Shown piece after piece: positions 1 through 39,813 of a stretch of 39,813 nt of DNA; within the stretch, counting starts at the first letter, position 1; every line of letters begins with the position of its first letter. Both the position numbers and the translations under genes were made by a program. The notes under the pieces are model-generated. The model had not been told where the DNA came from. It worked only from the letters and a program-made list of their open reading frames with translations, and ran no database searches. The DNA comes from a virus, in IMG/VR virus record IMGVR_UViG_3300036945_000164, positions 1 through 39,813 of that record. One strand, written 5' to 3'.

Positions 1-134
1 TGACTAAAGCACGTGACCTAGCCAACCTAGGCTCAACAGCCACAACACTGGCTACAGACTCAGAAGTATCTGCAGCAGTGGCTGCAATTGACCTTACTCC
101 ACTTGTCATCGAAGACATTATGGATTCTAAGTAA
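1..134 (+). CDS. Tail-fibre-like protein, C-terminal fragment (5' end cut by window)
   Basis: An open frame enters from the left edge (codons in phase from base 3) and stops with TAA at 132-134, leaving 43 residues. The Thr/Ala/Ser-rich text, with STATTLATDSEVSAAVAAID in the middle, resembles C-terminal parts of phage fibre proteins. It sits just upstream of other tail genes. The gene open at the right edge (39579 onward) would continue in this same frame if the window ends were joined, so both may be parts of one gene. The exact role is not determinable. Confidence 0.6.
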   Translation, partial: TKARDLANLGSTATTLATDSEVSAAVAAIDLTPLVIEDIMDSK

Positions 135-154
135 AGAAAAGGAAGTAGTAACTA

Positions 155-457
155 ATGGCTACAACATCTAAAGCGCTGGCTAGAACAGCCGCAGCAACAT
201 CAAGCACAACCCTTTACACAGTACCGTCATCTACTACTACAGTAGTGACTAATATTGTGGTGACTAATACAGCAGCATCTGCAGGTACATACACACTTAC
301 TTTTGACGGTGTGGCTCTAGCATCAGGAGTTTCTATTGCTGCTAATGACACTGTAGTAATTGACCTTAAGCAGGTCCTTGCTACTACAAAGATTATTGCA
401 GGACTTGCTTCTGCTACAACAATTAACTTTCATATTTCAGGTGTGGAGATTTCATAA
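155..457 (+). CDS. Small tail/fibre-associated protein, paralogue of 38768-39097
   Basis: This 100-residue Thr/Ala/Ser-rich protein has a predicted all-beta character and no membrane segment or signal peptide. It aligns by eye over its whole length with the 109-residue protein at 38768-39097. Both start MATT.K, share a TTLYTVP motif followed by T.TVV, and end G.EI. A good ribosome binding site (AAAGGAAG) precedes the ATG, and the stop overlaps the next start as TAATG. Its place among fibre genes suggests a virion surface or fibre accessory protein. That role is inferred from position and the paralogue only. Confidence 0.6.
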   Translation: MATTSKALARTAAATSSTTLYTVPSSTTTVVTNIVVTNTAASAGTYTLTFDGVALASGVSIAANDTVVIDLKQVLATTKIIAGLASATTINFHISGVEIS

Positions 458-1368
458 TGGGAATTAATAGACTACAACCAGCAGCAGCCGCAAGCGGTGC
501 CCCATTTACTCGCCTTGCAACTGTAACATCAACATCAACCTGGACACATCCAGATACCGCATCTTCTGGTAGTCCTAAATGGATTCGCATAATTGCTTAC
601 GGTGGCGGTGGAGGTGGCGGTCAAGGCGGCAAAGCAATCGGAACTGACCCAGAGCCGCAATCAAGTGGTGGCGCAGGCGGAGGAGCAGGATTGGCTTTTG
701 TCAATGACTTTCTTTTGACTGGAACACTTGCAATTACTATTGGCGCAGGCGGAGCAGGCGCTGCTGCTTATACCTTAACGTCTGGTTCAGGCGTAGAAGG
801 TGTAGGAAATTACGGTGCTTCTGGCGGCGCAACAACCGTTGGTGACTTTATTGCAAAAGGTGGAGGCGCAGGCGGTTCTGCCTATGGTCGTCCATATAAC
901 TCTGGAAACCCTGGTACTGGTACAACTGGTGGTTCAGGTATTTTTAGTTTTACTGGAAGCGCTTTAACTTCAGGTGGCGCAGGTGGCTTGGCTGGAGATT
1001 CTTATAGCACCGCAACCTTGCTTAAAGGATACACCCCTTCAGTTAACTCTGATTTAAGTTTTCAAGTCCCAGCACAGGGTGCTGGTGGAACTGGCGGTGC
1101 TGGTGCTTGGCGTTCTGTTTCAGGAAGTGCAAACACTACTGTTTTGACTACATCTCTTGGAACTGGTGGAACTGGTGGCGCTAGCGGAGTTGCATCTGGT
1201 GCTAACTCTACTGCTACATCTACTGCAGGAGGTAATGCTTCTGGTTATGCAAGCGGTGGCGGAGGGTCAGGTGCAGCAATTATCAGAAGTTCATCTGGCT
1301 CAAACTGTACAGTAAATCTAGCAAAAGGTGGAGACGGCGCACCTGGCGTTGTCTACATTTATTACTAA
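457..1368 (+). CDS. Glycine-rich tail tip / receptor-binding-like protein
   Basis: The protein has 303 residues. Residues 1-50 are ordinary, including STSTWTHPD and WIRIIAYG. From about residue 50 to the end there are many Gly-rich stretches (GGGGGGGQGG, GGAGGGAG, GGTGG, GGGGSGA). This resembles glycine-rich adhesin or fibre-tip domains of phages, where polyglycine-rich segments pack as a sandwich and the loops contact the host receptor. The ATG overlaps the previous TAA (TAATG). A host-recognition role is an inference from composition and from neighbouring tail genes. Gly-rich loops are expected to vary between relatives. Confidence 0.6.
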   Translation: MGINRLQPAAAASGAPFTRLATVTSTSTWTHPDTASSGSPKWIRIIAYGGGGGGGQGGKAIGTDPEPQSSGGAGGGAGLAFVNDFLLTGTLAITIGAGGAGAAAYTLTSGSGVEGVGNYGASGGATTVGDFIAKGGGAGGSAYGRPYNSGNPGTGTTGGSGIFSFTGSALTSGGAGGLAGDSYSTATLLKGYTPSVNSDLSFQVPAQGAGGTGGAGAWRSVSGSANTTVLTTSLGTGGTGGASGVASGANSTATSTAGGNASGYASGGGGSGAAIIRSSSGSNCTVNLAKGGDGAPGVVYIYY

Positions 1369-1382
1369 GATAGGAAAATATA

Positions 1383-1574
1383 ATGGCTAACTTTGCAGTA
1401 ATTAAAGATAATAAAGTAGAAAATGTTATTGTTGCGGACTCTAAAACTATTGCTGAAGAAGTAACTGGTTTTACTTGTATACAATATGATACAAATACAG
1501 AAACACCTCACATTGGTCTTGGCTATGTTGATGGAGTATTTGAACAACCTGAACCAGTAGTACCAACAGAGTAA
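1383..1574 (+). CDS. Small conserved phage protein in tail module
   Basis: A 63-residue protein starting MANFAVIKDNKVENVIVAD and ending in an acidic, Pro-rich tail (EPVVPTE). The pattern of a short beta hairpin, an IAEEVTG segment, a Gly/Tyr turn and a Pro-rich end resembles small proteins found next to fibre genes in environmental phages. No catalytic motif is visible. AGGAAAATATA precedes the ATG. Function is unknown; a fibre accessory or assembly role is possible from context only. Confidence 0.55.
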   Translation: MANFAVIKDNKVENVIVADSKTIAEEVTGFTCIQYDTNTETPHIGLGYVDGVFEQPEPVVPTE

Positions 1575-1634
1575 CAACTTATCCCTGGACACGGATTTAA
1601 ACTGTCCAACTAAATTTTCTATCTAAGGAGTAAC

Positions 1635-3656
1635 GTGGCTGGTCGCGACATAACAGAAGGTGATGGTAATGTCTGGGAGTTAGCAGGCGATGGACTGCCT
1701 ATTGCCCGTGGTATTGCAGACATTGGTATTGTTTCTACAGATGCTGTCTGGCAGAACACTAATATCTCTTACGATACAGCCATTGGTGGTATGCCGTTTA
1801 TATCTGCAATCTCAGATAAAGATGAGGCTACACGTCAAACTGCACCATTTCGTAAAGACCAGTTTGATAATGGCAATGAACCTGGTGAGCAGTCGCTCAC
1901 TGGTTGGTGGCTTCGCAGTCAGATGTCTTTTCATTCTGGTGCTGGTATTAACTTCTTTGACCCAGGAACTAATGACGAAGCAGGTCACTACCGCTTTGCT
2001 GGTAGCAAAGGTATAGATGTATGGACCAAGGGACAGGCTACACTTCTTAAAAATGTAACTGAAGGACATATTACAACTGGTGCTATTCGTTCCAATGGTC
2101 GTCCATTTCAGTCGCTACGTTCTATCCAATGGACTACAGGCGGCACAGTATTTGATGGTGCATTGCTTTGGGACGAGTATGATGTTGACAAGATTAAAGC
2201 CAATGACCCATCTAACCCAGTACATTTTATTGATTATAATGCTGGCACAGATGCACCCGTATATGCAATCTGTGATGACGGTACAAATGCATACTGGATT
2301 ACAAACACAGCAACCAAGAAAACTGTATACAGAAAACCTCTAACTGGTTCTGCTTCTGATAACTCAGACAGAGTAACAATGTTTGATGAGGTAGGTCTTG
2401 TAACAAACGCAAGTATGGAATATGTCAAAGACCGTATTGTTCTATGTGCTAACAATAAAGTATATGAGTTTGCTGGCTCAGCAACTGCAATGCCAACTCC
2501 TTTATACACACATCCAGTAACTACACATGTATATACATCTATAACTGCATCTGGTCCTGCTATTTATATTGCTGGATACAATGGTATTCAGTCTACTATT
2601 CAGAAGTTTACGCTTAGCACTACTGGCGTAATGCCAACTCTTACATCTGCTGTTGTTGCTGCAGAACTACCAGTTGGTGAAATAGTACACAAGATTTATT
2701 ACTACTACGGCTACATGATGATTGGTACTAATAAGGGTATCCGAGTAGCAGACGTATCAGACCAAGATGGTTCTATAAAGTATGGTCCTCTTATTGTAGA
2801 GACAAGCCAACCTTGCTACGACTTTGCTGCACGTAACCACTATGTATGGTGTGCTACATCTGTTGACGGTGAGCCAGGTACTATTCGCATCGACCTATCA
2901 AATGAGATAGACTCTTTGAGTTTTGCATATGCAAATGATATTAACTATGACGGAATAACTGGACATCAGACAACAGCATGTGCTTTTGCTGCTAGCACTA
3001 ATAGACTTATGTTTGCAACTGCTAATGATGGTTCAACTGACGGACATGTATATGTGGAAGATACATCTACATTGCGCTCATCTGGTTATATAACTACAGG
3101 CAATATCCGCTATGGAACACTAGAACCTAAAAACTTTAAACGCCTTGTTGGGCGCGGTGATTTTACTTATGGCTCACTAGGTCTAATTACTGTTGATACA
3201 AATAGCACAGAGTATGACCATATTACATATGACTCACAAGTTCCATCTGTTGAAGTTGGTACTAACCAGCCATCGGTAGCCCGTGAATACATTGCATATA
3301 AGTTTTTATTCTTACGTGATGCTACTACAACTTCACTTGGTCCTGTATTCAAGGGCTATCAGGCTAAGGCTACTATTGCTACGCCTCGTCAGCGTCTAAT
3401 TCAGTTTCCTGTTTATTGCTTTGATACAGAGTCAGACCGTAATGGTGTGACTACTGGCTATAAAGGCAGAGCGCATGAGCGCATCTTGCAGTTAGAAGCA
3501 ATTGAAGAAAGCGGAGACGTTGTATTGTGGCAGGATTTGAATACACAAGAACTACGCCAAGTACAGATTGAAGCAGTATCTTTGAAGCGAGCAACACCAC
3601 CAGATAAGTTTGGTGGATATGGTGGCATTATTACGATTGTCGTGAGGACAGTTTAA
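1635..3656 (+). CDS. Large tail structural protein, possibly beta-propeller / nozzle-like
   Basis: This 673-residue protein starts at GTG (1635), chosen because AAGGAG lies seven bases upstream. Repeated strands of the type YAICDDGTNAYWI, IYIAGYNGI and HYVWCATSVDGEPG look like propeller blades (about residues 190-480). The last 170 residues hold a conserved-looking domain with RQRLIQFPVYCFDTE and GGYGGIITIVVRTV. No membrane segment or signal is seen. It lies between fibre genes and lysis genes, so it is probably a virion tail component. The podoviral tail nozzle is one candidate, but I cannot assign a specific family from sequence alone. Confidence 0.5.
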   Translation: MAGRDITEGDGNVWELAGDGLPIARGIADIGIVSTDAVWQNTNISYDTAIGGMPFISAISDKDEATRQTAPFRKDQFDNGNEPGEQSLTGWWLRSQMSFHSGAGINFFDPGTNDEAGHYRFAGSKGIDVWTKGQATLLKNVTEGHITTGAIRSNGRPFQSLRSIQWTTGGTVFDGALLWDEYDVDKIKANDPSNPVHFIDYNAGTDAPVYAICDDGTNAYWITNTATKKTVYRKPLTGSASDNSDRVTMFDEVGLVTNASMEYVKDRIVLCANNKVYEFAGSATAMPTPLYTHPVTTHVYTSITASGPAIYIAGYNGIQSTIQKFTLSTTGVMPTLTSAVVAAELPVGEIVHKIYYYYGYMMIGTNKGIRVADVSDQDGSIKYGPLIVETSQPCYDFAARNHYVWCATSVDGEPGTIRIDLSNEIDSLSFAYANDINYDGITGHQTTACAFAASTNRLMFATANDGSTDGHVYVEDTSTLRSSGYITTGNIRYGTLEPKNFKRLVGRGDFTYGSLGLITVDTNSTEYDHITYDSQVPSVEVGTNQPSVAREYIAYKFLFLRDATTTSLGPVFKGYQAKATIATPRQRLIQFPVYCFDTESDRNGVTTGYKGRAHERILQLEAIEESGDVVLWQDLNTQELRQVQIEAVSLKRATPPDKFGGYGGIITIVVRTV

Positions 3657-3880
3657 TGGGAGCAACTGATTGGGCTGGACTTATAGTCTCAGTTATTACC
3701 ATTGTTGCTTCTTTTGTTGCTGCAACAAGATGGTTAGTTAAGCACTACTTAGATGAACTTAAGCCGAATGGTGGCGGTTCAATGAGGGACGCAGTTAATA
3801 TCAACACCGAACGATTGGACCGAGTTGAACAACGCGTTGACCAGATTTACCTCATACTCTGCGAAGAAAAGCGCAAGTAA
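3656..3880 (+). CDS. Small membrane protein with C-terminal coiled-coil (holin-like)
   Basis: The protein has 74 residues. Residues 6-27 form one membrane segment (WAGLIVSVITIVASFVAAT), followed by a Lys/Asp linker. An amphipathic heptad region follows at about 45-72 (INTERLDRVEQRVDQIYLIL). Small proteins of this plan are common next to actinophage lysis genes and are often called holin-like or membrane proteins. The start overlaps the upstream stop (TAATG). The 3' end overlaps the next gene, which begins at a TTG inside this one. A lysis role is inferred from context. Confidence 0.55.
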   Translation: MGATDWAGLIVSVITIVASFVAATRWLVKHYLDELKPNGGGSMRDAVNINTERLDRVEQRVDQIYLILCEEKRK

Positions 3881-5213
3881 GTACGCAGTATTTCTTTTAG
3901 TTCTAGGTACTTCTATGTTTTGGAGTCCCTCTGCTGTTGCTGAATCTTCAGGTCCAGCAACTATTACCTGCGCTAAGAATGATGGAACCCAGCGAGCCTT
4001 CAATGTACAGTGGGATAACACCAACTCTTACTTTAATGGTAAAGGTGATATTGCTCGTTTATTCTGTGAGGGTGGTCATGCACCTGATGGACATTCAACG
4101 TTCGTGTCTACATCAGTGCCTGATGGACCACTTCGTTTTTATAATGGTCAAGTACCTGAACCTATTGTAAGTCCCACTCCAGAGCCAAGTTCTGCTCCTT
4201 TGCCTTCACCTTCGCCAGAGCCAACTCCTTCTCCAAGCGCTCAACCTTCCGAGACTCCCACAGCCACTGTGTCCCCGAGTCCTTCAGTAGAAACAACGAC
4301 GCAACCAAGCCCGTCACCATCCCCAGAATTAAGCCCACAATCCAGCCCGACCCCAACGCCATTAGCAATTCCATCTGATACTCCTACTCCTGTAGTTGAA
4401 ACTTCAACTACTATTGTTGATACTATTACTGTTATTGTAGATACAACTACTGTTGTTGTAGAACCTACTCCTGTTCCTTCTCAGTCTGAACCCAGCCTAC
4501 CCATTCATCCTCCCGTAGTGGAGCCTGAACCAACTCCTGCTCCTGCGCCTGCTCCAGCACCTCAACCTGAGCCTCAGCCTCAACCAGCGCCAGTCGCACC
4601 TGCTCCTGTAGTTGTTCCTGAACCAGCGCCTCCAGTTGCGGAAGAGCCGCCAGTTCCACCAGCGGAGCCTGAACCAGAGCCTGAGAGCCCTCCAGAGGCT
4701 CCTGAACCCCCTCCTGCGCCCGCTGAAGAGCCACCTGCTCCAGCGCCAGAGCCTGTCGAAGAACCTTCTCCACCTGTAAATGAAGAAGAACCGCCTGTCC
4801 CTCCAATTGAGGATGAACAGAGCGAACCAGTTGAACCGACTTTGCCAGAGCCATCTCCAGAACCTTTACAACCATCAGTACCTGATACTGCACCTGAACC
4901 TCCTAATGTTCACAGCGTTGACTTAGAAAGTCTAGCACCTTCTACTCCCGTAGAACTAGATAACGGGGTAGTTGTGACAGCAGAAGTTGCAATTGCAGTG
5001 GCTTTATTGCAAGACCCAGCAGCATTGCTGCAAGAATTATTTACAGACCCTGGTGCTGCACTTGCAGCCATCGGAAATGTAGGGGCGGACCTTCCACCAG
5101 AAGTACGTGAGACTGCAGAAGACGTAGTTGTCTCTGCAATTATCGCAGGTGGTATAGCAACACAGGCAGCAGCAGGCGCTGCTGCAACTGCAGCATATAG
5201 GAGAAAGCCATAA
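3825..5213 (+). CDS. Secreted, proline-rich cell-wall-spanning-type protein near lysis genes
   Basis: This protein is up to 462 residues. No ATG fits before the signal peptide, so the start must be TTG at 3825 or TTG at 3837, both inside the upstream gene. Residues 14-39 read as a signal peptide: basic KKSASK, hydrophobic YAVFLLVLGTSMF, then cleavage after SAVA. A small domain with two Cys follows (about 45-105). Next comes a long Pro/Ser/Thr/Glu-rich stretch (about 110-360) with (S/T)P and EP/AP repeats, and a C-terminal part with VVVSAIIAGGIATQAAAGAA followed by YRRKP that could anchor in a membrane. Neighbours are holin-like genes and an endolysin. Function is unknown. A lysis or envelope-spanning role is a hypothesis. 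Confidence 0.55.
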   Translation: MNNALTRFTSYSAKKSASKYAVFLLVLGTSMFWSPSAVAESSGPATITCAKNDGTQRAFNVQWDNTNSYFNGKGDIARLFCEGGHAPDGHSTFVSTSVPDGPLRFYNGQVPEPIVSPTPEPSSAPLPSPSPEPTPSPSAQPSETPTATVSPSPSVETTTQPSPSPSPELSPQSSPTPTPLAIPSDTPTPVVETSTTIVDTITVIVDTTTVVVEPTPVPSQSEPSLPIHPPVVEPEPTPAPAPAPAPQPEPQPQPAPVAPAPVVVPEPAPPVAEEPPVPPAEPEPEPESPPEAPEPPPAPAEEPPAPAPEPVEEPSPPVNEEEPPVPPIEDEQSEPVEPTLPEPSPEPLQPSVPDTAPEPPNVHSVDLESLAPSTPVELDNGVVVTAEVAIAVALLQDPAALLQELFTDPGAALAAIGNVGADLPPEVRETAEDVVVSAIIAGGIATQAAAGAAATAAYRRKP

Positions 5214-5386
5214 TGAAAAAACTACTATCAGATATTGCCAATCAACTATGGACACTCCTTGGAATGTTCGTCGCTTGGGTGGTCCTTGAAGGGTCAGCCA
5301 AGACAGTTGTTGGTTATGCAATTGTGATTTGTCTAATCATCTGGACAGTCACACTTAATCTACGCAATCTAAAGGACGATGAATAA
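5213..5386 (+). CDS. Small two-helix membrane protein (holin candidate)
   Basis: A 57-residue protein starting MKKLLSDIANQLWTLLGMFV and ending RNLKDDE. Two hydrophobic segments are visible (about 12-26 and 32-50) with a short polar turn (EGSAKT) between them, so both ends could face the cytoplasm. It overlaps its neighbours by TAATG at both ends (5211-5215 and 5384-5388). Size, two helices and a position two genes before the endolysin fit a holin. An accessory membrane protein is the alternative. Confidence 0.6.
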   Translation: MKKLLSDIANQLWTLLGMFVAWVVLEGSAKTVVGYAIVICLIIWTVTLNLRNLKDDE

Positions 5387-5628
5387 TGGCAACATTTAAA
5401 AATGTAATGATGCGCATTGGCGCAGTCATTGCAGCAGAAGCACTAGGTGTTATTGGTGCTGGCTCATTGGTAGGTATTGAAGTATGGCAGGCAGCAACAC
5501 TCGCTGGCGCTCTAGGCGCAGCGCGAGTACTAGAAGCACTTGCTCGATTCTTCCTTAACGATGGGTCTCTAACAGCAGACGAAATCAATGCAGCATTTGC
5601 AAAGGTAGATAAGAAGGCGAGTGAATAA
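5386..5628 (+). CDS. Holin-like membrane protein
   Basis: An 80-residue protein. A long Ala/Gly-rich hydrophobic stretch (about residues 10-52: IGAVIAAEALGVIGAGSL, then WQAATLAGALGAARVLEAL) can form two membrane helices. It ends in a charged tail (DEINAAFAKVDKKASE). It lies immediately upstream of the CHAP endolysin and is joined to it by a TAATG overlap at 5626-5630. Known holins often sit directly before the endolysin, so this is a good holin candidate. The set also contains 57- and 63-residue candidates. Confidence 0.6.
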   Translation: MATFKNVMMRIGAVIAAEALGVIGAGSLVGIEVWQAATLAGALGAARVLEALARFFLNDGSLTADEINAAFAKVDKKASE

Positions 5629-6137
5629 TGGGACAGCGTAATGATTTTATTAAGGTAGCCCGAACAGAAATCGGCGTAATCGAAGGACCGAAAGATAATG
5701 AAACTAAATATGGTGCGTTCACTAAGGCAAACTTTCTACCGTGGTGTGGTTCGTTTGTTAACTGGTGTGCGAACGAAGTTGGGCTTAAGATTCCTAACGT
5801 TGTTAGCACATTGGCTGGAGCCCAAGCCTTTATTAAGAAGGGGCAATGGGAAAAAGTAGATGAAGCGACTCCACTCCCTGGGGATATTGTTTTCTTTGAT
5901 TTTCCCAATGATGGTATTGACCGCATTAGTCACGTTGGAATCGTGGCTAGAGACAACGGAGACGGAACTGTAATCTGTGTCGAAGGAAATACTAGCCCAG
6001 ATAAGAAGGGCGACCAGCGCAATGGCGGACAAGTCTGCTTAAAGAAGCGTGCATATAAGACCAAGAATGGTCCTGCACTAAAAAAGTCACTGCCAGTTTA
6101 TATCGTAGGCTTTGGCAAGCCTGTATTTAAGTCTTAA
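5628..6137 (+). CDS. CHAP-domain endolysin
   Basis: A 169-residue CHAP (cysteine, histidine-dependent amidohydrolase/peptidase) domain protein that would cleave peptidoglycan at the end of infection. Visible signature residues are Cys40 in LPWCGSFVNW, the LPGDIVFFDF strand, His102 in ISHVGIVA, and Glu119/Asn121 in CVEGNT. No signal peptide is present, so export would rely on a holin. No separate cell-wall-binding domain is seen beyond a short basic C-terminus. The start overlaps the stop of the holin-like gene (TAATG). The family call is firm; amidase versus endopeptidase activity cannot be told. Confidence 0.88.
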   Translation: MGQRNDFIKVARTEIGVIEGPKDNETKYGAFTKANFLPWCGSFVNWCANEVGLKIPNVVSTLAGAQAFIKKGQWEKVDEATPLPGDIVFFDFPNDGIDRISHVGIVARDNGDGTVICVEGNTSPDKKGDQRNGGQVCLKKRAYKTKNGPALKKSLPVYIVGFGKPVFKS

Positions 6138-6171
6138 GTAAAGGCTAAGATACCTTAAGTAAAGGATAAGA
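6133..6171 (+). repeat. Tandem 18-nt repeat carrying duplicated Shine-Dalgarno-like sequence
   Basis: CTTAAGTAAAGG(C/A)TAAGA occurs at 6133-6150 and again at 6154-6171, with one mismatch. The first copy holds the endolysin stop codon. The second places AAAGGATAAG just before the ATG at 6174. The repeat probably arose by a small tandem duplication of a ribosome-binding region. Confidence 0.75.
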
Positions 6172-6173
6172 AT

Positions 6174-6365
6174 ATGTTCGACAAAGAAAAAGCAAAGCAA
6201 ATCGGATTGTCATACCTACGTGCTGCTGCTGCATCAGTAGTTGCTCTATACACTGCAGGTCAGCATGACCCAAAGGTCTTGGCTACTGCTTTTGTTGCAG
6301 GTCTTGTAGGTCCAATTATGAAGGCACTCGATAAGAACGCGCCTGAATTTGGACGCACTAAGTAA
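6174..6365 (+). CDS. Holin-like small hydrophobic protein, last late gene
   Basis: A 63-residue protein starting MFDKEKAKQIGLSYLRAAAA. It has a hydrophobic stretch (about 14-27) and a second one (about 35-50: VLATAFVAGLVGPIMKAL) separated by GQHDPK. This is a typical small phage holin-like layout. AAAGGATAAG precedes the start, inside a duplicated 18-nt repeat. It is the last gene before the convergent terminator. It could be a holin or antiholin working with the endolysin. The assignment rests on topology and place only. Confidence 0.55.
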   Translation: MFDKEKAKQIGLSYLRAAAASVVALYTAGQHDPKVLATAFVAGLVGPIMKALDKNAPEFGRTK

Positions 6366-6381
6366 CACTAATAAATTAAAA

Positions 6382-6426
6382 GCCCCCGCTCTGGTACTTT
6401 AACCTACCAGGCGGGGGTCTTTTTTG
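6382..6426. terminator. Bidirectional intrinsic terminator between convergent arms
   Basis: A long stem (CCCCCGC with GCGGGGG, then CTGGTA with TACCAG, one bulged T) closes an 8-nt loop. A T-run follows on the plus strand (CTTTTTTG) and a shorter one on the minus strand (CTTTTAATTT). It lies between the last late gene (ends 6365) and the last early gene (ends 6464), as expected for a terminator serving both arms. Confidence 0.9.
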
Positions 6427-6463
6427 TTTTTATTCTTATTGATTCATGCCCCACATGAAGCAG

Positions 6464-6745
6464 TTAAGAATATAACCCTTCGAATGCTAGACCTTTTGCA
6501 ATGATGCCATATTTCTGGCGCATTGCACGTCTAGTCTTTTCTGTCGTACCACCCCAAAAACCTGTCACATTATTATGTAATGAATAGTTGAGGCATTCAG
6601 TTCTAACTACACATGAACCACATATGCGAGTAAGTATTGGTTCGTTATCATATCTTTTGCTACCATCTTCGACAAAGAAATCATTTGTATCTAGACCTTT
6701 GCAGTTTGCTTGGTCTACCCAAATCAAATCATCCGATAGGTTCAT
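6464..6745 (-). CDS. WhiB-family iron-sulphur transcription regulator
   Basis: A 93-residue WhiB-like protein. The four cluster-binding cysteines are visible: Cys15 (QANCKG), then Cys42, Cys45 and Cys51 (ICGSCVVRTEC, a C-x2-C-x5-C). The GFWGGTT turn at 62-68 and the following basic stretch (KTRRAMRQK) match the family. WhiB proteins are essentially restricted to actinobacteria and their phages, bind a [4Fe-4S] cluster and act with the principal sigma factor. It overlaps the upstream gene (TAATG) and has a strong CAGGAGG site. It probably redirects or silences host transcription. Confidence 0.92.
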   Translation of the reverse strand: MNLSDDLIWVDQANCKGLDTNDFFVEDGSKRYDNEPILTRICGSCVVRTECLNYSLHNNVTGFWGGTTEKTRRAMRQKYGIIAKGLAFEGLYS

Positions 6746-6906
6746 TATCCTCCTGTTGAGTAGAAGCCTGGTGCATTAAACTTAATCCCTGGAGCAGACC
6801 ATATGCGCTGCATAGTTCCACTGCAAGTAGAACAAATCGGTGGTATGTTTTCATTTATTTCTATAACCTCACTACAAGTGTTACATTTAAAATCATATAG
6901 TGGCAT
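6745..6906 (-). CDS. FmdB-type zinc-ribbon protein
   Basis: A 53-residue protein. The start at 6906 (MPLYDFKCNTC) is chosen over an upstream in-frame start because it forms a TAATG overlap with the preceding gene and gives the standard family N-terminus. Two CxxC pairs (CNTC and CSTC) form a zinc ribbon with the typical F-x-C-x2-C opening, followed by MQRIWSAPGIKF as in FmdB/CxxC-SSSS regulators. The family's molecular role is poorly known. Position between a Cys-rich protein and WhiB suggests part of a transcription-related set. Confidence 0.8.
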   Translation of the reverse strand: MPLYDFKCNTCSEVIEINENIPPICSTCSGTMQRIWSAPGIKFNAPGFYSTGG

Positions 6907-7103
6907 TACTCGCAGTCTCTCCAGTCCATTGGTGTTGGTGCGGTTGTAATGGTACCGCACTCCTTGCACTTCTGAGCAAGGTCATACCATGATACTTCCC
7001 TTGACTCTTGGTCCCACATTACAGTTATCTCGAACATAAGGCAACCACATATGCAAGCAAATGTAGGTGTACCTCTTAAGTCATTCGTCTGCTTCGTACT
7101 CAT
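6906..7103 (-). CDS. Small zinc-ribbon-like protein
   Basis: A 65-residue protein with two Cys groups: FACICGC (about residues 15-21) and QKCKEC (about 44-49). These could bind one zinc. Between them lies a strand-rich stretch (MFEITVMWDQ). It overlaps the upstream sigma-like gene by ATGA and the downstream gene by TAATG. No specific family is recognised. Nucleic-acid binding or RNA polymerase contact would fit the context but is inference. Confidence 0.6.
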   Translation of the reverse strand: MSTKQTNDLRGTPTFACICGCLMFEITVMWDQESREVSWYDLAQKCKECGTITTAPTPMDWRDCE

Positions 7104-7786
7104 GAATGGTCAACCATTCCAGATAGTTCACTATCATGCTCGTCTCCGCTCTCGCTTTGTGACTCTGATTCAATAGTGTCTGGTTCATTGTATGGTCTCC
7201 ATCCGCCTAAGTTTTTAATTAATGAATTCATAGCACGCTGTACTTTCATACGCGCACCATCTGGTGTGCTTTCCATATCCTTGGCTAGTAGTGACCAGTC
7301 AGGTGAATCAATACTGAATCGTAGTCTTAATATGTTTTGCTTTGCGTCGGATAGTTTTTCAAATGCTTTAGAAATATCGCTGCGTAAAGAGAGCCAGTTG
7401 TTGCCATCCGATACGTTGCCGCTTCCGAACTTAGCATTGAGGTCCTGGATACTAACGGGGATTGAATATGTCCCAGCAATGATTGATGGTAAGAACGCTT
7501 CAACAACAGATACATCATAGTAATATAGGTCTGATGAATCGTATCCTGACTTCTTTGCTTTCTCTCTTTCGCAATACTTAAGAGCCGCATTACGTAGGGA
7601 TTTAGCAATTAATTTATCCTTATCTTTAGACTCTAATTCGGACCATTCTTTATACTTACGTGGATGTCCAACAAACCACACCCATAATTCTTGTGCTATA
7701 TCATCACGCTCAAGCATGTTGTACTTGCGAGTATACTCGGATGATAATGTCTGCACTAAATCATTGTACTCTTCAATGTAATTCAT
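7100..7786 (-). CDS. Sigma-70-family-like transcription factor
   Basis: A 228-residue protein with the layout of a small sigma factor. Residues about 8-75 resemble region 2 (YNDLVQTLSSEY, then RDDIAQELWVWFVGH). Residues about 138-193 resemble region 4 (SKAFEKLSDAKQNILRLRF, then LLAKDMESTPDGARMKVQRA), a helix-turn-helix that would read the -35 element. A charged Glu/Ser tail follows. Neighbours are zinc ribbons and WhiB. It may direct RNA polymerase to phage late promoters. Region 2.3/2.4 aromatic residues are not clearly recognisable, so a degenerate sigma-like regulator is possible. Confidence 0.7.
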   Translation of the reverse strand: MNYIEEYNDLVQTLSSEYTRKYNMLERDDIAQELWVWFVGHPRKYKEWSELESKDKDKLIAKSLRNAALKYCEREKAKKSGYDSSDLYYYDVSVVEAFLPSIIAGTYSIPVSIQDLNAKFGSGNVSDGNNWLSLRSDISKAFEKLSDAKQNILRLRFSIDSPDWSLLAKDMESTPDGARMKVQRAMNSLIKNLGGWRPYNEPDTIESESQSESGDEHDSELSGMVDHS

Positions 7787-8523
7787 TAGGGTAGACGTAC
7801 CTCGCCACCGATAATTGGTACAGCATATGGTACGACTTTCTTATTGTCTTCTACTAGGATACCAATGCCCTGCTGCCAGTTGGCAGTACCTGCCGATAGG
7901 TAATCTGCCTGCTTGATATCCATCATATGCCCGACTTCTAGACCGAATAGGGTAGATGTCTTGCCGTAAAATCCAACTGTTTCATGTTGTAATCCCACGC
8001 GATGCGTGTGTCCACAGACTACTGACTTGCCTAGGCGCTTGGCTAGCGACAGCGCTGTACTTCCAGGTGTCTGTGACAACTTGCCTTCATCACCGTGTGC
8101 CATCACCCAACCAGGTAGCAACTCATGCATCTTATGCAAATAAGTTACGCCTAAAGAGTTATACCCCAGTAGTTCTTCAATCTCTAGTGACTTGAGACTG
8201 CTGAACGCTGGGGCATACTTACGAATGTAAGTGTCAATGCGGTCCGTATGGTTAGACCGCTGAATATAAAATGGTTTCTTTCCTAAAGCCTTCTTGTAAT
8301 CGCTAATGATTTCTTTTGTTGTGTCAATGCCTTGTTGTAGTGTACCTGCATATTCACCAGCCATACCTTTATTCCAACGGCTAGGTTCAGGTGCATCTAG
8401 TTCATCACCTACACACCAGAGTTCGTCTGGCTTGTAGTCAGCAATGAAATCTATGGTTGCATTTACCGCTTTGTCATCTTGATATGGAATCTGCAAGTCA
8501 CTGAGGACTACGACTCTTTTCAT
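7786..8523 (-). CDS. Calcineurin-like metallophosphoesterase
   Basis: A 245-residue protein. The start at 8523 (MKRVVVLSDLQIPY) is preferred over upstream in-frame starts because GGAGA precedes it and it begins directly at the first motif strand. Metal-binding motifs appear in order: SDLQ (Asp9), VGDELD (Asp40), SNHTDR (Asn91, His92), AHGDEG (His143) and CGHTHR (His172, His174). The first motif has Gln where many members have His, a variant I believe occurs in phage proteins. Substrate is unknown; nucleic-acid or nucleotide processing is plausible given the replication neighbours. Confidence 0.85.
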   Translation of the reverse strand: MKRVVVLSDLQIPYQDDKAVNATIDFIADYKPDELWCVGDELDAPEPSRWNKGMAGEYAGTLQQGIDTTKEIISDYKKALGKKPFYIQRSNHTDRIDTYIRKYAPAFSSLKSLEIEELLGYNSLGVTYLHKMHELLPGWVMAHGDEGKLSQTPGSTALSLAKRLGKSVVCGHTHRVGLQHETVGFYGKTSTLFGLEVGHMMDIKQADYLSAGTANWQQGIGILVEDNKKVVPYAVPIIGGEVRLP

Positions 8524-8815
8524 ATATGTCTCCATTTGGAATGCCAGCCCACTGATTGCGCTGAACAAGTAAGCCAATTATGGCATAGTTTGCTAGGTCA
8601 ATCAGGGTATCTTCAATGGATTCATAGTTCGGCGTGTCGCCAGTATCTACTAGGTTATTTAGTCTAGCCAGTTTGTCATACATGCGGACGCGCAGTCCGT
8701 TCATAGGACCGCCAGGTGCGCCTGCAATATTCATTGGACCATAGTCATCATGCTTTTTGCACAAAATAACTTGTAGTTCACCAAGAATATCTACTACATT
8801 ATTCAAGTCCTTCAT
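8498..8815 (-). CDS. DUF1599 / nucleotide-modification-associated-domain-like protein
   Basis: A 105-residue helical protein. The segments LCKKHDDYGP, GLRVRMYDKLARLNNL and SIEDTLIDLANYAIIGLL match the order of conserved blocks in the DUF1599 (Nmad1-like) family. That family is related to MazG-type all-alpha nucleotide hydrolase folds and recurs in phage replication regions. It overlaps the metallophosphoesterase start by 26 nt and the upstream gene by 17 nt. A role in nucleotide pool or modified-base metabolism is inferred from the family. Confidence 0.65.
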   Translation of the reverse strand: MKDLNNVVDILGELQVILCKKHDDYGPMNIAGAPGGPMNGLRVRMYDKLARLNNLVDTGDTPNYESIEDTLIDLANYAIIGLLVQRNQWAGIPNGDIYEKSRSPQ

Positions 8816-9083
8816 TAAGTAACTCCTCTAGTCCTGTGTCCATGTACTTCTTGGCTACCTGTACTACTATCTCATTGAATACTTCATCTGTCTTGCCATA
8901 CTTAGACGACAGCATAAGGGCTGCTATACCAGTAATCAAGAACTTTGCTTCCTCTGGGTCTTTATCAATAGCATCATACACATCATGCAGTGCATGAAGT
9001 ATATTCAAATGCTTTTGGCTAGATAATTGTATGATTATATCAAAATCTAAATGGTCTGCATGCTTCCAGAAACTATCATCCAT
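8799..9083 (-). CDS. Hypothetical helical protein
   Basis: A protein of 94 residues from the start at 9083 (MDDSFWKHADH). That start is chosen because it overlaps the primase stop by only 8 nt; an alternative start at 9122 adds 13 residues. The sequence looks mostly helical (LNILHALHDVYDAID, then EAKFLITGIAALML, then VFNEIVVQVAKKYM) with an acidic C-terminus. No motif or family is recognised. It lies between the primase and a nucleotide-metabolism-like gene in one operon. Confidence 0.6.
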   Translation of the reverse strand: MDDSFWKHADHLDFDIIIQLSSQKHLNILHALHDVYDAIDKDPEEAKFLITGIAALMLSSKYGKTDEVFNEIVVQVAKKYMDTGLEELLNEGLE

Positions 9084-9711
9084 TGGCAATGCATTCTCGG
9101 ATTCGTTCGTCAATCCACTCACTCCCTTTCTTTATCATCATAGAGTTTACATCTTCACCGTCTGGCATGCTGATGATGTTTACATTACCAAGTTCACGGC
9201 TAATCTTCTTGCCAAACTCTAAGCCTGGGGCATCGCCATCGGCTAGTACAATGACTGTTTCAAAGTCATCTAAGATTTTGGCATAGTGTTTTTTCCAGTT
9301 GTTTGCACCTGGAATACCAACTGTTGGATGCTGAGTCTTGACACTCATCATGATGCAGTCGAACTCACCTTCGGTTACACATATGTAACCGTCGGCAGCA
9401 AAGACTGCTTGCGTATTAAACATAGTGGTTTCAGCACCAACTAATCCCATATACTTAGCATCGTGTGTACCTGTTAGGTCACGAAATCTAATATCTACTA
9501 CGCCTGATGGCGTAATGTATGGGATAGCAAGCCTGCCTTTATAAGGCTCATGCCCTGGAAGCGGGTCTTCTACCACTCCCAAGTGAAAGACCTTTGCCTC
9601 GTCTACCGAGAGATGACGGTTTGATAGATACTCGCTCGCGCTTTCTATTGCTGCTGTATACCTCTGTGTTGCCTGTAGCAAGAACTGTCTCTGCGAATTG
9701 TTTAGCCTCAC
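9076..9711 (-). CDS. Primase, Toprim catalytic part (second frame of a split primase)
   Basis: 211 residues from a GTG at 9711. The Toprim signature is visible: TEGEFD (Glu114) and LADGDAPG (Asp158, Asp160), preceded by the usual YLSNRHL, FHLGVV and YKGRLAIPY blocks of phage and bacterial primases. It lacks a zinc domain, which is encoded in another frame by the overlapping gene 9548-9925. The two frames share 164 nt. GAGGGAG lies 9 nt before the GTG, so separate translation is possible. A +1 frameshift joining both is equally plausible. It would make RNA primers for phage replication. Confidence 0.8.
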   Translation of the reverse strand: MRLNNSQRQFLLQATQRYTAAIESASEYLSNRHLSVDEAKVFHLGVVEDPLPGHEPYKGRLAIPYITPSGVVDIRFRDLTGTHDAKYMGLVGAETTMFNTQAVFAADGYICVTEGEFDCIMMSVKTQHPTVGIPGANNWKKHYAKILDDFETVIVLADGDAPGLEFGKKISRELGNVNIISMPDGEDVNSMMIKKGSEWIDERIRECIANG

Positions 9712-9925
9712 GAAAATTCACTCCCTCTTTGTACATGATTAGCGAATAGACATCGCCTTTGACACCACAACCGTGGCAGACAAAGGCGTTCTTATCGTAG
9801 TTTACTGCTGCTGATGCGTGACTATCAAGATGAAAGCAGCACTTCATCTTACGCCAGCCAGCACCTAGTGCTGGTGTGTCTGCACCTATATGGCGCAGGT
9901 ATTCTTCAATGCTTGGTTTCTCCAT
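9548..9925 (-). CDS. Primase, CHC2 zinc-binding part (first frame of a split primase)
   Basis: 125 residues. The CHC2 zinc finger is clear: Cys30-x-His32 (KCCFHLDSHAS) and Cys50-x2-Cys53 (FVCHGCGVKGDV). The usual helix SLIMYKEGVNFREAKQFAE follows. After about residue 84 the sequence turns into a basic, low-information tail (NRKRERVS through RRPASRA) that looks like out-of-frame reading of the Toprim gene. The family domain therefore seems to continue in the other frame. The zinc domain normally helps choose the priming site on single-stranded DNA. Confidence 0.8.
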   Translation of the reverse strand: MEKPSIEEYLRHIGADTPALGAGWRKMKCCFHLDSHASAAVNYDKNAFVCHGCGVKGDVYSLIMYKEGVNFREAKQFAETVLATGNTEVYSSNRKRERVSIKPSSLGRRGKGLSLGSGRRPASRA

Positions 9926-10262
9926 TGTTTAAGGCTCTCTTTAGTAGGGCTAACCACACATGTCCAGGCATGGTGCAGTACCACTCGCTAGGGCTCCGCT
10001 TCCCTTTACGTTTGTGCCACACCACGCCTGTCCATGCCCCGTCATTGCTCATTTCTATGAGCAATTCTTCTGTCCATCCAGCCAAATTCATCTTGGCATG
10101 ATTCTTAATTTCAATTGTAACTCCAGGTATACCAGAGATGTCACCTTTATCTAGCGTTGCACCAGCCAATCGTCTATCAGCATACTGAAAGCCATTCTCT
10201 TTGAGATATGCAACGACATCTCTTTCTGCTCCAGAACCTTTAGCCTTGGCTGCACTACTCAT
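9906..10262 (-). CDS. Holliday-junction-resolvase-like PD-(D/E)XK nuclease
   Basis: A 118-residue protein with the core of Hjc-type resolvases: Glu13 in SGAERDVVAYL, Asp41 in DKGDISG, and Glu51-x-Lys53 in TIEIKNH. A Trp/Gly-rich beta region (WTGVVWHKRK) and a closing helix (VWLALLKRAL) follow. It would cleave branched DNA during recombination or before packaging. The start overlaps the helicase stop by ATGA, and the end overlaps the primase gene by 20 nt. Another small PD-(D/E)XK endonuclease is the main alternative. Confidence 0.75.
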   Translation of the reverse strand: MSSAAKAKGSGAERDVVAYLKENGFQYADRRLAGATLDKGDISGIPGVTIEIKNHAKMNLAGWTEELLIEMSNDGAWTGVVWHKRKGKRSPSEWYCTMPGHVWLALLKRALNNGETKH

Positions 10263-11074
10263 ACTGTCATCTCTGCCTGTCTATAGTCACGGACTACATC
10301 TTCAAGATACATTGAGCCAGGCTCGAATGATAATGAGATGTAAGTATTACCTGTTGCATCTGCTTTCCCATAGCGATTCTTTACAGGGGCTACGCATAGA
10401 TATGCGTCTTGTCCTTGCATCATCTGACCTACAGTTAGCACCATAGCAGGAATCTGCGCGACCTTGCCTTGCAACGCTGAGCGTGGCTGACACGGATAAC
10501 CAGGTGCACCTTCCTGCGTATGGTGTAACACTAATACGGCTGCGTTAGTATCTCTTGCTAGGTACTTAAGTTCTTTCATAACTTGTCGCATGCCTGCAAA
10601 TTCTTCATGTCCATCAATAGCAATATCCATAAGGTTATCTACAACTATAAGTGTAGGACTTCTACCCCAGATAGTTTCGAATGCAGATACTTCTTCATCT
10701 AAATCACGGAGAGTAGGGCTTGGTTCGAATGACCAATACATATTCCCATACTCACGCAAGATAGCCTCGGCTGTATCTGGCTGTGTCTTTAACATTAGTT
10801 CTGCTTGCTGTTGTGGAATGCGTGCGCGGAGTGCTAGCAATCTCATAGCCATAGTATGTGCATTGGTATCTGCAGAGAAATATAAAGTAGGTTGTTTTAA
10901 TCTTGCTGCAATATGCAATGCAATACTTGACTTGCCTGCACCAGGGGTGCCTGCAATTACTGTTACTTCTGCACGCCGTAATGTGATTCCTTCTCTTGCG
11001 AAGGCTTGGAAAGGTGGCGGTAATGGTTCTCCGCCGACCTCTGCCTTGCCTACGCTACGGCGTAGTGTTTTCAT
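10259..11074 (-). CDS. DnaB/RecA-fold ATPase, putative replicative helicase
   Basis: A 271-residue RecA-fold ATPase. Walker A is GTPGAGKS (42-49) and Walker B is TLIVVD (141-146). A sensor-like LVLHHTQ stretch follows at 181-187, and a later segment AYLCVAPVKNRYGKA resembles the DnaB arginine-finger region. This matches the C-terminal motor domain of DnaB-type helicases without the N-terminal domain. It sits one gene from the resolvase and two from the primase, so it likely unwinds DNA ahead of the host polymerase. A RepA-like or RadA-like ATPase is possible. Confidence 0.78.
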   Translation of the reverse strand: MKTLRRSVGKAEVGGEPLPPPFQAFAREGITLRRAEVTVIAGTPGAGKSSIALHIAARLKQPTLYFSADTNAHTMAMRLLALRARIPQQQAELMLKTQPDTAEAILREYGNMYWSFEPSPTLRDLDEEVSAFETIWGRSPTLIVVDNLMDIAIDGHEEFAGMRQVMKELKYLARDTNAAVLVLHHTQEGAPGYPCQPRSALQGKVAQIPAMVLTVGQMMQGQDAYLCVAPVKNRYGKADATGNTYISLSFEPGSMYLEDVVRDYRQAEMTV

Positions 11075-11536
11075 TTATGCCTTTGTTTGGTCGGCTACGA
11101 ATGAAGCAAACTCTGGTGAGCCTGCCTTCACGTACTGTGTTGCACACTTGCTTGGGTCGCCTTGCTTAGCAGGACAGAAGTGTCCCTTGTAAGGACCGAA
11201 CTTACCTGTCATACCATGAATACGAGTCATTGAACCATGAGGACACATGCGCTGACCTGCACCTGCTGGTGCTGCTGCTGGTGCGAATGATTCAGAAACA
11301 ACTGTGCCACCCATTGACTGTGCTAGATAGCCAATCGCTGGGTCCATAGGTGTTGCTGCAGGTGCGCTGAAACCAGTGCCACGCACTGCTTTTTCGACCT
11401 CTTCAATTGCTTCTGCAATTGCAAAGACCTGTGTTGTTAGCGCTGTGAATTCATCAGGTGTGTTAGCACGTAGTGTTAACTGTGTACCTGCTGGTGTCTT
11501 AAGGTTGATGCTGATAGGTGCTTCTGTGTGGGACAT
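11075..11536 (-). CDS. Hypothetical protein with C-terminal zinc-finger-like motif
   Basis: 153 residues. The N-terminus (ISINLKTPAGTQLTLRANTP) forms a beta hairpin, followed by a helix (FALTTQ type, AIAEAIEEVEKAV). The middle is Ala/Pro-rich. The C-terminal third has MCPHGSM, GHFCPAKQ and KCATQYV, a likely zinc site. It sits directly between the Cas4-like nuclease and the helicase with almost no spacing, so a DNA-binding accessory role in replication or recombination is plausible. No named family is recognised. Confidence 0.6.
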   Translation of the reverse strand: MSHTEAPISINLKTPAGTQLTLRANTPDEFTALTTQVFAIAEAIEEVEKAVRGTGFSAPAATPMDPAIGYLAQSMGGTVVSESFAPAAAPAGAGQRMCPHGSMTRIHGMTGKFGPYKGHFCPAKQGDPSKCATQYVKAGSPEFASFVADQTKA

Positions 11537-12309
11537 TATTCTCCTTGTATTGGTGTTGATATGTTTTTCTTTTCGCGGTGCTTTCTTACTTTCATGGCAA
11601 GTTCAATACCTTTCCAGCCATGAACTAAGTCTACAAAGTGAAGAGTACATTGTCCACTACCTGCTGGTAGATGCACGATGATTCCCTTCTCTGTGTTGAT
11701 GTCACCCCAACTACTACGGGTTGCCGTAGCAGGGTCATACGGCAAGCCGTGTGCATATACTGCTAACTGCATAGCGATTTTGTTTGGGTAACTAATACTG
11801 CCTGTCTTAAGGTCAGAGATAAACTTCTCGCCTTTGTATTCGACAATGCGGTCTGGTGTTCCTGCAATCTTATACTTATCTAAAACGCAGAACTGTTCAA
11901 TGTGCACGTTCGTAAAGTTTTTAGTTGCATCTGCATACGCTTGTATGTCTGCAACATAATCATCTGGTATAGGTCCAAGGTCCTGACCTCTATCTAACTT
12001 CTCTGTAAGAGAGTGAATTGCTGTTCCGATAGTAGCCTGCTTGGTAGCACCTGCTGCTTCCATTGCATCTTCAACTAACTTATCCATCTCTAACTTATCT
12101 TCACGTGCTGCTGATGCAGCAAGTAGCAAGTCAGAACGTAATGTTAATCCAGTAGCAGCCATGCGTAACTTCCACGCTACTAATGCAGTGCCATCATCTA
12201 ATGAACCAGCAACTGTTGTTGTTCTTGTATATGCCACTGGCTTACCACCTTTAGGTGGAACAACCATTGGTCTACCGTACCTATCTCTAGGTATAACTAA
12301 CTCTGCCAT
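11536..12309 (-). CDS. Cas4/RecB-like PD-(D/E)XK exonuclease
   Basis: 257 residues from the ATG at 12309, preferred because AAAGGAGA lies four bases upstream; the in-frame ATG at 12312 is too close to it. The RecB-nuclease order is visible: His99 in IGTAIHSLTE, Asp153 in IAGTPDRIV, Asp166-x-Lys168 in SDLKTG, and the QLAVYA helix at 181-186. Such proteins resect DNA ends during phage recombination. No Cas4-type Cys cluster is obvious, so it is closer to stand-alone RecB-like phage exonucleases. The 5' leader holds a long hairpin at 12329-12380. Confidence 0.78.
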   Translation of the reverse strand: MAELVIPRDRYGRPMVVPPKGGKPVAYTRTTTVAGSLDDGTALVAWKLRMAATGLTLRSDLLLAASAAREDKLEMDKLVEDAMEAAGATKQATIGTAIHSLTEKLDRGQDLGPIPDDYVADIQAYADATKNFTNVHIEQFCVLDKYKIAGTPDRIVEYKGEKFISDLKTGSISYPNKIAMQLAVYAHGLPYDPATATRSSWGDINTEKGIIVHLPAGSGQCTLHFVDLVHGWKGIELAMKVRKHREKKNISTPIQGE

Positions 12310-12328
12310 CATTCTCCTTTGATTAGAT

Positions 12329-12380
12329 ACCAGTCGGGGGTAGGACAAGGAGAGAGCCAAAAACCTACCGCCCTACTGGT
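12329..12380 (-). promoter_or_regulatory. Hairpin in leader of the Cas4-like gene with anti-Shine-Dalgarno loop
   Basis: Arms 12329-12344 and 12364-12380 pair as ACCAGT/ACTGGT, GGG/CCC and GGTAGG/CCTACC with one mismatch and one bulge. On the minus-strand RNA no T-run follows, so it is not a typical terminator. The loop reads CTCTCTCCTTG. Its TCTCCTT is the exact complement of the AAGGAGA ribosome binding site of the downstream nuclease gene, so pairing could hide that site. Confidence 0.6.
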
Positions 12381-12404
12381 TGTCCCATCATAGCATATGA
12401 ACGG

Positions 12405-12779
12405 TTATGCGTTGATGTCGTTGCCGCAGTGCGGACAAAACTTTTCTCTCTTTTTGTATTCTTCACTGCGTACTTCTTGCTTATAGTTTTGATGGACATA
12501 TACTTTACAGCGATTGCGCACTGTAAAGGTGCGCACTATAGCACCAGACTGATGTAGTACTGAAAGGATACCACTGCATGTTCCGTGATGCCAACCTGTT
12601 TCAGTTGCTATCTCTTTCCATGTAGCACCTTCAGTGCCTCTGCTTTTTAATATACTTAACGCTAACTGCTGGTTGTTTAATTCCCGACCAGAGTGGATAT
12701 TATCTAGCGCTCTCTGCTGAGATGTATCCGTACCTGACCAGCCAGCAGTACCGTTGTATGGTACATAGGCTGAAGACAT
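12405..12779 (-). CDS. Winged-helix/HTH protein with C-terminal zinc knuckle
   Basis: 124 residues. Residues about 37-95 look like a winged helix: QLALSILKSRGTEGATWKEI, then ETGWHHGTCSGILSVLHQSG, then a wing with TVRNRCKVYV. The C-terminus carries KFCPHCGND, one CxxC pair that would need a partner to bind zinc. It may regulate phage genes or help replication. It overlaps the upstream gene by one base, and a hairpin follows its stop before the nuclease gene. The exact role is unknown. Confidence 0.65.
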   Translation of the reverse strand: MSSAYVPYNGTAGWSGTDTSQQRALDNIHSGRELNNQQLALSILKSRGTEGATWKEIATETGWHHGTCSGILSVLHQSGAIVRTFTVRNRCKVYVHQNYKQEVRSEEYKKREKFCPHCGNDINA

Positions 12780-13198
12780 TAGTTGTCTTCTTCGATGTCA
12801 AAAATTTCAATGTTATCTACATCTATTTCTGCAGCGTAACATTCAACTGAAATGTTGTCTGAGATAATTGATTCAACTTCATCTTCTTCTTCTGCATCTA
12901 GTTCGAATGAACCAGTGATTGTAAATGTTCCACGATACTTGGTTGTAAGTTTGCTTGTGCCGATTTGTTCGAGTAATGTATTGACATCACCCTTGTTGCA
13001 GACTGTCTCACCGTCTGACCATTCACCTTCACTGAAGAAGTCACGTACTGCATTACGAATGTCACGGATTTCTTTTCGTTGGCTATCGTTGACTTGCTGG
13101 ATTGCATCGATTTCCTGCGCTCTCTTTTTGAAATGCAGAACTTCTGCTTCAGTATAGTTTACAGTACCATCTTCTGTTGTTACCTGGATTGTGTTCAT
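12779..13198 (-). CDS. Hypothetical acidic protein
   Basis: 139 residues from the ATG at 13198, chosen because GAGAGGGAAAC precedes it; upstream in-frame codons have no site. The N-terminal part holds TEDGTVNYTEAEVLHFKKRA and a helical, likely coiled-coil stretch (QVNDSQRKEIRDIRNAVRDF). The second half is beta-like (KYRGTFTITGSFEL) and very acidic (ELDAEEEDEVE, IFDIEEDN). No family is recognised. Acidic phage early proteins can mimic DNA, but there is no direct support for that here. Confidence 0.6.
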   Translation of the reverse strand: MNTIQVTTEDGTVNYTEAEVLHFKKRAQEIDAIQQVNDSQRKEIRDIRNAVRDFFSEGEWSDGETVCNKGDVNTLLEQIGTSKLTTKYRGTFTITGSFELDAEEEDEVESIISDNISVECYAAEIDVDNIEIFDIEEDN

Positions 13199-13290
13199 GT
13201 TTCCCTCTCGTTGTTTGTGTGTGCTCCGTGTTCGCCACTGGCGGAGCAACCCAGTGAGGTGTCCCCTATATGATAAAGGAATCATACAAG

Positions 13291-13374
13291 TTAATGCGTG
13301 GCATAAACTACCTGCATCTCGGAGGCACGTCCATGCTCCTTACGCTGGTTCACTATGCCAATTGGTGTGTACAT
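13291..13374 (-). CDS. Possible 27-residue peptide
   Basis: A short frame (MYTPIGIVNQRKEHGRASEM, then 7 more residues) starts at 13374 with AGGAGTGATAGG just before the ATG and stops at 13291. It fills most of the 205-nt gap between the DUF932 gene and the acidic-protein gene. The ribosome binding site is the main support. The remainder of the gap holds a GCTCCG/CGGAGC hairpin (13223-13247) and the next gene's ribosome site. Confidence 0.35.
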   Translation of the reverse strand: MYTPIGIVNQRKEHGRASEMQVVYATH

Positions 13375-13403
13375 CCTATCACTCCTAGTAACAGGCACCA
13401 ATA

Positions 13404-14426
13404 CTATGCAAGCACTAGACTTAGCGCTTTGCTTTTGATTCTGTCATTGCGTCCACTGAGGGTGGCAACGGCGAGCCGTTCGGCGCCACCCGAAGCATGA
13501 TGGTCAGCGTATTCTACTACTGCCTGCCATGCACCAAAGGCTGTGCCTCGAATGTTTGATTGTGTTTCTGATTCATTGTATACTTGCCATGCTTTATCAC
13601 GTGCAGTAACAGCAAGAGTCTGTTGTCTACGCTCACCTTGTGTGAGCATGTGGTATGGCTTGTCTTCTACTGTAGTAGGCAAAGCCCATACACGTTTGAA
13701 GTAATCACGCACGTGTGCTGCTGATACTTCACGTTGCAGTAAGCCACTTGCTGTATGCTCATACTCTTCAATGGCTTGATATGTAAGTTGGGTGATGTTA
13801 CGAATATCATTTACAGATAACTCTGAGTTAGTTGTATGTTTCATGACATAGGTAAAGTCATTTGTCTTCTTGCCTTTAATCAACGTATTGATTTGATTGG
13901 AGCAGAACAAACGCTCAATGATAGGACGAATACGCACTGCGCATGAACCATCATGTGATGATTGGACTAATAGGAATGCAGCATGTGGGTCATTGGCTAC
14001 GTTTACACCAAGAGGTAGTTCCATAACCATCCAGATGTTAGCACCGTTATTGTACTCACCTGCTGCTGTGTAGCGTGCATCACCTGAATCTACCAGTGTA
14101 TCTAGCGCACTAAATACTTCCATGTTTTGCACTACTTTGTACTTGTCACCGACTACACCAATGACTTCATTGGTATTGTCTTTGCCAAGTTTGATTACTG
14201 CTTGCTTCTTAGGTACGGGATAGTAATCTGTTACTGTCTCGTATGGATTGACCTCATTAGAAACATATGCCTGCATATCTGCAAGCCTTACGTTCCAGTC
14301 AAGACCAGCCTGTCGTGCAGCCTCTGATGCAGAGCCAGCATTAACAGCAGTGCCTGCTTTTACCCAAGCCTGCTTGTTTAGTTTAGCCACTGCTTTGTTA
14401 TTATATTCTTCGCTTACTTGTAGCAT
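13404..14426 (-). CDS. DUF932 / TIGR03299-family phage-plasmid protein
   Basis: A 340-residue protein with the features of the DUF932 family: an N-terminal helical part, then DYYPVPKKQAVIKL and VIGVVGDKYKVVQNMEVFSA. MVMELPLGVNV, FLLVQSSHDGSCAVRIRPI and FCSNQINTLI follow, ending with a helical tail (GTAFGAWQAVVEYADHHA). The family is common in phages and plasmids near replication genes. Its biochemical role is not established. AGAGGGAGCA precedes the ATG. Length fits the family. The name is well supported; function stays open. Confidence 0.82.
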   Translation of the reverse strand: MLQVSEEYNNKAVAKLNKQAWVKAGTAVNAGSASEAARQAGLDWNVRLADMQAYVSNEVNPYETVTDYYPVPKKQAVIKLGKDNTNEVIGVVGDKYKVVQNMEVFSALDTLVDSGDARYTAAGEYNNGANIWMVMELPLGVNVANDPHAAFLLVQSSHDGSCAVRIRPIIERLFCSNQINTLIKGKKTNDFTYVMKHTTNSELSVNDIRNITQLTYQAIEEYEHTASGLLQREVSAAHVRDYFKRVWALPTTVEDKPYHMLTQGERRQQTLAVTARDKAWQVYNESETQSNIRGTAFGAWQAVVEYADHHASGGAERLAVATLSGRNDRIKSKALSLVLA

Positions 14427-14438
14427 TGCTCCCTCTCT

Positions 14439-14795
14439 TTACCATGATGCTTGATACTCAAACTGAGCATCATCTGTTGACTCATCTATAATTGTAGTTA
14501 GTGTTTTAATTGTAGACTTTACATTGTCCCAGTACCACTCGTCAATTTCTGTAGTACCAAAGAAGAAGCCACTGGTTGGAGGCAGCAGTTCCCATGCTGT
14601 CTCTTCTGTGCCTTCATCTAATACTTTCTGGCAGTCATCTCGCAACTGGACAATGTCCATCTTGTTAAGATGAATAGGCGTGCAGTCATCTACTGCATTA
14701 GCATTGCTGATAATCCAACCATGAATAGCATTAGCCTTACGCCAATAGGCTACCTCATGTGTATCTTTTTGATATAAATACATGTCAAGACCCAT
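14439..14795 (-). CDS. Conserved phage protein, MGLDMYL family
   Basis: 118 residues beginning MGLDMYLYQKDT, with YWRKANAIHGWI (about 17-29), a DDC near residue 37, a helix with QLRDDCQKVLDE, then LLPPTSGFFFG and IDEWYWDNV. This pattern is a widespread conserved phage protein of unknown function, recognisable by its N-terminus and the GFFFG...DEWYW block. It lies 2 nt downstream of the DUF4192-like gene in the early operon. No catalytic residue can be named. Confidence 0.7.
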   Translation of the reverse strand: MGLDMYLYQKDTHEVAYWRKANAIHGWIISNANAVDDCTPIHLNKMDIVQLRDDCQKVLDEGTEETAWELLPPTSGFFFGTTEIDEWYWDNVKSTIKTLTTIIDESTDDAQFEYQASW

Positions 14796-14797
14796 GA

Positions 14798-15301
14798 CTA
14801 TGCATCCTCTCCGAAGATGTTTGCTGTTACTTTAGGATGTAGTTCTTCGCGCATACGAGCAAATGAACTTGGGTCCCAGCCTGATGCATAAACACGGCGT
14901 AGTAGTATAGCCAATGAATAATCTTCTGATGCATTACTTAAAACAGTAAGTGAGTCCGAAGGATTACGCATCTCATAGTACATCAACGATAGCAATGAAG
15001 CAGGTGCATTGATATAGATAGTATCTGTTGGGGCTGCATCTAATAGATACTTGAGTGCAGGTAGCATACGCTCTGACTTATCTTTATCTATCAAGCCAAG
15101 TGCATAGTCACGTACCTGAATGTCTGTTAGATAATACAGGATGTTGGCTGTTGTCTCTGCATCTGGCAACCACTGTTCATTGAATGAATCAAAGAGATGT
15201 TCAACCATACGTGCGCCTACACGCTGGACTGCTGTCTCTTGATTGTTTACTAGCGTACCCAACTCTACGAGTTGGTCATTGATTGTTAGTGTCTGTTCCA
15301 T
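14798..15301 (-). CDS. DUF4192-like protein
   Basis: 167 residues. The C-terminal half (TIYINAPASLLSLMYYEMRN, then SDSLTVLSNASEDYSLAILL and VYASGWDPSS) matches the usual DUF4192 ending, where the protein counts as an actinobacteria- and actinophage-typical family. The N-terminal half is helical. Function of DUF4192 is not known. It overlaps the upstream 57-residue gene by 26 nt. AGAGAGAGCAAC precedes the ATG. Confidence 0.65.
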   Translation of the reverse strand: MEQTLTINDQLVELGTLVNNQETAVQRVGARMVEHLFDSFNEQWLPDAETTANILYYLTDIQVRDYALGLIDKDKSERMLPALKYLLDAAPTDTIYINAPASLLSLMYYEMRNPSDSLTVLSNASEDYSLAILLRRVYASGWDPSSFARMREELHPKVTANIFGEDA

Positions 15302-15449
15302 TGTTGCTCTCTCTTTCTAGTCGTGTACCTATCCACCGATGAATAGACATTGTTGCGCCATACATTTGTACTGCATCCTTCACCCAGAATAAAGCAGCGT
15401 CATCATCATCTGCTTCGACTGAGATTTCTACTTGTACTATGTAGTTCAT
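15276..15449 (-). CDS. Small hypothetical protein
   Basis: 57 residues from the ATG at 15449 (MNYIVQVEISVEADDDDAAL), which overlaps the upstream stop as TAATG; an in-frame ATG three codons earlier is less likely. The protein looks like one beta-alpha-beta unit: a first strand, an acidic loop, helix AALFWVKDAVQMYG, then ATMSIHRWIGTRLE. No family is recognised. Its end overlaps the DUF4192-like gene. Confidence 0.6.
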   Translation of the reverse strand: MNYIVQVEISVEADDDDAALFWVKDAVQMYGATMSIHRWIGTRLERESNNGTDTNNQ

Positions 15450-15883
15450 TAGTACCAACCATTCTTTCTATGGTGAGCCCATGCGATTGATGGCTTGTCG
15501 TATCGATGAACGATATACGACAGCCCCTTCTCAATCTGAAGAGGGGCTGGAGTGCCAGGCTTTGTGTTCAGAATCTGTGCGATACCGTAAGCGCTAGATT
15601 CAGGGTTATCTGCATACATATTCCATGCTGACTCTTTACCCCATAGTTTGTTGAGTGAACGCCACTCAGCCTTGGTCCATGCTGGGTGGTGCAGTTTCAT
15701 ATATGCAAGGGCATAGGCTTTAGCCTTCTGCTTGCTCCATACTGTTGGACCTAACTCAACCTTACATGGGTCATAGTTAGGATTGTCGGCTAACGATTTG
15801 ATAGGGATACCTACCATGCTAGCGAATGTAAGGATGGCTATGCTTATACTGGCATAGTATTTCTTGAAGGCGTTAGTCAGCAT
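15449..15883 (-). CDS. Secreted lysozyme / transglycosylase-like protein
   Basis: 144 residues. The N-terminus has a signal-peptide or membrane-anchor pattern (basic FKK, then YYASISIAILTFASMVGIPI, with ASL-type small residues near 30-33). The rest resembles the SLT/lysozyme-like fold: Glu84 in LWGKESAWN as the candidate catalytic acid, AYGIAQILN (98-106), the QIEKGLSYIVHRYDKP helix and AWAHHRKNGWY at the end. It is encoded in the early arm, far from the CHAP endolysin. It may cut peptidoglycan early or remodel the wall. Enzyme activity is inferred from motifs. Confidence 0.72.
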   Translation of the reverse strand: MLTNAFKKYYASISIAILTFASMVGIPIKSLADNPNYDPCKVELGPTVWSKQKAKAYALAYMKLHHPAWTKAEWRSLNKLWGKESAWNMYADNPESSAYGIAQILNTKPGTPAPLQIEKGLSYIVHRYDKPSIAWAHHRKNGWY

Positions 15884-16004
15884 AGACTACGTCATAAGGT
15901 TCGTCGGGTGTATTGCGTACACATTCAAAGATAAAGTTGCCGCAGTCCTCACACTCGCCGTCTTTATCTAATGCGATGTCATCTTCTTCTCTTGGTTCAG
16001 ACAT
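15873..16004 (-). CDS. Small acidic CxxC protein
   Basis: 43 residues starting MSEPREEDDIALDKDGECED and ending EPYDVVYAD. It contains ECEDCGNFIFEC, three cysteines that could bind metal or form a disulphide. The ATG overlaps the upstream stop by 8 nt and has GGGAGAAAAAC before it. Its own stop overlaps the start of the lysozyme-like gene by 11 nt. Such coupling makes it likely real despite its size. No family is recognised. Confidence 0.6.
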   Translation of the reverse strand: MSEPREEDDIALDKDGECEDCGNFIFECVRNTPDEPYDVVYAD

Positions 16005-16218
16005 TGTTTTTCTCCCTTATTGATTGCTCTACTAATTCTATCGTCTCTTGGTGTCCTGCTTCTGCCTCATCATATGACTGATACCTACGTGTAAATGCTC
16101 CCACTTCGGCATCTTGATAGTCAAATACCATGGTCTCATATAGGTCTAGACCATGGGCAAATGGCAATGAAACTGTAGATACTTCTATGCTTCCTACTTT
16201 TGTTTTGAGATACATCAT
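15997..16218 (-). CDS. Small hypothetical protein
   Basis: 73 residues, starting at one of two adjacent ATGs (16218 or 16215); the first overlaps the upstream TAA as TAATG. The first half is beta-like (MYLKTKVGSIEVSTVSLPF), the second helical and charged (RRYQSYDEAEAGHQETIELV). No family is recognised. It links the small membrane protein and the acidic CxxC protein in one coupled run. Confidence 0.55.
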   Translation of the reverse strand: MMYLKTKVGSIEVSTVSLPFAHGLDLYETMVFDYQDAEVGAFTRRYQSYDEAEAGHQETIELVEQSIREKNNV

Positions 16219-16388
16219 TACTTGGTCGCTAACTGTTGACGCTGTTCTCTATATGCACGCAGTCTGCGTCGCAGGAATTTATTATCCTGCTGCAACTGGT
16301 AGTTTGCAATAGTAGTTAGAACTATAATGAAGATAGATGCTGCTAGTGCGATAGTTATTCCTACGATTTCAGATGTAGATAAGTACAT
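16218..16388 (-). CDS. Small single-span membrane protein with basic tail
   Basis: 56 residues (MYLSTSEIVGITIALAASIF at the start). Residues about 8-28 form one hydrophobic helix. The rest is a positively charged tail (KFLRRRLRAYREQRQQ). The positive-inside rule would put the tail in the cytoplasm. GGAGA lies before the ATG and the stop overlaps the next ATG as TAATG. It is three genes upstream of the secreted lysozyme-like protein. It could be an early-region membrane factor, but no family is recognised. Confidence 0.65.
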   Translation of the reverse strand: MYLSTSEIVGITIALAASIFIIVLTTIANYQLQQDNKFLRRRLRAYREQRQQLATK

Positions 16389-16449
16389 GATTCTCCTATG
16401 ATTCTAGATGGACTTGTAGTTAGCCGTTCCAACGACTTAGATGGCTTGT

Positions 16450-16497
16450 AAAAAAAGAGGTAGATGAGTGGCTCAGGGGAACCACCCACCTACCTAG
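16450..16497 (-). terminator. Intrinsic terminator after the SSB-like gene
   Basis: Read on the minus strand, GGTAG...CTACC and GTGG/CCAC arms form a stem, followed by CTCTTTTTTTAC. It starts 4 nt after the SSB-like stop codon and lies 62 nt before the next start (16388). It would split the early arm into a promoter-proximal part and a distal part, unless read-through or antitermination occurs. Confidence 0.75.
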
Positions 16498-16500
16498 TCT

Positions 16501-16848
16501 TTAGGCGTGAACTTCTACTGCATGTACTTCCAACTGAAGTGTTGGTGGATACTGCTTGTCACGCGGAACATTAGGACGGCTATCGAATCGAGTACGCATG
16601 CGTCCTGTGAGTGTGATAGGCATTGAGGCTTCTGTTCCTGCCTTAGTTGCACCTAGAATCTCACTTACTGTGGACTCATCTAGTGCTACTACATTCATGC
16701 CTACTACATAAATCATGCGGTCTGCTGAACCATCTGAGGTTCGGCTTACATCGCGCTGGTCAAACCAACCCGTTAGTAATGTACCCTTTTCGTTTGAGTA
16801 TGTCTTAACATTCTTGATTGTACCTGTGATTGTGATTTCGTTCTTCAT
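16501..16848 (-). CDS. OB-fold single-stranded-DNA-binding-like protein
   Basis: 115 residues that read as an OB-fold. A first strand (EITITGTIKNVKTYSNE) leads into LLTGWFDQRDV, then a variable loop and IYVVGMNVVAL. The closing strands are MPITLTGRMRTRF and LQLEVHAVEVHA. This strand order is that of small SSB proteins. No acidic C-terminal tail typical of bacterial SSB is present. Being an early gene near the proposed origin fits protection of replicating DNA. Another OB-fold function cannot be excluded. Confidence 0.6.
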   Translation of the reverse strand: MKNEITITGTIKNVKTYSNEKGTLLTGWFDQRDVSRTSDGSADRMIYVVGMNVVALDESTVSEILGATKAGTEASMPITLTGRMRTRFDSRPNVPRDKQYPPTLQLEVHAVEVHA

Positions 16849-16892
16849 CTGTCTTACTCTCCTTAGTTAGTTGATTGATTGACTTACTGGCT

Positions 16893-16930
16893 GGCAAGCC
16901 CGCCAAAGGCGACGGGCTTGCCTGCTTTTT
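16893..16930 (+). terminator. Strong hairpin with plus-strand T-run, inside the minus-strand operon
   Basis: GGCAAGCCCG (16893-16902) and CGGGCTTGCC (16913-16922) form a perfect 10-bp stem with a 10-nt loop. TGCTTTTT follows on the plus strand only. All genes here run leftward, so as an intrinsic terminator it would stop antisense transcripts. In the sense RNA it forms a stable stem between two genes and may affect mRNA stability. Confidence 0.6.
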
Positions 16931-17087
16931 ACTTATTGTTTCTTTCATACTCACCATCTGGCGAGTAATATCCTGTGCTGTAGGCTTTATCCATTACTTG
17001 GATTAGCGTTCTACCTGCTTTTGTTTTAGCGAATGCGACATACTGTTCGTATGTTATGTAGTGGTATTTATAACGTTCGTATTTCAT
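16929..17087 (-). CDS. Small tyrosine-rich protein
   Basis: 52 residues starting MKYERYKYHYITYEQYVAFA and ending SPDGEYERNNK. It has many Tyr and Lys/Arg residues and a likely central helix (KAGRTLIQVMDKA). The ATG overlaps the previous stop as ATGA at 17084-17087, a typical coupling signal. A strong hairpin lies right after its stop. No family is recognised. Confidence 0.55.
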   Translation of the reverse strand: MKYERYKYHYITYEQYVAFAKTKAGRTLIQVMDKAYSTGYYSPDGEYERNNK

Positions 17088-17620
17088 CGGACGTTCAATT
17101 CTAGAGGTTGGTCACACGCTTGGCAGTCGTTGAATGCCTTGGGTGTGAGCAGATTGCACCAGTGGCATTGAACCTCTCGTGCTTTCTGGCGTTGGTCATC
17201 TAGTTCCCAATATTCCTCATAAACTCCGCCGTCCATTAGTTGTGCGATTGGTGGCAAGAACTCGCTACGGGTTACTGGTTCGTCTGTGTCTATGAACTTC
17301 ACAGCGAGTTCTATTAGGAACATCGATTCCTCTCTCCATTTTTCTATCATGACTGCTCTCCTTTTCGGTGGACTTACATATGTAACTGATGCGACCCACT
17401 CGCTTGCCGAGGGAGCATCAGATGTATTTATAGACAGACAGTGACCTTCACCGAGTCTGTCATCTTCGTGTAGATTCCAAGCATTGTCATCTGCTTTAGC
17501 CTCTGCGTCATCTACGCAGGACTGGCATTGGCTGGGAGGGAAACCCTCCGCAGTATCTCTTGCTATCACCATGCATTCGTAGCAGGTGTTTTGGACGCTG
17601 ATGCCTAGTGATTCGTTCAT
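17084..17620 (-). CDS. Multi-CxxC putative zinc-finger protein
   Basis: 178 residues from the ATG at 17620 (MNESLGISVQNTCYEC). This start overlaps the stop of the 50-residue gene by ATGA; an in-frame extension upstream is unlikely to be used. Four CxxC pairs are visible: CYEC, CQSC, CHWC and CQAC, two near each end, with a middle part holding a helical REESMFLIELAVKF. It could bind nucleic acid or host proteins through zinc-stabilised ends. As one of the first early genes it may act in host takeover, but no family is recognised. Confidence 0.6.
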   Translation of the reverse strand: MNESLGISVQNTCYECMVIARDTAEGFPPSQCQSCVDDAEAKADDNAWNLHEDDRLGEGHCLSINTSDAPSASEWVASVTYVSPPKRRAVMIEKWREESMFLIELAVKFIDTDEPVTRSEFLPPIAQLMDGGVYEEYWELDDQRQKAREVQCHWCNLLTPKAFNDCQACDQPLELNVR

Positions 17621-17769
17621 TTGAGTAGCATTTCTGCGTCTAAGCCACATAGACAGCACATATCCTGAATATATGGGTCGGCGTAGTGCCACGTGTGCTC
17701 GGGGCATGGAACCGCTGATATAGCGTCCATATCGAACTTACATTCTGAACAGAACCTTATACCGTTCAT
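17617..17769 (-). CDS. Small Cys-rich protein, first gene of the early arm
   Basis: 50 residues with FCSECKFDMD (CxxC), a PCPEHTWHY segment and DMCCLCGLD, a likely zinc-binding small protein. AGAAAGG precedes the ATG at 17769, and its stop overlaps the next start (ATGA). It is the first convincing gene leftward of the structured divergent region. Role unknown; regulation of early transcription or host interaction is a guess from position. Confidence 0.65.
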   Translation of the reverse strand: MNGIRFCSECKFDMDAISAVPCPEHTWHYADPYIQDMCCLCGLDAEMLLK

Positions 17770-17815
17770 GATTACCTTTCTGTGTTAGAGAGATTCTAAC
17801 TACATCAATCAGGAC

Positions 17816-17883
17816 AGCATAGGTCGGAGGGAACTGTCAAGCCATGTAGTTCAATGGCTTGATAGGGAAGGAGACCTACTGCT
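17816..17883. other. Two-tier long hairpin
   Basis: AGCATAGGTC (17816-17825) pairs with GACCTACTGCT (17873-17883) with a single bulged C. Inside it TCAAGCCAT (17837-17845) pairs perfectly with ATGGCTTGA (17854-17862) around an 8-nt loop. Single-stranded purine-rich segments separate the two stems. The structure is symmetric enough to form from either strand. Confidence 0.65.
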
Positions 17884-17980
17884 ATAGCCATAGGCAACCG
17901 CAGTATATTGGTTTAATTATACTGGGGCACAGTTCCGTTCTGTGCCTAGGCAGATAGAACTCCTACAGAAGCGCAGACTA

Positions 17981-18092
17981 TCTGTACAGTAGTGAGTCTT
18001 TAGTCTGTAACCGTAACTGTTTGACCCTACAGTTATTAATCGGACAGTTAAGTATATGGTGTATCTCTACCTAAAATATTTCTGTACAGTAG
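17981..18092. repeat. Direct repeat TCTGTACAGTAG with palindromic core, 100 nt apart
   Basis: TCTGTACAGTAG occurs at 17981-17992 and 18081-18092, start to start exactly 100 nt. The core CTGTACAG is a perfect palindrome. A related palindrome CAGTACTG lies at 18097-18104. Paired palindromes in a divergent control region suggest binding sites for a dimeric protein, such as an operator or replication initiator. Confidence 0.6.
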
Positions 18093-18147
18093 GACGCAGT
18101 ACTGTCTGACCTGCAGTTTTATAAATAGTTCTATAGAAAGTGTTCGT

Positions 18148-18177
18148 TTGACCTATTTGAACGGATTAATATATATA
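18148..18177 (+). promoter_or_regulatory. Rightward promoter candidate for the late arm
   Basis: TTGACC (18148-18153) and TATATA (18172-18177) are separated by 18 nt (17 to the alternative ATATAT). Both are close to sigma-70 consensus. It lies about 110 nt before the terminase start and would give a leader of roughly 100 nt. A use by host sigma rather than the phage sigma-like factor is assumed. Confidence 0.5.
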
Positions 18178-18287
18178 GAGAACAAAATAGTTCGTAAGTC
18201 TTTTTAGAGCCTTACTCACAACTGTTACAATAGACTGTACTAATCTGCTACAAGGCAGGTGAATACTGTCCAATTCTAGGGGGCTAG

Positions 18288-20174
18288 ATGACGTTCGAAA
18301 AGGGGGCAACTAACCCCAAGACGGCTAAGACCAATGAAGCCAAGGAGCAGGTACTCTCGCTTGTGGCTGAGGGTATGTCCCTCTCAAAGGCTATGGAGAA
18401 GGTGGGCTCGAAGCCCGATACCGCCCGCATCTGGATATACAGAGATGCAGACTTTGCCCGTAAGTTGGAGCAAGCCAAAGAGGATGCCAAGAGCAACTCT
18501 ATTAAGTCCCTTGGTATCCCCAAGGAAGATATTACCTTTGCCCAGTTCTCTGAGATGTTCCTAGGCTCCCGAGTCTTCCCACATCACCAGGACTGGATTG
18601 ACCTTATTGAGGGACGCGAACCTTCGTGGCTTCACCCCTCTATGACCTATGACCCAGGCGACATCACCCGACTATTGGTGAACGTACCCCCTGAGCATGC
18701 TAAGTCCACCGTTGTCACGGTGAACTACTCGACCTACCGTATCGCCATCAACTCTAACGTCCGCATCATCGTGGTCTCTAAGACGTTGAACAAAGCACGT
18801 GAGTTTGTATACTCAATTAAGAATAGGTTGTCCCACCCTCGTTACGCCAAGATGCAGAATACGTTCGGTCCTGAAGGCGGCTGGAAGGGTGACGCAGATA
18901 CCTGGCGTGTAGATACCGTCTACCTTGGTGGCGATGCGCGTGATTCATCTGAGAAGGACCCGACTATCCAAGCCCTAGGTATGGGTGGACAGATTTACGG
19001 TGCTCGAGCAGATTTGATTATCCTTGACGACTGTATTACTACGGCTAACGCCCATGAGTATGAGAAGCAGATTAACTGGCTTCAGAAGGAAGTTATCACC
19101 CGTCTGGGTAAGAACGGTAAGTTGCTTATCGTGGGTACGCGAATTGCCCCTACAGATTTCTATAAAGAGTTAAGAGACCCTAAGCACTGGTCTAATGGTA
19201 AGAGCCCATTTACTTATATGGGTATGCCTGCAGTACTTGAGTATAAAGAGAAGGTCGAAGACTGGGTGACTCTTTGGGGTCGTTCTGATATTCCTTGGGA
19301 CGGGGATGAAGATACTCCAGATGCAGATGGTCTATATCCTAAGTGGAATGGCGAAGCCCTTAATAAGCGACGCGGTGAAGTTACCGCCTCAACATGGGCG
19401 CTTGTCTATCAGCAAGAGGATGTAACCGAAGATGCAATCTTCTCAGCACCTTTGGTGCAGGGATGCGTTAATGGTATGCGCAAGCGCGGTCCACTTGACC
19501 CTGAGAAACTTGGCAACCCTAGCCGTGTAAACGGTTATACGATTATTGGCTTTGACCCTGCTATGACGGGTAACTCTGCGTTTGTGGTTATTACTTATAA
19601 CTCAGCAGATAGCCGTATATATGTGCTTGACTGTATAAACATGTCTGAGCCTACACCTGCCAAGATTAGAAACACAATTGAAGAGTTGGTCACTAAGTAC
19701 CGACCTAACGAATTGCGTGTGGAGATTAACGCTCATCAGAAGGGCTATGCCTTAGATGATGATTTACGTAATTGGCTTGCCCAGTATGGTTGTGATTTGA
19801 AACCACACTTTACTGGCAAGAACAAATGGGACACCAACTTGGGCGTAGCATCTATGTCTACGTTCTTTGGAACCCTGCGTGAAGGTAAGTTCCAAGACAA
19901 TAACTCAATTGAGTTCCCATCTACTGAAGGTTCTGAGGGCATGAAAGCCTTGCTTCAGCAGTTGATGACTTGGAAACCAAACACTAAGGGTAAGACTGAC
20001 TGTGTGATGGCGCTTTGGTTTGCTGTATTGCGAGCCAAGGAGTTAATGCAGGCGGCATCGTTTACTAGCCGCTATAAGGAAAACCGTTGGGCAACTAAAG
20101 CGCAACTATCAAAACGACAATCAATCAACCTCGACGCTGCCTACCAAGAGCAGTGGCAAGAAACATTTGGATAG
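18288..20174 (+). CDS. terL: Large terminase subunit
   Basis: A 628-residue DNA-packaging motor protein. The ATPase part has a Walker A variant (NVPPEHAKST, about 132-141) and Walker B with the catalytic acids (LIILDD, 243-248). The RNase H-like nuclease starts at IIGFDPAM (Asp423) and has a late KTDCVMALW acid. Residues 15-55 carry an extra helix-turn-helix-like part (QVLSLVAEGMSLSKAMEKVG), as seen in small terminases, and no separate small-terminase gene is found. The first third is GC-richer than the rest. It cuts and pumps DNA through the portal. Confidence 0.93.
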   Translation: MTFEKGATNPKTAKTNEAKEQVLSLVAEGMSLSKAMEKVGSKPDTARIWIYRDADFARKLEQAKEDAKSNSIKSLGIPKEDITFAQFSEMFLGSRVFPHHQDWIDLIEGREPSWLHPSMTYDPGDITRLLVNVPPEHAKSTVVTVNYSTYRIAINSNVRIIVVSKTLNKAREFVYSIKNRLSHPRYAKMQNTFGPEGGWKGDADTWRVDTVYLGGDARDSSEKDPTIQALGMGGQIYGARADLIILDDCITTANAHEYEKQINWLQKEVITRLGKNGKLLIVGTRIAPTDFYKELRDPKHWSNGKSPFTYMGMPAVLEYKEKVEDWVTLWGRSDIPWDGDEDTPDADGLYPKWNGEALNKRRGEVTASTWALVYQQEDVTEDAIFSAPLVQGCVNGMRKRGPLDPEKLGNPSRVNGYTIIGFDPAMTGNSAFVVITYNSADSRIYVLDCINMSEPTPAKIRNTIEELVTKYRPNELRVEINAHQKGYALDDDLRNWLAQYGCDLKPHFTGKNKWDTNLGVASMSTFFGTLREGKFQDNNSIEFPSTEGSEGMKALLQQLMTWKPNTKGKTDCVMALWFAVLRAKELMQAASFTSRYKENRWATKAQLSKRQSINLDAAYQEQWQETFG

Positions 20175-20182
20175 GAACTAAT

Positions 20183-20647
20183 ATGAAGTCATCAAAGATT
20201 GGTGAAATCGGCGGCGGTTCAGGAATCAGCCGTATGTCAAAGGTGGTCGGTAAGGTCACAGGAAAAAAAAGCACAGCAAATGCTATTAAGAGCAAGCCTG
20301 CTAGAAATAGCAAGCGCCAGGCTTTTGATATTCCAGTAGATTCTCGTTCTAGAAAGACTGTTCAATCATATGGCAGCCGAGGTAGCGATTTAAAAATCAG
20401 CGAGAATGTAAAGATTAAGAGAGCCGTAACACCAGGTGGAAGAAGCAGTGTAGGTGGCGGTACTGGACAGGTTATGAATCAGAATGTCCGTGCAACAATT
20501 AAGCCAAACAAAGCCGAAATGAAGGCTAACGCTCGCGGACTTAAGGCTGCTAACAAGAACAAATCTGGAACAGTAAAGAAGTTGGCTTCTATTGTTGGAT
20601 TTGCAGCAGCGCCTAAAACCGTAAAGAAGAAGTCTAAGTCTAAGTAA
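20183..20647 (+). CDS. Basic, Gly/Lys-rich hypothetical protein
   Basis: 154 residues from the ATG at 20183, preceded by AGGAACTAAT. It is rich in Lys, Arg, Ser and Gly (GEIGGGSGISRMSKVVGKVT, KNKSGTVKKL, KTVKKKSKSK) with little predicted order. It lies between the terminase and portal genes. It resembles the basic proteins at 33315-35687 in composition. It may be a DNA-binding virion or packaging accessory. No family is recognised. Confidence 0.55.
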   Translation: MKSSKIGEIGGGSGISRMSKVVGKVTGKKSTANAIKSKPARNSKRQAFDIPVDSRSRKTVQSYGSRGSDLKISENVKIKRAVTPGGRSSVGGGTGQVMNQNVRATIKPNKAEMKANARGLKAANKNKSGTVKKLASIVGFAAAPKTVKKKSKSK

Positions 20648-20672
20648 TTTTTAATCAATCGTTAGGACAATA

Positions 20673-22418
20673 ATGTTATCAGTTAAGCAGATTGCGGCGC
20701 GTGTTGAGTCGCTCAAACACCGCGCACGCGAGCGCGATTCTAGACATGAAGATGTCCTAGCAGTACGTCGTGGTCAGATTTCTAGTGTATATCCAGATTT
20801 CTTTCCTGAAGGCGTAGATTCAAACGTAGTAGCAAACTTCATTGACATTGTTGCACGCGACCTATCAGAAGTAATGGCTCCGCTTCCCGCTATTAACTGC
20901 TCTGCTATTAATCAAGTAGAGGATAAATCACGTAAGTTTGCTGATACACGTACCCGTATTGCGGCAAACTACTTTATTAATTCGGATTTACAAGTGCAGA
21001 TGTATACTGGTGCAGACTGGTACATCACATTTGGTTTCGTCCCTTTCATTATTGAATTCGACGAAGAAGCAAAACTGCCACGCGTACGCATAGAAAACCC
21101 TGTAGGTGCTTACCCAGAGTATGACCGCTATGGGCGTTGCATTGCTTTTGCTAAGAAATACCGCATGACAATGGCAGAGTTGGTTGCTCAGTTCCCTGAG
21201 CATGAGGCTGGCATTCTTGGTGATGATGGTTATGACCAGGATATGAATGGCTACCTAACTGTTATTCGATACTACGATAAAGAGCAGTCTGTAATTTATA
21301 TTCCAGACCGTGGAAACTACGCAGTATCAACAGCGGCTAACCCGCTAAACAAGATGCTTGTTCATATCGCACGTCGCCCATCTGTAGATGGCGAGATGCG
21401 TGGACAGTTTGATGATGTACTTGGTATTCAGTTGCTTCGAAATCGATTTGCATTACTTGCAATGGAAGCAGCAGAGAAGTCAGTACAAGCACCACTCGTC
21501 TTGCCTAGCGATGTTCAGGAATTTGAGTTTGGTGGCGATGGAGTCATCCGCACAAATAATCCTGCTGGCGTTCGTCGCGTAGAACTTCCTATCCCTGCTG
21601 GTGCATTTAATGAACAGCAGATTCTACAACAGGAACTACGTACAGGAACACGCTATCCAGAATCACGTACTGGCAATGTTGATGCGTCAATCATTACTGG
21701 TCAGGGTGTGCAAGCACTCATGGGTGGATTTGATACGCAGGTTAAATCTGCTCAGGCTATCTTTGCCTCAGCACTTAAGAATGTTATTTCAATCTGCTTT
21801 GAAGTTGATGAAAAAATCTTCGACGAAAAGAAAACAATTCGTGGCGTAGATGCTGGTGCTCCATATGCACTTGAGTACACACCATCCAAGAATATTAAGG
21901 GTGACTATTCTGCGGATGTACGCTACGGCATGCTGGCTGGACTTAATCCAGCACAGGGACTTATTTTTATGCTTCAAGCATTGGGTGGCGATTTAATTTC
22001 TGTTGACTTGGCTCAACGAGAAATGCCGTTTGGCATTAACGTCACACAGGAACAAGAGAAGATTGAAGTTGAAAAACTTCGCAAGGCTCTCATTGGTTCT
22101 CTGCAAGCATATACACAAACAATTCCACAAATGGCTTCTCAGGGACAAGACCCTCTACCTATCATTCAGAAGATTGCTTTGGCAATCAAGGGACGTAAAG
22201 AGGGTAAACAAATTGAGGATGTTATTGAGGAAGTGTTTACACCAGAGAATCCTCCTGCTGGAACTCCAGTTGAGCAACCCGTCCCCTCTGCTCCTGGCGC
22301 TCCAGTAGGAGGCGCTCCTGCACAAGGACGACCAGATTTGCAAATGCTTCTTAGCCGCTTGAGTTCAAATGGTGAAGCATCAGGCTCGGCACAGATTAGA
22401 CAACAACAAGTACTGTAG
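20673..22418 (+). CDS. Portal protein
   Basis: 581 residues. Position directly after the terminase, length, and the overall pattern fit phage portals: an N-terminal helical part with ESLKHRARERDSRHEDVLAV, an NFIDIVARDLSEVMAP helix, strand-rich middle with YITFGFVPFIIEFDEE, and a long stem-like helix (LLRNRFALLAMEAAEKSV). The C-terminal 70 residues are Pro/Gly/Gln-rich. The portal forms the dodecameric DNA gate at one capsid vertex and contacts the terminase. The family subgroup cannot be assigned by eye. Confidence 0.82.
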   Translation: MLSVKQIAARVESLKHRARERDSRHEDVLAVRRGQISSVYPDFFPEGVDSNVVANFIDIVARDLSEVMAPLPAINCSAINQVEDKSRKFADTRTRIAANYFINSDLQVQMYTGADWYITFGFVPFIIEFDEEAKLPRVRIENPVGAYPEYDRYGRCIAFAKKYRMTMAELVAQFPEHEAGILGDDGYDQDMNGYLTVIRYYDKEQSVIYIPDRGNYAVSTAANPLNKMLVHIARRPSVDGEMRGQFDDVLGIQLLRNRFALLAMEAAEKSVQAPLVLPSDVQEFEFGGDGVIRTNNPAGVRRVELPIPAGAFNEQQILQQELRTGTRYPESRTGNVDASIITGQGVQALMGGFDTQVKSAQAIFASALKNVISICFEVDEKIFDEKKTIRGVDAGAPYALEYTPSKNIKGDYSADVRYGMLAGLNPAQGLIFMLQALGGDLISVDLAQREMPFGINVTQEQEKIEVEKLRKALIGSLQAYTQTIPQMASQGQDPLPIIQKIALAIKGRKEGKQIEDVIEEVFTPENPPAGTPVEQPVPSAPGAPVGGAPAQGRPDLQMLLSRLSSNGEASGSAQIRQQQVL

Positions 22419-22428
22419 GAGGGGAATC

Positions 22429-22677
22429 ATGGCAGCAGCACGCAAGAAGCCAGTACGCAGAGCAAAAGTAGCAACCGTACTTAATGATGATTACTCCATG
22501 TTGGAAAAACATTGTATTGCAATTAACGAATACTTTAAGGCACTACGCGTAGCAGGTTTTTCAGAGGCTGTTGCACTTGCGATGATTCAAGATGTTGAGT
22601 CTTATCCTGACTGGATTATTCCAGACCTACCAAATAAAATTGATAATATTCCATACGACGATGAGGATGATGACTAA
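22429..22677 (+). CDS. Small hypothetical protein of the head module
   Basis: 82 residues from the ATG at 22429, chosen for the strong AGGAGGGG site upstream. The N-terminus is basic (ARKKPVRRAKVA), the middle helical (HCIAINEYFKALRVAGFSEA), and the end very acidic (YDDEDDD). The TAA overlaps the next ATG (TAATG). No family is recognised, and its place suggests a structural or assembly accessory. Confidence 0.6.
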   Translation: MAAARKKPVRRAKVATVLNDDYSMLEKHCIAINEYFKALRVAGFSEAVALAMIQDVESYPDWIIPDLPNKIDNIPYDDEDDD

Positions 22678-23099
22678 TGGCTGAAACAAGAGGCGGATAC
22701 CGCAAGCCAATGAACCCAGCACCCACATCAGGTCCTGGTGCGCTATCACAGCGCACAGACGGTGGACCAGCACAAGGTGCTAAGTATATTTCTGGACTAC
22801 CTTATGGTGAAGGTCGCTCAACATATGACCAGCAAACTGCTGCTCCTATGGCTGCTGGTGCACCAACACCTAAGCCACCAGTAATGGAATTACCTACACC
22901 TTTGATGGCTCCAACAAGTCGTCCAGATGAGCCAATTACTTCTGGCATTAATATGGGTGCAGGACCAGGTTCTGAAGTTATGATGGACCGACCATCTAAT
23001 AACAAGACACTTGCTGATACTTTACGTGAACTTATTCGCTTTGACCCTAGTGGAGACACAGAACTTATTTATAGAACTCTTGTTGACGAAGGATACTAA
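22677..23099 (+). CDS. Pro/Gly-rich hypothetical structural-module protein
   Basis: 140 residues. The first 110 are Pro/Gly/Ala/Thr-rich and likely disordered (PAPTSGPGALSQ, AAPMAAGAPTPKPP). The last 30 contain a probable helix (NKTLADTLRELIRF) and end TLVDEGY. It is linked by TAATG overlaps to both neighbours. Such proteins lie between portal and large internal proteins. No function can be assigned. Confidence 0.6.
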   Translation: MAETRGGYRKPMNPAPTSGPGALSQRTDGGPAQGAKYISGLPYGEGRSTYDQQTAAPMAAGAPTPKPPVMELPTPLMAPTSRPDEPITSGINMGAGPGSEVMMDRPSNNKTLADTLRELIRFDPSGDTELIYRTLVDEGY

Positions 23100-26000
23100 T
23101 GGCAACAAAAGTTAATTACATTGTAAGCAAACTTAGTCCTAATATTTATTCAGCAGCACAACAGGCTAATCTTCCAGCAGGTCAAGTCTCACAACTTGAG
23201 CAACTTGGCTGGACTGTAGACAAGAACCGTAGTCTTATGAAACTTCCTTCTGAGGAAGGACGTAAGCAGTTTTCTTCTCTTGCGCCAGAAATTCAAGAAA
23301 AGATTAAGTTTTTGTACCCAGATGCTGACTATGCAAAAGACCCAGAAACATTTGGCGACAAAGTTATAGGTGCTATTGGCTTTACAGCCAAGACTGCAGC
23401 ATCTCCTTTGCTGGGTCTATTCAAAGTAATGGGTGCATATAACCGTGTAATTAATACACCATACCTTGTTGGACGACAGGTAGCACAAGGAAAAGATTTA
23501 TTTAGTGTCAAGACTCTTAAAGATGCTTGGGATGGCAAGAACATTTACGACCAAGGCGCTCTTAAAGAAGCAATGTCTGCGTTTGGTGAAACAGATGTAA
23601 AGGTTGCACAAGGTCTTATTGCTGGCTTAAAGCCAGGACAGATTGTTGAGCAGTACGGTGAAGTAGACCAGGCTTTGCTTAAGTCACTTCAGAAGGCTTA
23701 CAACGACCCAGATTCATTCAAGCAAATACTCGACGGTGTTAAGTACGCACAGGTTTCACCTGGTCGTGACATTGCTCGTATGTTTGACAGCAAGCCGTTA
23801 AAGGCTAACTTGCATCAAGATTACATTGATGGCAAAACAAAAAACATTTCTGGCGCTATCGACTTTATGTACCAGTTGGCTATTGACCCGCTTACTTATG
23901 TAAGTGGTGGTCTATCCAAGTTACCTGTTCTTGGTTCTAAGTTTATGTCACGTGGTGACAGACTTACTCAGACAATTGCAGAGCGCGGTACTGCTGGAGT
24001 GCGTGATATTTTCCGCACAGAACCAGATGTAGTTAAACTATGGGATGAAGGTATTGGCAAGGCTGTTAAGAAGATTGCAGATGCTCCAACTACAGCAGAA
24101 AAAACTGTCGCACGTCGCGAACTAGGAAATAACTTTCCTGGTTACAACAACGATGAAGCAATTGACATGCTTGTTCGTAATGAAATTTACGATGCAAAGG
24201 CAGCGGTTAACTACTTTTCTGAAGTTGAGAACGTACCGCTACTGCTATCTGGCAAGGTAGATGGAGTTCAGTACTTCCGTAATGGTATTGCTACTGCTCG
24301 TAACCAGCGCCGACTAGAGTCTGGCGTATCACGTTATGTAGATTCTTTCTTTAATCCAGCAAAGTCAACTGATGATATTGAAAAGCAGGGGAAGGATGCA
24401 TGGGAAATCTTTACCAAAGTAGGTAAGGACGAGAATGCAATTGTTCCTGAAGAGATTACAGAAATAAAGAAGTTCTGGAATCAAATGTCTAAGCGAGAAA
24501 AAATCGCTCAGAAGTTTGGTCGCACAACACAGGGTCGCTATATTATGATTGGCGAAGACTCTATGAAGACTGCGGATGTTGCCCGTGATACATTCCGCCA
24601 GATTGTTCCTAGAGATGTTGCAGATTTCCTTACTTATAAGTTTGTTCGTGCAGATGCTAACGACCAGATTGTTATTTTGCGTAACACTTACTTTGCAATT
24701 ATGCAGAAGTATGGTCTAGACGGACACCCAAAGGGCATGGAACTTATTGAGAAGACTCTCAAGAGTAAGTTTGGTGATAAAGAAGGTCTAGCAGTTGTAT
24801 CTAAACTAGAAGTAAACCCTAAGTTTGCTGATGAAGTTGAGATGACAGGGCTTAAGCGCCATGATTCTGGACTAGAATATGAAACTTCTGGCATCATTCA
24901 CCCATTCCAAGAAGCAAAAGGTGTTGCATCTCTAGACTTTATGGAGATTGCAGAGACTGTTGCTAACATTAAGAGCAAGAAGAACTTGCTTATGGCTATG
25001 GGTGGCGCTACACAGTCACACACTGCAGGTGAATTCGTAAATGCTTGGTCATTGCTGACACTTTTCCCACGTCTGGGTATTCGAAGTGGTATTGATGAAG
25101 GAATTATGTTCCTACTTACAGCACCAGGTGCTGATATATTCCGTTACGCTACACGTCAAGGACATAAACTAGGCAAGATTGCTACAGCACACACTGGAAG
25201 CAAGCATGCTGAAGGTTTACGCTCTAGTCTTGCTGGTGTAACTGGTACTCGCGCATCTGATGCGCTATCAATTGAGCGTCGTTTACAGATTCGTAGTGAA
25301 CTTGCTGATAGTAAGGGCATTAGTGAAGACCTTCTTAGTAAGATTGACGTTGCCACTGCAAATGCCAAGGAAGCAACACGTTTATTCCATGGTGCAGACT
25401 CAGAAGAGGCACAGTATCTCGTAGAAGGACTTGCTCATGGAGCCCATATCCTTAGTTCAACAGCACGTTCTATGGCTGGTTCAGCATCACTAACAGGTCG
25501 TATCGCTGATGATGTTGTTGAGAATCTAATCGATATGAACAACTTTGATTTGATGCTCAAGGACCTTGATGTTGTATCTGGTAAAACAGATAACGTGCTT
25601 AGCACGTATGACCTAGATAGAGCATCTATCCTTAATGGTCGTGGTGTAGCAGTAGTTCACTTTGAGAACTTTATTAAGCGTTTCTATGGAAACCGTAAGC
25701 AGTTAAAGGGTACAAAGGGTGACAGAACATTTGACCCAGCCCGTAACTTCCTAGAGAACAATGCACTAGAGACAACTGCTGACTTCCGTCGCGCTAAAGA
25801 GCAAGCATTATCAGCAATTGGTATTGAGCGTAATGCTGATTTGGGGCGTGCTATTGGTGATGATGCTTTAGATTCAGTATCTAAGAACGTAGCATGGGTA
25901 ATCAAGGATGTAGACGCTGTAAATGAATTCATTAAGATGTCTTCTCGCTCAAGCGAACTTATGCAGCGTGGTGTTCCACGTGCAGAGATTGTTGCTGACC

Positions 26001-28174
26001 AAGTAGACCGTGTTCTTCTTGACCTATATCAGACATTCCACGGTTCTTCAAATAACTTTAACACTGGTCTATATAACCTTATTAAGTCACGCCAAAAAGA
26101 CTTAACGGATTTAGAAGTAGAAAAACTTATAACTGTTCCAGATAAGTTGCGTCGAGCAACTAAGTCTCTTACATTTGATGAGTTTGAAAAGGCTACTAAG
26201 GGCTATCAGCCAACAGGTCGCATGTACTCTCAGTTAAACATTGAGGGTCTTACTGATATGGAGAATGTCTATAAGCGTCTAGGTAATGATGCCTTTTCAT
26301 TTATGGACCGTCAGGTTACAGAGATGTTCCGTCAGCCAGCAGTTATGATTGCGTATACACGTATTCGTAAGAACCTATCTAAACTACAGGCAGAAGAAGA
26401 AGCCAAAGTTCTTGCACAGTTTATGAAGAACAACGGTGGCACTGGTCGTCGCGGTATTGATGCACTTAAAGAAGATATTAAAGAACAGGTTACTCGTAAG
26501 TATGTCGAGATTGCTATCAATCAGGCTACAGATACAGTTCTAAAGTACGCAGATAACCCACTTATTAGAACTAACTTTGCTCTATCTGCTCGTAACGTAG
26601 GTCGCTTCTATCGTGCAACAGAAGACTTCTGGCGTAGAACATACCGTCTACAGGATGTAGCACCACGTGTTCTATACCGTATGCGTCTAGCGCATCTTGG
26701 TCTTAACTCTGCTGGCATGATTTATTCAGATGCTAAGGGCGACCCATATGTAATGATGCCTATGGATGACATTATCTTTAAGACAGTTGATGGAACTATC
26801 CGTAACCTTACTGGTGAAGGTGCGTTCCAACAGCCAATCTTTAATGACTTCACATTGAAGTTGAAACTTGCTAACCCATCGTTCTCACCAGATGCTGGTT
26901 TGCCTACACTATCAGGTCCAATTGCTGCACTTGGCGTGCTTGGAATGAAGTCTGTTCTAGGTAGAACTGGTGCAACTGGACAGAAGGCTGCAGAAGAATT
27001 AGATAACCTTGCTCTTGGAAACATTGGCGAAGGCATGGATATTGTTCGTGCTCTTGTTCCATCTTCATTGCAGAAGGTATGGAAGATTGTAGATGCAAAC
27101 GAGAAGGATAAGCAGGAATCAACTGCTGCTATGCAGGCTATTGCATACAACGCATCTCAAGGACGTATGCTTGGACCTAATGCAACACAGGAAGAGAAGT
27201 ACGAATACCTAAAGAATATCCGTATTTCTGCTCACAACATTATTGCTATGAAGTCAGCACTTGGATTATTTGCACCAATTGCTCCATCTATGCAGGAAAG
27301 CATAGGAGTTCCAGACTATCTTAAGGAAGTCGGAATTGTTACACTACGTGCAGAGTTCTTTGACCTAGTAGATGCAGTCACAAAGAAGTACGGTGGAGAT
27401 GTACAAGACCCGTATGAATTAGCACTTGCTACATTTATGGGTAAGTACCCAGGCAAGTTGGTATATACAATTGCCCGTGATGAGAAGACAACTAAGGTAC
27501 AGATTCAAAAGACTAAGGCACTTAAGGATTGGGCTCTTGGCAACAAGGCTACAATTGACAAGTATGGTCAGGCTGCATTTATTCTTGCTCCACGTAGTGG
27601 TGAGTTTGATGCTGCTACATATGCTTGGCTAGAGGCTGCAGACCTATTGCAGGATAAGACGGTTGAGAAGTACTTTGTTGACGTAATGGTAGGTCAAGAT
27701 AAGCAGGCTTACTACAACATTGCACGTGACGAGAAGCGTCTGCTTGGTCAGACTATAAGCAGTACGGCACGTAAGGCTATTATTGAAGAGGCTACAGCAA
27801 AGCGTAAGATGCTTAAGGCATCTAACCCACTGCTTGAGGCTTCACTTACTGCTGGTGGTAACGAGATTGCTACTGAAGAAGAGATGCTCGACAGTCTTGA
27901 AGAGATGCTAGCAAATACCAGTATTGAAGTTAAATCTGGAACACGTTCTAAGTTGCTGATTCTTACAAACCAAATGCGTTCATTTGTCAATATGTCAAAG
28001 GACCCTGCTGCTCGTAATGCAGAAAACTTCACACAACTAAAGCGTGACCGTAAGTTGGCTATCGAACAGATGATTGCTGAACTTGCAACACAAGACCTAA
28101 GTGTTAAGGAAGCAAACCGCGCTATATTTAGTGCAATTCTTGATTATTACTCACGCGATTCATACACATCATAA
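23099..28174 (+). CDS. Very large putative internal virion / DNA-ejection protein
   Basis: 1691 residues, the largest gene in the window. It begins MATKVNYIVSKLSPNIY. A Gly/Ala-rich segment (about 80-130: GAIGFTAKTAASPLLGLFKV) is followed by long helical stretches through most of the chain. No peptidase, lysozyme or ATPase motif is obvious. No signal peptide is present. With the 500- and 409-residue genes behind it, it has the place and size of podovirus ejection proteins, which leave the capsid with the DNA. A polyvalent or tape-measure-like protein is the alternative. Confidence 0.5.
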   Translation: MATKVNYIVSKLSPNIYSAAQQANLPAGQVSQLEQLGWTVDKNRSLMKLPSEEGRKQFSSLAPEIQEKIKFLYPDADYAKDPETFGDKVIGAIGFTAKTAASPLLGLFKVMGAYNRVINTPYLVGRQVAQGKDLFSVKTLKDAWDGKNIYDQGALKEAMSAFGETDVKVAQGLIAGLKPGQIVEQYGEVDQALLKSLQKAYNDPDSFKQILDGVKYAQVSPGRDIARMFDSKPLKANLHQDYIDGKTKNISGAIDFMYQLAIDPLTYVSGGLSKLPVLGSKFMSRGDRLTQTIAERGTAGVRDIFRTEPDVVKLWDEGIGKAVKKIADAPTTAEKTVARRELGNNFPGYNNDEAIDMLVRNEIYDAKAAVNYFSEVENVPLLLSGKVDGVQYFRNGIATARNQRRLESGVSRYVDSFFNPAKSTDDIEKQGKDAWEIFTKVGKDENAIVPEEITEIKKFWNQMSKREKIAQKFGRTTQGRYIMIGEDSMKTADVARDTFRQIVPRDVADFLTYKFVRADANDQIVILRNTYFAIMQKYGLDGHPKGMELIEKTLKSKFGDKEGLAVVSKLEVNPKFADEVEMTGLKRHDSGLEYETSGIIHPFQEAKGVASLDFMEIAETVANIKSKKNLLMAMGGATQSHTAGEFVNAWSLLTLFPRLGIRSGIDEGIMFLLTAPGADIFRYATRQGHKLGKIATAHTGSKHAEGLRSSLAGVTGTRASDALSIERRLQIRSELADSKGISEDLLSKIDVATANAKEATRLFHGADSEEAQYLVEGLAHGAHILSSTARSMAGSASLTGRIADDVVENLIDMNNFDLMLKDLDVVSGKTDNVLSTYDLDRASILNGRGVAVVHFENFIKRFYGNRKQLKGTKGDRTFDPARNFLENNALETTADFRRAKEQALSAIGIERNADLGRAIGDDALDSVSKNVAWVIKDVDAVNEFIKMSSRSSELMQRGVPRAEIVADQVDRVLLDLYQTFHGSSNNFNTGLYNLIKSRQKDLTDLEVEKLITVPDKLRRATKSLTFDEFEKATKGYQPTGRMYSQLNIEGLTDMENVYKRLGNDAFSFMDRQVTEMFRQPAVMIAYTRIRKNLSKLQAEEEAKVLAQFMKNNGGTGRRGIDALKEDIKEQVTRKYVEIAINQATDTVLKYADNPLIRTNFALSARNVGRFYRATEDFWRRTYRLQDVAPRVLYRMRLAHLGLNSAGMIYSDAKGDPYVMMPMDDIIFKTVDGTIRNLTGEGAFQQPIFNDFTLKLKLANPSFSPDAGLPTLSGPIAALGVLGMKSVLGRTGATGQKAAEELDNLALGNIGEGMDIVRALVPSSLQKVWKIVDANEKDKQESTAAMQAIAYNASQGRMLGPNATQEEKYEYLKNIRISAHNIIAMKSALGLFAPIAPSMQESIGVPDYLKEVGIVTLRAEFFDLVDAVTKKYGGDVQDPYELALATFMGKYPGKLVYTIARDEKTTKVQIQKTKALKDWALGNKATIDKYGQAAFILAPRSGEFDAATYAWLEAADLLQDKTVEKYFVDVMVGQDKQAYYNIARDEKRLLGQTISSTARKAIIEEATAKRKMLKASNPLLEASLTAGGNEIATEEEMLDSLEEMLANTSIEVKSGTRSKLLILTNQMRSFVNMSKDPAARNAENFTQLKRDRKLAIEQMIAELATQDLSVKEANRAIFSAILDYYSRDSYTS

Positions 28175-28183
28175 GAGGACTAA

Positions 28184-29686
28184 ATGGCAACTATAGATAA
28201 AGCAACTGCGGCTAATCTGCTTCAGTGGGCTGATAGGCAACTTGCATCCAATGGTGGCAATAGTCGTCCATCAAACTGGGATAAGGCAACTGCCCCATTC
28301 ATTATTGGTAAGTATGGAACATGGCAAGAAGTTTATGATGCTGCCTATAAAATGTATATTGACTCAGGCGCTACGGTAGAAGAAGCACGCCAGAGCACAC
28401 CTATTAAGGCTAAGAGCGATGCTGCAAAGCAGAAGAAGGCTGATGTAACTGCTGCAGAAGCAGAAGCAATCAATGACCCATTCGGTGCTAACATTAAAAA
28501 ATACACCCTAGGTGTTAATACAGATGAGAACGGCGCACAAGAAGTGCGTGGAATGGAACCTGGTTCAAACACAGCGGTTCCTATGTATATCTATACATCT
28601 GCTGGTGTTAATTTTAATAAGCCTACTGGCTTGGGACGACCAAGCAAGGCTATAAAGACAGACAATAGTCTCTCTTTCTCTACAGACTATAACGCTGTAC
28701 GCGACAAGATTCTTCTTGATGCACGTGTTACACCTGGTGGTTTAGATGCACTATTTACAAAGTTGTACAACACTGGTGGAATTAGCAAAGAAACATACAA
28801 TGCTAAGAACATCTCTGCTGCAGACTTTGGTAAGTCGCTTAAGTATCTAGTTGACCAATACTCAATTAAGGCTGTAAATGACTATACAGTTTATGGCAAG
28901 ACAGAGCCATTAACATTTAGCACATTCCTTGATACAGAGTTTAAGGGTGCTAAAACATCTAAGACTACATATGACATGGTTCAGACCACACGTCAAGATG
29001 CGGCAGATGAGGCTAACCAGTTCTTTATGCAGTACTTTGGTCGAGGTGCGACAAAGGCTGAACATGATGAGTACTACAAGATGCTTCATGCTGCTGAGTC
29101 AAAGGCTGTTCGATACACAACGACAACCGAATCTGGCTCAGTAAGCAAGGGGCAATTGCTTACAGATACAGACCGTACTCTTATTATGGGCAAGGTTGCT
29201 GGCAGTGCATTAAAGGGAACTGACATAGACACGCTTATGAAAAGTGGTGCTGCTGCTTCTCAAAATGTTGATTACATTATGGAGACTGCCAACCAATACG
29301 GTATCCGTCTATCACGTGAACAGGCTATGAACTATGTAGCCAACAACCTACGCACTGGTCAAGATATTAACTCAACAAAGCAGAAGATTGTTGAGATTGC
29401 TAAGTCTAATTACAAGGGTATCGCTGACAAGATTAGCGAGAACGTCAGTGTTAAGGAACTTGCTGGCAACTACCTATGGCAGAAGGCTAAGACACTTGAA
29501 CTATCAGAGGACACAATGGATGTTTTTGATGCAGATATTCAAGATGCAGTCAATGGAACTATGACCATGACAGAATTTAATAAGAAACTACGTCAGAACC
29601 CAGCATGGGCTAAAACAAAGAATGCTAAGGAAGAGGCTGCAAACTATGCAACAGATATCCTTAAGTCATTCGGATTGATGGCATAA
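28184..29686 (+). CDS. Putative internal virion / ejection protein (500 residues)
   Basis: 500 residues. A short N-terminal Asn/Ser-rich part is followed by Ala-rich helices (AAKQKKADVTAAEAEAI). A beta-rich section comes next (VPMYIYTSAGVNF). The second half is helical with QFFMQYFGRGATKAEHDEYY, a motif pattern resembling substrate-like loops in other ejection-type proteins. AAGAGGACTAA precedes the ATG, and its stop overlaps the next start (TAATG). Role is inferred from order (portal, three large proteins, scaffold, capsid). Confidence 0.45.
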   Translation: MATIDKATAANLLQWADRQLASNGGNSRPSNWDKATAPFIIGKYGTWQEVYDAAYKMYIDSGATVEEARQSTPIKAKSDAAKQKKADVTAAEAEAINDPFGANIKKYTLGVNTDENGAQEVRGMEPGSNTAVPMYIYTSAGVNFNKPTGLGRPSKAIKTDNSLSFSTDYNAVRDKILLDARVTPGGLDALFTKLYNTGGISKETYNAKNISAADFGKSLKYLVDQYSIKAVNDYTVYGKTEPLTFSTFLDTEFKGAKTSKTTYDMVQTTRQDAADEANQFFMQYFGRGATKAEHDEYYKMLHAAESKAVRYTTTTESGSVSKGQLLTDTDRTLIMGKVAGSALKGTDIDTLMKSGAAASQNVDYIMETANQYGIRLSREQAMNYVANNLRTGQDINSTKQKIVEIAKSNYKGIADKISENVSVKELAGNYLWQKAKTLELSEDTMDVFDADIQDAVNGTMTMTEFNKKLRQNPAWAKTKNAKEEAANYATDILKSFGLMA

Positions 29687-30915
29687 TGGCACGTTTAGCA
29701 ATGGATGGTGGTAGTTCCACTTCGCTTAATGCGACTAAGTCTAAGCAACAGATAGCAACTGAGGCTGCGTACACAACTGCTGCAAATGCTGCTGCAAAGA
29801 ATCCTACACAGGCAAATAAGAATGCAGTTAAAGATGCATATACTGCTAAGGTTTCTGCACAGTCTCCTGCTATTGACTATGCTCAGATTATTAAAGATGC
29901 TCAAGATATTTCTAAGTCTATCGACACAACAATAGAAGAGATTAGAACAAATACTGCTGCTGTAAATGTTGCTGGTGAAGCCGCTGGAGTAATCTCTCAG
30001 TCAATGGGTGGTGTTCCTTGGAGCCCAATTACAAGTGTCGAGCCTAAGCAGCGTTCTAAAGAAACAGAAGATGCCTATGCACTTCTTGAAGAAGTCTTTC
30101 GTTCATACGGTCTAGAAACACTTGTTCCTGTAATCCGTGGCTACATGGAGCAGGACCTTGGTGTTGAGCAGGCTAAGTTAAAGTTGAAGACAGAGCAGGC
30201 TTACAAGGATAGATTCAAAGGTAACGACCTACGTCTATCTAAGGGACTCAATGTTATTGATGAGGCTTCATATCTAGAACTAGAAAATGATTACTCCGAA
30301 ACCCTTCGTTCGTATGGTTTATCAGATTACTTTGGAGTGGCTGTAGATTCTACATCTCGCCTTGCTCGCCAACAGAAGATGGCTGACGTAATTGGTAACG
30401 ACATCTCTGCAGTTGAATTCAAATCACGCATCTCAACTGCTATATCACGTGTGCAGAATGCAGATGCTAATACTAAGGATGCATTTAAAGCACTATACGG
30501 AATTAATGACTCTGACCTAGTTAAGTACTTCCTAGACCCTACACAGGGTTCAGAACAACTTAAGACTAAGGCTACCGCTGCTGAGATTAGCGGTGCTGCA
30601 GTAAGTGCTGGTCTATCTGGAACATCACTTGGTACTGCAGAAGAACTTGCACGACTTGGTATTGATAAGGCTGAGGCAATTGCTGGTTACGGAACTATCT
30701 CTGGCTATCTACCACAGGCTGAATTCCTTGGTCAGATATATGACGAAAGTGGTATCAAGTATGACCGCACAGCAGCAGAGGCTGAAGTATTCAAAGGCAC
30801 TGCATCTGAGAAGCGTAAGCGCGAAAGATTGGCAGCACTTGAAGAAGCACAGTTTGGCGGAGCATCTGGTCGCTTAAGAACAGGACAGTCGTCAGGTAAT
30901 TCTGGCGCATTTTAA
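29686..30915 (+). CDS. Putative internal virion / ejection protein (409 residues)
   Basis: 409 residues, mostly helical. The first 100 are Ala/Thr/Asn-rich (TAANAAAKNPTQANKNAV). A charged helical middle part follows (AYALLEEVFRSYGLETLV). The chain ends with KRKRERLAALEEAQFGGA and a Gly/Ser-rich tail. Phrases FRSYGL and LRSYGL occur twice, suggesting a repeated unit. It closes the run of three large genes before scaffold and capsid genes. Assignment is from context. Confidence 0.45.
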   Translation: MARLAMDGGSSTSLNATKSKQQIATEAAYTTAANAAAKNPTQANKNAVKDAYTAKVSAQSPAIDYAQIIKDAQDISKSIDTTIEEIRTNTAAVNVAGEAAGVISQSMGGVPWSPITSVEPKQRSKETEDAYALLEEVFRSYGLETLVPVIRGYMEQDLGVEQAKLKLKTEQAYKDRFKGNDLRLSKGLNVIDEASYLELENDYSETLRSYGLSDYFGVAVDSTSRLARQQKMADVIGNDISAVEFKSRISTAISRVQNADANTKDAFKALYGINDSDLVKYFLDPTQGSEQLKTKATAAEISGAAVSAGLSGTSLGTAEELARLGIDKAEAIAGYGTISGYLPQAEFLGQIYDESGIKYDRTAAEAEVFKGTASEKRKRERLAALEEAQFGGASGRLRTGQSSGNSGAF

Positions 30916-31036
30916 AATCCCTAGACGGACCGACTAGCCCCGTCAGGCGTAAAAGACTAGGAGTAGAAGCCAGCCCATTTCCCCGAATGGTCACTGTGGT
31001 CTGCGAAACTAAACAACAATAGAAGGGTGGGTTGCT

Positions 31037-31528
31037 ATGAGCAACAACAACAACTGGGATAATGACGATGACCTTGATATGTATAGCGAGGTAAGCAGCG
31101 ACGAAACGAATGGTATTAAAGACCTTCGTAAGGCAAAGCGAGCGGACGAAAAGCGTATCAAAGAACTGACTGAAAAACTAGAGGCGTTCGAACGCCAACA
31201 GAAAGAGTCTACAGTCAAGTCAGTCCTAGAATCTAAGGGAGTCAACTCCAAGGCTGCCCGTCTAATCCTTAAGGATTTAGATGAAGTCAGCGAAGAATCA
31301 GTTACACACTGGCTTCGTGATAATGGAGATATTGTCGGATACACCGAAGCAGTACAAGAAGAGACTAAGCCAAATGTACGCGAGTTCTCTCGCCAAGATG
31401 GTGCAACTCAGTTTGCTGCAACTCCCGACGTTTCAGATGAATATGTTGATATGTTACAAAACTATGACGGAAACTCTGAAGAAGAATTACTATCCATAAT
31501 CCAGAGCATCTCTAATAAGATGCAATAA
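31037..31528 (+). CDS. Scaffolding protein candidate
   Basis: 163 residues immediately before the major capsid gene. It is very acidic at the start (NDDDLDMYSEVSSDET), then has a charged coiled-coil (KRADEKRIKELTEKLEAFER), a polar middle and a short C-terminal helix (EELLSIIQSISNKM). Small acidic coiled-coil proteins upstream of the capsid gene are usually scaffolds that guide capsid assembly. AAGGGTGGG precedes the ATG. The 121-nt gap upstream holds only a weak GACGG/CCGTC hairpin. Confidence 0.68.
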   Translation: MSNNNNWDNDDDLDMYSEVSSDETNGIKDLRKAKRADEKRIKELTEKLEAFERQQKESTVKSVLESKGVNSKAARLILKDLDEVSEESVTHWLRDNGDIVGYTEAVQEETKPNVREFSRQDGATQFAATPDVSDEYVDMLQNYDGNSEEELLSIIQSISNKMQ

Positions 31529-31549
31529 TTCAGAAAGAAGGCTAGCCAA

Positions 31550-32551
31550 ATGGCAGATGTCTTTTCCACTACGTCCTCAGGCGTAGGTTCAAATCTTGTA
31601 ACTTTGGCATACGATAAGTTGATTGAAACCAACCTCCGCGTATTGCCAAAGTTTCGTGAAGTTGCTGACAAGAAGGTCGGCTCACTTACACACAACGGTT
31701 CATCAATCCGTTTTCAGTTCAACACTGATATTGCTGATACAACTGTAGCAGGAGCAACTCTCTCAGAGACTGTTGACCCAGATTCAGTTGCACTTCCAGC
31801 AACAACATACATTGATGTTGCACAACTTGAACTTGGTCGCTCAGTGCTTCCAGTCAAGAAGATTAACCTTATGTCAATCGCTAACATCGACCCATGGGTT
31901 GCTAACGCAATTGGCTTCAACATGACAAAGACACTTGATGCAGCAGTAGTTGCTAAGTTGGATGCAGGAGCGAACATTGTTCGCGTATCTGGCGGCACAG
32001 GTGCAGTATCAAACGTCTACGAAGGTGTTGGAACAGTTGCTGCTAAGACAGCAATCGCTGGCGCAGACACAATTAAGTCTGCTGCTATCCGTACTGCAGT
32101 TACCAAGATGCGTGCTGCTGGTGTTCAGTATAAGTCTGCTGGAATGTATGTTGCATACATCCACCCAGAAGTTTCTGCTGACCTCCGCACAGAGACAGGT
32201 AACAACGTATGGCGTACACCACATGAGTACCAGAATGCTGCTCCACTTTACGGCGGAGAAACAGGTTCATGGGAAGGCGTTCGTTTCATCGAAACAGCAA
32301 ACGCTACAAACTCACAGTCAGGTGCAGGTTCAGGCGGAACACAGACACGTGTTTACAACACATATGTTGTAGGTGCTCAGGCACTTGCTGAGGCTGTATG
32401 GAAGGAACCAGGAATGGAAGTTGGAGTTATCCAGGACCGTTTCAACCGTTTCTCACCAGCAGGCTGGTACGGAATCATCAACTGGGCGCTTTACCGCACA
32501 CCAGCATTGGTTCGTATCGAATCAGCAGCATCAGGTCGTCCAAACGCTTAG
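31550..32551 (+). CDS. Major capsid protein, N4-gp56-like family
   Basis: 333 residues. The opening LAYDKLIETNLRVLPKFREV, the SIRFQFNTDIADT strand and the later blocks YVAYIHPEVSADLR, YQNAAPLYGGETGSWEGVRF and GWYGIINWALYR match the pattern of N4-gp56-type HK97-fold capsid proteins. The ATG has AGAAGG upstream. Codons appear optimised (many repeated GCA/GCT, CGT, AAG), as expected for the most abundant virion protein. A hairpin follows the stop (32566-32596). The family call is from pattern recognition. Confidence 0.82.
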   Translation: MADVFSTTSSGVGSNLVTLAYDKLIETNLRVLPKFREVADKKVGSLTHNGSSIRFQFNTDIADTTVAGATLSETVDPDSVALPATTYIDVAQLELGRSVLPVKKINLMSIANIDPWVANAIGFNMTKTLDAAVVAKLDAGANIVRVSGGTGAVSNVYEGVGTVAAKTAIAGADTIKSAAIRTAVTKMRAAGVQYKSAGMYVAYIHPEVSADLRTETGNNVWRTPHEYQNAAPLYGGETGSWEGVRFIETANATNSQSGAGSGGTQTRVYNTYVVGAQALAEAVWKEPGMEVGVIQDRFNRFSPAGWYGIINWALYRTPALVRIESAASGRPNA

Positions 32552-32565
32552 TCAGTAGTTTGACG

Positions 32566-32596
32566 GATAGGCAGGGGCTTTTAGTCCCTGTCTATC
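32566..32596 (+). other. Hairpin after the capsid gene
   Basis: GATAG-G-CAGGG (32566-32576) pairs with CCCTG-T-CTATC (32586-32596), an 11-bp stem including one G-T pair, with a 9-nt loop. No T-run follows. It lies 14 nt after the capsid stop, so it may protect the 3' end of the capsid mRNA or cause partial attenuation instead of full termination. Confidence 0.65.
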
Positions 32597-32617
32597 AGTA
32601 AACCTATTGGAGGACAA

Positions 32618-32872
32618 ATGGTATATAAATTCACAACACCTACTATCTTGGAAGAGTTAGAGAGCGATGGTCATCCATTGTTTTCTAGAATTAAAGTTCC
32701 CCATGGAATTACAGTTCTCAAGATTGATGGCGATTACTACGAAGTGCGCTATCCGTCTAGCGAAGAAGTTGATGCTGCAGATATTGCATATATCGGTGGT
32801 TATTCATACGAAGTAGATGCAACAGAAAAGACTACGCTAGAAGCGGCAGGCTACACGGTGGAAACTATATGA
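32618..32872 (+). CDS. Small hypothetical protein after capsid gene
   Basis: 84 residues beginning MVYKFTTPTILEELESDGHP, with a beta-rich part (ITVLKIDGDYYEVRYPSSEE) and a C-terminal GGYSYEVDATEKTTLEAAGY. TTGGAGG lies before the ATG. It overlaps the next gene by ATGA. It may be a small head-decoration or accessory protein. No family is firmly recognised. Confidence 0.6.
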   Translation: MVYKFTTPTILEELESDGHPLFSRIKVPHGITVLKIDGDYYEVRYPSSEEVDAADIAYIGGYSYEVDATEKTTLEAAGYTVETI

Positions 32873-33315
32873 CCAAGTGCATCCATATTAGCAGAGTAAA
32901 AGTATGGGGCTTTACAGAAGACCACAACTTTAGCGTTACGGAATATGACTGCGTTCTATGTGGCGAAACATCACCTACTCCGTTTAGAGATGAAGAACAG
33001 AATATAAGCATTGACCACACAAACTGTGACGATGACTGTTTTGGTTGCAAGGCTCGTAGCCTTCAATTAAATACTGGTGATGCAAATTCACAAAAGGCTA
33101 TGTCAAATAAAAAATGGGATGGCGAACTAGACGCATATCGTGCTGCTAGAGCGCAAGGTATTCAGCCTGCTGGAACAAGCATGGCTCATGTTAAGGCAGC
33201 AATGGATGCATCAGAAGTAATGGGTAAACCATTCGATGCAGATACTGCTAGCACCACAGCACAAGCAATTAACAAACAATCAGTAAAGTCACTTACAGAA
33301 GTAGGAGCAATCTAA
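32869..33315 (+). CDS. Putative zinc-binding protein in head module
   Basis: 148 residues. The N-terminal half has several Cys and His: TKCIHIS, DCVLCGET, HTNCDDDCFGCKA. These would fit one or two zinc sites. The second half is helical (DGELDAYRAARAQGIQPAGT, then HVKAAMDASEVMGKPF). It starts at an ATG overlapping the previous TGA and ends in TAATG with the next gene. The layout is shared with conserved actinophage head-region proteins. Function unknown. Confidence 0.6.
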   Translation: MTKCIHISRVKVWGFTEDHNFSVTEYDCVLCGETSPTPFRDEEQNISIDHTNCDDDCFGCKARSLQLNTGDANSQKAMSNKKWDGELDAYRAARAQGIQPAGTSMAHVKAAMDASEVMGKPFDADTASTTAQAINKQSVKSLTEVGAI

Positions 33316-33515
33316 TGCCAATGGTCGAAGGTAAGAAATTCCCATATACACCAGCAGGAATCAAGGCTGCAAAGAAAGCCAGCAAGAAGCACGAAAAGAC
33401 TGAAGGCAAGATGGAACGTACTGTTGAGTACGGCGGTCTGTTCGGTGCAAAGAAAAAGACAGTTAAGAAATCCGCTAAGAAGGCTATGCCTAAGAAGATG
33501 GGAAAGAAGAAGTAA
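33315..33515 (+). CDS. Lysine-rich basic protein (KFPYT type)
   Basis: 66 residues, 21 of them lysine by hand count. It starts MPMVEGKKFPYTPAGIKAAK, an opening seen in small basic phage proteins of environmental genomes, and ends in KKSAKKAMPKKMGKKK. A short non-basic YGGLFGA sits between. It should be largely disordered and bind DNA or acidic proteins. It is first in a run of five basic genes, coupled by TAATG. Function unknown; a virion DNA-binding role is suggested. Confidence 0.65.
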   Translation: MPMVEGKKFPYTPAGIKAAKKASKKHEKTEGKMERTVEYGGLFGAKKKTVKKSAKKAMPKKMGKKK

Positions 33516-33919
33516 TGGCTACTTATAAGAATCCAGAAATGCGCAAGTCAATGCAGCAGATGAAAGAAAAGTCACGCAGGATTAAGATTACTGGCGGAAC
33601 ATCAAGCGTCAGGGAACCACTAGCAACAAGCAGTAAGCGTGCTGGCTCAATGACATCATCTGGTCTACCTAAGACAACTACTTCTTCAAAGAAGCCAGCA
33701 ACATCAATGGCACGTTCTACAAAGCGCAGCGGTACTCCAGTTCCTCTACCAAAGAAGCCAGGCAACATTGCAACTGGTTCTAAGAAAACTGCTCGTCCTA
33801 AACCAGCAGGCAAGATTACTAAAAAGCCTATTGCACCACGTAAGCGTATTGATGTATCAAAAATGACACCTGCTCAGAAGCAGGCGTACTACAACCAGCC
33901 AGGATACGACAACTACTAA
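33515..33919 (+). CDS. Basic Ser/Thr/Pro/Lys-rich protein
   Basis: 134 residues. Low-complexity basic sequence with Ser, Thr and Pro (MQQMKEKSRRIKITGGTSS, SKKPATSMARSTKRSG, KKPIAPRKRIDVSK) ending in TPAQKQAYYNQPGYDNY. The Tyr/Asn-rich C-terminus is distinctive and could be a docking signal. It starts at a TAATG overlap and ends 1 nt before the next start. No family is recognised. Confidence 0.55.
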   Translation: MATYKNPEMRKSMQQMKEKSRRIKITGGTSSVREPLATSSKRAGSMTSSGLPKTTTSSKKPATSMARSTKRSGTPVPLPKKPGNIATGSKKTARPKPAGKITKKPIAPRKRIDVSKMTPAQKQAYYNQPGYDNY

Positions 33920-33920
33920 A

Positions 33921-34316
33921 ATGGCATACACCAAGGCAGCCTTAAGAGAACGTCTAAAGAATCAGATTATGTCTGGTTCAAAAGGTGGCAAGCCTGGTCA
34001 GTGGTCTGCTCGCAAGGCTCAACTGTTAGGTCAGGCTTATAAGAAAGCAGGCGGTGGCTACTCAGGTCCTAAGACTAAGGCTCAGTCTTCTCTGTCCAAG
34101 TGGACTAAAGAGGACTGGGGTACTAAGTCAGGTAAGCCCAGTACACAGGGGTCTAAGGCTACTGGTGAGCGCTACCTTCCAAAGAAGGCTAGAGCGGCTC
34201 TATCAGCCTCTGAGTACGCTAAAACCACCGCTGCAAAGCGGGCTGGCACTAGCAAAGGCAAGCAGTTTGTAAGACAACCAAAATCTATTGCAAAGAAGAC
34301 GGCAAAGTTCCGATGA
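33921..34316 (+). CDS. DUF5872-like basic protein
   Basis: 131 residues with the signature of the DUF5872 family: MAYTKAALRERLKNQIM, then GSKGGKPGQWSARKAQLL, YKKAGGGYSG, LSKWTKEDWGTKSGKP and RYLPKKARAALSASEY. The family occurs in phages and in large DNA viruses of eukaryotes. Its biochemical role is unknown. The C-terminus is Lys/Arg-rich. It overlaps the next start by 4 nt. The name is from memory of the motif and would need an HMM search to confirm. Confidence 0.68.
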   Translation: MAYTKAALRERLKNQIMSGSKGGKPGQWSARKAQLLGQAYKKAGGGYSGPKTKAQSSLSKWTKEDWGTKSGKPSTQGSKATGERYLPKKARAALSASEYAKTTAAKRAGTSKGKQFVRQPKSIAKKTAKFR

Positions 34317-34597
34317 AGAAAAAAGATTCTCGCCTAGTAAGGGCTGGCGTAGCAGGCTTTAACAAGCCAAAGCGCACACCTAACCACCCAAAGAAGTCTC
34401 ATGTAGTTGTAGCCAAAGAAGGCACAACTGTTAAGACTATCCGCTTCGGACAACAGGGTGTTAGTGGTTCTCCTAAGAAGGCTGGAGAGTCTGCTTCATA
34501 TGCTGCACGTCGCAAGTCATTTAAGGCTCGTCATGCAAGCAACATTTCAAAAGGAAAACTAAGCGCCGCATACTGGGCAGATAAGGTTAAGTGGTAA
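34313..34597 (+). CDS. DUF6321-like basic protein
   Basis: 94 residues: MKKKDSRLVRAGVAGFNKPK, then RTPNHPKKSHVVVAKEG, TIRFGQQGVSGSPKKAGES, and SFKARHASNISKGKLSAAYW ending in ADKVKW. This motif order is typical of the DUF6321 family, widespread in phages and aquatic viral genomes, with no known function. Strict conservation of RFGQQG and the final Trp-containing block suggests a defined fold, unlike the low-complexity neighbours. The start overlaps the previous stop by 4 nt. Confidence 0.72.
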   Translation: MKKKDSRLVRAGVAGFNKPKRTPNHPKKSHVVVAKEGTTVKTIRFGQQGVSGSPKKAGESASYAARRKSFKARHASNISKGKLSAAYWADKVKW

Positions 34598-34598
34598 T

Positions 34599-35687
34599 AT
34601 GCCAGCACCATTGATAGGAGCAGCAGCACTAGCCGCTGCAAGAATTATTGCAAGTAAGATGGCTAAGGATGCCGCTAAACAAGGCGTTAAGATAACCGTT
34701 AAGCAGGCACGTGCTATTGCACGTGAGGCTGCTGGTCCAAAAAATAAAGCAATGATTGCTCGCAAAGTTCCTAAGTATGATGTTAGTAAAGCAAAGGTTA
34801 CAACTAAAACTGGCTCTAGTACTACAATTACTAAGGGTACAAGTGCCAAGGTTGCTCCATTAACTAGACAGCAAATTGCTGAACGTACTAAAGTCATTGT
34901 TAAAAGAATGACCGCAGAAGAGCGTGAACTTGCTAAACAGAAATCAAAATCTAAATTTTCAGAACCCGTTGCAAGACGTGAAGCAATGCGACCAACAACT
35001 AAAGGTGTTCAGGCGCGACGTACTAGCAAGACCGTACCCCGCGCTAGAACATTAGACCAATTGGGGAAAAGCAGTTCTTCTAAAATTCAAAAGAAAACTG
35101 ATATTAAAGAACAAAAGAAGATTGCTTCTCGTATTAATCGAGCAACCCGACCAGCCTTAATTCGCAAGAATGAAGCAGCGGTAAAAAGAGTTATGATTCA
35201 AAAAGCCGCTGATAAGAAGCGACAATCAGCAGAAACAAAACTATTTAATGATAAGACTCCTGTTGTGCAATATGACAGCATGGGTCGTGTTATTGGTAGA
35301 ACTACTAAAGGTGAACTTAGACAACTAAAAGTTACTACAACACGTGCTGCTGCAGACCCTAGGAATACCCTTAGAGGTGGTCGTCCACAAAGAACTATTG
35401 ACGAGCGTTCTCCACGCCCTAAAGGTCTTACTGATAAAGAAATTGAAATTCTTCGTAAAGTTGGCAAGCGCGATTACTCAAAGGGTGAAGTCAATCCATT
35501 GGCTCAAAAGATTGTTCAAAGTGAATCAGATAGACGAGTTGGTGCTTTTTATAAAGACCCTAAAGTCATAGCCCAAGATAAAGCAAGAGAAGCAGCGGCT
35601 GTTAGAAAAACAATGTCTGATAAAGCCTTAGCCGAAAGAGCAAAAAAAGTTATTAATAAAAAAACATTTCGCGGAAAGGCTAAATAA
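34599..35687 (+). CDS. Large basic protein with N-terminal hydrophobic segment
   Basis: 362 residues. Residues 1-20 are hydrophobic (PLIGAAALAAARIIASKM), followed by a Lys/Arg/Ala-rich chain with repeated KK, RR and RK pairs to the end (INKKTFRGKAK). No catalytic motif is visible. It ends with a TAATG overlap with the adaptor gene. It could be a virion-internal or DNA-condensing protein, perhaps membrane-seeking at its N-terminus. No family is recognised. Confidence 0.5.
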   Translation: MPAPLIGAAALAAARIIASKMAKDAAKQGVKITVKQARAIAREAAGPKNKAMIARKVPKYDVSKAKVTTKTGSSTTITKGTSAKVAPLTRQQIAERTKVIVKRMTAEERELAKQKSKSKFSEPVARREAMRPTTKGVQARRTSKTVPRARTLDQLGKSSSSKIQKKTDIKEQKKIASRINRATRPALIRKNEAAVKRVMIQKAADKKRQSAETKLFNDKTPVVQYDSMGRVIGRTTKGELRQLKVTTTRAAADPRNTLRGGRPQRTIDERSPRPKGLTDKEIEILRKVGKRDYSKGEVNPLAQKIVQSESDRRVGAFYKDPKVIAQDKAREAAAVRKTMSDKALAERAKKVINKKTFRGKAK

Positions 35688-36610
35688 TGGCAGCGACCCT
35701 AGACGTATTAACTGATGAAGTTATTATGAATCTTGCTGGCTATACGCTACAGCAAGACCGCACTACACATTTAACTACTGCTATTAATACAACTACATCT
35801 ACACTAGCAGCGCCTACAACCTTCTCGCTAGACGCTCAAGAAATTGGTAGCGGTATTGTTGAGATTGGCGATGAGTTGCTATGGGTAGATTCATATGACC
35901 GTATCTCAAAGACAGCAACTATCCCTCCCTATGGTCGTGGCTTTATGGGTACTACTGCTACAACACATGATGCTGGTGAACGCGTAGTCATTACTCCTAC
36001 ATTCCCTCGCTCATCTGTTAAACGTGCAATTCAAGATACTATCCGAGCCATTGGCTCTAGCATCTTTGCTGCTAAGAATACTTCCTTTACCTATAATGCA
36101 GTTGTAGATACATATGCTTTTACAAATCTAAATATGCAGAATGTCCTTCGTATGTCATGGCAGGATATTGGTTCTGCTAAGCGTTGGATTCCAATCACAC
36201 GTTTTGCTTGGGACCCATCTCCAGATACTGCTACTTGGGGTGCTAACTCTCAGACAGTAACTATTAATGACCGATATATTCATGCTGGTCGTAAAGTTAA
36301 TGTCACCTATGCAACATCACCTGCAACATTGAGCACATCATCTACAGATTCATTTGCTACACAAACAGGACTATCTGAATCAGTAAGAGATGTAATCGTA
36401 CTCGGCGCTTCATACCGCCTACTATCATTCCTAGACCCTGCACGTAATGCACTGACTAGCCCACAGGCTGATGAACTAGATACAAAGCGTCAGTATGGTT
36501 CTGGAAATACAGCAACACGTGCTCTGTACCAACTTTATGCAGCACGCTTGGCTGAGGAAACTCAGGCACAGCAGCAGCAATACCCTCCACGCATTCGCTA
36601 TAGCCGATAG
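35687..36610 (+). CDS. Head-tail adaptor / tail-tube-like protein candidate
   Basis: 307 residues. It starts MAATLDVLTDEVIMNLAGYT, includes ELLWVDSYDRISKTATI and a GRGFMGTTATTHDAGERV turn typical of phage adaptor-like proteins, then RSSVKRAIQDTIRAIGSSIF and a C-terminal helical part (SVRDVIVLGASYRLLSFLDP). Its position after head genes and before fibre genes suggests it joins the portal to the tail, similar in role to tail tubular protein A. The similarity is not strong enough to be sure. Confidence 0.5.
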   Translation: MAATLDVLTDEVIMNLAGYTLQQDRTTHLTTAINTTTSTLAAPTTFSLDAQEIGSGIVEIGDELLWVDSYDRISKTATIPPYGRGFMGTTATTHDAGERVVITPTFPRSSVKRAIQDTIRAIGSSIFAAKNTSFTYNAVVDTYAFTNLNMQNVLRMSWQDIGSAKRWIPITRFAWDPSPDTATWGANSQTVTINDRYIHAGRKVNVTYATSPATLSTSSTDSFATQTGLSESVRDVIVLGASYRLLSFLDPARNALTSPQADELDTKRQYGSGNTATRALYQLYAARLAEETQAQQQQYPPRIRYSR

Positions 36611-36618
36611 GAATCTGA

Positions 36619-38766
36619 ATGACAACCCGTAAATACTCATCCCGCTCGCAGAAGACAACACTTGCATCTGCGATTACATCATCTAGCAACTCGATTACAG
36701 TTGTGTCTGCAACGTCTCTCCTTGGTGGAGTGACCGTTGCTGCTGGTGAAACATACACAGTTGTCATTGACCCAGATACAGCCCTTGAAGAAATTGTAGA
36801 CGTATACAAGGTAGACGGAAACCCTGTCTCTGGTAATACCCTAGCCATTGTCCGCAACATTGATGGTTCTGTAGCACAGTCTCACTCTGCTGGTGCAGAA
36901 GTTCGACACATGGCTATTGGTCGTGACTACCGTGACGCTAATACACATGCTGAGAATGTAACTGCAGCACATGGTTTAACTATTGCCAACGTCCTTGAGA
37001 CAACAGATACCAACATGATTACAACAGCAATGTTGCAGTCTAACGCTGTTACTACAGCCAAGATTACAGATGCTAACGTCACAACTGCTAAGTTGGCTGA
37101 TAGCGCTGTAACATCTGCAAAGATTGCAGATGGAACAATTGTTGCTGGAGATATTGCAGACGCTGCTATCACTAGTGCAAAGATTCTAGACGGTGCTGTA
37201 GGCACAGCAAAAATTGATGACTCTGCTGTAACTGAAGTTAAGATTGGCTCTAGCGCAGTAACTGTAGGGAAGATTGCAACTAACGCTGTAACCACAACTA
37301 AGATTCTTGATTCAAATGTTACTACTGCTAAGATTGCAGATTCAGCCATTACCTCAGCCAAGATTGCTGACGGCACTATTGTGGCTGGCGACATTGCAGA
37401 TGGCGCTGTTACTTCGGCTAAGATTCTAGATGGCACTATTGTTGCAGGAGACCTTGCTGACGGTGCCGTTACATCTGCCAAGATTCTTGACGGTACTATT
37501 GTCAACGCTGACATTAATGCTACTGCTGCTATTGCTAAGACTAAGTTGGACCTTGGTGGAACTATTACTTCCGCTGACTTGGTTGACGGAACTATTGTAG
37601 CCTCAGACATTGCAGATGGAACTATCACTGCAGCCAAGATGGTCTCAGACCCATATGCTCGTACTAACCACACTGGCACACAGACTGCATCTACTATTTC
37701 AGACTTTAACACAGCGGTTCGCACTAACCGCCTAGACCAGATGGCTGCGCCTACTGGCTCAGTATCACTCAATAGCCAGAAGGTAACTTCTCTTGCTACA
37801 CCGACTGACAACACAGATGCAGCAACTAAGGCTTATGTAGATACAAAGGTTGCAGACCTAGTTAACTCAGCACCTGGAACACTTGATACTCTTGGTGAGA
37901 TTGCTAGCGCAATCCAATCAGGTGGAACTGTCTACGAGTCATTCGTACTCAAGTCAGGTTCTACAATGACAGGTGCTCTTACACTGTCAGGTGCTCCATC
38001 ATCTAACCTACACGCTGCTACAAAGGCTTATGTAGATACTGTGGCTGGTTCTGCAACTGCTGCTGCAGCCAGCGCAACTGCTGCTGCTGCCTCATACGAT
38101 TCATTCGATGACCGCTACCTCGGTGCTAAGTCAACTGCTCCATCTGTAGACAATGATGGCAATGCTCTTATCACTGGTGCTATCTACTGGAACTCATCTT
38201 CTAACCAGATGTATGCTTGGACAGGTTCTGCGTGGGGTTCAATCTCATCTACTGCAGATATCTATCGCTTCCGCTACACAGCATCAGGTGGAGAGACATC
38301 GCTCTCTGGTCCAGATGCAAACGGACTAACACTCTCCTACATCGTAGGCAAGGAGCAGGTATACCTTAACGGTGTACTTCTTGCTCGCACATCTGACTAC
38401 ACAGCATCTAACGGTTCAAGCATTACATCTCTTGCAGCACTTGCTGCTAGCGACATTGTAGAAATCATTACCTTCACAGCGTTTGAACTTGCAGACTCAA
38501 TTGCTCGTTCGCTCTTTGACGCTAAGGGTGATTTGCTTGTAGCAACATCTGCTGACACACCAGGCAAGTTAACAGTAGGCTCAAATGGTCAGGTCCTTGT
38601 GGCTGACTCAGCCGAAGCAACAGGTTTGAAGTGGTCATCTTACGACCCACTTCCTAGCCAGAGTGGAAACTCAGGCAAATTCTTAACAACAAACGGAACC
38701 GCAACATCTTGGGGAACCGTATCAACAGACCCAATCCCACAAATCCTTATGTTAGGCGGAATGTAA
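36619..38766 (+). CDS. Tail fibre protein with decapeptide-like repeats
   Basis: 715 residues. Residues 1-130 look like an attachment domain (TLEEIVDVYKVDGNPVSGN, IGRDYRDANTHAENV). Residues about 144-340 are built of 9-11-residue repeats of the type TSAKIADGTIVAGDI. A typical fibre segment follows (SLNSQKVTSLATPTDNTDAA, TKAYVDT twice). The C-terminus has DAKGDLLVATSADTPGKLTV and ends ILMLGGM. Repeats of this kind form long trimeric fibres. It recognises or reaches for the host surface. AGGAATCTGA precedes the ATG. Confidence 0.85.
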   Translation: MTTRKYSSRSQKTTLASAITSSSNSITVVSATSLLGGVTVAAGETYTVVIDPDTALEEIVDVYKVDGNPVSGNTLAIVRNIDGSVAQSHSAGAEVRHMAIGRDYRDANTHAENVTAAHGLTIANVLETTDTNMITTAMLQSNAVTTAKITDANVTTAKLADSAVTSAKIADGTIVAGDIADAAITSAKILDGAVGTAKIDDSAVTEVKIGSSAVTVGKIATNAVTTTKILDSNVTTAKIADSAITSAKIADGTIVAGDIADGAVTSAKILDGTIVAGDLADGAVTSAKILDGTIVNADINATAAIAKTKLDLGGTITSADLVDGTIVASDIADGTITAAKMVSDPYARTNHTGTQTASTISDFNTAVRTNRLDQMAAPTGSVSLNSQKVTSLATPTDNTDAATKAYVDTKVADLVNSAPGTLDTLGEIASAIQSGGTVYESFVLKSGSTMTGALTLSGAPSSNLHAATKAYVDTVAGSATAAAASATAAAASYDSFDDRYLGAKSTAPSVDNDGNALITGAIYWNSSSNQMYAWTGSAWGSISSTADIYRFRYTASGGETSLSGPDANGLTLSYIVGKEQVYLNGVLLARTSDYTASNGSSITSLAALAASDIVEIITFTAFELADSIARSLFDAKGDLLVATSADTPGKLTVGSNGQVLVADSAEATGLKWSSYDPLPSQSGNSGKFLTTNGTATSWGTVSTDPIPQILMLGGM
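37050..37640 (+). repeat. Degenerate repeat array encoding AKIxDGTIVxxDI units
   Basis: Coding repeat inside the fibre gene. Units such as TSAKIADGTIVAGDIADG and TSAKILDGTIVAGDLADG recur with slight changes. Bases are less conserved than residues, so the copies are old or under selection for synonymous change. Arrays like this change in copy number by recombination. Confidence 0.8.
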
Positions 38767-38767
38767 T

Positions 38768-39097
38768 ATGGCAACAACTTATAAAGTATTGGGTCAGGTT
38801 AACCCAAGTGCAACAACTGCAACCACTCTCTACACGGTACCTGCTGCTACGCAGACTGTAGTATCAACTATCTCAGTATGTAATCAGGCATCTACTGCTG
38901 CTACATACCGCATCGCGGTACGCGTTGCTGGTTCTGCTCTATCTGCAGAAGAGTACATTGTATACGGAGCAACAGTACCTGCATCTGATTCAACATTCAT
39001 CACAGCAGGAATCACTCTTGGCGCAACAGATGTAGTAACAGTCTACGCATCTAGCGCAAACGTTTCATTCAACGCATACGGAAGCGAGATTGCATAA
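38768..39097 (+). CDS. Small tail/fibre-associated protein, paralogue of 155-457
   Basis: 109 residues, Thr/Ala/Ser/Val-rich, predicted all-beta. It shares with the 100-residue protein at 155-457 the MATT.K start, the TTLYTVP motif, TVV, a TY strand and the G.EI ending. It lies 1 nt after the fibre gene and overlaps the next start by TAATG. Two related copies near the two window ends suggest duplication inside the fibre module. Virion surface role is inferred. Confidence 0.6.
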   Translation: MATTYKVLGQVNPSATTATTLYTVPAATQTVVSTISVCNQASTAATYRIAVRVAGSALSAEEYIVYGATVPASDSTFITAGITLGATDVVTVYASSANVSFNAYGSEIA

Positions 39098-39576
39098 TGG
39101 CAGTAGGTACAGTATCGGGCATTGAAACAGAAAATAACTGGCAGTTAATTGCCAGTGCCTCTCCAACATCAGGAACAACTGCTGCATCTTTTACATCTAT
39201 TGCTGGATATAGCAGAGTTATGGTTGTATGGAAAGCATTAAGGGCTAGTTCTGGTGCTTGGTTATTTTTAAAAGTAAATAACGACACAACTGCTGGAAAT
39301 TATGCGGGAATGGCTGCCTATACTAGCGCCTCTAACTTTGAATCAGAATCATTAATTCCCGTAAGTGGTTTTAATGGAACAAATCATAGCGGTGCAATTA
39401 CTATTGAAAATGTAAATCAATCAACACCGCATCAAATATCTAATTTTGCTGCATATCAAACAAGTCAGTTTACTGGAGCAATTCTTAACTCTAGTCCTAT
39501 TACTCGAATTGATTTGTATATAAACACTTCGGCTCTTACTGGTGGCACAGTTGAACTTTGGGGAGTTGCTGGGTAA
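39097..39576 (+). CDS. Putative tail-associated beta-rich protein
   Basis: 159 residues, beta-rich: MAVGTVSGIETENNWQLIA, GYSRVMVVWKALRASSGAWL, AITIENVN and TRIDLYINTSALTGGTVELW followed by GVAG. The fold pattern suggests a jelly-roll or lectin-like unit such as a fibre-tip or receptor-binding module. Codons here are more AT-rich than in the preceding fibre gene (many ATT, AAT, TTT), suggesting a different origin. No family is firmly recognised. Confidence 0.55.
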   Translation: MAVGTVSGIETENNWQLIASASPTSGTTAASFTSIAGYSRVMVVWKALRASSGAWLFLKVNNDTTAGNYAGMAAYTSASNFESESLIPVSGFNGTNHSGAITIENVNQSTPHQISNFAAYQTSQFTGAILNSSPITRIDLYINTSALTGGTVELWGVAG

Positions 39577-39578
39577 CT

Positions 39579-39813
39579 ATGGCTATCAATAGAACATCTC
39601 CCAAGAAGGGTAAAGTTGTAGACATTCCTACAGTTCCGACTGTTGGCACTGCTACTGATGGTGGTGGCAAAGCAACCGTAGGATACACAGCATCTACTAA
39701 AGGTGGACCTGCAACTACATTCACAGCAATTTCTAATCCTGGTTCTATTACAGGAACTGGAACAACTAGCCCTATTACAGTATTAGGACTTACAGAAGGA
39801 ACTTCATATACAT
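39579..39813 (+). CDS. Tail protein with N-terminal fibronectin-III-like domain (3' end cut by window)
   Basis: 78 complete codons to the right edge. MAINRTSPKKGKVVDI is followed by a fibronectin type III-like pattern (VPTVGTATDGGGKATVGYTA, then GPATTFTAISNPGSIT, then PITVLGLTEGTSYT). Such domains occur in many phage tail proteins and bind glycans or mediate contacts. The domain is cut before its last strand, so sequence is missing beyond the window. Its reading frame matches the fragment at 1-134 if ends are joined. Confidence 0.65.
   Translation, partial: MAINRTSPKKGKVVDIPTVPTVGTATDGGGKATVGYTASTKGGPATTFTAISNPGSITGTGTTSPITVLGLTEGTSYT

Follow-up and report, generated by a model that had tools for sequence, protein, structure and literature searches.

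The window, by which we mean the whole stretch of DNA that was analysed, is a virus contig of 39,813 bases. Its genes fall into two arms. The leftward early arm encodes a sigma factor, a primase, a helicase and a nuclease. A cysteine-rich open reading frame of 50 amino acids (17619-17768, minus strand), read from the sequence, apparently opens this arm. The rightward arm starts with the gene for the terminase large subunit (TerL) and also contains portal, head and tail-fibre genes. The largest open reading frame in the window (1691 amino acids, 23099-28174, plus strand) has no match in PHROGs or Pfam.

Between the two arms lies a gap (17769-18287) without a plausible gene, as a sequence-only reading of this DNA had stated. 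No similar DNA was found in phage and plasmid records. A search for tRNA and tmRNA genes returned none, and the Rfam 15 covariance models give no match, neither in the window at the gathering score nor in the gap at E values up to 1. Intrinsic terminators were not found in the gap. The promoter claimed earlier is not borne out: the gap contains two sigma-70 promoter matches, while 2.8 are expected from shuffled sequences, which is the level of chance.

Hairpins in the gap

The gap is rich in structure. Its plus strand (518 nt) folds with -160.5 kcal/mol (z = -4.97) and beats 100 of 100 dinucleotide shuffles. For the 221-nt hairpin array alone the z-score is -3.62 on the plus strand and only -2.0 on the minus strand. 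In sliding windows of 150 nt the fold signal is maximal at 17750-18049.

All five hairpins of the sequence-only reading are present: a large two-tier hairpin and four smaller ones (Table 1). In the two-tier hairpin a basal stem of 10 bp and an apical stem of 12 bp, the latter with the conserved tip GTCAAG..CTTGAY, are separated by an internal loop of purines (GGAGGGAA opposite GGAAGGA, 8x7). It had been described as more than 60 paired nucleotides with one bulge. There is indeed a single 1-nt bulge, but the pairing is not unbroken, since the 8x7 internal loop had been missed. The repeats reported in the gap are real (direct repeat TCTGTACAGTAG, two copies).

Table 1. Features of the gap and its right-hand neighbour in window coordinates (DTR, direct terminal repeat).
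Feature	Position	Strand	Basis and remarks
Early-arm 5' leader with palindrome GTTAGA-N5-TCTAAC (17784-17800)	17769-17801	-	Sequence; same leader in relatives L002, L004 and L011
68-nt two-tier hairpin	17816-17883	+	Fold; immediately left of predicted DTR
Hairpin CAGTATA..TATACTG	17901-17924	+	Sequence, fold
Hairpin GGGCACAG-TTCCGTT-CTGTGCCT	17925-17947	+	Fold; ends 9 nt before predicted left terminus
Hairpin CAGATAG..CTATCTG	17951-17984	+	Sequence, fold; straddles predicted left terminus
Predicted DTR, 107 ± 1 bp	17957-18063		Homology to BF right boundary; clustered contig ends of relatives
Hairpin TAACTG..CAGTTA, loop with conserved GACCC motif (18023)	18014-18035	+	Sequence; inside predicted DTR
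Palindrome at predicted right terminus, GGTGTATCTCTACC	18058-18071		Sequence, BF alignment; GTAGAGTATCTCTAC in relatives
Palindrome GTTCG-N11-TGAACGG	18142-18164	+	Highly conserved; GTCCG..TGGACGG in some relatives
TATATATAGA box, candidate late-promoter element	18170-18179	+	Putative function; BF phages have TATATATAAT
Variable hairpin H-B, GAAC..GTTC in the window	18180-18193	+	In relatives GGGGCAC..GTGCCC, GGGACTA..TAGTCCC, AGGCAA..TTGCC
Hairpin H-C (GTAAG..CTTAC)	18194-18215	+	Strong compensatory changes
TerL	18288-20174	+	phrog_38, E 6e-70; 43% identity to BF terminases; first gene of rightward arm

Pairing in relatives

Relatives were collected as 80 IMG/VR contigs by a TerL search, and additional ones by DNA patterns. 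The cultivated relatives are the Planktophila phages E7 and F5 (OX376640, OX376641; PMC10202952), whose TerL is 61% identical to that of the window. Their kinship therefore points to the likely host group of the window phage. E7 and F5 carry the GACCC motif and the palindrome as in the window, and their records begin at different points. The available parts of the paper on these phages contain no description of their DNA ends.

Across the relatives the elements that follow the GACCC..TTTAA motif keep a constant order: GTATCTCTAC, an AT-rich stretch, GTTCG-N11-TGAACGG, the TATATA box, H-B, H-C and TerL. H-C occurs in 41 distinct versions. When 19 versions are aligned, 99.3% of the cells pair; both partners of a pair have changed 26 times, compared with 7.4 times in shuffles, and one-sided changes are absent. 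Wobble pairs are almost absent from H-C (7 G-U against 11 A-C).

The place of the two-tier hairpin is occupied by a long hairpin of some kind in most relatives. The family of tips seen in the window is found at this place in 41 of 215 distinct loci, and the two-tier form recurs on quite different basal stems in three relatives (L013, L039 and L047). Purine internal loops of this form are on both plus-strand arms. We rejected the idea that the two-tier hairpin is a dispersed mobile element, as the tip family is almost confined to this place. The hairpin with the GACCC loop, in the right part of the predicted DTR, has longer covarying versions in relatives, with stem scores that exceed those of shuffles. 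The first pair of the two-tier tip is G-U in 12 cases and A-C in none, and the GACCC hairpin has 55 G-U against 9 A-C; these counts and the Poisson values are guides, because the sequences are related rather than independent.

Among 44 representatives the mean z-score is -3.2 left of the predicted DTR, -3.0 in the DTR and -2.6 from the palindrome to H-C. The scores are nearly equal on both strands, with a slight bias only in the far-left part (P = 0.011). The hairpin at the left cut is weak when taken alone (z = -1.1). At the place of the hairpin at 17925-17947 many relatives have an inverted repeat of different sequence, and the z-score of the whole segment is weak. An RNAalifold consensus structure on an alignment of 70 relatives is poor because the left part cannot be aligned. 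The hairpins are kept across relatives in form, not in sequence, with compensatory changes. Pairing in relatives was the check by which the sequence-only reading had proposed to judge its own claim, and its broad idea stands that this is a non-coding hub which has a function and keeps its pairing.

The elements at the 3' end of the gap (palindrome, TATATA box, H-B and H-C) probably form the late promoter and leader of the terminase. The palindrome with its TATATA box has no other close copy within the window. The phage sigma factor (phrog_354, 7100-7786, minus strand) could read the TATATA box before TerL. A scan of genome contigs for the element gave mostly chance matches. The exception is an Actinomycetota MAG contig (L087:180-1211, SXRC01000104.1), in which the palindrome, a TATATAGAGA box and H-C immediately precede a tyrosine integrase (Pfam PF00589). 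This copy adjoins argG and has no TerL beside it; we read it as an integrated prophage or satellite.

Predicted terminal repeat and contig ends

The window TerL shares 43% identity over 97-99% of the length with terminases of cluster-BF Streptomyces podoviruses, and the DTRs of BF phages are known. Published BF DTRs measure 253 and 265 bp (PMC9753666, PMC13097060), and in six BF records the first and last 253-276 bases are identical. BF phages (FlowerPower, Manuel, ZooBear; Beephvirinae) share the layout of the window: leftward early genes, DTR, leader, and terminase first. In front of TerL they likewise have a palindrome-like GTCC..GGAC stretch, a TATATA box and a hairpin. The two groups differ in host, in GC content and in the length of the DTR, which is 253-276 bp in BF phages and about 107-110 bp in the window phage and its relatives. 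The comparison concerns TerL and the terminus only.

The right boundaries are homologous (a slash marks the cut). The BF boundary GACCCC..TTGTTAA-N-GAGTG/AGTCCC, or GACCCCAGGGTTGTTAAC-N-GAGTG/AGTCCC, aligns with GACCCCAGACTGTTTAAT-N-GTAGAGTA/TCTC of the freshwater family, so that the predicted cut falls 40 nt after the GACCC motif begins (+40). By homology, the window would be cut on the right at GGTGTA/TCTCTACC (18063/18064) and on the left at GCAGATA/GAACTCC (17956/17957). The hairpin array at 17816-17947 falls outside the DTR predicted in this way, on the side of the future right genome end. Our initial reading was a cohesive-end (cos) site at the palindrome GTTCG..TGAAC; we gave it up because the BF boundary and the contig ends both indicated another position.

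The +40 position was set from the BF phages before any look at contig ends. Two relatives (L143 and L162) end exactly there (chance P = 1.3e-4). Left ends cluster at a second point. They lie 66-69 nt before the motif (one 4-nt bin) in 7 of 140 cases, with 0.09 expected (P about 1e-11), and 60-80 nt before it in 13 of 140, with 0.49 expected. This point is not at the edge of a conserved block. Short tails, mostly of purines, open five contigs (L023, L407, L412, L202 and L259) and have no counterpart in the homologues spanning the site; with the tails trimmed off, the match to the homologue begins at one and the same base in all five. At a right end, L414 carries a CTCTC tail after GTATATGTATC. 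We take such purine and pyrimidine tails to be the mark of tail-adding library kits on real 3' ends.

The left ends of L412 and L259 and the right end of L414 match by 100% in the compared stretch, which gives a repeat of 110 bp. No single contig was found that carries both ends. New exact ends came from some contigs of the TTGACCCC type, but from none of a further set of about 30 with a TGATTAA-type motif. Thus the relatives have fixed DNA ends at two places about 107-110 bp apart, which correspond to 17957-18063 in the window.

Interpretation of the region

With the termini of the window placed by homology, we consider it likely that the gap serves as concatemer junction and as packaging terminus, in a phage whose genome ends carry short direct terminal repeats. 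A terminal-repeat and concatemer-cleavage region is the best-supported identity, one absent from the list of the sequence-only reading. The DNA of this freshwater actinobacterial phage is most likely cut here into genome-length pieces to be packaged. Terminase would cut the concatemer after GAGTA/TCTC to produce the right end. The left end would come from a cut after GAGATA/G, with the repeat already duplicated.

What the hairpins do is less certain. T7 may offer an analogy: it too has a short DTR at the concatemer junction, and sequence near the right-end side of that DTR can pair with itself; the window phage differs from T7 in having its own sigma factor. T7 also reportedly forms a "hairpin" concatemer end that was proposed to take part in DTR duplication. 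The T7 work of Chung, Nardone and Hinkle (1990) is listed as reference 24 in PMC9503643. In the window phage, the two-tier hairpin and its neighbours may similarly prime the copying of the repeat, by providing a fold-back end or a nick site. A fold-back role requires self-complementarity alone, and hence fits a form that is kept without its sequence. Alternatively, the hairpins may present or mark the cut sites for terminase. The left-end sequence of BF phages is unlike that of the window. BF phages have no consistent excess of hairpins left of the DTR, and hairpins are therefore unnecessary for DTR packaging in general.

Several other explanations have to be weighed. It is possible, though rather unlikely, that the region works as a plus-strand structured RNA, standing alone or as a long leader, in late-gene control or in packaging as phi29 pRNA does. 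The excess of G-U over A-C in the GACCC hairpin and the two-tier tip hints at such an RNA; the better fold of the plus strand in the window, the purine loops on both plus-strand arms and the compensatory changes also fit. However, the G-U counts come from related sequences, and strand bias is lacking among the 44 representatives, apart from the slight far-left exception. H-C has almost no wobble, promoters do not exceed chance and Rfam gives no match. The phi29 packaging RNA is a structured element that lies near packaging genes at the genome end, and the array would resemble it in this. There is no sequence or Rfam match between the two. It seems quite improbable to us that the array encodes a structured plus-strand RNA, kept in shape though not in sequence among freshwater actinobacterial phages, which helps to form genome ends or to package DNA and would be a pRNA-like element outside the phi29 group. 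A replication origin with initiator sites, one of the earlier proposals, is likewise quite unlikely. Divergent arms, an AT-rich stretch and short repeats would suit an origin, and GC skew turns at about 17-18 kb. Yet the switch in gene strand accounts for the skew turn, the gap holds a single two-copy 12-mer instead of an iteron array, and physical ends explain the conserved motifs better. An origin close to a terminus would still be possible. Of the other specific proposals made earlier, control is a plausible role for the 3' elements (the conserved palindrome, the TATATA box and the hairpin before TerL), and a non-coding RNA is possible.

The clustering of contig ends could also reflect assembly breaks at hairpins or in sequence shared between strains, rather than real DNA ends. 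Hairpins and strain mixtures do interrupt assemblies, and three right ends (L198, L343 and L354) lie about 175-179 nt after the GACCC motif, near the TATATA box and H-B and away from the predicted cut, without known reason. We nevertheless hold this to be very unlikely: the +40 position was predicted beforehand, the breakpoints coincide exactly with low-complexity tails that lack homology, and the left point is no edge of a conserved block. It is highly improbable that the gap is only a bidirectional promoter or operator region, with hairpins that serve as regulator sites or stop transcription. The conserved palindrome and TATATA box before TerL and the sigma factor encoded by the phage would agree with this, but the coincident tailed contig ends and the match to the BF DTR would be left unexplained, and intrinsic terminators are absent.

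Candidatus Nanopelagicales, the hosts of this phage group, are among the most abundant freshwater bacteria. In the literature available to us there is no description of the DNA ends of this group. Genome ends fixed from sequence would give a correct linear map and a completeness test for genomes. A long hairpin beside the repeat, whose form is kept amid sequence turnover, makes the question of DTR duplication testable on many natural variants.
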